Origin: Blattabacterium cuenoti
GTDB taxonomy: Bacteria > Bacteroidota > Bacteroidia > Flavobacteriales > Blattabacteriaceae
Length of the DNA: 64,000 nucleotides
Assembly (NCBI RefSeq): GCF_014252335.1
Contig: NZ_CP059218.1
Coordinates: forward strand, 455,078 to 519,077
Reading direction: 5' to 3'
Shown: positions 1 through 64,000 of the stretch, piece after piece
Position numbering within the stretch: the first letter of the stretch is position 1
Layout of the letters: each line of letters begins with the position of its first letter
The notes under the pieces: generated by a model
What the model saw: only the letters and a program-made list of their open reading frames with translations
Databases searched by the model: none
What the model was told of the DNA's origin: nothing
Translations under genes and position numbers: made by a program

Positions 1-50
1 GACCTCTACTCTGTCAAAGTAGTGCTCTTACCCTACTGAGCTAAATGTCC
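1..50 (-). tRNA. tRNA-Val (GAC), partial at window start
   Basis: Read on the minus strand this begins GGACATT, then the GCTC...GAGC D-arm, and an anticodon stem CTACT/AGTAG closing the loop TTGACAG, which gives anticodon GAC (valine). The T-arm and the 3' half of the acceptor stem lie beyond base 1, so the gene is cut by the window, not broken. It is divergent from recG, with about 60 AT-rich bases between them. Confidence 0.88.
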
Positions 51-110
51 ATCATAATATTATTATTAAAATTAAATATTTTTTCATGATTCACAAAAAT
101 TAAAAACAAT

Positions 111-2234
111 ATGTCGTTTCATGTATTGGATAAATCTATAATAAACTTAGGAATAAGTTTAAATCAATATCAATTATTTAATATTGAATTAAATATACGT
201 ACATATGAAGATTTAATACTTTTCTATCCAAAAAAATATATTTATTCTCCTTTATTAGAAAATATATCAAAATTAAAATCTTATATCAATATTAATTCTC
301 TTCAAATACAAATCATTGGTAAAATAACAAAATTTGAAGAAATAAATTATAAAAATAATCAATGTAAAAAAAAAATATTAATAGCAAATTTTGAAGATAA
401 CACAGGATTTATTGAATTAGTATGGTTTAAACACATCAATTTTTTGAAAAAAAAAATTAAAAAATATACATTAATTTTAGTATCCGGTAAAATCAATGTT
501 TTTAGAGGTAAAATTCAAATTTTTCATCCTGAACTTCAATATATTAATGATAATAATTATATATATAATTCTATATATCCTATTTATTATATTCCAAACA
601 AATTAATCAAATATGGTATCAATAATTTTTTTATCAGGAAAATGTTAAAAAAATTGATAATAGAATTAAACAATGATTTAAATATTATAGATAAAATTTT
701 AATTCATCAAAATCATCATTTTATGACAAGAAAAAATGCTTTAATACAAATACATTTTCCGCAATCATTAAAAATTTTATCACAAGCAAGATATAGAATG
801 AAATTTGAAGAATTATTTTTTTTAAAATTATCTCTTTTATCAAAAACAGAAAGAACAACTAATATTTCAGATAGTTATTCTTTTTCAAAATTAGGTAATC
901 ATTTCGAAAAATTTTATAATTATTTTTTACCTTTTTCTTTAACACAAGAACAAAAACGAGTGTTTAAAGAAATCAGAAATGATCTTAAACAACCTCAACA
1001 AATGAATAGATTATTACAAGGAGATGTTGGATGTGGAAAGACTATAATTGCTATATTATCTATGTTATTAGCATTAGATAATGGATTTCAATCTTGTTTA
1101 ATGGTTCCAACTGAAGTTTTAGCTATACAACATTATTTGTCTATTAAAAAAATGTTTTTTGGAATTGGTATTAACATTGCATTATTAACCAGTTCTATAC
1201 CTAAATCAACTAAAGATAATATATATAATGATATATTAAAAGGAAAAATTTCAATTTTAATAGGAACTCATTCATTAATTCAAGAATCTATTAAATTTAA
1301 AAATCTTGGATTAGCCATAATAGATGAACAACAAAGATTTGGAGTTGAACAGAGATCTAAAATATGGAGTAAAAATATAAAACCACCTCATATCCTAATT
1401 ATGACAGCTACTCCTATTCCAAGAACTTTAGCCATGACAATCTATAATGATTTAAAAATATCGATTATCAAAGACATACCGTTAAATAGAAAACCGATTA
1501 TTACTATACATGTTTTAAATAAAAATAGAAAAACAGTAATTAACATAATCAAACAACAACTTGTAATAGGAAGACAAGTATATATAGTATATCCTATGAT
1601 TAAACAAACATCATCACATAATCAATACAAAAGTTTAATGTTAGGCTATCAACTATTAAAAAATAAAATATTTTCTAATATTAAACATCAAATTGGAATT
1701 TTATATGGAGAAATGAGTTATCAAGAAAAAAATTTACAAATTAATAGATTTTTACGTGGAGAAACTAAAATTATGGTTTCTACTACGGTAATAGAAGTAG
1801 GAGTTGATGTACCTAATGCATCAGTTATGTTAATTGAAAATGCCAATTCATTTGGTTTATCACAATTACATCAATTAAGAGGTAGAGTAGGTCGTGGTCC
1901 ACATCAAAGTTATTGTATTATGATGACGGATAATAAAATTAATGTAGAAAGTTCTTATAGAATTAAAATAATGTGTCAAACTAACGATGGATTAGAAATT
2001 GCTAAAAAAGATTTAAATTTACGAGGTAGTGGAGATTTAACAGGTACTAAACAGAGTGGTAAAATTTCTTTAAGAATTGCAAATCTGATTAAAGATCATG
2101 AATTAATGAAAAAAGTTATTCCACTTGTAAAATATTATATTAAACAAAATCCAAATTGTTTTTTAACTCATAGCAAAATGATAAAAAATTACTTTTATAA
2201 ATATTATCAATCTTTTTGGAAAGATATAGGATAG
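111..2234 (+). CDS. recG: ATP-dependent DNA helicase RecG
   Basis: RecG remodels stalled replication forks and branched DNA, and helps recombination repair. The 707 residues are close to the usual family length. An OB-fold wedge domain lies in roughly the first 160 residues. It is followed by the two helicase domains: Walker A GDVGCGKT near residue 304, the DExH-box segment near 405, TATPIPRT near 432 and QLRGRVGRG near 588. The DExH motif reads DEQQ where RecG proteins normally have DEQH. The ATG at 111 fits the family start. With a divergent tRNA on its left and a 222-base spacer before the next gene, it is probably transcribed alone. It is one of few recombination genes visible here, so repair capacity may be slim. 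Confidence 0.95.
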   Translation: MSFHVLDKSIINLGISLNQYQLFNIELNIRTYEDLILFYPKKYIYSPLLENISKLKSYININSLQIQIIGKITKFEEINYKNNQCKKKILIANFEDNTGFIELVWFKHINFLKKKIKKYTLILVSGKINVFRGKIQIFHPELQYINDNNYIYNSIYPIYYIPNKLIKYGINNFFIRKMLKKLIIELNNDLNIIDKILIHQNHHFMTRKNALIQIHFPQSLKILSQARYRMKFEELFFLKLSLLSKTERTTNISDSYSFSKLGNHFEKFYNYFLPFSLTQEQKRVFKEIRNDLKQPQQMNRLLQGDVGCGKTIIAILSMLLALDNGFQSCLMVPTEVLAIQHYLSIKKMFFGIGINIALLTSSIPKSTKDNIYNDILKGKISILIGTHSLIQESIKFKNLGLAIIDEQQRFGVEQRSKIWSKNIKPPHILIMTATPIPRTLAMTIYNDLKISIIKDIPLNRKPIITIHVLNKNRKTVINIIKQQLVIGRQVYIVYPMIKQTSSHNQYKSLMLGYQLLKNKIFSNIKHQIGILYGEMSYQEKNLQINRFLRGETKIMVSTTVIEVGVDVPNASVMLIENANSFGLSQLHQLRGRVGRGPHQSYCIMMTDNKINVESSYRIKIMCQTNDGLEIAKKDLNLRGSGDLTGTKQSGKISLRIANLIKDHELMKKVIPLVKYYIKQNPNCFLTHSKMIKNYFYKYYQSFWKDIG

Positions 2235-2456
2235 TATATAATATATAAATTAATAGTATTTATTATTACATTAATTACAAGATATTTGTTCCTCCATTAT
2301 TAACAATAATGAATGTATTATATTTAAATTATACTAATAATACAATATAGTTAGTTACAGTTTTATGTGTCAAAAAATCATATAAAACAATTCATTTGAT
2401 TTCATTTAAAACAAATTAAAAAATTTTAATATAAACTCACTCAATTCAATATCAAT

Positions 2457-3083
2457 ATGGAATATAATACTAGTCGTTTTCAATTGATTATTACAGAATA
2501 TGGACGAAATATTCATAAAATGATTAATTACGCTATTCAAATTCAAGATAGAAATAAAAGAAATCGTTGTGCATTGAGTATTATTCGATTAATGACTATA
2601 TCAAATACTAATAATTATCGTGGTAGTGGTGATAAAAAAATAATTCCATTTTATCAACATAAATTATGGAATCAATTATTTATTATGTCTAATTCTAAAT
2701 TAGATATTGATAGTCCTTTTCCTAAACCAAATCCAGAACACAAAATTAACATGTTTTGTAAAAAAGTAATATATCCAAAATATTTAACTAGTTTTAGATA
2801 CTATGGAAAAATTATAAGATATATGATCCCTATAGCAATTCAATGTAAAAATAAACAAAAACAAGAAGGATTATTTTATGCTATAGCAAATACTATGAAA
2901 AAAAATTATTTAAGATGGAATAGAACTTTGGTAGAAGATCATATTATTTTTAAAGATTTAAAAAAACTTTCAAATGGAAAAATATGTTTAATGAATAATA
3001 CATATTCATTATTACAATGTTCTTATTTATTAAATAACAAAAAAAATAGATTTTTTTTTAAAAAAAAAAAAAGAATAACATAA
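2457..3083 (+). CDS. DUF4290 family protein
   Basis: This 208-residue protein belongs to the Bacteroidota-restricted DUF4290 family, recognised by its N-terminal EYNTSR...EYGRNIHKM pattern and the central KLWNQLFIMS...LDIDSPFP block. Its function is not known. It sits 14 bases upstream of murA, a pairing common in Flavobacteriia, so a role linked to the envelope is possible but unproven. The C-terminus is low complexity: the last codons run through T9 (3051-3059) followed by A13 (3060-3072). The final few residues may therefore vary by polymerase slippage. No signal peptide or membrane segment is visible. The start is ATG. Confidence 0.85.
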   Translation: MEYNTSRFQLIITEYGRNIHKMINYAIQIQDRNKRNRCALSIIRLMTISNTNNYRGSGDKKIIPFYQHKLWNQLFIMSNSKLDIDSPFPKPNPEHKINMFCKKVIYPKYLTSFRYYGKIIRYMIPIAIQCKNKQKQEGLFYAIANTMKKNYLRWNRTLVEDHIIFKDLKKLSNGKICLMNNTYSLLQCSYLLNNKKNRFFFKKKKRIT

Positions 3084-3097
3084 TATTATAATTATTT

Positions 3098-4426
3098 ATG
3101 GCCATTTTTAAAATTCAAGGTGGATTTTCTTTAAAAGGGAAAATCAAACCACAAGGATCCAAAAATGAAGCATTACAAATCTTATGTGCAAGCCTATTAA
3201 CTTCAGAAAAATTAAGAATTAAAAATATTCCAGAAATACAAGATGTAAAATGTTTAATGAAAATATTAAAAGAACTAGGAGTTACTATTGAATATAATGG
3301 TGTTGGAGATTATACATTTCAGGCAAATAAAATAGATTTAGATTATTTAAATACACAAGATTTTAGAGAAAAAGGAAAATTAATTAGAGGATCTATAATG
3401 ATTGCTGGACCTTTATTAGCTAGATTCCAAACTGTGTGTTTTCCTATTCCAGGAGGTGATAAAATTGGTCGTAGACGTCTAGATACACATTTAAAAGGAT
3501 TTGAATTATTAGGAAGTAATATTAATTTTTTTAAAGAACATCAATATTTTAAACTGCATACTTCTCATTCTTTAAAAGGAAAATATGTTTTATTAGAAGA
3601 AGCCTCTATTACCGGAACAGCTAACATTATTATGGCTTCTACATTAGCTAAAGGTAAAACAGTAATATATAATGCTGCATGTGAACCATATATTCAACAA
3701 TTATGCAAATTATTAAATAAAATGGGGTCAAAAATTAGAGGTATAGGATCAAATTTAATACACATTATTGGCGTCAAAGAATTAGGGGGTGGGACTCATA
3801 CTATTCTACCAGATATGATCGAAATAGGTAGTTGGATTGGATTATCTGCTATTACAAAATCTGAAATAACTATTAAAAACGTTAGTTGGAAAAATCTTGG
3901 AATAATTCCAAGTACATTTCAAAAATTGGGAATAAAACTAGAAAACAAAAAAGACGATATTTATATACCAGCTCAAAATTCTTATCATATTAAAAAACTT
4001 ATTAATAATTCTATATTAACAATATCAGATTCTCCTTGGCCAGGATTAACACCAGATTTATTAAGTATACTAACTGTAGTAGCGACACAAGCAAAAGGAA
4101 GTGTATTAATACATCAAAAAATGTTTGAAAGTAGATTATTTTTTGTAGATAAATTAATCGAAATGGGTGCACAAATTATCTTATGCGATCCTCATAGAGC
4201 AACTGTAATTGGCTTAAATCATCAATCTACTTTAAAAGGATCAGTACTAAGTTCCCCTGATATTAGAGCTGGAATTTCACTTTTGATAGCCGCACTTTCT
4301 GCTACAGGAACTAGTATTATAAAAAATATAGAACAAATAGATAGAGGATATGAAAAAATAGATGAAAGATTAAGAATTTTAGGTGCTAAAATATTAAGAA
4401 TTGATCATACTTTGATGTATGAATAA
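3098..4426 (+). CDS. murA: UDP-N-acetylglucosamine 1-carboxyvinyltransferase MurA
   Basis: MurA transfers enolpyruvate from PEP to UDP-GlcNAc, the first committed step of peptidoglycan synthesis in the cytoplasm. The 442 residues match the family, with the SKNEALQ substrate motif near the N-terminus and the two inverted alpha/beta domains. At the catalytic loop, where E. coli has the fosfomycin-target Cys in GGCAIG, this protein reads GGDKIG (Asp near residue 121). Cys-to-Asp enzymes are active and insensitive to fosfomycin, and Asp is, to my recollection, usual in Bacteroidota. It follows DUF4290 at 14 bases and is probably co-transcribed with it. Together with murF and ddl in this window it shows that a cell wall is retained. 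Confidence 0.96.
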   Translation: MAIFKIQGGFSLKGKIKPQGSKNEALQILCASLLTSEKLRIKNIPEIQDVKCLMKILKELGVTIEYNGVGDYTFQANKIDLDYLNTQDFREKGKLIRGSIMIAGPLLARFQTVCFPIPGGDKIGRRRLDTHLKGFELLGSNINFFKEHQYFKLHTSHSLKGKYVLLEEASITGTANIIMASTLAKGKTVIYNAACEPYIQQLCKLLNKMGSKIRGIGSNLIHIIGVKELGGGTHTILPDMIEIGSWIGLSAITKSEITIKNVSWKNLGIIPSTFQKLGIKLENKKDDIYIPAQNSYHIKKLINNSILTISDSPWPGLTPDLLSILTVVATQAKGSVLIHQKMFESRLFFVDKLIEMGAQIILCDPHRATVIGLNHQSTLKGSVLSSPDIRAGISLLIAALSATGTSIIKNIEQIDRGYEKIDERLRILGAKILRIDHTLMYE

Positions 4427-4523
4427 AACTAAATTTATATACCTGATTTATACTATCTTATGGTCTATTTAATTTTTTCATAAAATCCATTAACTTTATG
4501 CATATTAATTAGTCATAATAATT

Positions 4524-5006
4524 ATGAAACAATTTGAGTACATTACTAAAAAAGGATTGAAAAAATTACAGAAAGAAATTGAAAGATTAGAAAATATAGA
4601 ACGTCCCAAAATATCTATGCAAATAGCAGAAGCTAGAGATAAAGGAGATATTTCCGAAAATGCAGAATATGATGCTATCAAAGAAGCACAAAGTTTTTTA
4701 GAAATGAATATTGCTAAATTAAAAAAAAAATTATCTAATGCAAGAATTATAGATGAATCTAAAATTAATAAAACAAGAGTTTCTATTTTATCTACAGTTA
4801 TAGTAAAAAATTTAACATATGGTGGAGAACAAATTTATACGTTAGTTCCAGAAGGAGAAACTGACTTAAAATCAGGTAAAATATCAATTAATACTCCTAT
4901 ATCTTCTGGTTTATTAGGTAAACAAGTGGGACAAATTGCTCATATAAAATTACCTAATAATATGATTTTGGATTATAAAATATTAAAAATAGAATTTAGT
5001 GAATGA
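4524..5006 (+). CDS. greA: transcription elongation factor GreA
   Basis: GreA rescues backtracked RNA polymerase by stimulating cleavage of the extruded RNA 3' end. The 160 residues have the usual two parts: an N-terminal antiparallel coiled coil (about 1-75) and a C-terminal FKBP-like domain. The coiled-coil tip carries GDISENAEYD, which holds the acidic residues that enter the polymerase channel. The stop overlaps the start of the HIT gene by four bases (ATGA), so the two are translationally coupled. The A-rich coding sequence makes the protein unusually lysine-rich. Confidence 0.95.
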   Translation: MKQFEYITKKGLKKLQKEIERLENIERPKISMQIAEARDKGDISENAEYDAIKEAQSFLEMNIAKLKKKLSNARIIDESKINKTRVSILSTVIVKNLTYGGEQIYTLVPEGETDLKSGKISINTPISSGLLGKQVGQIAHIKLPNNMILDYKILKIEFSE

Positions 5007-5401
5007 AGAATAATATATTTTCAAAAATTATTATGAATCAAATACCTTGTTATAAGGTTGCTGAAACTGTTAATCAGTTAGCATTTTTGGATATTTATCC
5101 AATGAAAATTGGACATACTTTAGTCATACCAAAAAAAAATATAGATAATATATTTTCTCTTAATGAAAAAGAATTTGTATCTATTATGTCGTTTACACAA
5201 AAAGTTGCTATTGGAATCAAAAAAATTATTCCTTGTAATAGAATTGGAATGTTTATTATGGGATTTGAAATTTCTCATGCACATATTCATTTAATTCCAA
5301 TGGATAAAGAAAGCGATGCAAATTTTTCTAAAAACAAAATTCAATTATCCGATCAACAATTTAAAATTATATCAGAACAAATTAAAATTGCTATTAATTG
5401 A
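5003..5401 (+). CDS. HIT family nucleotide hydrolase/transferase
   Basis: This is a 132-residue histidine-triad protein. The signature His-Ala-His-Ile-His lies at residues 92-96, followed by LIPM; the middle His is the nucleotidyl acceptor in this family. Bacterial members hydrolyse AMP-conjugates such as adenosine phosphoramidates, but the natural substrate here cannot be read from sequence. It overlaps the greA stop by four bases, an arrangement typical of Flavobacteriia. A long non-coding spacer follows. Confidence 0.9.
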   Translation: MKNNIFSKIIMNQIPCYKVAETVNQLAFLDIYPMKIGHTLVIPKKNIDNIFSLNEKEFVSIMSFTQKVAIGIKKIIPCNRIGMFIMGFEISHAHIHLIPMDKESDANFSKNKIQLSDQQFKIISEQIKIAIN

Positions 5402-5563
5402 TATTTTTATAAAAAAATCACATTTTGAATTATTATTTAATGGTTGTATCTAATGTATCATATGTTTTTTTAGTTCAAGGACTGACTATAAATTATGAAA
5501 TAATACACCAATAACAGACACAATAATTTGTATTCAATTATTTATTAATTTTGTGTATTAGTG

Positions 5564-5575
5564 CGTACGCGTACG
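5564..5575. repeat. GC-containing perfect palindrome CGTACGCGTACG
   Basis: The 12-mer equals its own reverse complement and is followed by further GTAC/CTAC/CGTAC words up to about 5590, making a short island of G and C in strongly AT-rich DNA. It is in the long spacer after the HIT gene. It could be a protein-binding site or a hairpin; its function is not known. Confidence 0.5.
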
Positions 5576-5827
5576 TACCTACCGTACTTACTGACAATCA
5601 TGCTTAAATATCAATAAAAAAATTAATTATTATAACACTTGTATAATTAATAATATACCTATATATAATACTTGTATCGCGTTTTTTGTATTTAATTATT
5701 ATTAATAATTATGTAGTCAGTATTTTATATTAATAAAAATCAATAACTATTTAAATTACACCAGTTCCTATTATAATTACTTCTTTCCTTTCTTTGAGTG
5801 AGTATAGACCAATTCATATTTACCTGT

Positions 5828-5843
5828 TAACTTAATTAAGTTA
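5828..5843. repeat. 16-bp perfect palindrome TAACTTAATTAAGTTA
   Basis: The 16-mer equals its own reverse complement and lies in the long spacer. AT-rich palindromes arise easily by chance at this base composition, so it is weaker evidence than the GC-containing palindrome 250 bases upstream. Confidence 0.4.
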
Positions 5844-6371
5844 GTTTTAAAATATATTAATAAAGTATTTGTTTATTATTAATTTTTATTTTATATAATA
5901 AAATATATTACGCAAGCAATAACATTTTCATACTAGTAAATATGTTCCTAATTGATGATAATAATATTTTTTAAAAGAAGGATTGATAATATTATATATA
6001 CCATCCATACACTATTCACCACACCACGATCCATAGCTTGAGATATGTCATAATAAAGCTTATTTTACAACAATAGGATATGATAAGCTTAAGAACAACT
6101 AATGCTGCAGACAATGACTATATTTTTTTTGTATTTAGTTGAATATAATACCTATTATGATAATTGTTTCTGTATGTTTATAAATAACAACAAAATATAT
6201 TCATTTAATGTGTTTATTATAATATTGATTTTTAATATATCCAATAAAAATGATATTTTATATTGTGATAATCATTATTCAATAATCTACAAAACATCCT
6301 ATAATTTACAATGTTTATAATAGTCAACAACCATTTAATGAATAAAAAAACGTATTTTGAGTTATAAAAAT

Positions 6372-7169
6372 ATGTCTATATTGTTTCATACAAAATTATT
6401 AAATAAAAAACATAAAAATGGACTTACAATAATTTTTTTGCATGGGTTTATGGAAAATATGAATATTTGGAATGAAATTGTGAATATTCTTTCTATAGAA
6501 TATAATATAATTTTAATAGATTTTCCCGGTCATGGAAAAACTCCTTTTGTAGAAAAACAAATACCTCAAATTTTAACCATGGAGAATTTATCATATTCAT
6601 TAGAATTATATTTAAAAAATAATAATATAACAAAAGCATTTTTTATAGGACATTCTATGGGTGGATATGTTGCTTTAGCACTCGCCGAAAAATATCCTGA
6701 AAGATTTTTAGGATTATGCTTACTTCATTCTACAGCAAACTCAGATTCTGAAGAAAAAAAAAAATATAGAATTAATTCAATTCCCATGATTATTAATAAT
6801 TATTCATTATTTGTTACGCGTAGTATTGAAAAATTATTTAATTTTAATAAATTTCATTCTTTTAAAAAAGAAATTAACTATCTCACAAAAATAGCGTTAT
6901 CAATTCCAATTAACTGTATCTTAGCTATGATAAGAGGTATGTTTATTAGAAAAGATAGAAGACATGTATTACAAAATACTACGTTTCCAAAATTATATAT
7001 TATCGGATCATATGATTCTATTCTTAAAAAAGAACTTCTTATTGAAGAATCTAAAATAGGCTATAATACTTGTTATAAAGAAATTCCAACTGGACATCTT
7101 GGTCCAATAGAAAATCCAAAATATATTGTACAAATACTACAAAATTTTATATATAATAAAATATTATGA
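6372..7169 (+). CDS. alpha/beta hydrolase
   Basis: This is an alpha/beta-fold hydrolase of 265 residues from the ATG at 6372; the frame also opens from a TTG at 6357. The oxyanion HGF motif is near residue 24, the nucleophile elbow GHSMGG puts the Ser near 95, the likely acid is in GSYDS near 216 and the catalytic His is in GHLGPIENP near 242, so the triad looks intact. Substrate is unknown; such enzymes in Bacteroidota are annotated only broadly. It ends four bases before the inferred TTG start of the cyclo-ligase gene, suggesting one transcript. Confidence 0.88.
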   Translation: MSILFHTKLLNKKHKNGLTIIFLHGFMENMNIWNEIVNILSIEYNIILIDFPGHGKTPFVEKQIPQILTMENLSYSLELYLKNNNITKAFFIGHSMGGYVALALAEKYPERFLGLCLLHSTANSDSEEKKKYRINSIPMIINNYSLFVTRSIEKLFNFNKFHSFKKEINYLTKIALSIPINCILAMIRGMFIRKDRRHVLQNTTFPKLYIIGSYDSILKKELLIEESKIGYNTCYKEIPTGHLGPIENPKYIVQILQNFIYNKIL

Positions 7170-7173
7170 TATT

Positions 7174-7775
7174 TTGAATCAAAAAGAAATTATTAGAAAA
7201 AAATATTTGTTTTATAGAAAACATTTTTATAAATCAAAAATATTATTTAACAGTTATAAAATATTTATGCAATTGAAACAATTAATTATATGGAATCATA
7301 CTTATTATCATATTTATTTGCCTATCAAAAAACAAAATGAACTTGATACATTTATTATTATTAATTTTCTTTTAAAAAAAAAAAAATTGTAACAATTCCT
7401 TTTTTAAATTTTGATACAACATGCATTGACAATTGTTTATTTAACTACCAAATTGCTAAACATACAACAAAAAATAAATATGGAATTATTGAACCAATAA
7501 ATAAGATTATAATTCCAAATTATTTTATTGAAGTAATATTTATTCCATTAATAATATTTGATTTAAAAGGATATAGAATCGGGTATGGTAAAGGATTTTA
7601 TGATAAATTTATTACATTATGTAGTAATAATATTTTAAAAATTGGTCTTTCTATGTTTTCTCCTATTAACAATATACAATCAGTCCATAAAAATGATCTT
7701 ATACTAGATATTGTAATTACTCCAAATAAAATATTTTTTTTTAATAAAAAAATACTTTCAAAATATCCCATATAA
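7174..7775 (+). pseudogene. 5-formyltetrahydrofolate cyclo-ligase, frameshifted at an A13 tract
   Basis: This family (MTHFS, also called YgfA or Fau) converts 5-formyl-THF to 5,10-methenyl-THF. The first half starts best at TTG 7174, giving NQKEIIRKKYLFYRK, the usual family beginning. It runs to a run of 13 A (7374-7386) and then hits a stop at 7390. The second half continues in the -1 frame from 7386 to the stop at 7773-7775 and carries the hallmark GYRIGYGKGFYDKF near the active site. One extra A (14) or a -1 slip would join them into a protein of about 200 residues, the normal family length. It may be a fresh pseudogene, a sequencing error, or a gene rescued by slippage on poly(A). Its tail overlaps rseP by 35 bases on the opposite strand. 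Confidence 0.85.
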
Positions 7776-9099
7776 TCATTATAAACATTATAAATGATAT
7801 AATAATAAATCCAATTATATTACTTTTTTCAATAAATTTTTCAGAAATTGTTTTATTAGTAATTATTTCAAGGATAATAAATAAAATATAACCTCCATCT
7901 AATGATGGAATTGGAAAAAAATTGACAAATGCTAACCAAATTGATAAAGTACCTGTTAAGACCCAAAATATTTCCCAATTCCATTCAGAAGGAAGTTCTT
8001 TTGCTATTGAAAAAAAACTACCCAGTTGTTTATACGCTTTAGTTTTAATGTAAAAAACATTTTTAAAAAATAAAATTTGATTTTTAAGTACCATAAATGT
8101 ACGTATAGTACCATGATAAATAGATCCCAAAATAGAATATTTATGTTTTTCAAAAACAAAAATATTATCCATATCTATAAAACTTTTTAAATAAATTCCT
8201 ATAATACCTTGTTTATTTAAAAAACATGTTGTTTTGATTAATTGTTGCTTTCTATTCAACAAAATAGAAATAAGTTTATTTTTATTTTTATATAAAATAT
8301 CTTTAATTTGATCAGAAAATAAAACTATATCTGAATTAATTGATAATATTTCATCATTTTTTTTAAGTCCACATTTATACGCTAACGAATTTTTAACAAC
8401 ATCATTTATTATTGGAGGAACACGAGGTTTTATGATAAATTCTTTTTTATCAAATATCATTTTTTTTTGTTCATTCTTTAATAAGACATGAATAATTTTC
8501 CCCATACGATCAATAGTAATATCTTTTCCCAATAAAATTTCTTTTGAAATATCATTAAAATATGGTATGACTTTATCATTGATAAATAATATTTTATCTC
8601 CATTTTTAAAGCCTATTTGTTTTCCTAAAGAATCAAATTCAATTCCATATTTAAGATTGTTGGTCGGTAATTTGATTTCTCCATATAAAAATAATAAACC
8701 AGAAAAAATCAAAATTGATAATAAAACATTGAAAATAATTCCTCCAGATACTATTAATAATCTTTTTATTGCAGATTTATAATAAAATTTTATATTATTA
8801 TTTGCTATTTTAGTATTTGAAAAACCATTATTATGTTTTATTTTTACCTTTTGATTTTGATTCTCCCTGTTCATGCCATATATTTTAACATATCCACCTA
8901 AAGGTAACCATCCAATTCCATAAATAGTATTTCCTATTTTTTTTTTATAAATAGTAAACCAAGGATCAAAAAATAACATAAACTTTTCCACATGTACTTT
9001 AAACATTTTAGAAAAGGCAAAATGACCTAATTCATGAATAATTACTAAAATAGAAAGACATAGTAACATTTGTATGGTTTTCACTAATATTTCTATCAT
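7741..9099 (-). CDS. rseP: RIP-family zinc metalloprotease RseP
   Basis: RseP is a site-2 intramembrane protease that cuts anti-sigma factors or remnant signal peptides in the inner membrane. The 452 residues show the zinc motif HELGH at 22-26 in the first membrane segment. Two PDZ-like domains follow (GDKILFINDK and NDEILSINSD regions), then the second conserved motif NFFPIPSLDGG around residue 390-400 and C-terminal membrane helices. All catalytic elements are intact. It diverges from feoA across about 100 bases. No anti-sigma factor is visible in the window, so its substrate here is unknown. Confidence 0.93.
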   Translation of the reverse strand: MIEILVKTIQMLLCLSILVIIHELGHFAFSKMFKVHVEKFMLFFDPWFTIYKKKIGNTIYGIGWLPLGGYVKIYGMNRENQNQKVKIKHNNGFSNTKIANNNIKFYYKSAIKRLLIVSGGIIFNVLLSILIFSGLLFLYGEIKLPTNNLKYGIEFDSLGKQIGFKNGDKILFINDKVIPYFNDISKEILLGKDITIDRMGKIIHVLLKNEQKKMIFDKKEFIIKPRVPPIINDVVKNSLAYKCGLKKNDEILSINSDIVLFSDQIKDILYKNKNKLISILLNRKQQLIKTTCFLNKQGIIGIYLKSFIDMDNIFVFEKHKYSILGSIYHGTIRTFMVLKNQILFFKNVFYIKTKAYKQLGSFFSIAKELPSEWNWEIFWVLTGTLSIWLAFVNFFPIPSLDGGYILFIILEIITNKTISEKFIEKSNIIGFIIISFIMFIMIIWDILKVFFY

Positions 9100-9202
9100 A
9101 AATCATTATATATAATAATTAAGCCAAGACAATAAATTTAAATCTTTTTAATGATTAAAAATATATTTTATTTAGTTCTTCTATTTATATTTATTATTAT
9201 AA

Positions 9203-9439
9203 ATGTGTATAATTTTGAATTTATCTGAACTGAAAAAAGGAGAAAAAGGAATTATCAAAGGATATAAAAATAATAATTTTCCAATAAAATTATTAGAATT
9301 AGGAGTATTACCAGGTGTAAAATTTGAAATTATTTTTATATCTATTTTTTCTGATCCATTATGTATTCGCTATGATTTATCTTGTTTAGTATTACGTAAA
9401 CAAGAAGCATATAATATTCTCGTAGAACTTATTAATTAA
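9203..9439 (+). CDS. feoA: ferrous iron transport protein A
   Basis: This 78-residue protein has the SH3-like FeoA fold pattern: LSELKKGEKGIIKGY at the start and the LLELGVLPGVKFEII core. FeoA is a small cytoplasmic partner of the FeoB ferrous iron permease. Its TAA stop overlaps the feoB ATG by one base (TAATG), so the two are coupled. The 5' side is a 100-base divergent spacer shared with rseP; I did not recognise a Fur box in it. Confidence 0.92.
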   Translation: MCIILNLSELKKGEKGIIKGYKNNNFPIKLLELGVLPGVKFEIIFISIFSDPLCIRYDLSCLVLRKQEAYNILVELIN

Positions 9440-11517
9440 TGCAAAAAAAATTAATTATAATTGGTAATCCAAATGTTGGAAAAACATCTTTATTTAATCA
9501 ATTAACCGGATTAAATCAAAAAGTTGGAAATTATTTAGGTGTAACCGTTGATAAAAAAATAGGATATTTTTATCATAACACAATATATTATCAAATTATA
9601 GATATTCCTGGAACATATAGTATTTATCCATCATCAAAAGATGAAGAAATTGTTGTAAATCTTTTTTTTAATAATGAAAAAGATCAAGATTATCCAGATA
9701 TAACTCTTTTCATAGCAGATGCATCAAATATAAAAAAGAGTCTATTATTATTTCAACAAATACAAGATTTAGGCATGCCTATTTTATTGATTTTAAATAT
9801 GCTTGATGAAGCCAAAAACAAAGGGATTGTCTTAAATGTACAAAAATTGAAAAACATTATTTCAACAGAAATAGTATCAGTTAATGCTAGAACTGGACAA
9901 GGACTAATTCAATTAAAAGATACAATTCATTTTTTTAACGCAAAAAAAAAATTTTTCAATTATCATAAAAATGATGATTATACATTTATTGATTCTTCTT
10001 CTTCAATTGTAGATTTCAATGCTATTAAAAAAGTTCAAAAATATTATAAAATTAATATTTATAAAGCTTGGTATTATTTAGCATGCCAAAATAAAAATAT
10101 ACAACACAATACATATTTAAAAAAAATTAAAAATAGGTACAATATTATTTCAAACAAATTGCAAATTAAAGAAATTTGTAATAGATATGAAAAAATAGAA
10201 AATATTATTTCACAAACGGTTCATATTTGTTCTAATGATAAAATAAAAAAAATTTTAAATTTTTCAAATAAAATTGATAACTCTTTCTTCATTCATCCAT
10301 TATGGGGTTATTTGATTTTTTTTTTATTTTTATTTTGTATTTTTCAAAGTATTTTTATTTGGGCTACTACACCAAAAAAATTATTAGAATTTTGTTTTTT
10401 ATTTATTCAACAAAAATTAGACAATGTTTATCCGGGTCCTATCAATAATTTTATATTACATGGTATTTTACCAGGTATTAGTATGATTTTTACTTTTATT
10501 CCACAAATTGTAATTCTATTATTTTTTATTCTTCTTATGGAAGAAACCGGCTATATAAATAGAGTTATATTTTTAATGGATAGACTAATGCGACCTTTTG
10601 GATTAAATGGTAAAAGCGTAGTTCCAATGATGTCTAGCCTTGCTTGTGCAATTCCTGCAATTCTTTCTTGTAGACATATTGACAACAATAGAGAACGTTT
10701 AATCACAATATTAGCAACTCCTTTTATTACCTGTTCAGCTAGATTACCAGTTTATTCACTGATTATTTCTATTATTATTCCGGATAAACAATGGTTTTTT
10801 TTTCATTTAAGAGGCATTGTGTTAATGGTTATGTATTTGTTAGGATTTTTCACTTCATTAATGATTTCCATGATGTTTAATATTTTGTTAAAAAAAGATT
10901 ATCAAAGTCATCTAATCATGGAAATGCCAACATATAAGTGGCCTATGATCAATAATATATTAATATCATTATGGATTCATATTAAATCTTTTATTTTTAA
11001 TACTGGAAAAATGATATTATTAATTAGTGTATTAATTTGGAGTTTAGGTACTCTCGGCCCTGCTACAACCATAAAAAATCAATACTTTGGTATAGGTATA
11101 CAACAACAAAACTTAAATAATTCTTATTTAGGTATTATAGGAAAAAAAATAGAACCATTGATTTCTCCATTAGGATATGATTGGAAAATAGGAATAGGTT
11201 TACTTTCTTCATTAATTGCTAGAGAAGTTTTTGTAAGTACAATGGCTACCGTATATAGTATAGAACAAAATCATTATCCATTAATAAAAGATAAAATGAA
11301 AAAAGACACTTATTTAAATACTAAACAACCTATTTATAATCTAGCGACAGGATTATCTTTATTATTTTTTTATGCATTTTCCATGCAATGTATGAGTACA
11401 TTATCTATTATAAAAAAAGAAACTAAAACATGGAAATGGTCAATTATACAATTTATTTTAATGACTTTGTTAGCTTATAGTTCTTCTTTTATTATTTTTC
11501 ACATTTTCAAAACATGA
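9439..11517 (+). CDS. feoB: ferrous iron transport protein B
   Basis: FeoB moves Fe2+ across the inner membrane, driven by an N-terminal G domain. The 692 residues show G1 GNPNVGKTS near residue 8, the G2 Thr in GNYLGVTVD, G3 DIPGTYS and G4 NMLD, so nucleotide binding looks intact. The region about 285-692 contains many membrane helices with two Gate domains (GYINRVIFLMDRLMRPFG and SLIAREVFVSTM regions). It is shorter than the E. coli protein, mostly in the cytoplasmic linker. The stop overlaps the start of a small Cys-rich gene by four bases. The set feoA-feoB-small peptide forms one iron-uptake operon. Confidence 0.95.
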   Translation: MQKKLIIIGNPNVGKTSLFNQLTGLNQKVGNYLGVTVDKKIGYFYHNTIYYQIIDIPGTYSIYPSSKDEEIVVNLFFNNEKDQDYPDITLFIADASNIKKSLLLFQQIQDLGMPILLILNMLDEAKNKGIVLNVQKLKNIISTEIVSVNARTGQGLIQLKDTIHFFNAKKKFFNYHKNDDYTFIDSSSSIVDFNAIKKVQKYYKINIYKAWYYLACQNKNIQHNTYLKKIKNRYNIISNKLQIKEICNRYEKIENIISQTVHICSNDKIKKILNFSNKIDNSFFIHPLWGYLIFFLFLFCIFQSIFIWATTPKKLLEFCFLFIQQKLDNVYPGPINNFILHGILPGISMIFTFIPQIVILLFFILLMEETGYINRVIFLMDRLMRPFGLNGKSVVPMMSSLACAIPAILSCRHIDNNRERLITILATPFITCSARLPVYSLIISIIIPDKQWFFFHLRGIVLMVMYLLGFFTSLMISMMFNILLKKDYQSHLIMEMPTYKWPMINNILISLWIHIKSFIFNTGKMILLISVLIWSLGTLGPATTIKNQYFGIGIQQQNLNNSYLGIIGKKIEPLISPLGYDWKIGIGLLSSLIAREVFVSTMATVYSIEQNHYPLIKDKMKKDTYLNTKQPIYNLATGLSLLFFYAFSMQCMSTLSIIKKETKTWKWSIIQFILMTLLAYSSSFIIFHIFKT

Positions 11518-11681
11518 ATAATTATATTTATCAATATATGATAATTGGCTTGATTTTCATATTGTCTATGATGTATTTTATAATATTGATTTTAAAAAAA
11601 ATAATTTTTTTTTTAAAATCAAAAAATAAATGCGATACTACATGCAATTGCAATAAACTATTATATAAAAAATATAAATAA
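11514..11681 (+). CDS. FeoB-associated Cys-rich membrane micropeptide
   Basis: This short gene encodes 55 residues and starts at an ATG that overlaps the feoB TGA by four bases. The product has one hydrophobic span at about residues 9-34, a lysine-rich stretch, then the cluster CDTTCNC near 40-46. This architecture (one helix, basic stretch, Cys cluster) and the position directly after feoB match the FeoB-associated Cys-rich membrane protein family known in Bacteroidota and Firmicutes. The role is thought to be metal handling at the FeoB exit, analogous to FeoC, but is not proven. It ends 14 bases before the convergent ddl gene. Retention of coding capacity across a T- and A-rich stretch argues that it is real. 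Confidence 0.82.
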   Translation: MNNYIYQYMIIGLIFILSMMYFIILILKKIIFFLKSKNKCDTTCNCNKLLYKKYK

Positions 11682-11695
11682 TATTTATACTTTAT

Positions 11696-12682
11696 CTATT
11701 TGATCTTATCTATAGAATAATATATAAATTCTTTTAAAAAATTTGATAATGAATATCCTGCATGTTGTAATTGTTTTGGAAAAATACTCTTATCAGAAAA
11801 ACCTGGAACTGTATTAATTTCTAAAAAAAAAGGTGTTTCATTCACAATAATATATTCTGACCTAGAAATACCTTTTAAATTCAATATTTTACAAACTTGT
11901 TTTGCTATATGTTTCATTTTATTTTCTATCTTTTGTGATATTCTTGCTGGAGTTATTTCATGAGATTTACCAGAATATTTTGATTCAAAATCAAAAAAAT
12001 CATTTTGACTAATAATTTCTGTAATTGGTAAAACTGTTATATTTTTATTAAAAGCAATCACTCCTACAGATAATTCTATACCAGATAGATAAGATTCAAT
12101 CAAAATTTCTTCATCTTGTTTAAAAGCATTTGTTATGGAGGTTAATAATTGATTTTTATTATAAACTTTGGATATTCCTAAACTAGATCCAGATTTATTA
12201 GGTTTTACAAAACATGGAAGTCCTACTTTATCTAAAATTTGGTGTTCACAAAATAATTGATTTTGATTCAAAAAAAAAGATGTAGCAGTATTAATACCAT
12301 ATTCTTTTAATAATGTCAAACAATAAATTTTATTAAAAGTAAGATTAGAATGATGAAAATTACATCCTGTATATGGTATATTTAATAAATCAAAATAAGC
12401 CTGCATAATACCATCTTCTCCTGGAGATCCATGTATTGCATTAAAAATACAATCAAATTTTAAAATATTATTGTTAGATAAACGAATCGTAAAATTATGT
12501 CTATTCACTAAATATTTTATATTATTTTCATCTTTAAAAAACCATGTTTTTCTAAAAATATATACTAAATATGGATCAAATTCATCTTTATTTAAATGTT
12601 TTAATACGAATTTACCACTGTTTAAGGAAATTGGAGCCTCATCTGTATATCCACCTACTATGATAGCTATTGTTTTCTTCAT
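11696..12682 (-). CDS. ddl: D-alanine--D-alanine ligase
   Basis: Ddl joins two D-Ala with ATP to make the dipeptide end of the peptidoglycan precursor used by MurF. The 328 residues show the ATP-grasp layout: N-terminal GGYTDEAPISL segment, HGSPGEDG near residue 85, the KPNKSGSSLGISKV nucleotide loop, ESYLSGIELSVGV, and FLEINTVPGFSDKS, which contains metal ligands, near the C-terminus. All key elements are present. It is divergent from the PASTA gene by 24 bases. The ddl, PASTA and RluD genes are neighbours in many Flavobacteriia. Confidence 0.95.
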   Translation of the reverse strand: MKKTIAIIVGGYTDEAPISLNSGKFVLKHLNKDEFDPYLVYIFRKTWFFKDENNIKYLVNRHNFTIRLSNNNILKFDCIFNAIHGSPGEDGIMQAYFDLLNIPYTGCNFHHSNLTFNKIYCLTLLKEYGINTATSFFLNQNQLFCEHQILDKVGLPCFVKPNKSGSSLGISKVYNKNQLLTSITNAFKQDEEILIESYLSGIELSVGVIAFNKNITVLPITEIISQNDFFDFESKYSGKSHEITPARISQKIENKMKHIAKQVCKILNLKGISRSEYIIVNETPFFLEINTVPGFSDKSIFPKQLQHAGYSLSNFLKEFIYYSIDKIK

Positions 12683-12706
12683 TTTTTATTTATTTTATAA
12701 TTTATT

Positions 12707-13618
12707 ATGAAATATTATAAATACTGTTTAATTATTTTGATAAATTTATTAATTGCTATATATATACTATATAATATTACTAATGTAGCTTTAAATTGGG
12801 TCAACATTTACACTAAACATGGTTCATATGTTATAGTTCCAAATATTAGTAACTTAACCATTAAACAATCTGTATCATTGTTAAATCAATTAGGATTAAA
12901 ATATGAAATATCTGAATCAGAATATAATCCATCTTTTAAACCTAATCAAATATTATATTTTTTACCAGAAGCTGGTAATCATGTTAAAATAGGACGATCT
13001 ATATATATTAAAGTCAATGCTACACATTATAAAACTACAGTCTTACCTAATATTTTTAATAAAAAAAAACGAATAGCTATAAAACTACTTCATGCTAATC
13101 ATATTTACGTAGACAAAATTAAATATATAAACAATATATCTAAAAATACTATTTACAAGGCATTGTTGAAAGGAAAAAATATTACATCTGGATGTGTATT
13201 ACCAGTGAAACATCAAATTACTTTAATTATTGGAAATGGATATTATATCAAAAATAATTATTATGTAATTCCAAATGTTAATGGTATGCCTATTCATAAT
13301 GCTATACCATTATTAAACAAACAACTATTTAACAATATTCATATTATTATAGATAATATGAATTCTTTATTATATAATGATAAATTTGATAATAATTCAT
13401 TAATATATCGTCAATCTCCTAATCCAGGACATATTACTCCTGATAAAAACATTTCTATAGATTTATGGATTACTAACTATACTAATACCAATCATAATGA
13501 ACAAAATAATCATACTACGAACAATGACAACAAAAAAATAGATATTTCACAACAAAATAATAATTCATATAAACCATATCAAAAAGATGATGTGAATGAT
13601 ATAAAAAATAATAATTAA
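12707..13618 (+). CDS. PASTA domain membrane protein
   Basis: The 303 residues contain one N-terminal membrane segment (about 5-28), then three PASTA-like repeats beginning at VIVPNISN, TVLPNIFN and YVIPNVNG. The C-terminal tail from about residue 262 is Asn/Gln/Thr/Lys-rich and low complexity. PASTA domains bind peptidoglycan fragments or D-Ala-D-Ala groups in other bacteria; this version has no kinase domain and should face the periplasm. It lies between ddl and the RluD-type gene, a Flavobacteriia arrangement that supports a wall-related role. The precise function is unknown. Confidence 0.88.
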   Translation: MKYYKYCLIILINLLIAIYILYNITNVALNWVNIYTKHGSYVIVPNISNLTIKQSVSLLNQLGLKYEISESEYNPSFKPNQILYFLPEAGNHVKIGRSIYIKVNATHYKTTVLPNIFNKKKRIAIKLLHANHIYVDKIKYINNISKNTIYKALLKGKNITSGCVLPVKHQITLIIGNGYYIKNNYYVIPNVNGMPIHNAIPLLNKQLFNNIHIIIDNMNSLLYNDKFDNNSLIYRQSPNPGHITPDKNISIDLWITNYTNTNHNEQNNHTTNNDNKKIDISQQNNNSYKPYQKDDVNDIKNNN

Positions 13619-13639
13619 CTCAATGACGTATTATATTAT

Positions 13640-14617
13640 ATGAAAAAATTCAAATTTTGTGTACAATACACACAATTATTAATACGAATAGATAAATACT
13701 TAACACAATATATAAAGGATATTAGCAGAAATCAAATTCAATATGCGATCAAATCAGGCAATATATTAGTGAACAACAAACGTATTAAAAACAATTATAT
13801 AGTAAAACCTTGTGATTGTATAGAAGGAAAAATTAATCCTTATATAGAATTTCAAATTGAATATAATAATCTTCATGGAGAAAATATACCTATTAATATT
13901 ATTTATGAAGATGAAGATTTAGCAGTTATTAATAAACCTGCTGGTATGGTAGTACATCCAGGAATTAAAAATTTAACTAGTACGTTAATTAATGGAATTA
14001 TTTATCATTTCAAACAAAATATTAATTTATATAGATGTGGATTAATTCATAGACTAGATAAAGATACTTCTGGATTATTAGTTATTGCTAAAAATGAATC
14101 TTCACAAAGATCTTTATCTAAACAATTTTTTCATAAAACTGTAACAAGAAAATATATTGCTTTAGTATGGGGAAATTTAAAATATAAACAAGGAACTATT
14201 AGTGGATTTATAGGAAAAGATCCTAAAAATAGAATAAAAATGAAATTATTTAACAAATTTGCCATGGGCAGACAATATTCCATCACTCATTATAAAGTTA
14301 TAGAAAGATTTAAATATTTAACTTCTATTATATGTCGTCTAGAAACTGGAAAAACACATCAAATTAGAACTCATTTCAAATTTGTAGGACATCCTATATT
14401 TAATGATAAAATATATGGAGGTAATAAAATTCCAATACCAACTTCAAATCAAGATATTGCTTTTTTCAAAAGTTGTCTAAATATATTAAACAGACAAGCA
14501 TTGCATTCATTTTATCTTTCTTTTGTTCATCCTACAAATAAAAAACTATGTTCTTTTACATGTCATATTCCTAATGAATGGAATTTATTATTAAAGCAAT
14601 GTAGATATCAAATTTAA
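13640..14617 (+). CDS. rluD: RluA/RluD family pseudouridine synthase
   Basis: This 325-residue protein has an N-terminal S4 RNA-binding domain (about 18-70) and a catalytic domain with HRLDKDTSGLL near residue 137, where the Asp is the nucleophile that isomerises uridine. RTHFKFVGHPI lies in the C-terminal half. RluD-type enzymes modify 23S rRNA helix 69 and are often kept in reduced genomes, so RluD is the best guess, but the exact target cannot be read from sequence. It follows the PASTA gene by 21 bases and probably shares its transcript. Confidence 0.9.
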   Translation: MKKFKFCVQYTQLLIRIDKYLTQYIKDISRNQIQYAIKSGNILVNNKRIKNNYIVKPCDCIEGKINPYIEFQIEYNNLHGENIPINIIYEDEDLAVINKPAGMVVHPGIKNLTSTLINGIIYHFKQNINLYRCGLIHRLDKDTSGLLVIAKNESSQRSLSKQFFHKTVTRKYIALVWGNLKYKQGTISGFIGKDPKNRIKMKLFNKFAMGRQYSITHYKVIERFKYLTSIICRLETGKTHQIRTHFKFVGHPIFNDKIYGGNKIPIPTSNQDIAFFKSCLNILNRQALHSFYLSFVHPTNKKLCSFTCHIPNEWNLLLKQCRYQI

Positions 14618-14685
14618 ATCCTAAATCCTTATAATATAATAAAAGAATATGATAACAAATCCATATTAATTATTATAAATAAATA

Positions 14686-14736
14686 CATTACTTTACTTTA
14701 CTCCTAACTCCTATTCCTTCTTCTTCTTCTTACACA
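14686..14736. repeat. polypyrimidine micro-repeat tract
   Basis: Between the convergent RluD-type and mgtE genes the + strand is almost pure pyrimidine with short iterated words: TTACTT-like units, CTCCTAACTCC-like units, then TTC repeated. It may be simple slippage sequence or part of a transcription end region. No hairpin with a T-run is obvious. Confidence 0.4.
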
Positions 14737-14745
14737 ACTATATAT

Positions 14746-16116
14746 CTATAATATAATATCATTCAATAGTATATATGATATAGAAAAATAAATTAATAAT
14801 CCAAAAACATCTACCAATGTTGCTACAAAAGGAGCGGATGAGCTAGCTGGATCCCCTCGAAATTTTTTAATAATGAATGGTAACATAGAACCACTAAATG
14901 TACCCCATAATACAACTCCAATTAAAGATACATAAACAGTAATTCCTATTAATATAAAATGATCCCCATAATTAAATAAACGAAAATAATGCCATGTTAA
15001 AATTCGTATAAATCCTGTAAATCCTAAAAATCCTCCTAAAAACAAGCCACATATTATTTCTCTCTTCATTACAATCCACCAATCTTTAATTTTGATTTCT
15101 CCTAATGCCATTGCTTGAATAATTAATGTCGATGCTTGAGCTCCACTATTACCTCCACTAGAAACTACTAACGGTATAAATAGAGATAAAACTACAGCTT
15201 TTTCTATAAAACTAGAAAAATGTTGCATAACTGTCGTAGTCAACATTTCTCCTATAAATAACAATATTAACCACCCAGCTCTTTTTTGAATTAATTTATA
15301 CAAAGGAACTTTCATATAGGATTGATTTAATACTTCCATCCCTCCAATTTTTTGAATATCTTCTCGATAATTTTCATTTGAAACCCATAATATATCATCT
15401 ATAGTTACTATTCCTAATAATATTTTTTTATCATCTATTACCGGTAAAGAAAATCTATTATTCATAGAAAATATTTTAATTGCTTCTTCTTCAGTATTAG
15501 TTACACTTAATGCCGTACTATATTGTCTATCCATTAATTCATAAACTTTAGTTTTTGGATCGACTAATAGAAATTCTCGTATTTTTATATCGTCTAATAA
15601 TTTACCTTTTTCATCAACTATATATATAATTTCTATGGCTTCATTATTATTTTGTCCTTCTGTTCTTATATAATCTAAAACTTCTTGTATACTCCAAGTA
15701 TTTTTAACTGAAATATAATATGGAATCATTAATCTTCCAACACTATTTTCAGGATAGCCTAAAGAAACTAATGTTTTTTTTTTTTCTTCTTTTGACAAAT
15801 ATTTGATTAAATCTTTTAATGAATCTTTAGAAAGATTTTCTAAAAAAGAAACACGATCATCTACAGATAGATTATTTAAAAAATTAAATTTTTTAATTGG
15901 GGTAAGTCCTTCTATGATTTTTTCTTTTATAGGAAAATCTAAAACTCTAAAAATAGAAGATGCTTTATTATTTTTCAATACACTAAAAAAATAAATCACA
16001 TCATTTGGATAATCATGAAATATTTTTATTAAAGAATTAATAGTTTGATTATTTAAAAATTTTTCATTAAAACGAGTTTCTAAACTATTAGCATTACACT
16101 GTTTTTTGGTATTCAT
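14746..16116 (-). CDS. mgtE: magnesium transporter MgtE
   Basis: MgtE is a Mg2+-gated channel that brings magnesium through the inner membrane. The ATG at 16116 gives 456 residues; the frame also opens from a TTG five codons earlier. The N-terminal superhelical domain covers about 20-125 and the paired CBS domains about 130-255 (IPYYISVKNTWSIQEVLDYI and ALSVTNTEEEAIKIF regions). Five membrane helices follow, with SSGGNSGAQASTL in the pore region and the FVATLVDVFGLLIYF segment near the C-terminus. Both halves look intact. A run of 12 T at 15774-15785 (A12 in the message) is coding and in frame. It diverges from leuS. Confidence 0.93.
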   Translation of the reverse strand: MNTKKQCNANSLETRFNEKFLNNQTINSLIKIFHDYPNDVIYFFSVLKNNKASSIFRVLDFPIKEKIIEGLTPIKKFNFLNNLSVDDRVSFLENLSKDSLKDLIKYLSKEEKKKTLVSLGYPENSVGRLMIPYYISVKNTWSIQEVLDYIRTEGQNNNEAIEIIYIVDEKGKLLDDIKIREFLLVDPKTKVYELMDRQYSTALSVTNTEEEAIKIFSMNNRFSLPVIDDKKILLGIVTIDDILWVSNENYREDIQKIGGMEVLNQSYMKVPLYKLIQKRAGWLILLFIGEMLTTTVMQHFSSFIEKAVVLSLFIPLVVSSGGNSGAQASTLIIQAMALGEIKIKDWWIVMKREIICGLFLGGFLGFTGFIRILTWHYFRLFNYGDHFILIGITVYVSLIGVVLWGTFSGSMLPFIIKKFRGDPASSSAPFVATLVDVFGLLIYFSISYILLNDIIL

Positions 16117-16264
16117 TGTAATTGTAATCAATTTATTTTAAATTTTATAAAAAATTATTTTTTTCAAGTGTATTATTCATAGTTTTAAAATCTGTAAAAT
16201 TACGTAATAATATTATGGTTATATATAAACATTATAAATCATTATAAATTCAACACAAATTCAT

Positions 16265-19069
16265 ATGGATTATAATTTTAAACACATTGAAAAACGTTGG
16301 CAAACATTTTGGAAAGAACAAAAAACTTTTTGTACTGAAGATAATAATAAAAATCATACATATTATATATTAAATATGTTTCCTTATCCATCTGGGGCAG
16401 GACTACATATAGGACATTGTATTGGGTATATTGCTTCAGATATATATGCCAGATATAAACGTGCTAAAGGATATAATGTATTGAATCCAATAGGGTTTGA
16501 TTCTTTTGGGTTACCTGCGGAACAATACGCAATAAAAACTGGACAACATCCTTCTTATACTACTAATAAAAATATAAAAAAATATCACGATCAAATTAAT
16601 CAACTTGGAATTTCATTTGATTGGAATCGTACAATATCTACTAGTGATCCTACCTTTTACCGTTGGACTCAATGGATGTTTATTCAAATATTTAATTCCT
16701 GGTATGATAAAGATATAGATCAAGCAAAATCTATAGATTGTTTAGTGGACAAATTTAATAAAAACGGAAATTTAATAGTTAATGCTAGTACTACATATCA
16801 AAATCAATTTGATTCAAATGAATGGAAATCTTACTCAAATGTCCAACAAGAATATATATTATCATATTATCGTTTAGCTTTTCTTTGTAAAGAAACAGTC
16901 AATTGGTGTCCAGAATTAGGCACAGTTTTAGCAAATGATGAAATCATAAATGGAAAAAGTCAAAGAGGAGGATATCAAATTTACAAAAAACAAATGTTAC
17001 AGTGGAATATACGAATTACCGCTTATGCAGAACGATTATTAAAAGGATTAAAAGAAATTAAATGTTCTGATTCTTTGAAAAAACTCCAATATTATTGGAT
17101 CGGTAAAAAATATGGAATTTCCTTAAATTTGGATATTGTTTTTATTAATAATAAAATTACGAATATAGAATCTGTTATATTTTTTCCAGAAATGATATTT
17201 GGAATAACTTTTATTATTATGTCTACAGATCATCCATTAATTGATAAAATATCTATAGAAAATTATAAAAGTAGAATTATTCATTATATTAATCAAGAAA
17301 TTTCTGTAGAAGAAAAAATATCTGGTATTTTTACCGGAAATTATGTGTTTCATCCTTTAATAAAAAATAAAAAAATCCCTATTTATGTTAGTCATTCTTT
17401 TACAGTTGAGAACCAATATAAATCAATAGTTGGAATTCCAGGACATGATCAACATTGCAATCAATTTGCAAAATTATTTGGATTAGATATTATAAAAGTA
17501 TTATCATCTGATTTAAAAACCCAATATGATAATACACAATATATGATAAATTCTGGATTTTTAAACGGGTTACAATCCAAAATTGCTAAAAAACACATCA
17601 TGAAATTTTTAGTAAAACATAAAAAAGGGTGTCCTATCATTAGTTATCGATTGCGTGATGCAGTGTTTTCTAGACAAAGATACTGGGGGGAACCAATACC
17701 TATTTATTTTAAAAAAAATATTCCTATCCCAATACCTATAGATAAATTACCTTTAATTCTTCCTAAAATTATCAAATTTCATCCGAAAAATGGACAATCT
17801 CCATTAATTAGAGCAGAATATTGGGCATGGGATGAACAAAATGTCAAAATAGTTCATCAATCTTTAATTGATAATAAATCTGTATTTCCTATAGAAGTTC
17901 ATACTATGCCTAGTTGGGCTGGATCAAGTTGGTATTTTTTACGTTATATGGATGTTAATAATAATAATTTTTTTTTATCTAAAAAAAAAGAAAAAATTTG
18001 GAAACAAGTAGATTTATATATTGGTGGATCTGAACATGCAACAGGACATTTAATTTATTCTAGATTTTGGAATAAATTTTTAAAAGATAGAGGATGGATT
18101 AATTCAGAAGAACCTTTTAAAAAAATAATTAATCAAGGAATGATTATAAATTATTCTGCGATTATATTTAAAATTAGTAGAAAAAATGTATTTATTTCTT
18201 ATGGATTAATAAATAAAATTAATTCTTCATCTTTACAAGAAATTTATATAGATATAAATATAGTAAATTTAAAAGATGAATTAGATGTAATACAATTTAA
18301 AAAATATAATACAGAATTTACAAATGCAAAATTTATTTTAGAACAAGGGGTATTTCTTTGTAAAAGAAAGTTAGAAAAAATGTCTAAATCTAAACATAAC
18401 GTTATCAATCCTGATAATATATGTAAAAAATATGGATCAGATATATTTAGACTTTATGAAATGTTTTTAGGTCCCATTGAAAAATCCAAACCTTGGGATG
18501 TATCTAAAATTAATGGTGTAAAAAATTTTTTAAAAAAATTTTGGAGATTATTTCATAATGTTAATGGTATTTTTAATCTCAATAAAGAAACTCCAACTAT
18601 GCAAGAACAATCGATGTTACACGAAACTATTAAAAAAGTCACAGAACAAATACAATTATTTTCTTTTAATACATCTATCAGTTATTTAATGATTCTTGTA
18701 AATAAACTAACTAAATTACAATGTAACAAACAACAAATTTTAATTCCATTAGTACAAATTATGGCACCTTTTACACCTCATATAGCAGAAGAAATATGGA
18801 GTAAATTAGGAAATACAAAATCAATAATGTTTTATTCATTTCCTATTTATAATCCACAATTTCTTACCAAAACAACAATTACATATCTCATTATGTTTAA
18901 TGGAAAATTTAAGTTTAAAGAAGAATTTGAACCACATCAAAAATTATCTATTATTAAAAGTAAAATTTTACATCATCCTAAAATCAAATTGATTTTGAAA
19001 ACAAAAATTTTAAAAAAAATTATGATTATTCCAAATAAAATTATAAATATTTTATTTAGCAATCAATAA
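16265..19069 (+). CDS. leuS: leucyl-tRNA synthetase with degenerate editing domain
   Basis: LeuS charges tRNA-Leu. The 934-residue product has the class I motifs HIGH at 48-51 and KMSKS near 705-709, with the anticodon-binding helical domain after that. The CP1 editing domain (about 230-430) is present in outline but its active-site motifs have decayed. The Thr-rich TTRPDT motif is replaced by a segment reading FFPEM before IFG near residue 306, the GTGAVM segment is shortened, and the HDQRD motif reads HDQHC, losing the second Asp. Synthesis motifs such as RLRDAVFSRQRYWGEP are intact. So aminoacylation should persist while post-transfer editing is probably weak or lost. It is transcribed divergently from mgtE. 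Confidence 0.95.
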   Translation: MDYNFKHIEKRWQTFWKEQKTFCTEDNNKNHTYYILNMFPYPSGAGLHIGHCIGYIASDIYARYKRAKGYNVLNPIGFDSFGLPAEQYAIKTGQHPSYTTNKNIKKYHDQINQLGISFDWNRTISTSDPTFYRWTQWMFIQIFNSWYDKDIDQAKSIDCLVDKFNKNGNLIVNASTTYQNQFDSNEWKSYSNVQQEYILSYYRLAFLCKETVNWCPELGTVLANDEIINGKSQRGGYQIYKKQMLQWNIRITAYAERLLKGLKEIKCSDSLKKLQYYWIGKKYGISLNLDIVFINNKITNIESVIFFPEMIFGITFIIMSTDHPLIDKISIENYKSRIIHYINQEISVEEKISGIFTGNYVFHPLIKNKKIPIYVSHSFTVENQYKSIVGIPGHDQHCNQFAKLFGLDIIKVLSSDLKTQYDNTQYMINSGFLNGLQSKIAKKHIMKFLVKHKKGCPIISYRLRDAVFSRQRYWGEPIPIYFKKNIPIPIPIDKLPLILPKIIKFHPKNGQSPLIRAEYWAWDEQNVKIVHQSLIDNKSVFPIEVHTMPSWAGSSWYFLRYMDVNNNNFFLSKKKEKIWKQVDLYIGGSEHATGHLIYSRFWNKFLKDRGWINSEEPFKKIINQGMIINYSAIIFKISRKNVFISYGLINKINSSSLQEIYIDINIVNLKDELDVIQFKKYNTEFTNAKFILEQGVFLCKRKLEKMSKSKHNVINPDNICKKYGSDIFRLYEMFLGPIEKSKPWDVSKINGVKNFLKKFWRLFHNVNGIFNLNKETPTMQEQSMLHETIKKVTEQIQLFSFNTSISYLMILVNKLTKLQCNKQQILIPLVQIMAPFTPHIAEEIWSKLGNTKSIMFYSFPIYNPQFLTKTTITYLIMFNGKFKFKEEFEPHQKLSIIKSKILHHPKIKLILKTKILKKIMIIPNKIINILFSNQ

Positions 19070-19075
19070 TAATAA

Positions 19076-19105
19076 ATTTTATGTAACAATATTAAAACAT
19101 AAAAT
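19076..19105 (+). terminator. AT hairpin after leuS, possible terminator
   Basis: Seven bases after the leuS stop, ATTTTATGT pairs with ACATAAAAT across a 12-base loop. It is made almost only of A-U pairs and has no clean T-run after it, so it is a weak terminator candidate. Confidence 0.25.
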
Positions 19106-19106
19106 G

Positions 19107-19114
19107 TAGATTTG
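19107..19114 (+). promoter_or_regulatory. possible -7 element (TAGATTTG) for gdhA
   Basis: The word fits the Bacteroidota -7 consensus TAnnTTTG and lies about 76 bases before the preferred gdhA ATG. I see no TTTG at the expected -33 spacing, so this is tentative. Confidence 0.25.
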
Positions 19115-19190
19115 CATTCAAATAAAAATACAACATTATTATTTTTTTAATTTTTTCATACCATATTTAGAAGTGAAAAAAACTTTTATT

Positions 19191-20624
19191 ATGTCAAAAC
19201 AAAATCCAATGGAAACTGGAACCTGTAGTTTTTTTAGTTGTGTAGAAAAAAATTTTGATAAAGCCACACCATTTCTTTCTATTGAACAAGGTCTTTTAGA
19301 ACAAATTAAAGCTTGTAACGCTGTATACAAAATTCATTTTCCAGTTAAAATAGATAATACAATAAAAGTTATTGAAGCTTATAGAGTTCAACATTCTCAT
19401 CATAAATTACCATGTAAAGGTGGAATTAGGTATAGCACTAAAGTAACTCAAGATGAAGTTATGACTTTAGCGGCATTAATGACGTATAAATGTGCTATAG
19501 TAGATGTACCTTTTGGTGGTGCTAAAGGGGGAATTAAAATTGATCCGCAAAGCATTTCTATGGATAATTTAGAAACTATTACTCGTCGTTATACATCTGA
19601 ACTTATTAAAAAAAATTTCATAGGACCTGGAATTGATGTCCCTGCTCCAGATTATGGAACAGGAGAACGAGAAATGAGCTGGATTTTGGATACATTTATG
19701 TCATTATGCCCACCTGGTGAAGTAGATGCTTTAGCATGTGTAACAGGTAAACCAATTTCTCAGGGGGGTGTACGTGGAAGAAAAGAAGCAACAGGATTAG
19801 GAGTATTTTATGGAATAAGAGAATTGTGTAGAATGAAACAAGAAATGAATTCTATAGGATTAGATGTTGGATTATGTGGAAAAACAGTTATCATCCAAGG
19901 ATTGGGAAATGTTGGATATCATGCAGCAATTTTTTTTCAACAATTTGGAGCATTAATTGTTGGATTAGCTGAGAGAGAAGGAGCAATTTATAATCCAAAA
20001 GGTTTAAATGTAAAAGACGTTATTATGCATTTACAAAATACAGGTTCTATACTAAATTTTCCACATGCAAAAAATATTTATAATGCAGAACAAGCATTAG
20101 AATTAGAATGTGATATTTTAATTCCTGCTGCTTTAGAAAATGTAATACATAAACATAATGCACATAAGATTAAATCAAAAATTATTGGAGAGGCGGCTAA
20201 TGGACCTATTACACCTGAAGCCGATGATATTTTAGAAAAAAAAGGAATTATTATTGTTCCAGATATTTATTTAAATGCTGGTGGAGTAACAGTCTCTTAT
20301 TTTGAATGGTTAAAAAATCTTAGTCATGTTCGTTATGGTAGAATGGAAAAACGTTTTAGTGAAAATATGAATTCAGAACTTTTACAAGTCATTGAAAACA
20401 TTTGCAAAACAAATATTCCAACAACCGAAAAAAAACTGATTTTAAGAGGTGCTAGAGAAATAGATTTAGTCCATAGTGGATTGGAAGATACCATGATAGA
20501 AGGATTTCATAAAATTAGAAATTTAAAAAATACATTAGGAATAAAAAATTTACGAACTACTGCATTTGTTCTGGCTATTAAAAAAATTATAGATTCTTAC
20601 GAAAAATTAGGCATTTTTCCATAA
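19191..20624 (+). CDS. gdhA: glutamate dehydrogenase (Glu/Leu/Phe/Val dehydrogenase family)
   Basis: The enzyme interconverts glutamate with 2-oxoglutarate and ammonia, the key entry point for nitrogen. From the ATG at 19191 it has 477 residues; the frame opens from a GTG at 19173. The substrate lysine lies in LPCKGGIRYS, the catalytic region in VDVPFGGAKGGI, and the Rossmann motif is VIIQGLGNVGYHAA. In Blattabacterium, which recycles host nitrogen, a GDH of this type takes up ammonia released by urease, as I recall; no urease gene is in the window. It is followed by pyrH after 32 bases. The cofactor (NAD or NADP) cannot be assigned with confidence. Confidence 0.93.
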   Translation: MSKQNPMETGTCSFFSCVEKNFDKATPFLSIEQGLLEQIKACNAVYKIHFPVKIDNTIKVIEAYRVQHSHHKLPCKGGIRYSTKVTQDEVMTLAALMTYKCAIVDVPFGGAKGGIKIDPQSISMDNLETITRRYTSELIKKNFIGPGIDVPAPDYGTGEREMSWILDTFMSLCPPGEVDALACVTGKPISQGGVRGRKEATGLGVFYGIRELCRMKQEMNSIGLDVGLCGKTVIIQGLGNVGYHAAIFFQQFGALIVGLAEREGAIYNPKGLNVKDVIMHLQNTGSILNFPHAKNIYNAEQALELECDILIPAALENVIHKHNAHKIKSKIIGEAANGPITPEADDILEKKGIIIVPDIYLNAGGVTVSYFEWLKNLSHVRYGRMEKRFSENMNSELLQVIENICKTNIPTTEKKLILRGAREIDLVHSGLEDTMIEGFHKIRNLKNTLGIKNLRTTAFVLAIKKIIDSYEKLGIFP

Positions 20625-20656
20625 TCTTCTAACAAAGAAAAAGAAACAAAATATTC

Positions 20657-21367
20657 ATGAAGTACAAAAGATCATTATTGAAATTAAGTGGAGAAGCACT
20701 AATGGGAAATAACGAATATGGGCTTCATTCAAATAGACTAAAACAATATGCAGAAGAAGTAAAAAATGTAGTTAATATGGGTGTTCAAGTAGCTATAGTG
20801 ATAGGAGGAGGTAACATATTTAGAGGATTTTCCAGGATAAAAAAAAATATAATTAATCGTATAGGTGGAGATTATATGGGAATGTTAGCTACCGTAATAA
20901 ACGGAATAGCATTTCAATCTTATTTAGAAAATGTAGGAATATGTACTTATATTCAAACGGCTATTAGAATGGATCCCATAGCAGAACCTTTTTTTAAAGA
21001 CAGAGCAATTAGTCATCTAGAAAAAGGTAGAGTTGTAATTTTTGTTGCTGGATTAGGAAATCCTTATTTTACAACAGATACTGCCGCTGTATTACGTGCC
21101 ATAGAAATTAAAGCTGATGTTTTATTAAAAGGCACTAAAGTAGATGGAATTTATACTGAAGATCCAAACAAAGATAAAACTGCTAAAAAAATAAAAAATA
21201 TATCTTTTGATATGATTTATAAAATGGGAATAAAAGTCATGGATACAACCGCTTTTATTTTGGGTAATGAACATAATTTACCTATTATTATTTTTGATAT
21301 CAACCGTATAGGAAATTTAAAAAAAGCAATATCTGGAGAATCAATTGGTACTATTGTAACCAACTAA
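20657..21367 (+). CDS. pyrH: UMP kinase
   Basis: PyrH phosphorylates UMP to UDP, feeding RNA, DNA and UDP-sugar synthesis. The 236 residues match the bacterial amino-acid-kinase-fold enzyme: LLKLSGEALMG at the start, IVIGGGNIFRG near 48-58, GNPYFTTDTAAVLRA near 134 and KVDGIYTEDP near 161. All nucleotide-binding loops are intact. It lies 13 bases before frr, the conserved pyrH-frr pair of bacteria. Confidence 0.96.
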   Translation: MKYKRSLLKLSGEALMGNNEYGLHSNRLKQYAEEVKNVVNMGVQVAIVIGGGNIFRGFSRIKKNIINRIGGDYMGMLATVINGIAFQSYLENVGICTYIQTAIRMDPIAEPFFKDRAISHLEKGRVVIFVAGLGNPYFTTDTAAVLRAIEIKADVLLKGTKVDGIYTEDPNKDKTAKKIKNISFDMIYKMGIKVMDTTAFILGNEHNLPIIIFDINRIGNLKKAISGESIGTIVTN

Positions 21368-21380
21368 ATAACATAATATT

Positions 21381-21938
21381 ATGGAAGAAATAAATGAAAT
21401 TTATTCTTCTTGTCAAAAAGATATGAATAATATTTTAAAACAATTTAAAAATGATATTATTCGCATTAGATTAGGAAGTCAATCCTTATTATCTTTTTTA
21501 GAAAAAATTAAAATTAAATATTATGATTTTTTTATAGATTTAATTAAAATTGCCAATATTTCTATTTTAGATAATATGAATTTAACTATTCGTCCATGGG
21601 ATAAATCTTTAATTTCAATTATAGATAAAGCAATTATAGATTCTAATTTAGGATTAATGCCTACAAATAAAGGAGAATATATCCATATTAGAATTCCTAT
21701 AATGACGGAAGAAGGTAGAAAACATTTGATAAAAAAAATTAAAACTGAAACAGAACAATCTAAAATACTGATTCGAGTCATAAGAAAAAAATATAATCAT
21801 ATGATGAAAAAGAAGTTAAATTTATCTCAAGATATATTAAAAGAAGGAGAATATCATATACAAAAAATAACAAATAATTATATTCAAAAAATTAATGAAA
21901 TTTTTATTTTAAAGGAACAAGAAATATTAACAATATAG
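21381..21938 (+). CDS. frr: ribosome recycling factor
   Basis: RRF splits the post-termination ribosome together with EF-G. The 185 residues have the family length and pattern: a long helical N-terminus, the IRIRLGSQSLLSFLEKI segment (normally RxGRAxPxLL), the beta domain with LTIRPWD and NLGLMP, and a C-terminal helix. The sequence is diverged: the usual RAGRA is read as RLGSQ, and the beta-domain insert has hydrophobic replacements. It is still unmistakable next to pyrH. Confidence 0.92.
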   Translation: MEEINEIYSSCQKDMNNILKQFKNDIIRIRLGSQSLLSFLEKIKIKYYDFFIDLIKIANISILDNMNLTIRPWDKSLISIIDKAIIDSNLGLMPTNKGEYIHIRIPIMTEEGRKHLIKKIKTETEQSKILIRVIRKKYNHMMKKKLNLSQDILKEGEYHIQKITNNYIQKINEIFILKEQEILTI

Positions 21939-21969
21939 TAGTCATATTATAAAGTAAATTTCTATATTA

Positions 21970-23385
21970 ATGATTAAAAAATATTCAATTCAAACATTAT
22001 TGGATAATTATAAATTTTTCTTAAACAAAAAAGTTATAGTAGAAGGGTGGGTACGTTCGTTTAGAAATTATATATTTATATCCTTAAATGATGGGTCTAC
22101 TATTCGGAATATTCAAATTATTGTATCATTAAAAAAATTCAAAAAGAATTTTTTAAAAGAAATAACCATTGGAACATCTATTCATGTTATAGGAATTATA
22201 ACTAATAGCATAGGAAAAGAACAATTTATAGAGTTAGAATCTTATTTTATTAAAATTTACGGTAAAGTAGATAATTTATTATTTCAACAATCTATATTAC
22301 AACCTAAAAAACACAGTTTAGAAAAACTTAGAACACAAAGACATCTAAGATTTAGAACTAATGTATTTAGTTGTGTTATGCGTATTCGTCATCATATAGC
22401 TTTTTCTATTCATAAATATTTTAATGATAATGGATTTTTTTATATTCATACTCCAATTATTACTACTTCAAATGCAGAAGGTGCTGGAAATATGTTTCAA
22501 GTAACTACTTTGGATCTAAAACATATTCCATGGATAAAAGATAATATAATTGATTATCAAAAAGATTTTTTTAAATGTCAAACTTATCTTGGAGTTTCTG
22601 GTCAATTAGAAGCAGAAGCAGCATCATTAGCATTAGGCAAAGTTTATACGTTTGGTCCAGTTTTTAGGGCAGAAAATTCAAATACTTCAAGACATTTATC
22701 AGAATTTTGGATGATAGAACCAGAAATGGCATTTTATCATTTAGATGATAATATGAATTTAGCAGAAAAATTTTTAAAATATATTATTCAATATATCATT
22801 GAACATTGTGTAGATGATTTATACTTTTTAACACATTATATTTATACAAATGAAGAAGAATCTTTACTAAAACAATTGGAATCTTTATTAACCATTAATT
22901 TTGAAAAAATTAGCTATACTGAATCTATCAAGATTCTTAATAAATCTATACATAATAATAAAGTTAATTTTTTGCATCCTGTTATTTGGGGAATGGATTT
23001 GCAATCTGAACATGAACAATATTTAGTAAATAAATATTTTAAAAATCCTATTATTATATTTGATTATCCATATCATATTAAAGCTTTTTATATGAGAATA
23101 AACAATGATGAAAAAACAGTAAGAGCTATGGATATTTTATTTCCAAAAGTAGGCGAAATTATTGGAGGATCTCAAAGAGAAGAACGTTATGATGTCCTGA
23201 TGACAAGAATGAATAAACATAATATAAATAAAAAATTACTTTATTGGTACTTAGATACAAGACGTTTTGGCTCAGTTCCACATAGTGGATTTGGATTAGG
23301 ATTTGATAGATTAGTTCAATTTATTTCAGGAATGCAAAATATTCGTGATGTTATTCCTTTTCCAAAAACTCCAAATCATGCATAA
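21970..23385 (+). CDS. asnS: asparaginyl-tRNA synthetase
   Basis: AsnS charges tRNA-Asn. The 471 residues show an N-terminal OB-fold anticodon-binding domain (about 15-110) and a class II catalytic core: motif 2 region FGPVFRAENSNTSRHLSEFWMIEPEMAF and motif 3 GFGLGFDRLVQF near the C-terminus. The core sequence fits AsnRS rather than AspRS, with TSNAEGAGNMFQV in the Asn-specific active site. A direct AsnRS route means the transamidation route is not needed for Asn. It is nine bases upstream of rpoN, a pairing seen in Flavobacteriia. Confidence 0.95.
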   Translation: MIKKYSIQTLLDNYKFFLNKKVIVEGWVRSFRNYIFISLNDGSTIRNIQIIVSLKKFKKNFLKEITIGTSIHVIGIITNSIGKEQFIELESYFIKIYGKVDNLLFQQSILQPKKHSLEKLRTQRHLRFRTNVFSCVMRIRHHIAFSIHKYFNDNGFFYIHTPIITTSNAEGAGNMFQVTTLDLKHIPWIKDNIIDYQKDFFKCQTYLGVSGQLEAEAASLALGKVYTFGPVFRAENSNTSRHLSEFWMIEPEMAFYHLDDNMNLAEKFLKYIIQYIIEHCVDDLYFLTHYIYTNEEESLLKQLESLLTINFEKISYTESIKILNKSIHNNKVNFLHPVIWGMDLQSEHEQYLVNKYFKNPIIIFDYPYHIKAFYMRINNDEKTVRAMDILFPKVGEIIGGSQREERYDVLMTRMNKHNINKKLLYWYLDTRRFGSVPHSGFGLGFDRLVQFISGMQNIRDVIPFPKTPNHA

Positions 23386-23394
23386 TTATAAACC

Positions 23395-24822
23395 ATGTTA
23401 AAACAACAATTATTTCAAAAAATACAGCATAAACTATCTCCAAAACAAATTCAATTAATGAAATTAGTTCAATTATCTACTTTAGATTTTGAACAACAAG
23501 TAAAAAAAGAACTAGAAGAAAATCCAGCTTTAGAAAAAATAGACGAAGAAGAAATCTCAAAAGATTATGATGATAATCATTTAGATACTCTTATGAAAAA
23601 TAAAATAAAAAATGTAGATTTCAATAATAATCATGATAAAATTTTACATATTAAAAATAATCTTCAAGAAGAAAATTATCATCCTATAGTTTCTGGAATA
23701 TCTTTTCAAGAATATTTAAAAAATCAATTGCATACATGTAGATTTTTGAATAAAACAGAATTATTAATAGCAGATTTTATATTGGGTAATATCGATGACA
23801 ATGGATATATAAGAAGAAAAATGTATTCTCTTGTTGAAGATATTTTTTTGATTCTTGGAATCTCTATTAATCTGGAAAAAATAGAAACAATTATTGTTAA
23901 TTATATACAACAATTAGAACCTATTGGTGTTGGGGCAAGAAATTTACAAGAATGTTTATTAATTCAATTATCATATAAAAAAACATCAAAAGAAATTGTT
24001 TTGGCAAAAGAAATTATAAAAAATTATTTTAAACTATTTGTAAAAAGACATTATCATAAATTGCAAAATAAATTAGGAATAACCACAAATATTTTACGAA
24101 AGGTAGTTCATAAAATAGAAAAATTAAATCCAAAACCAGGTAAACTTTATTCATGTAATTCAAAAACTATCAATTATTTAATTCCAGATTTTACAATTTT
24201 AGTTATGGATGGTAATTTAGAACTTTCTTTAAATAAAAGAAATAATCCAGAATTGAAAATATCTACCTTATACTTAAACATGTTAAAATATTATAAAAAT
24301 TATAATAAAAAACAACAAAATTACAAGAATATTATCATTTTTTTGAAAAAAAAAATAGATTCAGCAAAATGGTTTTTAGATGCTATTAAACAACGTAAAA
24401 ATACATTAATGTTGACTATGAATGCTATAATGAATTATCAAAAAAAATATTTTTTAACTGGTGATACATCAAATATCAAACCAATGATTTTAAAGAATAT
24501 ATCTCAAAAAATTGGAGTTGGAATTTCTACTGTATCTCGTGTAGCTAACAGTAAATATGTTAATACACCATATGGTACTTTTTTAATAAAACAATTTTTT
24601 TCAGAAAAAATGACAAATATAGAAGGACAAGAAATTTCTTCTATTGAAATCAAAAGATTATTAAAAGAATTTATAGCCAATGAAAATAAAAATCAACCAA
24701 TTACTGATGAAACATTATCAAATATTTTTAAAAACAAAGGATATCTCGTCGCAAGAAGAACAGTTTCTAAATACAGAAATCAAATGAATATACCAGTAGC
24801 GAGATTAAGAAAAATGTTATAA
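23395..24822 (+). CDS. rpoN: RNA polymerase sigma-54 factor RpoN
   Basis: RpoN directs polymerase to -24/-12 promoters and needs an AAA+ enhancer-binding activator. The 475 residues contain all three parts: a Gln-rich N-terminal region I (LSPKQIQLMKLVQLSTLDFEQ), the core-binding domain, and the C-terminal DNA-binding domain ending with the RpoN box ARRTVSKYR at about 458-466. Nothing is truncated. No enhancer-binding protein gene occurs in this window and I found no convincing TGGC-N8-TTGC promoter in its spacers. Retention of a complete alternative sigma factor in a reduced genome is notable. It follows asnS closely. Confidence 0.95.
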   Translation: MLKQQLFQKIQHKLSPKQIQLMKLVQLSTLDFEQQVKKELEENPALEKIDEEEISKDYDDNHLDTLMKNKIKNVDFNNNHDKILHIKNNLQEENYHPIVSGISFQEYLKNQLHTCRFLNKTELLIADFILGNIDDNGYIRRKMYSLVEDIFLILGISINLEKIETIIVNYIQQLEPIGVGARNLQECLLIQLSYKKTSKEIVLAKEIIKNYFKLFVKRHYHKLQNKLGITTNILRKVVHKIEKLNPKPGKLYSCNSKTINYLIPDFTILVMDGNLELSLNKRNNPELKISTLYLNMLKYYKNYNKKQQNYKNIIIFLKKKIDSAKWFLDAIKQRKNTLMLTMNAIMNYQKKYFLTGDTSNIKPMILKNISQKIGVGISTVSRVANSKYVNTPYGTFLIKQFFSEKMTNIEGQEISSIEIKRLLKEFIANENKNQPITDETLSNIFKNKGYLVARRTVSKYRNQMNIPVARLRKML

Positions 24823-24897
24823 TTTATTTAAATTCCAATCATATATCATGTAATTTATTATTTTTTTTTTAATTCAAAATAAAATTATAATCATCAA

Positions 24898-25323
24898 TTA
24901 GTTACAATAATCATCCTCAAAATTTTTGGCATAAAATTTCATTTTTTTTAAAAAAAGTAATAATCCATTTGATCTAATTGGAGTTAAAAAATTATGAAAT
25001 CCTATTTCACTAATAAAACTTGCTTTTGATGAAATAATTTCAAATGGATATCTTCCTGAATATACAATAATCATCATTGCAATTAATCCTTTAGGTATTA
25101 AAGCATCACTATCAGCATCAAAAATAACTTTCATACCAATTAATTTGGCATCTAACCACACTTTAGATTGACATCCATAAATTAATTTATCTTCAGTTCT
25201 AAATGTATTATCTTGTTTTGGTAATCTATTACCTAAATATAATATATATTCATATTTATCTTGCCAATCATGTAATTGTTCAAATTCTTGTTTAATTTTT
25301 TGTTCTTTATCTTTTAATGTCAT
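24898..25323 (-). CDS. sufE: SufE family Fe-S cluster sulfur acceptor
   Basis: SufE takes the persulfide from the cysteine desulfurase SufS and passes it to the SufBCD scaffold. The 141 residues carry the family signature with the acceptor cysteine in IYGCQSKVWLDA near residue 50 and the LIPKGLIAMMIIVYSG segment. It is separated from the other suf genes, which are not in this window. It lies 50 bases downstream of metE on the same strand and may share its transcript. Confidence 0.93.
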   Translation of the reverse strand: MTLKDKEQKIKQEFEQLHDWQDKYEYILYLGNRLPKQDNTFRTEDKLIYGCQSKVWLDAKLIGMKVIFDADSDALIPKGLIAMMIIVYSGRYPFEIISSKASFISEIGFHNFLTPIRSNGLLLFLKKMKFYAKNFEDDYCN

Positions 25324-25373
25324 TTCATGTTATTTAAAATAAAAATAGAAACAACAATTATGATTAATTATTA

Positions 25374-27647
25374 TTATGAATGTTGCTGTCTAGCTATTTT
25401 TGTTGCTGTTGTCATATTTTTCAATGAATTTATAACTTCATGCCAAGTTCTAGTTTTTAATCCACAATCTGGATTAATCCAAATATTTTTAATAGGCAAT
25501 TTTGTTGAAGCTTTATTAATTAAATTTAATATTTCTTTTACTTCAGGAATCCTTGGAGAATGAATATCATATACACCAGGACCTATTTCATTTTGATATG
25601 AAAAATTAGAAAATGCATTCAAAAGTTCCATTTTAGATCTTGCAGTTTCTATAGTAATTACATCAGCATCTAAATCAGAAAGATATTTTATAATATCATT
25701 TACCTCACTATAACAGATATGTGTATGAATTTGTGTTTCATCTTTAACTACACTGGAAGATAATCGAAATGCTTTAATTGCCCAATTAAAATAAAATTTC
25801 CAATGTTTATTTTTTAATGGCAATCCTTCTCTTAGTGCTGGTTCATCTATTTGAATAATTTGAATACCAGTATTTTCTAAAGATTTTACTTCTTCTCTAA
25901 TTGCCCATGCAATTTGATAAGCAGTTTCATAATATGGTTGATCATCTCTTACAAATGACCATTTTAACAGAGTAACTGGTCCAGTTAATATTCCTTTTAT
26001 TAATTTGTTGGTTTGAGATTGAGCAAACGATATCCATTTTACAGTCATATCAGAAACTCTTTTTACATCTGCATAAATTATTGGTGGTTTAACACATCGA
26101 CTACCATAACTTTGTACCCATCCGTTTTTTGTAGAAACAAAGCCTTTTAATTTATCTGAAAAAAATTCTACCATATCGTTTCTTTCAAATTCACCATGTA
26201 CCAAAACATCTAAATTAATTTTTTCTTGTGTTCTTATAGCATCTATTATAACTTTCTGTATACATTGTTCATATGTCTTTTTAGTAATTACATTATTTTT
26301 GAAATTTTTTCGTAATTTTCTGATTTCCTTTGTTTGAGGAAATGACCCTATAGTTGTAGTTGGAAATAACGGAAATTGAAATTTTTTTTGTTGTGTTTTT
26401 TGACGAATATGAAAAGAATTTTTTCTATTGAGATGTACTTTTGTTATTTGTTGTTTAATAATACATTGTTTTTTTTTGTCAAAATATTTCAAATTATTAC
26501 ACAGTTTTTCTTTATTCCCATTTAAAATATTTTCTAAATCATTTAATTCATAAAGTTTTTGTTTAGCAAAAGCCATTTTATTTATTATATTTTTCGAAAT
26601 TGATGTTTCACATTCTAAATCAATCGGTATATGCAATAACGAACAACTAGGGGCAATCATAATTCTTTCTTTACCTAATTTTAATATTGCTTGTTTAATA
26701 AGTTTGATAGAATGAGTATAATTATTTTTCCATATATTTTTTCCATTAATTATACCTAAAGAAAGTCCCATTTTTTGTTTTTGCAAAAAATCTAAAATTT
26801 TAGTTAATTGACTATAATTTTCTACTAAATCAATATGTAAATTAAATCTTGAAGACAAATTTTTAAATATATCTAAATTTTTTTCTTCCAAACTATCAAA
26901 ATAAGAAGTTACAATTATGTTAATTGCATTATCATCACAAATTTTATTTATAGTTTGATAAACATATTTAAATGATTTTATTATTTGATCAGTTAATGAA
27001 TCAAAAACTAAAATTGGTTCATCTAGTTGTATCCATTTAATATTTTTTTGAATTAAACGTTGTATAATCTCTATGTAAATAGGTAATAAATTATCTACTA
27101 AATCGAATTTATTAAAAATTTTATTTTTTTCTTTACCTAAATATAAATAACTAATAGGTCCAATTAAAACAGGTTTTGGAATAGCTTTATTTATTATTTC
27201 TTTATATTCATCAATTTCATTAAATAATTTCATAGAATAAATTCCAAATTTTTGATTTGGTTCAAATTCTGGTACTATGTAATGATAATTTGTATTAAAC
27301 CATTTAGTCATTTCCATGGCTTTTAAATCCAATTCATTTTTTTGAATTCCTCTAGCCATAGCAAAATAAATATCTATATCTTCCTTAAATTTAGTAGAAT
27401 ATACTTCTGAAATATTACCAAGTAAAAATGACATATCTAAAACATGATCATAGAAACTAAAATCATTACATGGAATTAAATCTATTCCACATTTTTCTTG
27501 TATTTTCCAATTATTGATTTTTATTGTTTTTCCAATATTAAATAAATCTTTTGAAGTAATTAGATTATTCCAGTAATCTTCACAAGCTTTTTTCAATTCT
27601 CTTTTTATTCCTATTCTAGGATAACCTAAATTATGTTTCAACATCAT
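25374..27647 (-). CDS. metE: cobalamin-independent methionine synthase MetE
   Basis: MetE methylates homocysteine from 5-methyl-THF polyglutamate without B12. The 757 residues match the full two-barrel enzyme. The catalytic zinc ligands are visible in the C-terminal half: His and Cys in THICYSEV, Glu in ITIETARSKME, and Cys in INPDCGLKTRTW. The N-terminal barrel begins NLGYPRIGIKRELKKA as usual. Its presence means the organism can finish methionine synthesis, tying it to the folate pathway that the frameshifted cyclo-ligase also serves. ATG codons occur at 27647 and 27644; either may be used. No SAM or B12 riboswitch is seen in the short upstream spacer. Confidence 0.96.
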   Translation of the reverse strand: MMLKHNLGYPRIGIKRELKKACEDYWNNLITSKDLFNIGKTIKINNWKIQEKCGIDLIPCNDFSFYDHVLDMSFLLGNISEVYSTKFKEDIDIYFAMARGIQKNELDLKAMEMTKWFNTNYHYIVPEFEPNQKFGIYSMKLFNEIDEYKEIINKAIPKPVLIGPISYLYLGKEKNKIFNKFDLVDNLLPIYIEIIQRLIQKNIKWIQLDEPILVFDSLTDQIIKSFKYVYQTINKICDDNAINIIVTSYFDSLEEKNLDIFKNLSSRFNLHIDLVENYSQLTKILDFLQKQKMGLSLGIINGKNIWKNNYTHSIKLIKQAILKLGKERIMIAPSCSLLHIPIDLECETSISKNIINKMAFAKQKLYELNDLENILNGNKEKLCNNLKYFDKKKQCIIKQQITKVHLNRKNSFHIRQKTQQKKFQFPLFPTTTIGSFPQTKEIRKLRKNFKNNVITKKTYEQCIQKVIIDAIRTQEKINLDVLVHGEFERNDMVEFFSDKLKGFVSTKNGWVQSYGSRCVKPPIIYADVKRVSDMTVKWISFAQSQTNKLIKGILTGPVTLLKWSFVRDDQPYYETAYQIAWAIREEVKSLENTGIQIIQIDEPALREGLPLKNKHWKFYFNWAIKAFRLSSSVVKDETQIHTHICYSEVNDIIKYLSDLDADVITIETARSKMELLNAFSNFSYQNEIGPGVYDIHSPRIPEVKEILNLINKASTKLPIKNIWINPDCGLKTRTWHEVINSLKNMTTATKIARQQHS

Positions 27648-27721
27648 AATATCATTTCAATTAAATGAACAATATATAATATTTTTTTAATAATATCATT
27701 TTATCGATTATTGATTATATG

Positions 27722-28921
27722 TTATGTGTAATCATATAAATATTTTAAAATATTTTTATCTATAAATGAAAAACATATATTCCTTCTTTTCATCATTATT
27801 TTTGCAGTTTGACAGACTTGATAAAAAGATATTTTTTGATTATTATTACTTCCAAAAGAAAAAGAAGAAATATATTTAGGAGGGAACCCAATACCAAAAA
27901 TATTAGCCCCAACTCCTACTATTGTAGCAGTATTAAATTGAGTATTAATAGAAGATTTAGAGTAATCACCCATAATCATTCCAAAAAATTGAATAGGAAT
28001 TCTAATAAATTTTTTTTTATCATAACTCCACACTTTCACATTAGAATAATCATTTCTTAAATTAGATACATTAGTACCAGCTCCTATATTACACCATTCT
28101 CCAATTATAGAATCTCCTATAAAACCATCATGAGCTTTATTAGAATATGAAAGAAATATAGAATTTCTTATTTCTCCACCAACTTTACATTGTGGTCCTA
28201 TCGTAGTTGCTCCATAGATTTTTGTTCCCATATTTAATAAAGAATTTCTACAAATTGCTGCAGGTCCACGAATCATTGATCCTTCCATAAGATTAACTCC
28301 TTTTTCAATATAAATAGGCCCTATTTTAGCATTTAGTATAACATTATAAGAATATACATTTTCCTCAAAAAAAATATTTTTTTTATCAATAAGATAATTT
28401 GGGCCAAACAAAGAACAAGATTTTTTATCTTTTGTTAAAAAATCAAAATCTTGTCTTAAAACTTTATCGTTATTAATAAATAAATCCCATATATTTTGAA
28501 TATAAATAATTTGATTAAATGAATATATTTTTTTATATTGTTTATGATTTTTGACAAATTTTATTATATTTTCATAATTTTCATAATTATTAATATGTAT
28601 ACGTGTAGCTACCAGGATTGTTGAATAAAAAATTGCTTCATTTTCTTTTAATTTCAATAATAATTCTATTAATTTTTCATTTGGTAAAAATGATGAATTA
28701 ATCATCAATACGTTTTTTATATTTAATTGTTTTTTACATGTATACTTTTTTGAAAGAAAATTTTTTGTATAAATTATAGATTTACCACCAATATATTTTT
28801 CCCATCTTTCTTTAATAGTTAATATTCCTATACGAATGTCTGATATCGTTTTAGTAAATGTAATAGGTAATAAATTAACCCATTCTATTTCACCATCATA
28901 TAATATAAAATATTCATCCAT
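27722..28921 (-). CDS. alternative GlmU-type sugar nucleotidyltransferase/acyltransferase
   Basis: This 399-residue protein belongs to the Bacteroidota-type GlmU family. The N-terminal part begins EYFILYDGEIEWVNLLPITFTKTISDIRIGILTIKE in outline (nucleotidyltransferase-like), and the C-terminal part is a left-handed beta helix with hexapeptide repeats (about 210-370). It is thought to make UDP-GlcNAc from GlcN-1-P in place of classical GlmU, feeding murein and lipid A. Experimental proof for the family is limited. It is one base upstream of nothing but abuts rpmE2: the L31 stop at 28923 precedes its ATG at 28921, so the genes are tightly linked. Confidence 0.88.
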   Translation of the reverse strand: MDEYFILYDGEIEWVNLLPITFTKTISDIRIGILTIKERWEKYIGGKSIIYTKNFLSKKYTCKKQLNIKNVLMINSSFLPNEKLIELLLKLKENEAIFYSTILVATRIHINNYENYENIIKFVKNHKQYKKIYSFNQIIYIQNIWDLFINNDKVLRQDFDFLTKDKKSCSLFGPNYLIDKKNIFFEENVYSYNVILNAKIGPIYIEKGVNLMEGSMIRGPAAICRNSLLNMGTKIYGATTIGPQCKVGGEIRNSIFLSYSNKAHDGFIGDSIIGEWCNIGAGTNVSNLRNDYSNVKVWSYDKKKFIRIPIQFFGMIMGDYSKSSINTQFNTATIVGVGANIFGIGFPPKYISSFSFGSNNNQKISFYQVCQTAKIMMKRRNICFSFIDKNILKYLYDYT

Positions 28922-28922
28922 A

Positions 28923-29174
28923 TTAAATATTATATTTTTTGTATTTCTTTTTAAATTTTTCTGATGGACCTGTTTTTCTCACCAATTTTTTTGCTCCAGT
29001 ATAAAATGGATGTGAATAACTAGATATTTCCATTTTATATAATGGATATTCTATTCCATTTAATTTTATAAATTCTTTTGTATTTACTGTTGATTTGCAA
29101 ATAAAAAATTTATCATTATTAATATCCTGAAAAACAACTGGTCTATAATTTTTTGGATGTATGTCTTTTTTCAT
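28923..29174 (-). CDS. rpmE2: 50S ribosomal protein L31 type B
   Basis: This 83-residue L31 starts MKKDIHPKNYRPVVFQD and contains SYSHPFYTG, the pattern of the type B form that lacks the zinc-binding cysteines. L31 bridges the ribosomal subunits. The only Cys (FICKST) does not make a zinc site. It lies 14 bases after the FabH-like gene and directly before the GlmU-type gene, a linkage seen in Flavobacteriia. Confidence 0.94.
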   Translation of the reverse strand: MKKDIHPKNYRPVVFQDINNDKFFICKSTVNTKEFIKLNGIEYPLYKMEISSYSHPFYTGAKKLVRKTGPSEKFKKKYKKYNI

Positions 29175-29188
29175 AAATTTAGTATTAT

Positions 29189-30298
29189 TTAAAAATTATT
29201 TTTGATAGGAAATCTATAAATCATTCCATTAATATTCATACCAGCTCCTAATGATGCCATTAAAATGGTATCTCCAGGTTGAATTTTATGATGTGGCATT
29301 TCTCCTTTAAGAATTAAATCTAATAACGTAGGTACAGTAGCTACAGAAGAATTACCAAACTTTTGAATCGTCATAGGCATTAATTTTTTATATAATCCTT
29401 TTTTTATTGAAGAATAATTATACAATTTTAACAATCTTTTTAAAATTGCATAATCCATTTTAGCATTCGCTTGATGAATTAAAATTTTTTTTATATCGTT
29501 AAGATGTAAATTAACATGATCTAATATATTTTTTAACATTTTTGGAAATTCAGTTAATGCATACTCATAAATCTTTCTTCCATTCATTCTAATATTTAAT
29601 AATGATTTTTTATAATTTGGATTTAAAGAAGGACCATTAGTAAGATAATGAAGTTCTTCATTATTATTACATTGAGAATCAAAATAAAGAATACCATAAT
29701 TTTCTTCTTTAGTATCTACATCGACTGCAGATAAAACTGCTGCTCCTGCACCATCAGAAAATATCATAGCATTTTGATCATGGGGATCAATAACTTTAGA
29801 TAAAGTTTCTGAACTTGTAATTAAAATATTTTGAGCATATTTAGATCGGATCAACTGATCTGCTAATATCATTCCTTCTATCCAGCCTGGACAACCAAAA
29901 ATCATATCATATGGACGACATTTATGATTATTGATTTTGAGTTTATTTTTTACTCTAGATGCTATAGATGGCATTACATCAGACTGATAAGATAGTGGAT
30001 TAATATCACCATAATTGTGTGCTGATATAATATAATCTATTTTTTCTTTGTATATTTTAGAATTAAGTAACGCTTTTTTTGCAGCTATAGTTGCAATATC
30101 AGAATTTAATAATCCTTCATGTACATATCTTCTTTCCTCTATTTCTGTAATTTTTTTAAAATTTTTAATAATTTCTTGATTAGATTTTTTTATTTTGAAT
30201 CCTTTTTGATCGTAAAAAGAATATTTCAAAAAATGATCACTTTTTATAATTTTTGTTGGTAAATAATGACCAGTTCCTGTAATGATTGATCGAATCAT
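29189..30298 (-). CDS. fabH: 3-oxoacyl-ACP synthase III (FabH family)
   Basis: FabH-type enzymes condense an acyl-CoA starter with malonyl-ACP to open fatty acid synthesis. The 369 residues carry Cys in FGCPGWIEG near residue 120, His in LIHQANAKM and Asn in FGNSSVATVPTL, so the Cys-His-Asn set is intact. The protein is longer than E. coli FabH (about 317), with insertions in the N-terminal half, as in the Bacteroidota subgroup. The fabF and acpP genes elsewhere in the window support a working type II pathway. It is divergent from ubiE across a spacer of about 42 bases. Confidence 0.87.
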   Translation of the reverse strand: MIRSIITGTGHYLPTKIIKSDHFLKYSFYDQKGFKIKKSNQEIIKNFKKITEIEERRYVHEGLLNSDIATIAAKKALLNSKIYKEKIDYIISAHNYGDINPLSYQSDVMPSIASRVKNKLKINNHKCRPYDMIFGCPGWIEGMILADQLIRSKYAQNILITSSETLSKVIDPHDQNAMIFSDGAGAAVLSAVDVDTKEENYGILYFDSQCNNNEELHYLTNGPSLNPNYKKSLLNIRMNGRKIYEYALTEFPKMLKNILDHVNLHLNDIKKILIHQANAKMDYAILKRLLKLYNYSSIKKGLYKKLMPMTIQKFGNSSVATVPTLLDLILKGEMPHHKIQPGDTILMASLGAGMNINGMIYRFPIKNNF

Positions 30299-30340
30299 TC
30301 AATAAAAATTGATTTTTTGAATTTAAAAAAATTATCTATC

Positions 30341-31081
30341 ATGGACAAATTTCATGAAAATATAAAATTGGTAAAAATGTTTGATAATATATCTTCAACA
30401 TATGATTTATTAAATCATTTATTATCTTTTTGTATTGATCTTTATTGGAGAAAACAACTTATTAATATAATATATGAATATATTAAAAAACAACAAAATT
30501 TCAAATTTTACCAAAAAATGATTTTAGATTTAGCAACTGGTACAGGCGATATCGCTATTTTACTTGCTAAAAAATTTCAAAAAGATTACATTATAGCTAT
30601 AGATCCTTCTGAAAAAATGTTACATATAGCAAAAATGAAAATAAAAAATAATGGATTAGAACAACAAATCAAACTGATTCAAGGATATTCACATTATATT
30701 CCTTTCAATAATCACACTTTTGATATCATAACTATTTCTTTTGGAGTTAGAAATTTTATAGAATTAAATATGTCTTTTAGGGAAATATTTAGAATTTTAA
30801 AACCGATTGGCTTGTTAGGAATATTAGAATTTTCTCAGCCATCTAATGTTTATATCAAAAAAATTTATAATTTTTATTCCAATGTTATATTAAAACATAT
30901 AGGTAAAAAAATTTCTAAAAATATTTTTGCTTATGATTATTTACAAAATTCTATTAAAACTTTTTCATTTTTCGGAAAAAAAATGAAAGATTTGTTAAAA
31001 TATCATAATATACCAATTGTTTATATGCAAAAATTAACATTTGGAATAGTTACTATTTATTTATCTAAAAAACCAAAATGA
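30341..31081 (+). CDS. ubiE: demethylmenaquinone methyltransferase
   Basis: The ATG at 30341 gives 246 residues starting MDKFHENIKLVKMFDNIS, the normal family beginning; the frame opens earlier from a TTG. The SAM-binding motif LDLATGTGDIAI is near residue 63, with ISFGVRNF near 130. The enzyme (UbiE/MenG) methylates demethylmenaquinone; in Bacteroidota the quinone is menaquinone. It supports a respiratory chain together with atpD-atpC in this window. GH3 follows after 22 bases. Confidence 0.93.
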   Translation: MDKFHENIKLVKMFDNISSTYDLLNHLLSFCIDLYWRKQLINIIYEYIKKQQNFKFYQKMILDLATGTGDIAILLAKKFQKDYIIAIDPSEKMLHIAKMKIKNNGLEQQIKLIQGYSHYIPFNNHTFDIITISFGVRNFIELNMSFREIFRILKPIGLLGILEFSQPSNVYIKKIYNFYSNVILKHIGKKISKNIFAYDYLQNSIKTFSFFGKKMKDLLKYHNIPIVYMQKLTFGIVTIYLSKKPK

Positions 31082-31103
31082 TAAAAAGAAAAAACTTTTC
31101 ATT

Positions 31104-32615
31104 ATGAATACTTTTTCTGGATATTTAATTTCATTTTTTATTAAAAAAAGAATTCAAGATCTAGAATTAACATTAAAATATCCTATAGATATTCAACATA
31201 GATTATTAAAACAACTTCTGTTTTTTTCTAGAAATACAGAATTTGGTACAAAATATAAATTTCATGATATTCAAAAATATCAACAATTTTATAATAGAAT
31301 TCCTTTGTGTAAATACAGGGATATACACCCAATAATTAAACGAATAAGACAAGGTGAAAAAAATATATTATGGCCAGGAAAAGTAAAATGGTTTGCTAAA
31401 TCATCAGGAACTACACATACAAAAAGTAAATATATTCCAGTCACTTATCTTGCAATGAAAGAAGGTCATTATAAAGCAGGACAAGATATGTTATCTATAT
31501 ATTTACATAATCATCCAAAAACAAAAATTTTTTTTGGTAAAGCACTTCGTTTAGGAGGTAGTCATAAATTACATAAAAATTATAATACATTTTATGGTGA
31601 TTTATCTTCTATTTTAATTAAAAATCTTCCACTTTGGGCAGAATATATTAGTATTCCAAAAAAAAATATTGCATTAATCAGTGAATGGGAAGAAAAATTA
31701 AAAATTTTAATTAAAGAAACAATGAATCAAGACGTAAGAATTATGTTAGGTGTTTGTTCTTGGTTATTAATTTTTTTAAATCAATTATTAAATTTTACAA
31801 ATAAAAAAACGATTAATGAAATATGGCCAAATATAGAAGTTATTTTTCATGGAGGTGTTAATTTTGATCCATATAGAAAACAATATAATGATATCTTTTA
31901 TCAACATACGCCTCCTCATTATTATAATGTATATAGTGCATCAGAGGGTTTTTTTGCAGTACAGGATAAAAAAGATTCTAAAGATTTATTATTATTATTA
32001 AATCATGGAATATTTTATGAATTTATTTCTATGGATGATTTTTATCATTCTTCTCCAAAAATTATTCCTCTAGACGAAGTAGAATTAAATAAAACTTATG
32101 TTTTAGTAATATCTACTAATGCCGGTCTTTGGAGATATATAGTTGAAGACACCATTAAATTTACTAATTTAACACCTTATAGAATTTATATTTCAGGAAG
32201 AACAAATCATTTCATCAACTCTTTTGGAGAAGAATTAATTATGGATAATGCGGAAAAAGCTTTGAATCAAACTTGTATTAAAACTGATTCTATCATTAAT
32301 GAATATACAGCTGGACCAATTTATATTAATAAACAACATACTGGTGCTCATGAATGGATTATAGAATTTAAAAAACCACCAAAAAATGTATTTAATTTTA
32401 GAGATATTTTAGATCAAGAATTAAAAGATTTAAATTCTGATTATGAAATTAAAAGATATAAAAATTTAGTTTTACAACCTCCTATTGTATATATAGCAAG
32501 ACATGGCTTATTTTATGATTGGTTAAAAATGAATAAAAAATTAGGTGGTCAAAATAAAATTCCTCGTTTATCTAATAACAGAAAATATCTTGACGATTTA
32601 CTTAAAATCAACTAA
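31104..32615 (+). CDS. GH3 family protein (auxin-responsive promoter family)
   Basis: The 503 residues match the bacterial GH3 family, whose plant members are acyl-AMP-forming enzymes that conjugate amino acids to hormones. Visible parts are the ATP-binding FAKSSGTTHTKSKYIPVT near residue 95, VYSASEGFFAVQD near 275 and LWRYIVEDTIKFT near 345 (the plant YRVGD-like region), with a C-terminal domain after 400. The family is common in Bacteroidota but has no established function there; amino acid or acyl adenylation is inference. It is 22 bases downstream of ubiE and likely co-transcribed, and its retention in a reduced genome implies that it is used. Confidence 0.9.
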   Translation: MNTFSGYLISFFIKKRIQDLELTLKYPIDIQHRLLKQLLFFSRNTEFGTKYKFHDIQKYQQFYNRIPLCKYRDIHPIIKRIRQGEKNILWPGKVKWFAKSSGTTHTKSKYIPVTYLAMKEGHYKAGQDMLSIYLHNHPKTKIFFGKALRLGGSHKLHKNYNTFYGDLSSILIKNLPLWAEYISIPKKNIALISEWEEKLKILIKETMNQDVRIMLGVCSWLLIFLNQLLNFTNKKTINEIWPNIEVIFHGGVNFDPYRKQYNDIFYQHTPPHYYNVYSASEGFFAVQDKKDSKDLLLLLNHGIFYEFISMDDFYHSSPKIIPLDEVELNKTYVLVISTNAGLWRYIVEDTIKFTNLTPYRIYISGRTNHFINSFGEELIMDNAEKALNQTCIKTDSIINEYTAGPIYINKQHTGAHEWIIEFKKPPKNVFNFRDILDQELKDLNSDYEIKRYKNLVLQPPIVYIARHGLFYDWLKMNKKLGGQNKIPRLSNNRKYLDDLLKIN

Positions 32616-32669
32616 AAGACGTATAAAATATTTTTACCTTTAAAATTGAAATTAATAATAAATTATTTT

Positions 32670-32939
32670 ATGTCTTTAACTATCAATAATAAACAAGATA
32701 TATTTAAAACTTATGGAAAGTCAATTTTTGATACTGGATCTTCTAAATCACAAATTGCATTCTTTACATATAGAATTAATCATTTAAGTAAACATTTAAA
32801 AAAACATAAAAAAGATTTTAATACTGAAAGAACACTTGTAAAATTAGTTGTAAAAAGAAAAAAACTATTAAAATATTTAAAAAGAAATAACTTAGATAGT
32901 TATAAACAGTTAATTGTTCTATTAGGGTTAAGAAAATAA
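32670..32939 (+). CDS. rpsO: 30S ribosomal protein S15
   Basis: S15 binds 16S rRNA early in 30S assembly. The ATG at 32670 gives 89 residues, the exact family length; the frame opens earlier from a TTG at 32646. The LxxHFKxHKKD-like segment reads LSKHLKKHKKDFNTERTL, and the C-terminus is YKQLIVLLGLRK. The order rpsO-pnp is conserved in bacteria, and rpoD follows as in other Bacteroidota. Confidence 0.96.
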   Translation: MSLTINNKQDIFKTYGKSIFDTGSSKSQIAFFTYRINHLSKHLKKHKKDFNTERTLVKLVVKRKKLLKYLKRNNLDSYKQLIVLLGLRK

Positions 32940-32959
32940 ATAAATTATAATACTATAAT

Positions 32960-35092
32960 ATGCATCAGCCAAATATAATAAAAGAAATTTGTTTTTTAGA
33001 AGATGGACGGACTATAGCAATAGAAACTGGAGAATTAGCCAAACAAGCTGATGGCTCAGCCCTTATTAGAGCAAATAATACTATTTTATTAGCAACAGTA
33101 GTTGTTTCTACACAAATCAAACATGATATTAATTTTTTACCACTAACTATTGATTATAGAGAAAAATATTATGCAGGAGGTAAAATACCTGGGGGATTTA
33201 TTAAAAGAGAAGGAAAACCATCTGATGAAGAAATATTGACAATGAGATTAGTAGATAGAGTATTGAGACCAACATTTTCAAAGTTCTTTAGAAAAGAAAT
33301 ACAAATTATGATTTCTCTTTTATCTTATGATAAAACATTTTTACCATATGAATTAGCAGCATTAGCTGCATCAACAGCATTATCAGTTGCAGGAATCCCA
33401 TTTAATGGTCCTATATCTGAAGTACGTATTATACGTATAAATGGAAAATTTATAATAAATCCTTGTTTAGATCAATTAAAAAACGCAGATTTAGATTTAA
33501 TAGTAGGAGCATCTAAAAAATATATTATTATGTTAGAAGGAGAAATGAAAGAAATAGAAGAAAATATTCTTATTCAAGCTATTTCTATAGCTCATCAAGC
33601 AATTAAAGATCAAATAGATGCACAACTTAAATTAAGTACAAAAATTAATAAAATAAATTATTTATTTGAATTAGATTTTAATGTAGGATCATTTTCTTTA
33701 TTAGAACAATATACATTGAAAAAAAATTTTTTTTCATATTCTTATAATTTAATAAAAAATATGTATAATCAATTTTTAGATAAAAAAACAAGATCGATTA
33801 AAGAAAAATTAATTTTAAATAATTTTAAAAAAAACAATGCTTTAAATGAAAAAAATGAATTAATGATTGATCAATTTTATGAAATAATTAAAAAAAAAAT
33901 CATAAAAAATATGATATTAAAAGATAATGTTAGATTAGATAATAGAACTTTTGAACAAATACGTCCTATATACGGAAAAGTCAACTATTTACCTGGGGTC
34001 CATGGATCAGCATTATTTTCAAGAGGTGAGACACAATCTTTAACTACAGTTACTTTAGGATCTTCTTCAGACGCTAATAAAATTGATAATGTTATCATGG
34101 AAAATAATGAAAAATTTTATATACACTATAATTTTCCTCCTTTTTCTACTGGAGAAATACGTACAATTAGAGGTGTTTCTAGACGTGAAATAGGTCATGG
34201 AAATTTAGCAAAACGAGCATTAAAAAATTTAATTACACATGATAATCCTTATACAATACGAATTGTTTCTGATATTTTAGAATCTAATGGATCTTCATCC
34301 ATGGCAACTGTTTGTGCATCTAGTTTAGCATTAATGGATGCTGGAATTCCATTAAAAAATCCAGTATCTGGAATTGCTATGGGATTATTTATCGATAATA
34401 ATAACACTGTTATATTATCTGATATTCTTGGAGAAGAAGATGGATTTGGAGAAATGGATTTTAAAATTACTGGTACTAAAAATGGAATTACTGCATGTCA
34501 AATGGATGTCAAAAAACAAATATTATCTTTAGATATATTATATAAAATATTAAATCAAGCCTTACAAGGTAGAAATTTCATATTACAACAAATGATGAAA
34601 ATATTACCAACGCATCGAAAACAGTTAAAATCATCTGCTCCAAAAATACATATTTTAAAAATTCCTAAAAAATTTATAGGATCTGTAATTGGATCTGGTG
34701 GAAAAGTTATTCAAGAAATACAATCTTGTACAGAAACCGATATTTTAATTGAAGAAAAAGAAGATATTGGTTATATTGAAATTATTGGAAATGATGTAAA
34801 CAAAATTTATCAGGCTATTGATATAATTAAAAAAATTACGTTTGTTCCAAAAATTGGAACAATTTATAAAGCTAAAGTAAAATCTATTAAAAGTTTTGGA
34901 GTCTTTGTAGAAATATCAAAAGGAGTAGAAGGATTATTACATATTTCAGAAATATGTTGGAAAAGATTGAATAACATAGAAGATGAATTACATTTAGGAG
35001 AGATTATTAATGTCAAATTTATTGGATTTGATAATAAAAATAAAAAAATGAAATTTTCTAGGAAAGTTTTATTACCTAACCCAAACCAATAA
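32960..35092 (+). CDS. pnp: polynucleotide phosphorylase
   Basis: PNPase degrades RNA 3' to 5' by phosphorolysis. The 710 residues hold all parts: first RNase PH domain (IETGELAKQADGSA start, FFRKEIQIM), helical linker, second RNase PH domain with the catalytic DILGEEDGFGEMDFKITGT near residue 490, a KH domain (IGSVIGSGGKVIQEIQ near 575) and an S1 domain (FGVFVEISKGVEGLLHISEI near 650). It follows rpsO by 20 bases. With no other large exonuclease visible here it is likely the main RNA degrader. Confidence 0.97.
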   Translation: MHQPNIIKEICFLEDGRTIAIETGELAKQADGSALIRANNTILLATVVVSTQIKHDINFLPLTIDYREKYYAGGKIPGGFIKREGKPSDEEILTMRLVDRVLRPTFSKFFRKEIQIMISLLSYDKTFLPYELAALAASTALSVAGIPFNGPISEVRIIRINGKFIINPCLDQLKNADLDLIVGASKKYIIMLEGEMKEIEENILIQAISIAHQAIKDQIDAQLKLSTKINKINYLFELDFNVGSFSLLEQYTLKKNFFSYSYNLIKNMYNQFLDKKTRSIKEKLILNNFKKNNALNEKNELMIDQFYEIIKKKIIKNMILKDNVRLDNRTFEQIRPIYGKVNYLPGVHGSALFSRGETQSLTTVTLGSSSDANKIDNVIMENNEKFYIHYNFPPFSTGEIRTIRGVSRREIGHGNLAKRALKNLITHDNPYTIRIVSDILESNGSSSMATVCASSLALMDAGIPLKNPVSGIAMGLFIDNNNTVILSDILGEEDGFGEMDFKITGTKNGITACQMDVKKQILSLDILYKILNQALQGRNFILQQMMKILPTHRKQLKSSAPKIHILKIPKKFIGSVIGSGGKVIQEIQSCTETDILIEEKEDIGYIEIIGNDVNKIYQAIDIIKKITFVPKIGTIYKAKVKSIKSFGVFVEISKGVEGLLHISEICWKRLNNIEDELHLGEIINVKFIGFDNKNKKMKFSRKVLLPNPNQ

Positions 35093-35139
35093 AATAAACA
35101 ATGATTAATAAATAGTATAAATAAATCAAATCAATAAAT

Positions 35140-36003
35140 ATGAGACAACTGAAAATAACTAAACAAGTCACTAATAGAGAATCTGAATCTTTAGACAAAT
35201 ATCTTCATGAAATCGGTAAAATTCCTTTATTAACACCAGAAGAAGAAGTCCAATATGCTAGAAAAGCTAGAAATGGTGATGCATCGGCAATAGATAAATT
35301 AGTTAACGCTAATTTACGTTTTGTAGTATCTGTGGCAAAACAATATCAAAATCAAGGATTAAGTCTTTGTGATTTAATCAATGAAGGAAATTTAGGATTA
35401 ATCAAAGGTATATTACGTTTTGATGAAACAAGAGGATTTAAATGTATTTCTTATGTTGTTTGGTGGATAAGACAAGCAATTTTACAAGCAATAGCTGAAC
35501 AATCTCGTTCTATTAGACAACCTACTAATAAATTAGCATTATTAAATAAAATATTAAAAACTTTTTCTCAATTAGAACAAGAATTACATAGAAATCCAAC
35601 TCCTAGAGAAATTGCAGAATATTTAAAAATGAATGAAAAAGATGTTGAAGAATCTATTAAAAATTCAGGTAGACATGTTTCTATGGATGCACCGTTAGTA
35701 GAAGGAGAAGATTCTAATTTATATGATTTAGTAAGATCAGATGAATCTCCTAGACCAGATGAAGATTTAGAAAAAGAATCTCTTAGGAAAGATATTCAAA
35801 GAATATTAGAAACTTTAAGTGAAAGAGAAAGACGTGTAATTGTATTACATTTTGGATTAAATGGGGCACCACCAATGACTTTAGAAGAAGTTGGCCAATC
35901 CTGTGATTTAACTAGAGAAAGAGTTAGACAAATTGAAAGTATCGCTTTAAAAAGATTAAAACATTCCTCTAGAAGTAAAATTTTAAAACCTTATTTAGGT
36001 TAA
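35140..36003 (+). CDS. rpoD: primary sigma factor RpoD (Bacteroidota type)
   Basis: The 287-residue sigma-70 factor is short because it lacks region 1.1, as in the Bacteroidota primary sigma. It starts with region 1.2 (ESLDKYLHEIGKIPLLTPEEE), has region 2 with VVWWIRQAILQAIAEQSRSIRQP, region 3, and region 4 with VGQSCDLTRERVRQIESIALKRLK. Such factors recognise TTTG (-33) and TAnnTTTG (-7), which fits the match found upstream of pdhA. It follows pnp by 47 bases. Confidence 0.95.
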   Translation: MRQLKITKQVTNRESESLDKYLHEIGKIPLLTPEEEVQYARKARNGDASAIDKLVNANLRFVVSVAKQYQNQGLSLCDLINEGNLGLIKGILRFDETRGFKCISYVVWWIRQAILQAIAEQSRSIRQPTNKLALLNKILKTFSQLEQELHRNPTPREIAEYLKMNEKDVEESIKNSGRHVSMDAPLVEGEDSNLYDLVRSDESPRPDEDLEKESLRKDIQRILETLSERERRVIVLHFGLNGAPPMTLEEVGQSCDLTRERVRQIESIALKRLKHSSRSKILKPYLG

Positions 36004-36024
36004 TTAAATTAAATAAATGAAATG

Positions 36025-36098
36025 AGACCTCGACGGGATTCGAACCCACAACCTTCTGATCCGTAGTCAGATGCTCTATTCCATTAAGCTACGAGGCC
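36025..36098 (-). tRNA. tRNA-Arg (ACG)
   Basis: Read on the minus strand, the acceptor stem GGCCTCG pairs with CGAGGTC (one G-U), the anticodon arm TCTGA-CTACGGA-TCAGA gives anticodon ACG (arginine), and the T-arm is GTGGGTTCGAATCCC. CCA is not encoded and the discriminator position appears to be T, unusual for Arg. The first 10 bases of the tRNA overlap the last codons and stop of tpiA, which is on the same strand just upstream. Confidence 0.95.
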
Positions 36099-36856
36099 TT
36101 AATAATAGATAAAAATTTATTTATATTTAATGAAGAATTACCAACTAGTCCACCATCTACATCTTTTTGTTTAAAAAACTCTTTACAATTTAATTCAGTA
36201 ATACTCCCACCATATACAATATGTATTTTATCAGACACAAATTTACCATATTTATTTTTAAATAACAATCTAATATGATTATGCATCTTTTGAACTTCGT
36301 GATAATATGGGACTTCCCCTGTTCCTATTGCCCATATTGGTTCATAAGCAATGATGAAATTTTCTATTTCTTTGACAGAACATATAAAAATAGTTTGTTC
36401 TAATTGTTTTTGTATTGAAATAAATTGTTTATTATTGTTTCTTTCATTTAATGTTTCTCCTATACAAAAAATAATTTTTAATCTATTTTTTAATGCGATG
36501 TATATTTTTTCTAATAATATTTTATTTGTTTCATTAAAATATGTTCGTCTTTCACTATGTCCTAATATTACGTTGTTAATGCCTATAGATTTTAACATTA
36601 TCGCAGAAACTTCTCCAGTATAAGATCCTTTTTCCATATCATGGATATTTTGTGCAGCAATATGAATATTAGTTCCTTGTACAATTTGATTTGAAATATG
36701 CAAAAATGGATAAGATGGTGCAATAATTATTTTTTGATGATTTTTTTCTATTTCTTTTTCATGATTAAAAAATTTTAATAAATGTCTTAAAAAATGAGTT
36801 GTATCATAAAAATTATAATTCATTTTCCAATTTGCAATAATAATTTTTTTCTTCAT
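36089..36856 (-). CDS. tpiA: triosephosphate isomerase
   Basis: TpiA interconverts DHAP and GAP in glycolysis. The 255 residues contain the catalytic Lys in ANWKMN (residue 11), His in LGHSERR near 99 and Glu in AYEPIWAIGTGE near 171, all intact, plus the C-terminal GGSITELN phosphate loop. The final codons read Lys-Ala-Ser-stop, where the Ala, Ser and stop are within tRNA-Arg. Its start overlaps the end of the DUF1599 gene by 44 bases, as expected from the conserved Bacteroidota pairing. Confidence 0.95.
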   Translation of the reverse strand: MKKKIIIANWKMNYNFYDTTHFLRHLLKFFNHEKEIEKNHQKIIIAPSYPFLHISNQIVQGTNIHIAAQNIHDMEKGSYTGEVSAIMLKSIGINNVILGHSERRTYFNETNKILLEKIYIALKNRLKIIFCIGETLNERNNNKQFISIQKQLEQTIFICSVKEIENFIIAYEPIWAIGTGEVPYYHEVQKMHNHIRLLFKNKYGKFVSDKIHIVYGGSITELNCKEFFKQKDVDGGLVGNSSLNINKFLSIIKAS

Positions 36857-37352
36857 TTATATTCATTGATTTAAATATTAAATATAACAAAATAGTTATA
36901 TATAATATTTTGAAAGCCATTTCTTCTAATTCATGGGATAATATTTTATTTTTATTGTTTTTCAAATACAAAAGATTTTTTAACATTTGGTTTAAAGAAA
37001 CATATTCAAATTGTGATTTATGTTCTATAATATTACAAATTTTTTCCAATTTTTGTGTATAAATATAAATAATATCATGATATGAAATTTTATCATTATC
37101 ATTTATATTTAATTTTATCATTATAATAATAATATAATTAATAACATCCATATATGTATTTTCAATTGTTTCTTCTTTAACAATTTGAAATCCTTTTTTT
37201 TGAATATTAATGATTCTAATGGTTTTTGCAATAATTAAATCTATGATAGAATAATTATCAATATATTTCCATGACATATCATAATTTTTCAATTTTGTTT
37301 TAAATAATTTTTTACAATTATTAATGACAACATGGATTGAAATATTATTCAT
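36813..37352 (-). CDS. DUF1599 family protein
   Basis: This 179-residue protein (ATG 37352; the frame opens slightly earlier at a TTG) matches DUF1599 through KTKLKNYDMSWKYID, DLIIAKTIRIINIQKKG and [18 protein letters not shown]. Family members are made up of nucleotide-modification-like domains, but the function here is not established. It ends inside the tpiA start by 44 bases. The C-terminal 60 residues are lysine- and tyrosine-rich and diverged. It is a conserved neighbour of tpiA in Bacteroidota. Confidence 0.82.
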   Translation of the reverse strand: MNNISIHVVINNCKKLFKTKLKNYDMSWKYIDNYSIIDLIIAKTIRIINIQKKGFQIVKEETIENTYMDVINYIIIIMIKLNINDNDKISYHDIIYIYTQKLEKICNIIEHKSQFEYVSLNQMLKNLLYLKNNKNKILSHELEEMAFKILYITILLYLIFKSMNINEEKNYYCKLENEL

Positions 37353-37914
37353 ATTATTATTTGATTTTAACAAACAAATTTAAAAATAAATAAGTAATCA
37401 TTAATTGTATTTTTGATTGTATGAAGGTAATTTTTATAATCATAACATTATTATGTAGGAAACTACTACATATTATTGTTATATTTAACAATAGTGTAAA
37501 TAAAAAAACAATCACTCATATAATGTATTGTGTATTGTTTAACAAAAATATGCTAGTTTTTTTTAAACTATTGCTATAGTAAGTAAATAATTCATTCTAC
37601 TTGTCCAAATAAATTGAATAAATACATTAAATATCAGTAGTAATTAATAAAATTAATTATTATAATAACATATTATTTGGTATGTATTAAATTATATTGT
37701 TTATCCTATATTTGTTTTTATTAACAAATAATACGAAATATTATTCATTTTTTCACATATATCAGATGTTCACACATACAAGCATTTTTTTAATAAGCAA
37801 TAAATAGTAGTAGTAACAGTAATTAATAATATAATATTAATTATGATATTATATTTTCATGTACAAACGTAAATTATAAAATACAGTATCAGGATCAATA
37901 CACAAGATCAATAC

Positions 37915-37941
37915 AATTATAAAATATTATATTTTATAATT
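37915..37941. repeat. 12-bp AT stem hairpin with 3-base loop
   Basis: AATTATAAAATA and TATTTTATAATT are exact reverse complements separated by TTA. It is in the middle of the divergent spacer and could be a hairpin or a protein-binding dyad; base composition makes chance occurrence plausible. Confidence 0.45.
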
Positions 37942-38055
37942 ATGTAATCTGAATTAAATTATAATTTATATTATAAAATCAATGATATAATGTAAAATTG
38001 GTTACTTCAAAAAAACAACCTTATTAATAGTTTTTTATGTCAATAAATATGTTTT

Positions 38056-38080
38056 ATGTATAAAAAAATTTTTTATACAT
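38056..38080. repeat. near-perfect 25-base palindrome upstream of murF
   Basis: ATGTATAAAAAA and TTTTTTATACAT are exact complements around a single A. It ends 63 bases before the preferred murF ATG, where it could be an operator, a terminator-like hairpin in the leader or a chance AT palindrome. Confidence 0.45.
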
Positions 38081-38143
38081 TAAGTGATAAGTTATAATGT
38101 TAAAATTTATACACATTTTATCAACAAAAAAGAATTACAATGT

Positions 38144-39454
38144 ATGTATGATAATAATATTAAAAATTTTTACAAATTGTATTCTATGTCTTCAGGAATA
38201 GAAATCAATAGCAAAAATGTTAAAAAAAATTCTATTTATGTTTCGATAAAAGGTAAAAATTTTAATGGTAATCAATTTGCGTATGAAGCAATTTTAAATG
38301 GTGCTTTAATTTCTATTGTAGATAATAAAAAATATGCATTAAATCATAAAAATATTTTTTTTGTAAAAAATGCTTTAGATTTTTTACACCAATTAGCTCA
38401 TTTTCATAGACAACAATTAAAATATATACCAATTATAGCAATTACAGGAAGTAATGGAAAAACTACAACTAAAGAATTAATTGCCTCTATACTTTCTAAA
38501 AAGTATGATATAGTACATTATACTAAAAATAATTTAAATAATCATATTGGAATTCCTTTAACTATTCTTTCAATTCCTAAAAATGCAAATATATCTGTTA
38601 TAGAAATAGGAGCTAATCATGAAAAAGAAATAGAAAAAATGTGTTCTATCATTGATCCAGATTATGGATATATAACTAATTTTGGAAAAGCACATTTAGA
38701 AGGCTTTAGAAATATAAATGGAGTTATTCGTGGTAAATTAGAATTATATAATTTTTTAAGACAAAATAATAAAACAGTATTTGTTAATGGAGATGATAAA
38801 ATTCAACTTACTAACAGTTTAGGAATATCTAGATATATTTTTTCTAAAAAAAAAGTTTTTGATGTAAATATTAAATATTATGGTAATGATATTGGTAATA
38901 CTATATATGTTAAAAATAAAATATTTTTTTCAAAATATTTAATTGGTGATCATAATTTATATAATATGGCATCTGCAATTACGATAGGACTTTATTTTCA
39001 TGTTTCTTTAAAAGATATTCAACAATCAATTAAAGATTTTATTCCAAATAATAATCGTTCTCAAATTATTAAAAAAAATAAATTAATAATTTATAATGAT
39101 TGTTATAATGCTAATCCAAGTAGTATGATTAGTGTATTGAATTTTTTTAATAAAATTAAAGGCAAAAAAATTGCGATTTTAGGAGATATGTTTGAATTAG
39201 GAAAATTTTCTATAATAGAACATGAAAACATTATAAATTTTTTAAAAAAAAGTAAAATTGAAATATCATGTTTAATTGGTCAACATTTTTATAATATTAA
39301 ATCAAATATAAATTGCAAAAAAATTATTCGATTTTATAATAAAGATTATTTTATTAAATGGTGGTATATGAATAAATATTATATTCAAACAGATTATATT
39401 ATTATTAAAGGATCTAGAAAAAACGCTTTGGAAAATATTATTCATTTATTTTAA
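38144..39454 (+). CDS. murF: UDP-N-acetylmuramoyl-tripeptide--D-alanyl-D-alanine ligase MurF
   Basis: MurF adds the D-Ala-D-Ala dipeptide made by Ddl to the UDP-MurNAc-tripeptide. From ATG 38144 it has 436 residues; the frame opens from GTG 38084 but the family start fits 38144. The Mur-ligase ATP loop ITGSNGKTTTK is near residue 107-117, followed by NNLNNHIGIPLTIL, EIGANHEKEIE, the NPSSM segment, and ILGDMFELG in the C-terminal domain. Key elements are intact. It starts after the 790-base divergent spacer. Confidence 0.95.
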   Translation: MYDNNIKNFYKLYSMSSGIEINSKNVKKNSIYVSIKGKNFNGNQFAYEAILNGALISIVDNKKYALNHKNIFFVKNALDFLHQLAHFHRQQLKYIPIIAITGSNGKTTTKELIASILSKKYDIVHYTKNNLNNHIGIPLTILSIPKNANISVIEIGANHEKEIEKMCSIIDPDYGYITNFGKAHLEGFRNINGVIRGKLELYNFLRQNNKTVFVNGDDKIQLTNSLGISRYIFSKKKVFDVNIKYYGNDIGNTIYVKNKIFFSKYLIGDHNLYNMASAITIGLYFHVSLKDIQQSIKDFIPNNNRSQIIKKNKLIIYNDCYNANPSSMISVLNFFNKIKGKKIAILGDMFELGKFSIIEHENIINFLKKSKIEISCLIGQHFYNIKSNINCKKIIRFYNKDYFIKWWYMNKYYIQTDYIIIKGSRKNALENIIHLF

Positions 39455-39458
39455 GATC

Positions 39459-39490
39459 TTTGCATATGACTATCTTAAATAGTACATTTG
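39459..39490 (+). promoter_or_regulatory. Bacteroidota-type promoter (TTTG-N20-TACATTTG) for pdhA
   Basis: TTTG at 39459-39462 is followed by exactly 20 bases and then TACATTTG (39483-39490), matching the known -33 TTTG and -7 TAnnTTTG consensus of the Bacteroidota primary sigma with its 19-21 spacing. It begins four bases after the murF stop and the -7 box ends 27 bases before the pdhA ATG, a good 5' leader length. It would make pdhA independent of murF. Confidence 0.55.
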
Positions 39491-39517
39491 TAAACTATCA
39501 TATACATATATATACAT

Positions 39518-40513
39518 ATGAAAACAATCACCAAAAATACATACCTGAAGTGGTTTGAAGATATGTCTTTTTGGAGAAAATTTGAAGATAAATGTAGATC
39601 TCTTTATTTACAACAAAAAATTAGGGGATTTTTACATTTATATAATGGGCAAGAAGCTATTCCAGCTGGAATTACTCATGCTATTGATATATCGATAGAT
39701 AGAATAATATCTGCTTATAGATGTCATATTTTACCTATTTCTATGGGTGTAGATCCAAAAAAAATTATGGCAGAATTATTAGGTAAAGAAACTGGAACTT
39801 CTTGTGGAATTGGTGGATCAATGCATATTTTTAGTAAAAAATATCGTTTTTATGGAGGACATGGTATAGTAGGTGGACAAATTCCATTAGGTGCTGGAAT
39901 TGCTTTTGCAGATAAATATTTTAATAGAAAATCTGTAACCATCACATTAATGGGTGATGGGGCATTTGGCCAAGGTGTATTACATGAAACGTTTAATATG
40001 GCTATGATATGGAAATTACCAGTAGTTTTTGTATGTGAAAATAATCAATATGCTATGGGAACGTCTATTCATAGGAATAATCAAATACAAGAACTTTATA
40101 AAATTGGGTTATTATATGGAATGCCATCTAGTACTGTAAATGGTATGAATCCAGAAGATATTGCAAAATCTATGTATCCTGCGGTTTATAGAGCAAGAAA
40201 TGGCAAAGGACCTAGTTTTTTAGATATTCAAACATATAGATATAGAGGACATTCTATGTCAGATGCTGAATCATATAGAAGTAAAGATGAAATTAATTTG
40301 TATAAAAAACAAGATCCTATTTTAAAATTAAAAACACTCATTTTAAATAATCAATGGGAAACGTTAAATAATCTCACATTTATTGAAAATAAAATAAAAA
40401 AAAAAATAGAGTATTGTGTAGAATATGCAGAAAAATCAAATTTTCCTTCTTTAAAAAAAATGTATGATGTTGTATATAAAGATACCAATTATCCTTTTAT
40501 AGATAAAGAATAA
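39518..40513 (+). CDS. pdhA: pyruvate dehydrogenase E1 component alpha subunit
   Basis: The E1-alpha chain (331 residues) binds thiamine diphosphate and decarboxylates pyruvate with E1-beta. The ThDP motif runs from MGDGAFGQG to CENNQYAMG (about 147-180). The CGIGGSMHIFSKK segment and the phosphorylation-loop-like RYRGHSMSDAESYR near 243 are typical. E1-beta is not next to it; in Flavobacteriia pdhB is usually elsewhere. The E2 gene follows after 61 bases, so E1-alpha and E2 are linked here. Confidence 0.94.
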   Translation: MKTITKNTYLKWFEDMSFWRKFEDKCRSLYLQQKIRGFLHLYNGQEAIPAGITHAIDISIDRIISAYRCHILPISMGVDPKKIMAELLGKETGTSCGIGGSMHIFSKKYRFYGGHGIVGGQIPLGAGIAFADKYFNRKSVTITLMGDGAFGQGVLHETFNMAMIWKLPVVFVCENNQYAMGTSIHRNNQIQELYKIGLLYGMPSSTVNGMNPEDIAKSMYPAVYRARNGKGPSFLDIQTYRYRGHSMSDAESYRSKDEINLYKKQDPILKLKTLILNNQWETLNNLTFIENKIKKKIEYCVEYAEKSNFPSLKKMYDVVYKDTNYPFIDKE

Positions 40514-40574
40514 AAATTTAATCATATTATTAAACATTAATAAAATAAATTTATAATAATCAATTTTTGAAAAC

Positions 40575-41759
40575 ATGGCAGACATCATATTTATGCCCAG
40601 ATTAAGTGATACTATGGAAGAAGGAACTCTTGTAAAATGGAATAAAAAAATAGGTGATCAAGTGTTCGAAGGAGATATTTTAGCTGAAATTGAAACAGAT
40701 AAAGCTATTCAAGATTTTGAAATTGATATTAATGGAGTATTGCTTTATTGTGGAATAAAAGAAGGTGAAAAAGCACGTGTTAATGATATTTTAGCAATTA
40801 TTGGACAATATGGAGAAAATATAAGTTCTTTGATCAAAAAGAAAACTATTAATAAACTAAAAACAGAGCCAGAAAAAAAATCAGAAACAGAGCTAGAAAA
40901 AGAATCAGAAACAAAGCCAGAAAAAAAATCAGAACAACAAAGAAAATTCATTTCTCCTGTTGCAAAGAAGATGATTCAAGACAAAGGAATAAATATTCAT
41001 AATATGAAAGGAACTGGAGATAGTGGAAGAATTGTAAAAAAAGATATTGAATTATATTATGAAAACACTAATAATATGAATCAACATTTTATTGTTTCTA
41101 ATATGAGAAAAGAAATAGCAACTCATTTAACATTATCTAAATTTACTGCCCCTCATTATTATTTATTTATTGAAATAGAAATGGAAAATATAATTCAATT
41201 AAGGAAAAAATTAAATGATACATTATCTAATAATCATAAAATATCTTTTAATGATATTATTGTTAAAGCAGTATCACGTATTTTAAAAACACATCCTTAT
41301 ATTAATGCTACATGGAAAGAAAAAGAAATTATTTATCATTATAATATAAATATAGGAATAGCTGTTGCTATACACGATGGATTAATGGTACCAGTGATAC
41401 ATAATTCTGATCAAAAATCTTTATTACAAATATCAAAAGAAATTAAAGATAAAGTCGAACGTTCAAAATTAAGAAAACTTCAACAACAAGAAATAAAAAA
41501 TAGTACATTCACTATTTCCAATTTAGGAATGTATGGAATAGATTCTTTTACTTCAATTATTAATATTCCAAATTCTTCTATTTTATCTGTAGGAACTATT
41601 AAGGAAAAACCTATTGTAAAAAATCATAAAATAAAAATTGGCAATATTATGAAAATAACATTGTCTTGTGATCATAGAGTTATAGATGGTAATAAAGGGT
41701 GTAATTTTTTACTAGATTTAAAAAAAATGTTAGAGGATCCAATCACTATTTTAGTTTAG
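40575..41759 (+). CDS. pdhC: pyruvate dehydrogenase E2 (dihydrolipoamide acetyltransferase)
   Basis: E2 moves the acetyl group from lipoate to CoA and forms the complex core. The 394 residues contain a single lipoyl domain with the modified Lys in ETDKAIQDF near residue 43, a charged linker with three 8-residue repeats (nt 40863-40934), a peripheral subunit-binding domain (RKFISPVAKKMIQDKGINIH near 123), and the catalytic CAT domain ending with LSCDHRVIDG. It is shorter than E. coli AceF because only one lipoyl domain is present. Its last 14 bases overlap the TerC gene on the opposite strand. Confidence 0.94.
   Translation: MADIIFMPRLSDTMEEGTLVKWNKKIGDQVFEGDILAEIETDKAIQDFEIDINGVLLYCGIKEGEKARVNDILAIIGQYGENISSLIKKKTINKLKTEPEKKSETELEKESETKPEKKSEQQRKFISPVAKKMIQDKGINIHNMKGTGDSGRIVKKDIELYYENTNNMNQHFIVSNMRKEIATHLTLSKFTAPHYYLFIEIEMENIIQLRKKLNDTLSNNHKISFNDIIVKAVSRILKTHPYINATWKEKEIIYHYNINIGIAVAIHDGLMVPVIHNSDQKSLLQISKEIKDKVERSKLRKLQQQEIKNSTFTISNLGMYGIDSFTSIINIPNSSILSVGTIKEKPIVKNHKIKIGNIMKITLSCDHRVIDGNKGCNFLLDLKKMLEDPITILV
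40863..40934 (+). repeat. three 24-bp direct repeats in the pdhC linker
   Basis: Units 40863-40886, 40887-40910 and 40911-40934 differ by only a few bases and encode the 8-residue pattern TEPEKKSE with T-K and P-L changes. It is the flexible linker between lipoyl and subunit-binding domains. Three units of identical phase make slippage-mediated length change in frame. Confidence 0.85.
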
Positions 41760-42453
41760 TGTTCGTTTTGTTTTTTATAAATGATATAAGTATTGATAGT
41801 ATAAAGCATGTAATTGTAATTAATGATAAAAGACTTTCTGTCAATATTGAAGAAAATGGCCATAAATCATATGTTTCTAATATTAATTTGATACCTAATA
41901 AAAAAATAATAACAAATGCAAATTGCTTGATAAATACATTTTTTTTAATGATTTTTGCAAAAATTTTAGCGAAATATCTCATGGTAAAAATTCCCATAAA
42001 AGTTCCTAATAATATTAAAAAAAAATTTTTTGAAAATGCAATAATAGCAAATAAATTATCAATTGAAAAAGATAAATCTATTATTTCTATAGATAATATC
42101 ATTTTCCAAAATGAATTGTAAATGTATTTATTATTATTAAATTTTAAATATTTTTTATCTTTTAAAAAGAAAAAACAACTAATATATATTAAATATATTC
42201 CACCTAATAATTTTAACCACCATATATGAATTAATATTGAAGAGAAAAAAATGGCTAAACTTCTAAAAAAATAAGCTCCAAATATTCCATATTGCATAGC
42301 TTTTGGTCTATATTTTTCTTCTATCTCATTTATCATAGATGCTAATATTACTACATTATCCATAGACAATATACTTTCTATAAAAAAAATATTGATTATG
42401 ATAGATAAAGAAATTATTGGATGATTGATAATATCTATTATAAACTGTTTCAT
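41746..42453 (-). CDS. TerC family integral membrane protein
   Basis: This 235-residue protein has about seven hydrophobic membrane segments and conserved acidic membrane residues: FIESILSMDNVVILASMI near residue 24-41 and IEIIDLSFSIDNLFAIIAFS near 125-144, the paired (D/E)xxxSxDN elements of the TerC family. Family members are implicated in metal ion export, notably manganese, and in metalating exported enzymes. Specific substrate here is unknown. It converges on pdhC with 14 bases shared, and diverges from tatA. Confidence 0.87.
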   Translation of the reverse strand: MKQFIIDIINHPIISLSIIINIFFIESILSMDNVVILASMINEIEEKYRPKAMQYGIFGAYFFRSLAIFFSSILIHIWWLKLLGGIYLIYISCFFFLKDKKYLKFNNNKYIYNSFWKMILSIEIIDLSFSIDNLFAIIAFSKNFFLILLGTFMGIFTMRYFAKIFAKIIKKNVFIKQFAFVIIFLLGIKLILETYDLWPFSSILTESLLSLITITCFILSILISFIKNKTNTKLK

Positions 42454-42516
42454 TGATGCATTATTACATAAATAAAATATATAAAAATATTAAATTGGTA
42501 TAAAAAATATAATAAT

Positions 42517-42690
42517 ATGAATAATATTTTATTTATAAGTTGTGAAGAAAGTGTTTTAATTATATTTGTTGCAATAATTATTTTTGGACCTAAAAAAATT
42601 CCAGAAATTGCTCGTGGTATAGGAGAAGGAGTAAAATTTTTGAAAAAAGCAAAAAATAAAATACAACAAGAAATTATTAATAAAAAATAA
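42517..42690 (+). CDS. tatA: twin-arginine translocase subunit TatA/E
   Basis: This 57-residue protein has one membrane helix (about 11-23), then the conserved FGPKKIPEIARGIGEG hinge and amphipathic helix typical of TatA/E. TatA oligomers form the protein-conducting path for folded proteins with TatC. No tatC is in the window. The short C-terminus is much reduced, typical of the minimal TatA of small genomes. It is divergent from the TerC gene and convergent with ppiD, with only seven bases between stops. Confidence 0.9.
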   Translation: MNNILFISCEESVLIIFVAIIIFGPKKIPEIARGIGEGVKFLKKAKNKIQQEIINKK

Positions 42691-42697
42691 ATAATAA

Positions 42698-44830
42698 TTA
42701 TCTATTTCTATAATCTTTAATATCTGATTGGTTCATCAAAATATTTCCTAACATTTTGATCATATTTTCTCTTAAAATATTATTTAATTCTTGCATATTA
42801 TTAGATATATTATATGAATGTTTAATAACATTTACAATATATTTTTTTTGTTTTATAAAAAAAATTCCATGTTGTCCAAATATTGGTTTAGAAGTTACGT
42901 TTTCTTTTAATGAAAAAGCTGATCCAATAACTTTTGGTTCTTTATAATTATCTATCCAAGATTGATTAAAATTAATTTTTAGGTTGTGATTTATGTTTTT
43001 GTGAAATAACTTAGATAATTGTTTTAAATTTAAAGATTTATATTGTATTTTATTTTTAAAAAATTTATGAATTTTATTTTTTCTTATTTTATAAATTAAA
43101 TCATTTTTTATTTCTAAAATAGAATATCCTGGTTGTTTTATTGTAGATAAATAAACTATGATATAATAATCTTTATTTTTATTATATAATATATTAGAAT
43201 CACCTTCTTTTCTTATTTTATCAAATGACCAATTAATAATTTTTCTATCTATTTCAGTATTTAATCCTTTGATTTGATAATCATTTTGTTTTATATCTTT
43301 TAAAAAAATTGTTTCATATTTATTTGTTCTTGCATTATTAATCAATTGATTTAAACATTTGTTTTTATTTGTCATTAAAAAATTTTGTACATTGTTCAAT
43401 AATTGTATTTTTGTTTTTTGAGATGGAATCAATGTTGTTGTCAAAAAAAGAAATTTGTATGCTGGAATTGGATGACTTTTATTATCTATTTTAATAATAT
43501 GATATCCAAATTTAGTTTCAATAATTTTTATTGTTCCTGTTTTAATTTTTGGATCAAATATATCAAAAGTACGTACAGATTGTAGATTATTATAATTATA
43601 TTGCATACTTCCTAATTTGCCATTATATATTTTAGCATTTAAAGAATCATCAGATATTTTTTTAACATAAAAAATAAATTTTGATGGATTGTTTTTTAAA
43701 ATTTTATACAAATTATAAGCTGTTTTATAAGCTTCTTCTTTTGTTCTATGATTACAAGAATTAATAGCATTTTTATGAGAAATTAATATATGACTATATG
43801 TAACAAATTCAGAAACCCGTTTTTTTCCTGTTATTTTAGCGATTAAATAGACATTATCTTTTTGAATGATAATAGGGTTATAATTTTGACTTTGATCGTT
43901 GATAAATTTTTTTAAATTATAAGGTAAATTTTTTTTTAAATAAAAATTTTCATCAAAGACAGTTTCATATTCCTTTTCCTTAGATAATAAATCATGATAA
44001 TCATTTATATATTTAAGTTGATATAATAAATTATGTATTTTTTTATCAAAATATTGTTTATCGATGACTGATGGTTTAGTTTTTGCAATTACAAAACTTA
44101 CAGTTCTTATATTTTCTTTATTATATAAAAATTTATTTTTTTTTATATAATTTATTAATTCCCAATTTTTAACAGATAAAAAATTATATTTTTTTTCTAT
44201 TTCAGAATAAGGTATTAAAATATAATCAATAATAGAATACCAATTTTTATTTAAATAATGTCTTTTAGCTTCTAAAGACGTGGAATTTAAACCATACATT
44301 AACATTTCTATATATTTTTTAGATAAAATTCTTTTTGGAATATTGTTTCTTTCATAATTCCACAGATTTTTATCTTGATATATTTGATAATTATTTGATG
44401 TATTATTCTCTAATTTTTTTAAATAAATTAAAAATTTTTTAATATTAAATGAACCATCAGAATTTTTAAATTCTGAAATATAACTATATATTGATTGATG
44501 AGATATCGCATTCCAAAAATCTTTTTCTGTCCATTGAATACCTAATTTCTTTGCTTCTTGATTTAATAACATTTCGTATACTAATGATTTCCAAGATTCT
44601 TCTTGTAAAAAAACATCTGGAACATTTTGACGAAACTGTTTTAATAAATATAATGTATTTAAATAATTATTTAAATAAATAGGTTCTTTATTAATTTTAC
44701 CAATAATATTATCTTTTTTTTTTAAAAAAAAAAATAATCCATTAACTTCCAGTATCATAGTAAATACAAAACATACTATAAACATGAATATAATCCAATA
44801 ATTTTTTCTAATACTTTGTAAAACAGCCAT
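42698..44830 (-). CDS. PpiD/SurA-like periplasmic peptidyl-prolyl isomerase
   Basis: The 710 residues begin with a cytoplasmic RKNYWI and one membrane anchor (about 11-33), then a SurA_N-like helical chaperone domain, a PpiC-type parvulin domain (VTYSHILISHKN to FGYHIIKID, about 340-450), and further chaperone segments. It should fold outer membrane and periplasmic proteins, the same clients as BamA in this window. Homopolymers T10 (44714-44723) followed by A11 (44724-44734) lie in the start of the coding strand (reverse complement). The family usually has about 690-710 residues in Flavobacteriia. Confidence 0.88.
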   Translation of the reverse strand: MAVLQSIRKNYWIIFMFIVCFVFTMILEVNGLFFFLKKKDNIIGKINKEPIYLNNYLNTLYLLKQFRQNVPDVFLQEESWKSLVYEMLLNQEAKKLGIQWTEKDFWNAISHQSIYSYISEFKNSDGSFNIKKFLIYLKKLENNTSNNYQIYQDKNLWNYERNNIPKRILSKKYIEMLMYGLNSTSLEAKRHYLNKNWYSIIDYILIPYSEIEKKYNFLSVKNWELINYIKKNKFLYNKENIRTVSFVIAKTKPSVIDKQYFDKKIHNLLYQLKYINDYHDLLSKEKEYETVFDENFYLKKNLPYNLKKFINDQSQNYNPIIIQKDNVYLIAKITGKKRVSEFVTYSHILISHKNAINSCNHRTKEEAYKTAYNLYKILKNNPSKFIFYVKKISDDSLNAKIYNGKLGSMQYNYNNLQSVRTFDIFDPKIKTGTIKIIETKFGYHIIKIDNKSHPIPAYKFLFLTTTLIPSQKTKIQLLNNVQNFLMTNKNKCLNQLINNARTNKYETIFLKDIKQNDYQIKGLNTEIDRKIINWSFDKIRKEGDSNILYNKNKDYYIIVYLSTIKQPGYSILEIKNDLIYKIRKNKIHKFFKNKIQYKSLNLKQLSKLFHKNINHNLKINFNQSWIDNYKEPKVIGSAFSLKENVTSKPIFGQHGIFFIKQKKYIVNVIKHSYNISNNMQELNNILRENMIKMLGNILMNQSDIKDYRNR

Positions 44831-45232
44831 TTTTATTTAAAATTTCAAATATATTGATTTTTTTTGATAAGTAATACTGATTTTATTTTTTTGAAGTTTT
44901 ATTAATTTATTATATATGTATTAAAATATTTATCCATAATATGCGTTCATTGTATTCATTGTAAGTTATAAAATATAATAATTATTATATTGTAATTCTT
45001 CATTCTTCTATATCTATATATCATATCTTGTATATTTTGATTTAATACATTAACTCATTTAAATACCATTATTATACAATAATAAATAATACCAAAAAAT
45101 AATAAAATATTAAGAATATAAAAACTATAATAATGTTAAAAACCATAAATAGGTTTTTTTCATTTATAATTAATTGTATTTTTGTTGAAACAAATGGTAA
45201 ACAAAACAACGATATAACTATACGATAATTAT
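44831..45232. other. spacer between ppiD and tRNA-Phe
   Basis: About 400 AT-rich bases. It carries a hairpin with T-run (45138-45160) and, near the tRNA, TATTTTTG at 45177-45184, which fits a -7 element without a -33 partner. On the minus strand TATATTTG (44846-44853) fits a -7 element for ppiD. TTATCCATA near 44929 is one base from a DnaA box, but single near-matches are expected by chance. No gene is recognised. Confidence 0.5.
45138..45160. terminator. bidirectional hairpin with T-run, possible terminator
   Basis: AAAAACC pairs with GGTTTTT across a 7-base loop (ATAAATA), with T7 at the end on the + strand. It lies beyond the end of bamA on the minus strand, separated from it by tRNA-Phe antisense. 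It could end the bamA transcript or be a chance dyad. Confidence 0.35.
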
Positions 45233-45305
45233 GGTATCTTAGCTCAGTAGGTAGAGCAAAGGACTGAAAATCCTTGTGTCCCCGGTTCGATTCCGGGAGA
45301 TACCA
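45233..45305 (+). tRNA. tRNA-Phe (GAA)
   Basis: The acceptor stem GGTATCT pairs with AGATACC, with discriminator A at 45305. The D-arm is GCTCAGTAGGTAGAGC, the anticodon stem AGGA-type arm closes the loop CTGAAAA (anticodon GAA, Phe), and the T-arm is CCCCGGTTCGATTCCGGG. CCA is not encoded. It is convergent with bamA. Confidence 0.97.
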
Positions 45306-45329
45306 CACACAATACATACTAACATTTTA

Positions 45330-48158
45330 TTAATTATTATTATTTTCTATTATAAAATGAATTTTCCATTTTGTATTATTATTTTCATCTTTAAATAATG
45401 GATATCCCAAATCTATACCAAATATTCCTAATGGAATATAAGAACAACGAAATCCCAATCCAATAGAATTTTTCATATTATTAATAGAGAATTTATTTGA
45501 ATTTGGTAAAATAATATTTACACCTTCTAAAAATACATTTGCCCATAATTTATTATTCTTAATATTATTAAACATCAAATAACGCATTTCTAAAAGATAT
45601 TTATCATAAAGGAATCCTCCTGGATTATTAAAATTTTGTAATGAATAACCTCTTAATGGAATAAAATTATATGGATAAAATATTCCATATATATTTTTGT
45701 GTCTACCTCCCATATAAAATTTTTGAAAAGCAAATAAATCTTTATTATCATTATATTTCCCTAAAATGCCAAATTCACATCCAGTTTTAAATACAAGATT
45801 AGTACATATTTGTTTATACCAATAAAATAAAGATTTTATTTTAAAATATTCTAACCATGAATTCTTAGTATGTTCATCATTAAATATTTTACTATATGGT
45901 AATGTAAATATACCATTAATTTCTATTTGTGATCCACTTAAAGGAAATATATTGTTAGATTCTTTAGAAAATTTTTTTAAAGCAATTAAATAATATAAAT
46001 TATTTAAATACAGAGGATGTTTTATTATATTATTACTATGATAAATATATCTATCATAATTAATACCAAAATCTAATTTATAATATGGATCATTAAGCAA
46101 TGTTATAGGAGTACTTAATCCAATAGAATACTGTCTTTTATTATTTAATAATTTATTATTATCTGTTATATTATAATTATTATCATGATATATTTCATTG
46201 AATAATAACAAATCAGGATCACAACTATTTTTAATAATTTTATTTAAACAATTTATTTTGACAAAATAAGATATGTTATTATTGTCTCCTATCCTAGGTT
46301 CTATAAAAGACATTCCATAATGTTGGTAATTGGTTCCCAATTTATTATATAATAATAATTTTTGTCCATCCCCTTGAGGATTTGGAAATGGATTCCATTG
46401 TTTGATATTAAATAATTTTTTAATAGAAATATTTTTCAAATATATATTAAAACTTCCTAAACAATTTTTTATGTTATCAGATCCAATCATAAATTTAAAA
46501 TAATTATGATTATTTTCAATCACTTGCCATGTTAAATCAACTAAATCATGATTATGATAAATAATTTTTGGATATACTAACTTAAAAAGATCTAATGATT
46601 GTAAACGGTTCAAATCTTCATAAATTTTTTTAATTGATATACGATCTCCTATATGATGTTTTAATTCCCTTGTAATAATATGATTTGACGTAATTGTATT
46701 ACCATCAATATGGATACTTTTAATATATAAAGGATGATTTTCTTTTATTTTAATCTCTAAATATATTTTATCATTTATTACTTTTGTTTCTGAAATGAAT
46801 ATTTTAATAGAAAAATATCCTAAATTAAGATAATTATAAATTATACTATTACTTATATTTTGATTGAAAATTAAATTTTCAAGTTTTTGTTTATTATAAA
46901 TATCTCCATTATTATAATTTAATATTTCTTTTAAATATTTTGTACTATAAACAGTATTTCCTACAAAATTGATATTTCCTATATAATATTTTTTACCTTC
47001 TGATATATTTACTATTACTTCATAATTTTTTTGATCATTTTTAATAATCTTATTGAATGTAATTTGAATATCTCTAAATCCACAAGATTGATACTTAGAT
47101 ATAATATTTTCGATTCCTTTATTATAGTCTAAATCAATATTTTTATTATAAAAATAATATAAATAATTATTATTATTATTATTATTATTATTTTGTTTCA
47201 TTATTTTATCTAATTCTTTATCAGAAAATATTTTATTTCCATTAAATAATATTTTTGATAAAAAAATTTTATTACCTAGAAAAACATCTAAAACTAAAAA
47301 ATTATTTTTTTTCTGATATTCTATATTAGCACTTATTGATACTTTTAAATATCCTTGTTTAATATAAAAATCAATAATTTCATTTTTTATTTTTTGAATA
47401 AAATCATCAGATATCATATCTGAATGATTATTATTCTTGATACAACTGAATTGATGTTTTTCTAGATCTTTAGTGACTCCTTTAATAAGAATTTTATCAA
47501 AACATATTCTATCTTCTAATTCAAAATAAATATTAATTTCATTTTTATTCTTTTTATTATTATGAATATTTTCTTTATAAAGAGAAATATTTTTAAATAA
47601 ATTACTATTCCATAATCTATGAATTGCATTATATATTGTTTTTCCTTTAATATTTAAATAATCTCCTTTATGTATATTTGATATTTTTGATATTTTATCA
47701 ATACTATATTTTGTTGTTCCTTTAATAAAAATATTTTTTATAACAACAACATTTTGTGGTATTATTGGATTCTTTTTATTATTCTCTTTATATTTTGTTT
47801 TTTCATATATGTCATAATCTATGTTTCTGTTATCAGATCGTTCATTTTTTCTTTCATCATCTATTTCATTTTTTCTTTCATCATCTATTTCATTTTTTCT
47901 TTCATTATCTATTTCATTTTTTCTTTCATCATCTATTTCATTTTTTCTTTCATCATCTATTTCATTTTTTTTTTCATCATCTATTTCATTTTTTCTTTCA
48001 TCATCTATTTCATCATTGACTTTATTTATTATTTCATTATTCTTATTAATTACTATAATGATATTTTTCGTATTTACATATGAAATATTCATTAATACTA
48101 ATACAAAGAAATAAAATACAAATAATATTTTTTTTAAATTATTCTGTAATTTTTCCAA
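45330..48158 (-). CDS. bamA: outer membrane protein assembly factor BamA
   Basis: BamA inserts beta-barrel proteins into the outer membrane. The 942 residues start from TTG 48158 with a signal peptide (KKILFVFYFFVLVLMNISYV); no in-frame ATG precedes the signal peptide. A lysine/glutamate-rich repeat follows at about residues 49-107 (seven NEIDDERK-type units). Then come POTRA-type domains (about 135-540, IKGTTKYSIDKISKISNIHKG begins the first in outline) and a C-terminal barrel. An Asn tract (9 Asn) interrupts a POTRA domain. The protein ends in FIIENNNN, so the usual terminal aromatic is followed by a few extra residues. It is downstream of uppS with a 20-base overlap. No skp/ompH gene follows, unlike other Bacteroidota. 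Confidence 0.93.
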   Translation of the reverse strand: MEKLQNNLKKILFVFYFFVLVLMNISYVNTKNIIIVINKNNEIINKVNDEIDDERKNEIDDEKKNEIDDERKNEIDDERKNEIDNERKNEIDDERKNEIDDERKNERSDNRNIDYDIYEKTKYKENNKKNPIIPQNVVVIKNIFIKGTTKYSIDKISKISNIHKGDYLNIKGKTIYNAIHRLWNSNLFKNISLYKENIHNNKKNKNEINIYFELEDRICFDKILIKGVTKDLEKHQFSCIKNNNHSDMISDDFIQKIKNEIIDFYIKQGYLKVSISANIEYQKKNNFLVLDVFLGNKIFLSKILFNGNKIFSDKELDKIMKQNNNNNNNNNYLYYFYNKNIDLDYNKGIENIISKYQSCGFRDIQITFNKIIKNDQKNYEVIVNISEGKKYYIGNINFVGNTVYSTKYLKEILNYNNGDIYNKQKLENLIFNQNISNSIIYNYLNLGYFSIKIFISETKVINDKIYLEIKIKENHPLYIKSIHIDGNTITSNHIITRELKHHIGDRISIKKIYEDLNRLQSLDLFKLVYPKIIYHNHDLVDLTWQVIENNHNYFKFMIGSDNIKNCLGSFNIYLKNISIKKLFNIKQWNPFPNPQGDGQKLLLYNKLGTNYQHYGMSFIEPRIGDNNNISYFVKINCLNKIIKNSCDPDLLLFNEIYHDNNYNITDNNKLLNNKRQYSIGLSTPITLLNDPYYKLDFGINYDRYIYHSNNIIKHPLYLNNLYYLIALKKFSKESNNIFPLSGSQIEINGIFTLPYSKIFNDEHTKNSWLEYFKIKSLFYWYKQICTNLVFKTGCEFGILGKYNDNKDLFAFQKFYMGGRHKNIYGIFYPYNFIPLRGYSLQNFNNPGGFLYDKYLLEMRYLMFNNIKNNKLWANVFLEGVNIILPNSNKFSINNMKNSIGLGFRCSYIPLGIFGIDLGYPLFKDENNNTKWKIHFIIENNNN
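47841..48008 (-). repeat. 24-bp minisatellite (7 units) in the bamA N-terminal region
   Basis: Seven head-to-tail 24-base units differ by single bases only and encode NEIDDERK-like octapeptides between the signal peptide and the first POTRA domain. The unit is a multiple of three, so copy-number change keeps the frame. One unit reads DDEKK and one DNERK. Confidence 0.95.
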
Positions 48159-48879
48159 AACGACGTTTTCTTCTTTTATAATTTTCTATAGCTGCAAATA
48201 AATCTTGTTTTCTAAAATCTGGCCATAATATATCTGTAAAATATAATTCAGCATAAGCCGATTGCCATAACAAAAAATTGCTTAATCTTTGTTCTCCACT
48301 TGTTCTAATCACTAAATCAACATCTGGTATATCTTTAGTATATAAATTTTGTTGAAACAATGAATCATCAATGTTTTCTATAGATAAACATCCATTAAGA
48401 ACTTGTTTAACTATTTTTTTTGTAGCTTCTATAATTTCTATTTTAGATCCATAACTCAAAGCCAAAACTAAAGTAATTGATGTATTATGTTTTGTTTTAT
48501 TTATAAATAAAAATAAATCTTTTTGAATATGATTAGATAATTTTTTCAATTCTCCTATAGCTATAATTCTAATATTACTATCATCAATTTCTTTTAAATA
48601 CTGTTTGAAATATGAATGAAATAAATTCATTAATTGATCTATTTCTTCTTTTGGACGATGCCAATTTTCCGAAGAAAAAACATATAATGTGATATAAGGA
48701 ATACCTAATTCTTTACATCCATTGATAGTATCTTTAATAGAATGTATAGAATGTTTATATCCACAAATTCTTAATTTTCCTCTTTTTTTAGCCCATCGCC
48801 TATTTCCATCCATAATGATAGCTACATGTTTAGGGATATTATCATTATTATTTAAATTTTTTTCTAAACGTGTATTCAT
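48139..48879 (-). CDS. uppS: undecaprenyl diphosphate synthase
   Basis: UppS makes the C55 undecaprenyl carrier of cell-wall synthesis. The preferred ATG at 48879 gives 246 residues; the frame opens earlier at a TTG. The active-site PKHVAIIMDGNRRWAKKRG is near residue 16-34 (the first Asp is catalytic), SSENWHRPKEE near 75 and VIRTSGEQRLSNFLLWQSAYAELYF near 195. All substrate-binding residues look intact. It overlaps the bamA start by 20 bases, so the two are coupled. Confidence 0.95.
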   Translation of the reverse strand: MNTRLEKNLNNNDNIPKHVAIIMDGNRRWAKKRGKLRICGYKHSIHSIKDTINGCKELGIPYITLYVFSSENWHRPKEEIDQLMNLFHSYFKQYLKEIDDSNIRIIAIGELKKLSNHIQKDLFLFINKTKHNTSITLVLALSYGSKIEIIEATKKIVKQVLNGCLSIENIDDSLFQQNLYTKDIPDVDLVIRTSGEQRLSNFLLWQSAYAELYFTDILWPDFRKQDLFAAIENYKRRKRRFGKITE

Positions 48880-48946
48880 TAGTTCAGCAATAAACAATAC
48901 CAATCAAATAATATACAGAAAAATAGATTGATCTTCAAATATTGAA

Positions 48947-49837
48947 TTAATTTCTTTGATCCATACCCCATAATAATTTTTCTCTTAAAGTTTTATAATA
49001 AATATATTCTTGTTCTTGAATAAGATATATATAAAATGGAGCTTTTTTAATATATAATTCATTTTCTTCTTTTAACGAAGTTAATCTAGTATCCATAGAT
49101 AAAGAATAATATTGAACACGACTATGTATTTTTAAATGAATTTTTTTATTATCCGAAATAATTAGTGGACGAGAAAATAAATTATGAGGAGAAATTGGTG
49201 TAATAACAAAATTATTATTATCAGGATCAATAATTGGACCTCCACAGCTTAAAGAATATCCAGTAGAACCAGTTGGTGTAGAAATAATCAATCCATCTGC
49301 CCAATAAGATGTTAAAAATTTATTATCTATATAAGTATCTATAGTAATCATAGATACTGTTTCTTTTCGTAAGATAACTATTTCATTTAAAGCAAAATTA
49401 AAAAATGGTTTTTTATTATCTATTAATATAGATGTTTCTAAACATAATAAACTTCTAGGACAAATATGAAATTTATAATTAAATATTTGATCAAGTTTTT
49501 TTATTAAATCTTCTTGATTAAACGTTGCTAAAAATCCTAAATTACCTGTATTTACTCCAATAATGGGAATTCTAGTATCTCTGATCAATGTAATAGCATA
49601 TAATATTGTTCCATCTCCACCAAAAGTAAACATAAACTTAAAATCTTTTGTTAATTCATTATAATTATAAATTATAGGAAATTTTAAATGTTTTAATTCT
49701 TGAAATGATGATAATAAATCAAAAAATGATTTTTCTATATATATATCTATTGCATGATGATATGCATAAGTTATAAATTGAATAAAATATGGAATATTTT
49801 TGGCAATAAATCTTTGTCCATATAAAGCTATTTTCAT
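48947..49837 (-). CDS. nadK: NAD kinase
   Basis: NadK makes NADP from NAD and ATP. The 296 residues carry the GGDG motif in FTFGGDGTILYAI near residue 72 and the NE-type loop FNFALNEIVILRKE, plus the C-terminal TGSTGYSLSCGGPII segment. All are intact. It is upstream of uppS on the same strand, with about 67 bases between them, and divergent from the GHMP kinase gene. The nadK-uppS-bamA order is typical of Bacteroidota, although genes usually between them are missing. Confidence 0.94.
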   Translation of the reverse strand: MKIALYGQRFIAKNIPYFIQFITYAYHHAIDIYIEKSFFDLLSSFQELKHLKFPIIYNYNELTKDFKFMFTFGGDGTILYAITLIRDTRIPIIGVNTGNLGFLATFNQEDLIKKLDQIFNYKFHICPRSLLCLETSILIDNKKPFFNFALNEIVILRKETVSMITIDTYIDNKFLTSYWADGLIISTPTGSTGYSLSCGGPIIDPDNNNFVITPISPHNLFSRPLIISDNKKIHLKIHSRVQYYSLSMDTRLTSLKEENELYIKKAPFYIYLIQEQEYIYYKTLREKLLWGMDQRN

Positions 49838-49910
49838 TTTAGAAATGTTATGTTTAAGTAATTTACTAAATTACTTATAAAAATGTATTTTCACTTTGTT
49901 ATGATGCAAC

Positions 49911-50855
49911 ATGAAAAATTATTTTTTTACTTCTAAAATATTATTATTTGGAGAATATGTCATTCTAGAAAATTATAGTGGATTATCTATTCCAAATCAT
50001 TTTTATACAGGATATTTAAAATTTCCATCTGTATTTCGTTATTATAATAACAAGCAATTTAACTATACTAATCATGAATTAAGAAAATTTGCTTTTTTTT
50101 TAAAAAAAACAAGAATAAATATTGATTTTAATAAATTATATAATGACCTTAATAAAGGTATTATATTTTCTTCTAATATTCCTAAAGGATATGGAATTGG
50201 TAGTTCAGGTGCTTTAGTTGCTGCTATATATCATAAATATTATATAGCACCACAACCACAACAACAGAAAGGTCAACTATCAATGAATAATATAATTGCA
50301 TTAAAACAAATTTTTAGTCAAATGGAGTCATATTTCCATGGAATTAGTTCTGGGATGGATCCGTTAATTTGTTATTTAAATAAACCAATTTTAATTAAAT
50401 CAAAAAATGATATTACTATTGTCAATCTACCAAAAAAATTAAATCAAAATATTGGAAAAGGTGCTATATTTTTATTAAATTCAGGATTTCCAAAAAGAAC
50501 TTATTCTATGATAAAAATTTTTTTCAACAAACTACAAAATACACAATTTAAAAAAATTTTCATTAAAGAATTTATACAATATAATAATAAATGTATTGTT
50601 TCCTTTCTACAAGGAAATTTCAAAATTTTATTCCATAATATCAAAATTATTTCCTTTTGGATATTAAAATATTTAAATACAATGATACCAAAACAAATAT
50701 TAAAAATTTGGAAATATGGATTATTAAATAATATTTTTTATTTAAAATTATGTGGATCAGGTGGTGGAGGATTTACTATTGGATTTACTTATGATTATGA
50801 TTTATCTAAAAAAAAATTAAAAAAATATCAAACAATCGTAATTTTTAGATTTTAA
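49911..50855 (+). CDS. GHMP kinase, mevalonate kinase-like
   Basis: The 314 residues have the GHMP layout: KILLFGEYVILENYSG at the start, the ATP loop PKGYGIGSSGALVAAIYHKYY near 83-103, and motif 3 LCGSGGGGFTIGF near the C-terminus. The closest recognisable family is the GHMP kinase of Flavobacteriia that acts in the mevalonate pathway. Mevalonate kinase itself is a reasonable but unproved assignment; no other mevalonate gene is in the window. RluB-type and aroQ genes follow. UppS in the window shows that polyprenyl precursors are needed. Confidence 0.72.
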   Translation: MKNYFFTSKILLFGEYVILENYSGLSIPNHFYTGYLKFPSVFRYYNNKQFNYTNHELRKFAFFLKKTRINIDFNKLYNDLNKGIIFSSNIPKGYGIGSSGALVAAIYHKYYIAPQPQQQKGQLSMNNIIALKQIFSQMESYFHGISSGMDPLICYLNKPILIKSKNDITIVNLPKKLNQNIGKGAIFLLNSGFPKRTYSMIKIFFNKLQNTQFKKIFIKEFIQYNNKCIVSFLQGNFKILFHNIKIISFWILKYLNTMIPKQILKIWKYGLLNNIFYLKLCGSGGGGFTIGFTYDYDLSKKKLKKYQTIVIFRF

Positions 50856-50863
50856 AATAAATC

Positions 50864-51613
50864 ATGATAATCCAAAATAAAAAAATTCAATATTTACGTT
50901 TAAATCATTTTTTATCTATATCTGGTATTGCTTCTAGACGAAATGCTGATAAATTAATTAAATCAGGAATTGTTAAAATAAATGGAAAATTAGTCAATAA
51001 ACTGGGAACTTATATTCATATTAATGATATTGTAACAGTGTATGGAACACGTGTTAAAAGTCAAAAAAAAATATATATACTTATCAATAAACCAAAAGGA
51101 TGTATTACTTCAACACATGATCCATTACATAGAAAAACAATTATGAATTTAGTTACAACACAAAAAATAGAAAATCAAAAAATTTATCCTATTGGACGAT
51201 TAGATTATTTTACTACAGGTGTTTTATTATTAACTAATGATGGATATATTACAAATATATTCACACATCCAAAATATAATATACAAAAAATTTATCATGT
51301 TGTTTTAAATAAAATGATTACAAATGAAGATATAAATAAAATAAAAAATGGAAAAATTTATTTAAAAGAAGGTAAAGTGATAATTGATTATATAAAATAT
51401 TTAAAATATAAAAATCAATTAAAAATAAAAATGCATATAGGATGGAATAAAATTATTAAAAGATTATTTAAAAAATTGCATTATAAAGTGATTAAATTAG
51501 ATAGAATAAATTTTGGAGGATTTACAAAAAATAAATTAAAAAGAGGAAAATATAAATTTTTATCACAAGAAAAAGTATATAATATGTTAAAACAACATTT
51601 ATATCATTTATGA
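50864..51613 (+). CDS. RsuA/RluB family pseudouridine synthase
   Basis: This 249-residue protein has an N-terminal S4 domain (LRLNHFLSISGIASRRNADKLIKSG, about 11-60) and the catalytic GRLDYFTTGVLLLTNDG near residue 110, where the Asp is the nucleophile. RluB- and RluE-type enzymes modify 23S rRNA and RsuA modifies 16S rRNA; the exact target cannot be told. It begins eight bases after the GHMP kinase stop and its stop overlaps aroQ by four bases. Confidence 0.88.
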   Translation: MIIQNKKIQYLRLNHFLSISGIASRRNADKLIKSGIVKINGKLVNKLGTYIHINDIVTVYGTRVKSQKKIYILINKPKGCITSTHDPLHRKTIMNLVTTQKIENQKIYPIGRLDYFTTGVLLLTNDGYITNIFTHPKYNIQKIYHVVLNKMITNEDINKIKNGKIYLKEGKVIIDYIKYLKYKNQLKIKMHIGWNKIIKRLFKKLHYKVIKLDRINFGGFTKNKLKRGKYKFLSQEKVYNMLKQHLYHL

Positions 51614-52032
51614 AAAAAATAAGTATAATTAATGGTCCAAATTTAAATCTTATAGGAACACGAGAAATTGAAATATATGGTAAAGATACATTTACAAAAT
51701 ATTTGAATAAAATTAAAACAAAATTTGTAAATATTGAACTGTCTTATTATCAAAGCAATTGTGAAGGTCAAATTATAAATATTTTACATAAAATTGGTTT
51801 CTGTATACTAGATGGTATCCTTTTAAATGCTGGTGCATATACTCATACATCTATAGGAATTGCAGATGCTATAAAATCTATAACTACTCCAGTTATAGAA
51901 ATTCATATTTCTAATATTTATTCTAGAGAATCTTTTAGAAAAAAATCTTTTTTATCTCCTGTTTGTAAAGGGACTATATTTGGTTTTGGATTAAAAACTT
52001 ATGAATTAGGTATTTTAAGTTTTTCTATATAA
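51610..52032 (+). CDS. aroQ: type II 3-dehydroquinate dehydratase
   Basis: AroQ dehydrates 3-dehydroquinate, the third step of the shikimate pathway to aromatic amino acids. The 140 residues contain the catalytic Tyr in LNLIGTREIEIYG near residue 24, NAGAYTHTSIGIADA in the middle and the EIHISNIYSRESFR active-site loop near 101. It overlaps the RluB-type gene by four bases, and converges on engB with 18 bases shared. It implies that at least part of aromatic amino acid synthesis is kept. Confidence 0.95.
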   Translation: MKKISIINGPNLNLIGTREIEIYGKDTFTKYLNKIKTKFVNIELSYYQSNCEGQIINILHKIGFCILDGILLNAGAYTHTSIGIADAIKSITTPVIEIHISNIYSRESFRKKSFLSPVCKGTIFGFGLKTYELGILSFSI

Positions 52033-52617
52033 AAATTTTTTATTTAAATTTTGTATATGTTGAATAATTTTTTTTCTTCCATCTTGATTTTTTATAAAAA
52101 CAAATTTTTTATTAACCAATTTATTAATTACATTTTGATATATATTTATATGATTATTTAAAAGTTTGAAACTTAATTTATCAGTTTTTGTAAATACAAT
52201 ACAAAAATGTATTTTATACATAATTAATTTTTTTATAAAATTCAAATCAGATGTTTGAATAGTTAATCTACTATCTATAATCACAAAAACACAAACTAAA
52301 TTATTTCTACTATGAAAAATATAATTATTCATTAATTGAATATTTTGTTGTTTGTGAAATTTTGATAATTTGGAAAATCCATATCCAGGTAAATCTACTA
52401 TTTTCCATTTATTATCTATCAAAAAAAAATTAATATATTTAGTTTTGCCAGGAAAAGAAGATACTTTAGCAATTTTTATATTACCTAAAATAAAATTAAT
52501 AAAACTAGATTTTCCTACATTAGAACGCCCAATACAAGCATATTCTGGGTATATTGAACTTATTAATTGATTTGAATCAGTAACACTATATTCAAATTTA
52601 ACAAAAAAATTTTTCAT
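52015..52617 (-). CDS. engB: ribosome biogenesis GTPase EngB (YihA/YsxC)
   Basis: This 200-residue GTPase has G1 GRSNVGKSS near residue 31-39, G3 DLPGYGFSK near 73, and G4 FTKTDK near 139. EngB helps assemble the large ribosomal subunit and is essential in many bacteria. The N-terminal part is normal. It shares 18 bases with aroQ in tail-to-tail arrangement and overlaps the alpha/beta hydrolase end by 20 bases on the same strand, so it is the last gene of that transcript. Confidence 0.94.
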   Translation of the reverse strand: MKNFFVKFEYSVTDSNQLISSIYPEYACIGRSNVGKSSFINFILGNIKIAKVSSFPGKTKYINFFLIDNKWKIVDLPGYGFSKLSKFHKQQNIQLMNNYIFHSRNNLVCVFVIIDSRLTIQTSDLNFIKKLIMYKIHFCIVFTKTDKLSFKLLNNHINIYQNVINKLVNKKFVFIKNQDGRKKIIQHIQNLNKKFLYRKT

Positions 52618-53374
52618 AATTAAAATCTAATTTTGATAACCATTTTTCTAATATTGTAACAAAGATTTTTGGGTGTTCCATCATAGGAACATGTCCACAT
52701 TTATCTATCCAATATAATTCAGAATGTGGTAATAATCTATGAAATTCTTGAGCAACTATTGGGGGGGTTACTGGATCTTGTTTTCCCCATATTAAACAAA
52801 TAGGTTGTTGAATGATAGATAAATCTTTAGACATATTATCTTTCATTGCACTTTTAGCGATATATAAGATTTTAATTCCTTTTTTTTTATCATTAACTAT
52901 ATTAAATACTTCATCTACTAATTCTTTAGTTGCTATTTTTGGATCATAAAATACCTCTTGTGATTTTTTTTTTATATATTCATAATTTTCTCTTTTAGGA
53001 AAAGCTTCTCCAAAAGATTTTTCAAATAATCCAGAACTTCCAGTTAATACTAAAGAATGAACTAAATCATTTCTTTTTTTTGCTATAATTAGAGCAATAT
53101 GTCCACCAAGAGAATTTCCTATTAATGTAGCCTTTTGAATTCTAATTTTGATTAATAATTGTATAATATATTTTGATAAACTAAAAATATTTGTCAGTAA
53201 TAAAGGCATTTTATAAATAGGTAATACAGGAATAATCACTTTATATCCTTTTTTTGGAAAAAATTCTAAGAGTGCATTAAAATTACTCAATCCCCCCATT
53301 AATCCATGAAGTAATATCAATGGATGCCCCGTACCTTCTTTGATGTAAGAAAAGTCTTGTTTTTTAATAAACAT
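52598..53374 (-). CDS. alpha/beta hydrolase
   Basis: This is a 258-residue alpha/beta hydrolase unlike the one at 6372. The oxyanion motif is LLHGLMGGLSNF near residue 22, the nucleophile Ser sits in IGNSLGGHIAL near 87, the Asp in WGKQDPVTPP near 200 and the His in CGHVPMMEHP near 235, a complete triad. Its substrate is unknown. The 20-base overlap with engB is a linkage seen, as I recall, in Flavobacteriia; in those genomes mraZ and other division genes are nearby, but none is here. Confidence 0.88.
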   Translation of the reverse strand: MFIKKQDFSYIKEGTGHPLILLHGLMGGLSNFNALLEFFPKKGYKVIIPVLPIYKMPLLLTNIFSLSKYIIQLLIKIRIQKATLIGNSLGGHIALIIAKKRNDLVHSLVLTGSSGLFEKSFGEAFPKRENYEYIKKKSQEVFYDPKIATKELVDEVFNIVNDKKKGIKILYIAKSAMKDNMSKDLSIIQQPICLIWGKQDPVTPPIVAQEFHRLLPHSELYWIDKCGHVPMMEHPKIFVTILEKWLSKLDFNYEKFFC

Positions 53375-53383
53375 ATTTATGTT

Positions 53384-54103
53384 TTATCTTCTTTCTTTGT
53401 TCATAATAATATATGCTTCTTTTGCCGCATTTTCTTCAGATTTTTTTTTTGAAAATCCTTTCCCTATTGTTTGAATTCCATCATTGATTAATGTTAATTT
53501 AGATAAATAATAATCTTTATCTTGATTGGATATTTGATGACTATCTTCTTTATAAGTTTCAAATTTGATAAAAAATTTGTTTTTTTGAGCCCATTCTAAA
53601 ATCCATACTTTATAACTAAAAATTTCTTTTTGTATTTTAGATAAGTCAACATAATAATGTAATATTTTATCATAAATAAAACGTTTACATCCTAAATATC
53701 CAAGTTCTAAATAAACAAATCCTATTAAAGCTTCTAATGTATTTCCTAAAATATTATAAAATTTATGATTTAAAAAAATATTTTCAAACAATAATTTCTT
53801 GGAAATTTTATTTAAATTTTTTCTGCATACTATTTTTGATCTAACTTGTGTTAGATCTCCTTCTTTTTTTTCTGGTAGCTCTTCACACAAAAAATGTGAA
53901 ATAATAGAATTTAATACTGCATCTCCAAGAAATTCTAATCTATGAAAATCTAAATAATCATGATTTGAAGATTTTATTTTAGTATTCATTAAATCATATA
54001 CAAATACTTTTTTTAAAAGTGTTAAATTTTTAGGATCAAATCCTAATATTTTTTTTAATGCATCAATTGAAAAAATTGAATTTTCTTTTTTTTGAATAAT
54101 CAT
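53384..54103 (-). CDS. rnc: ribonuclease III
   Basis: RNase III cuts double-stranded RNA, including the rRNA precursors. The 239 residues contain the catalytic signature RLEFLGDAVLNSII near 49-62, the second acidic site in NTLEALIGFVYLELG near 123, and a C-terminal dsRNA-binding domain (about 165-235, ending GFSKKKSEENAAKEAY). It follows fabF by 17 bases. The order acpP-fabF-rnc is conserved in Bacteroidota. Confidence 0.95.
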   Translation of the reverse strand: MIIQKKENSIFSIDALKKILGFDPKNLTLLKKVFVYDLMNTKIKSSNHDYLDFHRLEFLGDAVLNSIISHFLCEELPEKKEGDLTQVRSKIVCRKNLNKISKKLLFENIFLNHKFYNILGNTLEALIGFVYLELGYLGCKRFIYDKILHYYVDLSKIQKEIFSYKVWILEWAQKNKFFIKFETYKEDSHQISNQDKDYYLSKLTLINDGIQTIGKGFSKKKSEENAAKEAYIIMNKERR

Positions 54104-54120
54104 AATAATAGTATTATTAC

Positions 54121-55389
54121 TTACTTGACTATTTTGTTAAATAAAATACATACATTATGTCCACCAAAACCAAAAGTATTGCATAGATTTATATTAACAT
54201 ATTTTTTTATTTTATTATTTGGTATAAAATTGATTTTTGAATCTATTTTATTATCAATTTGAAATAAATTAATAGTTGGAGGAATGATATTTTTAGTTAA
54301 TGGTAAAATCGAAGCTATTGCTTCGATAGCTCCAGCTGCCCCTAATAAATGTCCAGTCATGGATTTAGTAGAATTAATATATATTTTATAAATGTGTTCA
54401 CCAAATACTTTTTTAATAGCTTTAATTTCTGCTAAATCTCCTAAAATAGTAGATGTTCCATGAGAATTAATATGATTAACTTCTTTATATGTAATTCCTG
54501 CATCTTTCATAGCTAATTTCATAGCTATAATTATCCCTTTTCCTTCTGGATGTGGAGTAGTAATATGATATGCATCTCCTGACATACCAATACCTCCTAT
54601 TTCTGCATACATTTTAGCGTTTCTATTTTTTGCATGAAAATATTCTTCTAATATAAGACATCCTGCTCCCTCTCCTAAAACAAATCCATCTCTATTTTTA
54701 TCAAAAGGACGAGAAGCAGTTTTATAATCTTCATTTCTAGTAGATAAAGCATGTAAAGCATTAAATCCGCCAACTCCACTTTGCGTAATTGCCGCTTCTG
54801 AACCACCTGATATTATAATATCCGCTTTTCCCAAACATATTAAATGATATGCATCAACAATAGCATTTGATGAAGACGCACAAGCAGAAACTGTAGCATA
54901 ATTTGGTCCATGAATTCCATATTTCATTGAAATATATCCAGAAGTTGTATCAATTAACATTTTAGGAATAAAATATGGACTAAATCTAGGTGATCCATCT
55001 CCTTTTACATAATTAGAAATAGAATTTTCTAAATTAAGTAATCCTCCTATTCCAGATGCCCAAACTACACCAATTCGTTCTTTATTAATGTTTTTATTAG
55101 TAAAATTAATTTTACTATCTATTATTGCTTCATCCGTAGCAATAATACCATATTGAATACAATGATCTAATTTTATACGATCCTTTGAATTAAAAAAAAT
55201 ACTAGCATCATAATTTTTTAATTCACAAGCAAATTTGGTTTTATATTTTTTAGTATTAAAATAAGTAATGAGTTCACATCCATTTACTCCATTAATAAGT
55301 GATCTCCAATAATCTTTTATATTATTTCCTATAGGTGTTATACACCCCATCCCAGTTACTACTACTCTTTTTTTTTTATATTTTATCAT
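54121..55389 (-). CDS. fabF: 3-oxoacyl-ACP synthase II (FabF)
   Basis: FabF elongates acyl-ACP with malonyl-ACP. The 422 residues show the Cys in SACASSSNAIV near 170, His in INSHGTSTILGD near 309 (NxHGTST reads NSHGTST) and His in SMTGHLLGAAGA near 346: an intact Cys-His-His triad. GFGGHNVCILF is near the C-terminus. It follows acpP by nine bases. Together with the FabH-type enzyme and AcpP it makes the condensing steps of fatty acid synthesis. Confidence 0.96.
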   Translation of the reverse strand: MIKYKKKRVVVTGMGCITPIGNNIKDYWRSLINGVNGCELITYFNTKKYKTKFACELKNYDASIFFNSKDRIKLDHCIQYGIIATDEAIIDSKINFTNKNINKERIGVVWASGIGGLLNLENSISNYVKGDGSPRFSPYFIPKMLIDTTSGYISMKYGIHGPNYATVSACASSSNAIVDAYHLICLGKADIIISGGSEAAITQSGVGGFNALHALSTRNEDYKTASRPFDKNRDGFVLGEGAGCLILEEYFHAKNRNAKMYAEIGGIGMSGDAYHITTPHPEGKGIIIAMKLAMKDAGITYKEVNHINSHGTSTILGDLAEIKAIKKVFGEHIYKIYINSTKSMTGHLLGAAGAIEAIASILPLTKNIIPPTINLFQIDNKIDSKINFIPNNKIKKYVNINLCNTFGFGGHNVCILFNKIVK

Positions 55390-55398
55390 ATAAAATAT

Positions 55399-55647
55399 TC
55401 ATACTTTTTTATCTTTTATAAGCTCTTGAATAGATGTTATTGCCTCTTTAACAGTAGTAATTTTTTCTGCTTCTTCATCAGAAATACTAATATTAAATTC
55501 TTTTTCAAATTCCATAATTAATTCCACAATATCCAAAGAATCAGCTCCTAAATCATTAGCAAAATTAGCAGATGGAATTACATCTTTCTTTTCTATTCCT
55601 AATTTGTCAGAAATAATAGAATTAATTTTTGATGAAATATCAGACAT
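55399..55647 (-). CDS. acpP: acyl carrier protein
   Basis: This is an 82-residue acidic acyl carrier protein. The phosphopantetheine Ser is in LGADSLDIVELIMEFE near residue 36. It carries growing acyl chains for FabF and FabH. It is nine bases upstream of fabF. The minus-strand word TAATTTTG (55670-55677) lies 22 bases before its ATG. Confidence 0.97.
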   Translation of the reverse strand: MSDISSKINSIISDKLGIEKKDVIPSANFANDLGADSLDIVELIMEFEKEFNISISDEEAEKITTVKEAITSIQELIKDKKV

Positions 55648-55669
55648 AAATTAAAATTTTGATTTCATA

Positions 55670-55677
55670 CAAAATTA
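55670..55677 (-). promoter_or_regulatory. possible -7 element (TAATTTTG) for acpP
   Basis: On the minus strand the word fits TAnnTTTG and its 22-base distance to the ATG is similar to that of the pdhA promoter. No TTTG is seen at the -33 position, so it is only tentative. Confidence 0.3.
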
Positions 55678-55757
55678 GAAAACTTTTTTAAATAAAAAAT
55701 GAATTTTTTAAATTATTGAATATGATTTATTTAGGTAATTATTAAATATTTTAATTT

Positions 55758-55997
55758 TTATAATAAAATAATTATATAATTATTATATATTTTCAATATC
55801 CCACCATATAAGATTTGTAATTCTACTTGTTTATGATCATATAATTGTATTATTTTTATCAATCCTGTTTTCAATATAGCAATCAATGGTGCATGATTTT
55901 TTAATAATTGAAAACTACCATATTCTCCAGGGAGAATCACTGACTTAACATGATTTTTATATAATAATTGTTGATCATTAATAATTTTTATTTTCAT
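55758..55997 (-). CDS. atpC: F1 ATP synthase epsilon subunit (short form)
   Basis: The 79 residues form only the N-terminal beta-sandwich (VKSVILPGEYGSFQLLKNHAPLIAILKTG); the C-terminal helical arm of the E. coli subunit is missing. This shorter form is the normal state in Bacteroidota. Epsilon couples the rotor to F1. It follows atpD by two bases. The other atp genes are not in the window; Flavobacteriia commonly place atpD-atpC apart from the rest. Confidence 0.92.
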   Translation of the reverse strand: MKIKIINDQQLLYKNHVKSVILPGEYGSFQLLKNHAPLIAILKTGLIKIIQLYDHKQVELQILYGGILKIYNNYIIILL

Positions 55998-55999
55998 TA

Positions 56000-57583
<1,584 letters not shown>

Positions 57584-57628
57584 TTAACAGATTATTAAAT
57601 TATTTAAAGTTACAAAAATTAAAAAATT

Positions 57629-58570
57629 TTGAAAATTTACTCATGTATAGAGGATTTTTACTCATTTTCTCCATGTGTATTTTCACTTGGATTTTTTGAT
57701 GGAGTTCATTTGGGTCATAAAAAATTAATTAATTATTTATTAAAACAAACAAAAAAAGAAAAATATACCTCTGTTTTATTAACTTTTAATCCTCATCCTA
57801 AGGAAGTATTAAATCCAAAACAAAAAATATTTTATTTAAATACTTTATCTGAAAAGATATGTCATTTAAAACAAACTGGAATTGAACATCTTATTATTCA
57901 TCCTTTTACAACAAAATTTTCACAAATGAATATTCAAAATTTTTTAAAAAACAAATTACTTTCTTCAATTAAAATTGAAATTTTTATAATAGGATATGAT
58001 TTTCATGTAGGAAAAAATAGAATACATGCTTATAATAATTTACAATATTGTTCAAAATTATATGGATTTACATTAAAACAAATAAATCCATATAAAATAC
58101 AAAATACAATAATATGTTCTACTAATATTAGACAATCTATTTTAAATGGAGACATTAAGTGGTCAAATCAAGCTTTAGGTTATTCATATTCTTTATCTGG
58201 TTATGTTATTAAAGGGAATGGAATAGGTAGAAAAATATTAACTTATCCTACTGCTAATATTCAAATAACTAATAATAAAATACTTCCTAAAAAAGGAGTT
58301 TATGCCGTCAATGTTTTATTTTTAGAAACAATATATCAAGGAATTATGAATATCGGAACTTCACCAACTATAAATATAAATAATAAAAAAATTAAAATTG
58401 AAGTTCATATTTTTAATTTTTGCAAGATTTTATATGGTAAAATAATCAATCTGTTTATTATAGAAATGATTAGAGAAGAAAAAAAATTTAATTCCATTCA
58501 AGAATTAAAAACACAAATTAAATTGGATCAAATAACAGCAAAATCTGTTTTAAAATTTCAATCAAGTTGA
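57629..58570 (+). CDS. ribF: bifunctional riboflavin kinase/FAD synthetase
   Basis: RibF converts riboflavin to FMN and FMN to FAD. The 313 residues start best from TTG 57629 (KIYSCIEDF), as the conserved LGFFDGVHLGHKKLI adenylyltransferase loop near residue 20 needs the preceding segment. The flavokinase domain begins near 183 with VIKGNGIGRKILTYPTANI. Both domains are intact. It diverges from atpD and its stop overlaps the next gene by four bases in the form TTGA. Confidence 0.94.
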   Translation: MKIYSCIEDFYSFSPCVFSLGFFDGVHLGHKKLINYLLKQTKKEKYTSVLLTFNPHPKEVLNPKQKIFYLNTLSEKICHLKQTGIEHLIIHPFTTKFSQMNIQNFLKNKLLSSIKIEIFIIGYDFHVGKNRIHAYNNLQYCSKLYGFTLKQINPYKIQNTIICSTNIRQSILNGDIKWSNQALGYSYSLSGYVIKGNGIGRKILTYPTANIQITNNKILPKKGVYAVNVLFLETIYQGIMNIGTSPTININNKKIKIEVHIFNFCKILYGKIINLFIIEMIREEKKFNSIQELKTQIKLDQITAKSVLKFQSS

Positions 58571-61245
58571 TAAATAATAATATTAATAATCTTATTCAAG
58601 ATTTAAAAAAAACTTGTTTAAAAAAAATTATCAGATTAGTATCTTTTGATGAAAACGTTTCACATAATATTAAAACACAATATAAAAATAAACCCTTTTG
58701 TAATTATTCTACAATATCTCAATTAATGGAAAAAATATCTGGATTATCTATTTTTCCTGAATCCAACTTATTTTTTTATTTTTTTATTTTGCTAAAACAA
58801 AAAAAATGCATTTTATCTAATACATTTCATTATTATTCAACATGGGCATATAATATATTAAAAGATTTCCAAATTTTAGATTTTAATTTAACTAATATAA
58901 AAAATTTTTTTTCTTATACTATTTCTATAGAAAAAATAAACATATGGAATACAAATACTTATAATACACAATCTAACTTATTAAAAGAAAATATTTTGTT
59001 TTGGCAAGAAATAAAAAAATACTATTATTATCTTAATACTGAATTACTGAAAATCAAAAAGGGATATACTGGAATGATTTTTAGACAAGCAATTTCTCAA
59101 TTTGAAAATTATTTATTTAACAATCAAGAATATTTTTTATTTTTAATTCCTTCTAATTTATATTTTTTAAATGAATGTGAAAAAAAACTTATTCAAAATT
59201 CAATTAAATTTAATGTAGGATCTATTTATTATTATAATAAATACTCAAAATCATATCATTATAATGTTTTTTTAAAAAAAAAAAAAAAGAATAACATTAA
59301 AATTTTTAGTGGATCTAGAGATATTGATCAAATTAAAATAATAGAACAAATTATTCATAAACTGATAAAACAAGGATCTAAAATAGATCAAATAATTATT
59401 ATATTAGGTGATAGTTATTTAATTGAATTGTTATCCAATACATTACATAACTTAAATATTCCAATACAAACATCTATTGAATTTCCATTATATAATTTGT
59501 TATTGCATAATACATTTTATTCAATTTTACAATTGATTAAAAATAAAGAAATATATAAAAAATTTTATAAAAAAGATATATTACGAGTATTATCTAATGG
59601 ATATATAAAAAAATTTTTTCTTAATAATAATATATCATGCATAGAAAACATTCATGCTATAAATGATGATAATTATTTAAACATACAACTTGTCAATAAA
59701 TATATAATAGATGATATAAAAATTATTTTTAATAATTACAATAACATATTTATTTGGTTTTTACAAATACTTAAAATATTTCAAACATTTTTATCCCAAT
59801 CTGTTAAAGAACATATATTGGAATTACAATTTATTCTGAAATTAGAAAAATATCTTACAAAAATCATTGATATAACAAATAATTTTAATTTTGATATACA
59901 AGATTTATTAATTATTTATCAAAACTTTATCACTAATAATACAATACCATATCCATATAATAATACAAAAGGATTAAAAATAATAAAATTTCATAATAAC
60001 TTTAATTTAGATTATTTAGAAAATACAATTATTACATCTTTTAATGAAGGATGTATTCCTCCAATTATGCAAAATTATATAGACAAAACTTTTTTATCTA
60101 CTGAGCTTAGAAATAAATTTAAAATCTATTGTATATACAATAATAAAAATAATAATAAATATTATTTTCAATATATTCAAAATATTTTGAATAATTCAAA
60201 CAACATTTTTTTAATATATAATAATGAAAAAGATGAATTTAATTCAGGAGAAAAAAGTCGATTTATACATCAAATGGAAATAAATTACACATTTGATGAA
60301 AATACAACAACAAAATATCAAGTATGTAATAATAATAATGAAAATAATCAACAATCAATAATAATAAAAAAAACAAATTATATAATTAATAGATTACATA
60401 AAATTGCCAATTCTGGATTTTCTCCATCATCTATTATGTTATATAATAAAAATAAATTAGATTTTTATTACAATAAAATACTTGAATTAAACAATATTAA
60501 AAATATTTCATTTAAACAAAAAATTGGAAATATTGTTCATAAAATATTAGAAATTTTATATTCTCCCATTAAAGGACATTTATTAAAATTAAAATATATT
60601 CATGAGATGAAAAATCATTATTTTGATATTTCAAAAAGAGTAATATATAAATATAAAACTAAAGATACAGATACTAAAAATATATTCTTATTGTCTTTAG
60701 TTACCACTTATGTAAAAAATTTTATTTCTTGGGATGAAAAAGAAATTTTAAATGGACATAAAATTGTGATAAAAGAAATTGAATATACCGTTTCTACAAA
60801 AATTAATCAAATGATCATGATGCATTATGATACAGTTTATTTAAAAGGAATAATTGATCGTATAGATGAATATGACGGTATAACTAGAATTATTGATTAT
60901 AAAATTGGAGTTTCCAAAGTAAAAAATCTTTATATATCTTCAAAAACAATTCAAAATATTTTTAACACTCCATATTATGGAAATATAATGCAATTATTAA
61001 TTTATATATATTTATGGTATAAATCCCCTATAGTTAACTCTAAAATCTCTCCATTAATTGCAATTGTTGCTCCTGAAAAAGAAAAAAATAATTATATTTC
61101 TACTATATATATAAATATTTTTAAAAATAAACAAATCATATATGAATGTTATAAACAAAAAATTTTTCCACATTTAACTAAAATAATTTCAGAAATTTTA
61201 GATCCCAAAATGCCAATTATAATAAATTATATTAATGATTTTTAA
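58567..61245 (+). CDS. AddB-like PD-(D/E)XK nuclease family protein
   Basis: The 892-residue protein resembles the AddB-type partner of the AddAB helicase-nuclease: a diverged helicase-like body without a Walker A motif and a C-terminal RecB-family nuclease domain (GNIVHKILEILY near 659, LKGIIDRIDEYDG near 757, RIIDYKIG near 772). The catalytic Asp and Lys of the last motif are present. No Fe-S cysteine set is visible. Bacteroidota homologues of about 900-960 residues are typical. The start TTG overlaps the ribF stop in the form TTGA, so the N-terminus is not certain. The frame passes through a run of 15 A (59274-59288) and stays open. It converges on leuB with 14 bases shared. Confidence 0.8.
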   Translation: MINNNINNLIQDLKKTCLKKIIRLVSFDENVSHNIKTQYKNKPFCNYSTISQLMEKISGLSIFPESNLFFYFFILLKQKKCILSNTFHYYSTWAYNILKDFQILDFNLTNIKNFFSYTISIEKINIWNTNTYNTQSNLLKENILFWQEIKKYYYYLNTELLKIKKGYTGMIFRQAISQFENYLFNNQEYFLFLIPSNLYFLNECEKKLIQNSIKFNVGSIYYYNKYSKSYHYNVFLKKKKKNNIKIFSGSRDIDQIKIIEQIIHKLIKQGSKIDQIIIILGDSYLIELLSNTLHNLNIPIQTSIEFPLYNLLLHNTFYSILQLIKNKEIYKKFYKKDILRVLSNGYIKKFFLNNNISCIENIHAINDDNYLNIQLVNKYIIDDIKIIFNNYNNIFIWFLQILKIFQTFLSQSVKEHILELQFILKLEKYLTKIIDITNNFNFDIQDLLIIYQNFITNNTIPYPYNNTKGLKIIKFHNNFNLDYLENTIITSFNEGCIPPIMQNYIDKTFLSTELRNKFKIYCIYNNKNNNKYYFQYIQNILNNSNNIFLIYNNEKDEFNSGEKSRFIHQMEINYTFDENTTTKYQVCNNNNENNQQSIIIKKTNYIINRLHKIANSGFSPSSIMLYNKNKLDFYYNKILELNNIKNISFKQKIGNIVHKILEILYSPIKGHLLKLKYIHEMKNHYFDISKRVIYKYKTKDTDTKNIFLLSLVTTYVKNFISWDEKEILNGHKIVIKEIEYTVSTKINQMIMMHYDTVYLKGIIDRIDEYDGITRIIDYKIGVSKVKNLYISSKTIQNIFNTPYYGNIMQLLIYIYLWYKSPIVNSKISPLIAIVAPEKEKNNYISTIYINIFKNKQIIYECYKQKIFPHLTKIISEILDPKMPIIINYINDF

Positions 61246-62302
61246 TATATAATTCTATATAATTACCTACTTCTTCAGTTGAATAATATTTTTCCAATGG
61301 ATGAACAATATCCTTGGTGATAATATTATTATTTATAGAATTTTTAACTGCATTTTCGATAAGTTTTTGTTCTTTATATAAACCAAAATAATGAAACATC
61401 ATAGACACTGATAATATACATCCTAATGGATTGGCAATATTTTTCCCTGCAGCTTGAGGATAAGATCCATGAATAGGTTCAAATAAAGCTTTTTTATTTT
61501 TTCCAATAGAAGCAGATGGTATCATTCCTAAAGAACCACTTAATATACTAGCTTCATCAGATAATATATCCCCAAACATATTATCTGATAATATCACATC
61601 AAAATCTATAGGATTCATAATAATTTTCATAGAAGCATTATCTACATATAAACATTCCAATTGTACATGTGGATAATCTAATGCCAGCTTTTGTATTACT
61701 TCACGCCATAATCTAGATGTTTCTAACACATTAGCTTTATCAACTAATGTTAATTTTTTTTTTCTAGCATCAGCGGCTTGGAATGCCATAATTCCAATTT
61801 CTTTAATTTCATCTTTCGAATACATACAATAATCATAAGCTATTTCACCATTTTTTAAACGACCTTTTTTTCCAAAATAAATTCCACTACTTAATTCACG
61901 ATATATTACAAAATCTACATTAGGTAAGATTGGTTTGTTTATAGTATTAGATGAATAATGAATATTTTCATAACCAATTATTGGTCTTATATTACAAAAT
62001 AATCTCATTTTTTTTCTTAAACGTAATAATCCATCTTCTGGTCTCATTCCAATTGGATAATTATCATATTTATCATCACCTATAGCACCAAATAAGACTG
62101 CGTCTGCTTTCAGACAATTTTCTATAGTATCGTCAGGCATTGGATTATTATATTTTCTAATTGCTAATTTACCTGCTATAGCTTCTGTATACAAAAAATT
62201 ATGATTAAATTTATTATTTATACACAATAAAATTTTTTTCCCTTGTCGTATTACTTCAGGTCCAATTCCATCGCCCTCTATAATCACTATCCTTTTTTTC
62301 AT
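61232..62302 (-). CDS. leuB: 3-isopropylmalate dehydrogenase
   Basis: LeuB oxidises 3-isopropylmalate in leucine synthesis. The 356 residues show the substrate-binding LRLRKKMRLFCNIRP, YRELSSGIYFGKKG near 134, the VDNASM and DVILSDNMFGDILSDEASILSGSLGMIPSAS metal and NAD regions, and FEPIHGSYPQAAGKNIANPLG near 270. All key residues appear intact. It is 15 bases downstream of leuD and overlaps the AddB-like gene end by 14 bases. Confidence 0.96.
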   Translation of the reverse strand: MKKRIVIIEGDGIGPEVIRQGKKILLCINNKFNHNFLYTEAIAGKLAIRKYNNPMPDDTIENCLKADAVLFGAIGDDKYDNYPIGMRPEDGLLRLRKKMRLFCNIRPIIGYENIHYSSNTINKPILPNVDFVIYRELSSGIYFGKKGRLKNGEIAYDYCMYSKDEIKEIGIMAFQAADARKKKLTLVDKANVLETSRLWREVIQKLALDYPHVQLECLYVDNASMKIIMNPIDFDVILSDNMFGDILSDEASILSGSLGMIPSASIGKNKKALFEPIHGSYPQAAGKNIANPLGCILSVSMMFHYFGLYKEQKLIENAVKNSINNNIITKDIVHPLEKYYSTEEVGNYIELYIKNH

Positions 62303-62317
62303 ATGATTTTGTATTAA

Positions 62318-62920
62318 TTATATTATATGGAAATAGGAGGTTTTCTTTTCAAACATCTCAATATTTTCTGTTATAGATCTTAAATATGATAAATTATCAT
62401 ATCCATTAAGAAAACAATTTTTTTGATATGAATTAATTGTAAAATTTTGATATTCACTAGTTTCTAAAATCATTATTTTTTGCTTTATTAAATTAATTAA
62501 AATTTTGGTTTTATAATTTTGTTCTACTTGATAAAATAATTTATTCAAAAAGGTATTAGATACTTCTAAAGTTAATAATCCATTATTAAATGCATTTTCT
62601 TTAAAAATATCTGCAAAAAAACTTGATATTACTACTTTAAATCCATATTGCATTATAGCCCATACTGCATGTTCACGACTAGATCCACATCCAAAATTTC
62701 TTCCAGATAATAAAATTTGGCCTGAAAAATAAGGGTTATTCAAAACAAAATTTGTATTTAAATTATCATTTTTATTATATCTCCAATCTCTAAACAGATG
62801 TTGACCAAATATTTTTATCCCAGTTTCTTTTAAAAAACGTGCAGGAATAATTTGATCTGTATCAATATTTTCCCTATTTAATGGAACTACTTGACTAATT
62901 AAAATAGAAAATTTCTTCAT
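62318..62920 (-). CDS. leuD: 3-isopropylmalate dehydratase small subunit
   Basis: LeuD (200 residues) forms the isopropylmalate isomerase together with LeuC. The NIDTDQIIPARFLK segment at the start and LLSGRNFGCGSSREHAVWAI near 70 match the family. It follows leuC by two bases and precedes leuB by 15. In many Bacteroidota leuA lies between leuD and leuB, but it is absent here. Confidence 0.95.
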   Translation of the reverse strand: MKKFSILISQVVPLNRENIDTDQIIPARFLKETGIKIFGQHLFRDWRYNKNDNLNTNFVLNNPYFSGQILLSGRNFGCGSSREHAVWAIMQYGFKVVISSFFADIFKENAFNNGLLTLEVSNTFLNKLFYQVEQNYKTKILINLIKQKIMILETSEYQNFTINSYQKNCFLNGYDNLSYLRSITENIEMFEKKTSYFHII

Positions 62921-62922
62921 AA

Positions 62923-64000
62923 TTAAATATTTTGTTTGAGATACTTCATAATATCAACAATTTTTCCTGTAATAGCTATAATAGCAGCTGTTAAAGGACT
63001 AACTAATAAAGTTTTAACATTTGTACCTTGTCGACCTTCAAAATTTCTATTAGATGTTGATATACAATATTCTCCTTTTGGAATTTTATCTTCATTCATG
63101 CCTAAACATATAGAACATCCTGGTTGACGAAACTCAAATCCTGAATAGTAAAAAATTTTATCTAATCCTTCTTTTTTTGCTTTTTGAATCACTCTTTGTG
63201 ATCCAGGGACTATCATAGCCTTAACATGAGTCGCAATTTTTTTACCTTGTATTATAGAAGCAACTATTCTAAGATCTTCTATTCTAGAATTTGTACAACT
63301 TCCAATAAACACATAATTAATTTTTTTCCCTATTAGTAATTCACCTGGCTTAAATCCCATATATTTTAATGCTCTTTTATGATTTTCATTAGATGAATAT
63401 GGAATTCTATTAGTAATTTTTATCCCCATTCCAGGTGTTGTACCATATGTTATCATAGGTTCTATATTTTCAACATCTATAATATATTGTTGATCAAAAT
63501 TATAATTTATATCTGTTTTTAAATTTTTCCAAAAAGATTTTAATTTATTATTTGGATTACCCTTTAATTTATTTTTTAAATAATTAAAAGTAATTTGATC
63601 AGGTGCAATTAATCCTCCCTTTGCTCCCATTTCAATACTCATGTTACATATTGTCATTCTTCCTTCCATACTCATATTTTCAATTACTAATCCAGTATAT
63701 TCTATAAAATACCCTACACCTGCATCAACTCCTAATTTAGATATGAGATATAAAATTATATCCTTTGGAGTTACTCCTATTTTTAATTTTTTACCATTTA
63801 ATTTAATATTCATTTGTTTAGGTTTTGTCACCAATAAACATTGAGATGCTAATACCATAGCAACTTGACTAGTTCCAATTCCAAAAGCAACACTACCAAA
63901 CGCACCATGTGTAGAAGTATGACTATCCCCACATACAATTGTCATTCCAGGAAGAGTCATGCCCAATTCTGGACCAATCACGTGTACTATGCCATGATTT
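62923..64000 (-). CDS. leuC: 3-isopropylmalate dehydratase large subunit, cut at window end
   Basis: The visible part spans about 359 residues to the stop and has the aconitase features: [35 protein letters not shown] with the first Fe-S cysteine, and [18 protein letters not shown] with two further cysteines. The frame continues to base 64000 with no ATG needed; compared with the usual length about 110 N-terminal residues, including the start, lie outside the window. It is the upstream gene of the leuC-leuD-leuB operon. Confidence 0.96.

Follow-up and report, generated by a model that had tools for sequence, protein, structure and literature searches.

The ygfA gene of the Blattabacterium genome under study (G000; 567,897 bases), assigned to 5-formyltetrahydrofolate cyclo-ligase (5-FCL), is split over two reading frames at a run of 13 adenines, and the comparison with congeneric genomes strongly supported that it is a gene still in use. 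We consider that its in-frame mRNA is probably supplied by slippage of RNA polymerase on the adenine run. The window in which the gene was analysed is a stretch of 64,000 nucleotides (contig positions 455078-519077), and the positions of the features are summarized in Table 1.

Table 1. Features discussed in the text, numbered from the first base of the window; entries with the prefix C1 lie outside the window of G000.
Feature	Position	Strand	Remarks
ygfA (5-FCL, PF01812)	7174-7775	+	Full-length, split over two frames
ygfA, upstream half	7174-7392	+	Residues 1 to ~68; TTG start at 7174; out-of-frame TAA at 7390-7392, just past the poly-A
A13 run	7374-7386	+	Site of frame loss; one base short
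ygfA, downstream half	7386-7775	+	Different frame; stop TAA at 7773-7775; bears the cyclo-ligase signature
GYGKGFYDKF	7581-7610	+	5-formyltetrahydrofolate cyclo-ligase signature; aligned to the solved cyclo-ligases 1sou and 1sbq
Alpha/beta-hydrolase gene	6357-7169	+	Directly upstream of ygfA; own A11 run at 6754-6764, in frame
rseP-like protease gene	7741-9099	-	Overlaps the last 35 bases of ygfA; feature boundary
metE	25374-27647	-	PF01717 and PF08267
pth (peptidyl-tRNA hydrolase)	C1:549210-549808	-	Split by A11, one base short
rnpA (RNase P protein)	C1:120646-121007	-	Broken at A9, one base short

The split cyclo-ligase gene is real. The first-pass annotation had described two halves of the enzyme in different frames, joined at A13 and one base from an intact frame, with the signature retained in the second half. 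The exact coordinates confirmed this arrangement and located the signature, and the spacer between the conserved ...FL and TIP motifs agreed with the missing base, as it was 20 nt long in G000 against 21 nt in most intact relatives, so ygfA is one base short; two intact relatives had spacers of 24 and 27 nt. The downstream frame is already open ahead of A13 and stays so up to its stop codon. Aligned with the intact orthologue of the closest genome (G006), in whose protein they are contiguous, the upstream half matched residues 2-67 with 74% identity and the downstream half residues 68-202 with 79%. The downstream half alone scored 58.6 bits for PF01812 (cut-off 27) and contains the GxGKGxYD motif. 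The gene thus resembles known YgfA/MTHFS members of PF01812 in domain, length and signature and differs from them in being spread over two DNA frames, in a genus where serine hydroxymethyltransferase (SHMT) was not found. Fission of the gene into two proteins was rejected, because no start codon yields the catalytic half: the downstream frame offers no start before the ATG at 7653, which lies past the signature and gives a product of 40 aa. A single protein could therefore be made only if the frame is restored. In G000, ygfA starts with TTG (7174-7176); the sister genome G006 and most relatives checked use ATG, and this TTG is a second possible loss of expression.

The recurrence of the break was monitored in a panel of 49 Blattabacterium genomes (G000 and 48 congeneric ones; one assembly per species). 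The ygfA gene was present in all 49, and its frame was broken at the homologous poly-A site in nine, with runs of A10 in G037 and G047, A11 in G001, G026, G027 and G043, A12 in G041, A13 in G000 and A15 in G014. Six of the broken copies were one base short and three (G026, G027 and G047) two bases short, and none was longer than the frame requires. Every break was a simple contraction of an uninterrupted run by 1-2 nt, and in most intact relatives a G or some other base breaks up the homologous run. When placed on a tree built with 11 neighbouring genes (3542 codons), the breaks mapped to the whole clade {G043,(G047,(G041,G001))}, to the whole clade {G026,G037} and to the lone tips G000, G014 and G027. 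As two whole clades and three single tips are broken, the frame must have been lost at least five times, and because run length varies within both broken clades the run has kept moving. The break of G000 is private among the genomes compared, and it could be young, perhaps too young to show decay. When all the runs of A10 or longer at this site were counted (n = 13), 4 were in frame, 6 one base short and 3 two bases short; these values, near one-third for each phase, match the expectation if phase is neutral while the sequence is not. In all nine broken copies the cyclo-ligase domain was free of further stops and frame breaks, and neither advanced decay nor loss of ygfA was seen in any of the 49 genomes. 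In one broken strain, G001, the lysine of the signature is replaced by glutamine (GYGQGFYD); this was rejected as proof of inactivation, for the Thermus protein 1wkc also has glutamine there (GHGQGFYD).

The other runs of A10 or longer inside ygfA, located elsewhere in the gene and in other genomes, were all in frame (7/7). A second long run of A10 to A13, about 36 codons before the signature, occurs in G002, G012, G013, G016, G019 and G044 and is always in frame. Phase tolerance is thus not uniform along ygfA, which counts against an explanation by slippage rescue. Six of these seven in-frame runs belong to one clade, and their state may reflect shared ancestry; alternatively, the tolerance of phase could be special to the broken site.

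Selection on the two halves was estimated with the run omitted and the halves aligned separately. With branch lengths set proportional to the 11-gene tree, and with synonymous sites near saturation on long branches, omega for both halves was 0.116 within the two broken clades as compared with 0.111 for the background, and omega = 1 was rejected in the broken clades (2dlnL 582). The first-pass annotation had named an elevated non-synonymous to synonymous ratio in the second half among the signs that would speak against expression; the downstream half alone gave 0.118 in the broken clades and 0.126 at the G000 tip as against ~0.104-0.105 in the background, and was thus not elevated. The G000 tip value for both halves (0.144) did not differ from the background either. 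Within the four-member clade, the two internal branches, which are most simply read as already broken, showed an omega of 0.111 (2dlnL 180 against omega = 1). Pairwise estimates, which are free of the assumption of proportional branch lengths, ranged from 0.06 to 0.18 for broken strains, similar to the 0.10-0.25 of intact pairs. Furthermore, neutral decay simulated over the four-member clade produced 9-12 stops per half at the lowest rate tried, against none observed. No signal of selection for run purity was found in the broken lineages, the all-AAA lysines being expected by chance (p ~0.3). These patterns of sequence constraint make ordinary pseudogene decay unlikely.

The metabolic context of the enzyme was also examined. 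G000 encodes FolD, MTHFR, GcvT and two formyltransferase-type proteins, which indicates that one-carbon folate metabolism is active. SHMT (glyA, PF00464) scored above cut-off in none of the 49 genomes and was detected in all 14 control genomes. A side reaction of SHMT is the usual source of 5-formyl-THF, and the cyclo-ligase that handles this by-product has been kept in all 49 genomes even though SHMT was not found. With SHMT not found, the cyclo-ligase would act at low flux, in repair or salvage, a role that would explain how fractional expression could suffice. The first-pass annotation had linked the gene to folate use by metE; metE does lie in the window, but it says little about ygfA, since SHMT was not found in the panel.

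The broken copies might instead be young pseudogenes, in which the fast mutation of poly-A runs gives the first lesion too recently for further damage to have followed. The private break of G000 beside its intact sister, the simple form of each contraction and the possibly low demand for the enzyme where SHMT was found in no genome would all be in keeping with this. Recent loss is, however, difficult to reconcile with the breaks shared by 4/4 members of one clade and 2/2 of another, and with the constraint on the internal branches of the first. The lack of any additional stop or indel in the nine copies, the lack of advanced decay or gene loss in the panel and the in-frame state of the other long A runs inside ygfA also stand against it, and we regard this explanation as unlikely.

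If the gene is still used, its frame could be restored in the following way. Contraction of the poly-A run would remove the frame at the DNA level, and RNA polymerase slipping on the A run would yield mRNAs of mixed length, of which the fraction with one extra A would be in frame and give the full protein. This fraction may suffice for the repair of a metabolite in low demand (5-formyl-THF to 5,10-methenyl-THF). A long run in any phase would then produce some in-frame mRNA, making phase nearly neutral and allowing repeated breaks while the amino-acid sequence stays constrained. The genomes themselves show the break, its return at one site, the lack of other lesions and the ordinary level of constraint; rescue by slippage is likely, and the proportions of the mRNAs and the low demand for the enzyme are presumed. 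The proposal of the first-pass annotation that the gene may still be expressed through slippage was thus partly borne out: the same-site breaks in eight other genomes were added in its favour, and slippage itself is what we infer.

The frame could also be restored by the ribosome rather than by RNA polymerase, through a -1 shift on the slippery run (T TTA AAA and then A AAA AAA). The zero-frame codons CTT TTA AAA AAA of G000 contain a classic slippery heptamer of the type X XXY YYZ (T TTA AAA, where the run begins), and a shortage of one base needs exactly a -1 shift, which fits the phase of six of the nine broken genomes. The remaining three (G026, G027 and G047) lack two bases and would require a different shift, even though G026 and G047 have close relatives in the -1 phase. 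Slippage of RNA polymerase can serve all three phases, whereas the -1 ribosomal shift can serve only those six genomes. A programmed ribosomal frameshift aided by a stimulatory structure was rejected, as the 84 nt past the run contained no such structure (z = +0.7), and no known RNA element was found near the run by Rfam matching. The locus therefore resembles dnaX-type programmed -1 frameshifting in its A-rich, slippery zero-frame heptamer and differs from it in having no downstream structure, no phase conserved among relatives and no second product of known use. A ribosomal shift is accordingly quite improbable as the source of the full protein. Loss of mismatch repair was rejected as a cause of the differences in run stability between strains, MutS and MutL being present in 49/49 genomes.

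Because homopolymers are a classic site of sequencing error, the behaviour of other long runs in the same assemblies was used as a control. In 14 neighbouring genes across the 49 genomes, 321 of 323 sense-strand runs of A10 or longer were in frame and 2 were broken, as compared with 9 broken of 13 at the ygfA site (Fisher p ~3e-13, uncorrected for shared ancestry). The rseP-like gene contributed 36/36 in-frame sense runs across the panel. Throughout the G000 genome, 89 of 91 sense-strand runs of this length, including two of A15 and five of A13, were crossed by an unbroken homologous frame, and the two broken ones were those of ygfA and pth. Scans of ~420 kb each found 146 in-frame long A runs in G041 and 95 in G047; within these scans no gene besides ygfA was broken at a long A run in each of G041, G047 and G000, and the scan of G041 found no other long sense-strand A run that was broken. 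The run in the adjoining hydrolase gene is A11 in G000 and A14 in G006, a shift of three that keeps the frame, unlike that in ygfA. In G031, the hydrolase gene is broken at A12. The in-frame control runs of the same assemblies make a generic homopolymer error unlikely, and these same controls leave it very unlikely that the run length was mis-assembled or varies among the genome copies of a polyploid symbiont with some or all copies in frame.

Slippage of RNA polymerase at ygfA would have precedents in other insect symbionts. Genes frameshifted at poly(A) runs and rescued by transcriptional slippage are known from Buchnera and Blochmannia (Tamas et al, 2008; Wernegreen et al, 2010; reviewed and extended in PMC3017870). 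The ygfA gene shows the features of that class, namely an indel in an uninterrupted poly-A run, frames that are otherwise open, no acceleration and retention across lineages. As in those cases, the host is an AT-rich insect endosymbiont, the lesion is a single poly-A indel with both halves otherwise open, evolution is not accelerated, the frameshift is common to several species, and pth is affected in both. The present case differs in belonging to Bacteroidota and not to a gammaproteobacterium and in having at least five origins at one site over 49 genomes, and slippage in Blattabacterium is proposed here on the basis of DNA sequences. In the Buchnera transcriptome, insertions of a single base are the prevailing errors within A/T runs and become more frequent in longer runs, and no transcription error restored a frame (PMC5574713); this absence of frame-restoring errors stands against slippage rescue. 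Another poly-A run, that of tssM in Citrobacter rodentium, has its frame restored by transcriptional frameshifting (PMC4256274). Like ygfA, tssM is interrupted within a homopolymer. Its rescue takes place in the RNA, as is proposed for ygfA, but, unlike the present case, was demonstrated experimentally and concerns a single lineage. No prior report of a ygfA frameshift in Blattabacterium was found in the literature searched, which is weak evidence of novelty; the phenomenon is a known one in a new host group of a different phylum, with unusually good comparative support. The locus bears on the live disagreement between the reports of poly-A rescue in Buchnera and Blochmannia and the later Buchnera transcriptome. 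With nine long runs broken and four intact at the same position, under full sequence constraint and in collectable species, the locus offers a natural experiment that makes the idea of slippage rescue testable. If slippage rescue holds, some annotated pseudogenes in AT-rich symbionts work, and metabolic reconstructions are wrong to leave them out.

Two further genes of G000, pth and rnpA, are broken at poly-A runs outside the window (Table 1). The pth gene also appears in two pieces in a further seven genomes of the panel (G011, G021, G025, G026, G027, G037 and G048). Peptidyl-tRNA hydrolase is essential in E. coli, and the break in an essential gene makes some form of rescue likely. It is quite possible, though we put it forward tentatively, that throughout Blattabacterium the phase at long poly-A runs is effectively neutral in some genes of low demand and even in essential ones (ygfA, pth and rnpA), since their expression would tolerate every phase, the out-of-frame DNA being stable and inherited in whole clades. 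Such neutrality of phase, if true, would extend slippage-dependent expression to Bacteroidota as a lasting mode and not as a stage of decay. The pth gene of Blochmannia vafer is likewise frameshifted at a poly-A run (PMC3017870), and rnpA is the single pseudogene reported for Blattabacterium strain Bge, where it carries an in-frame stop (PMC2768785).
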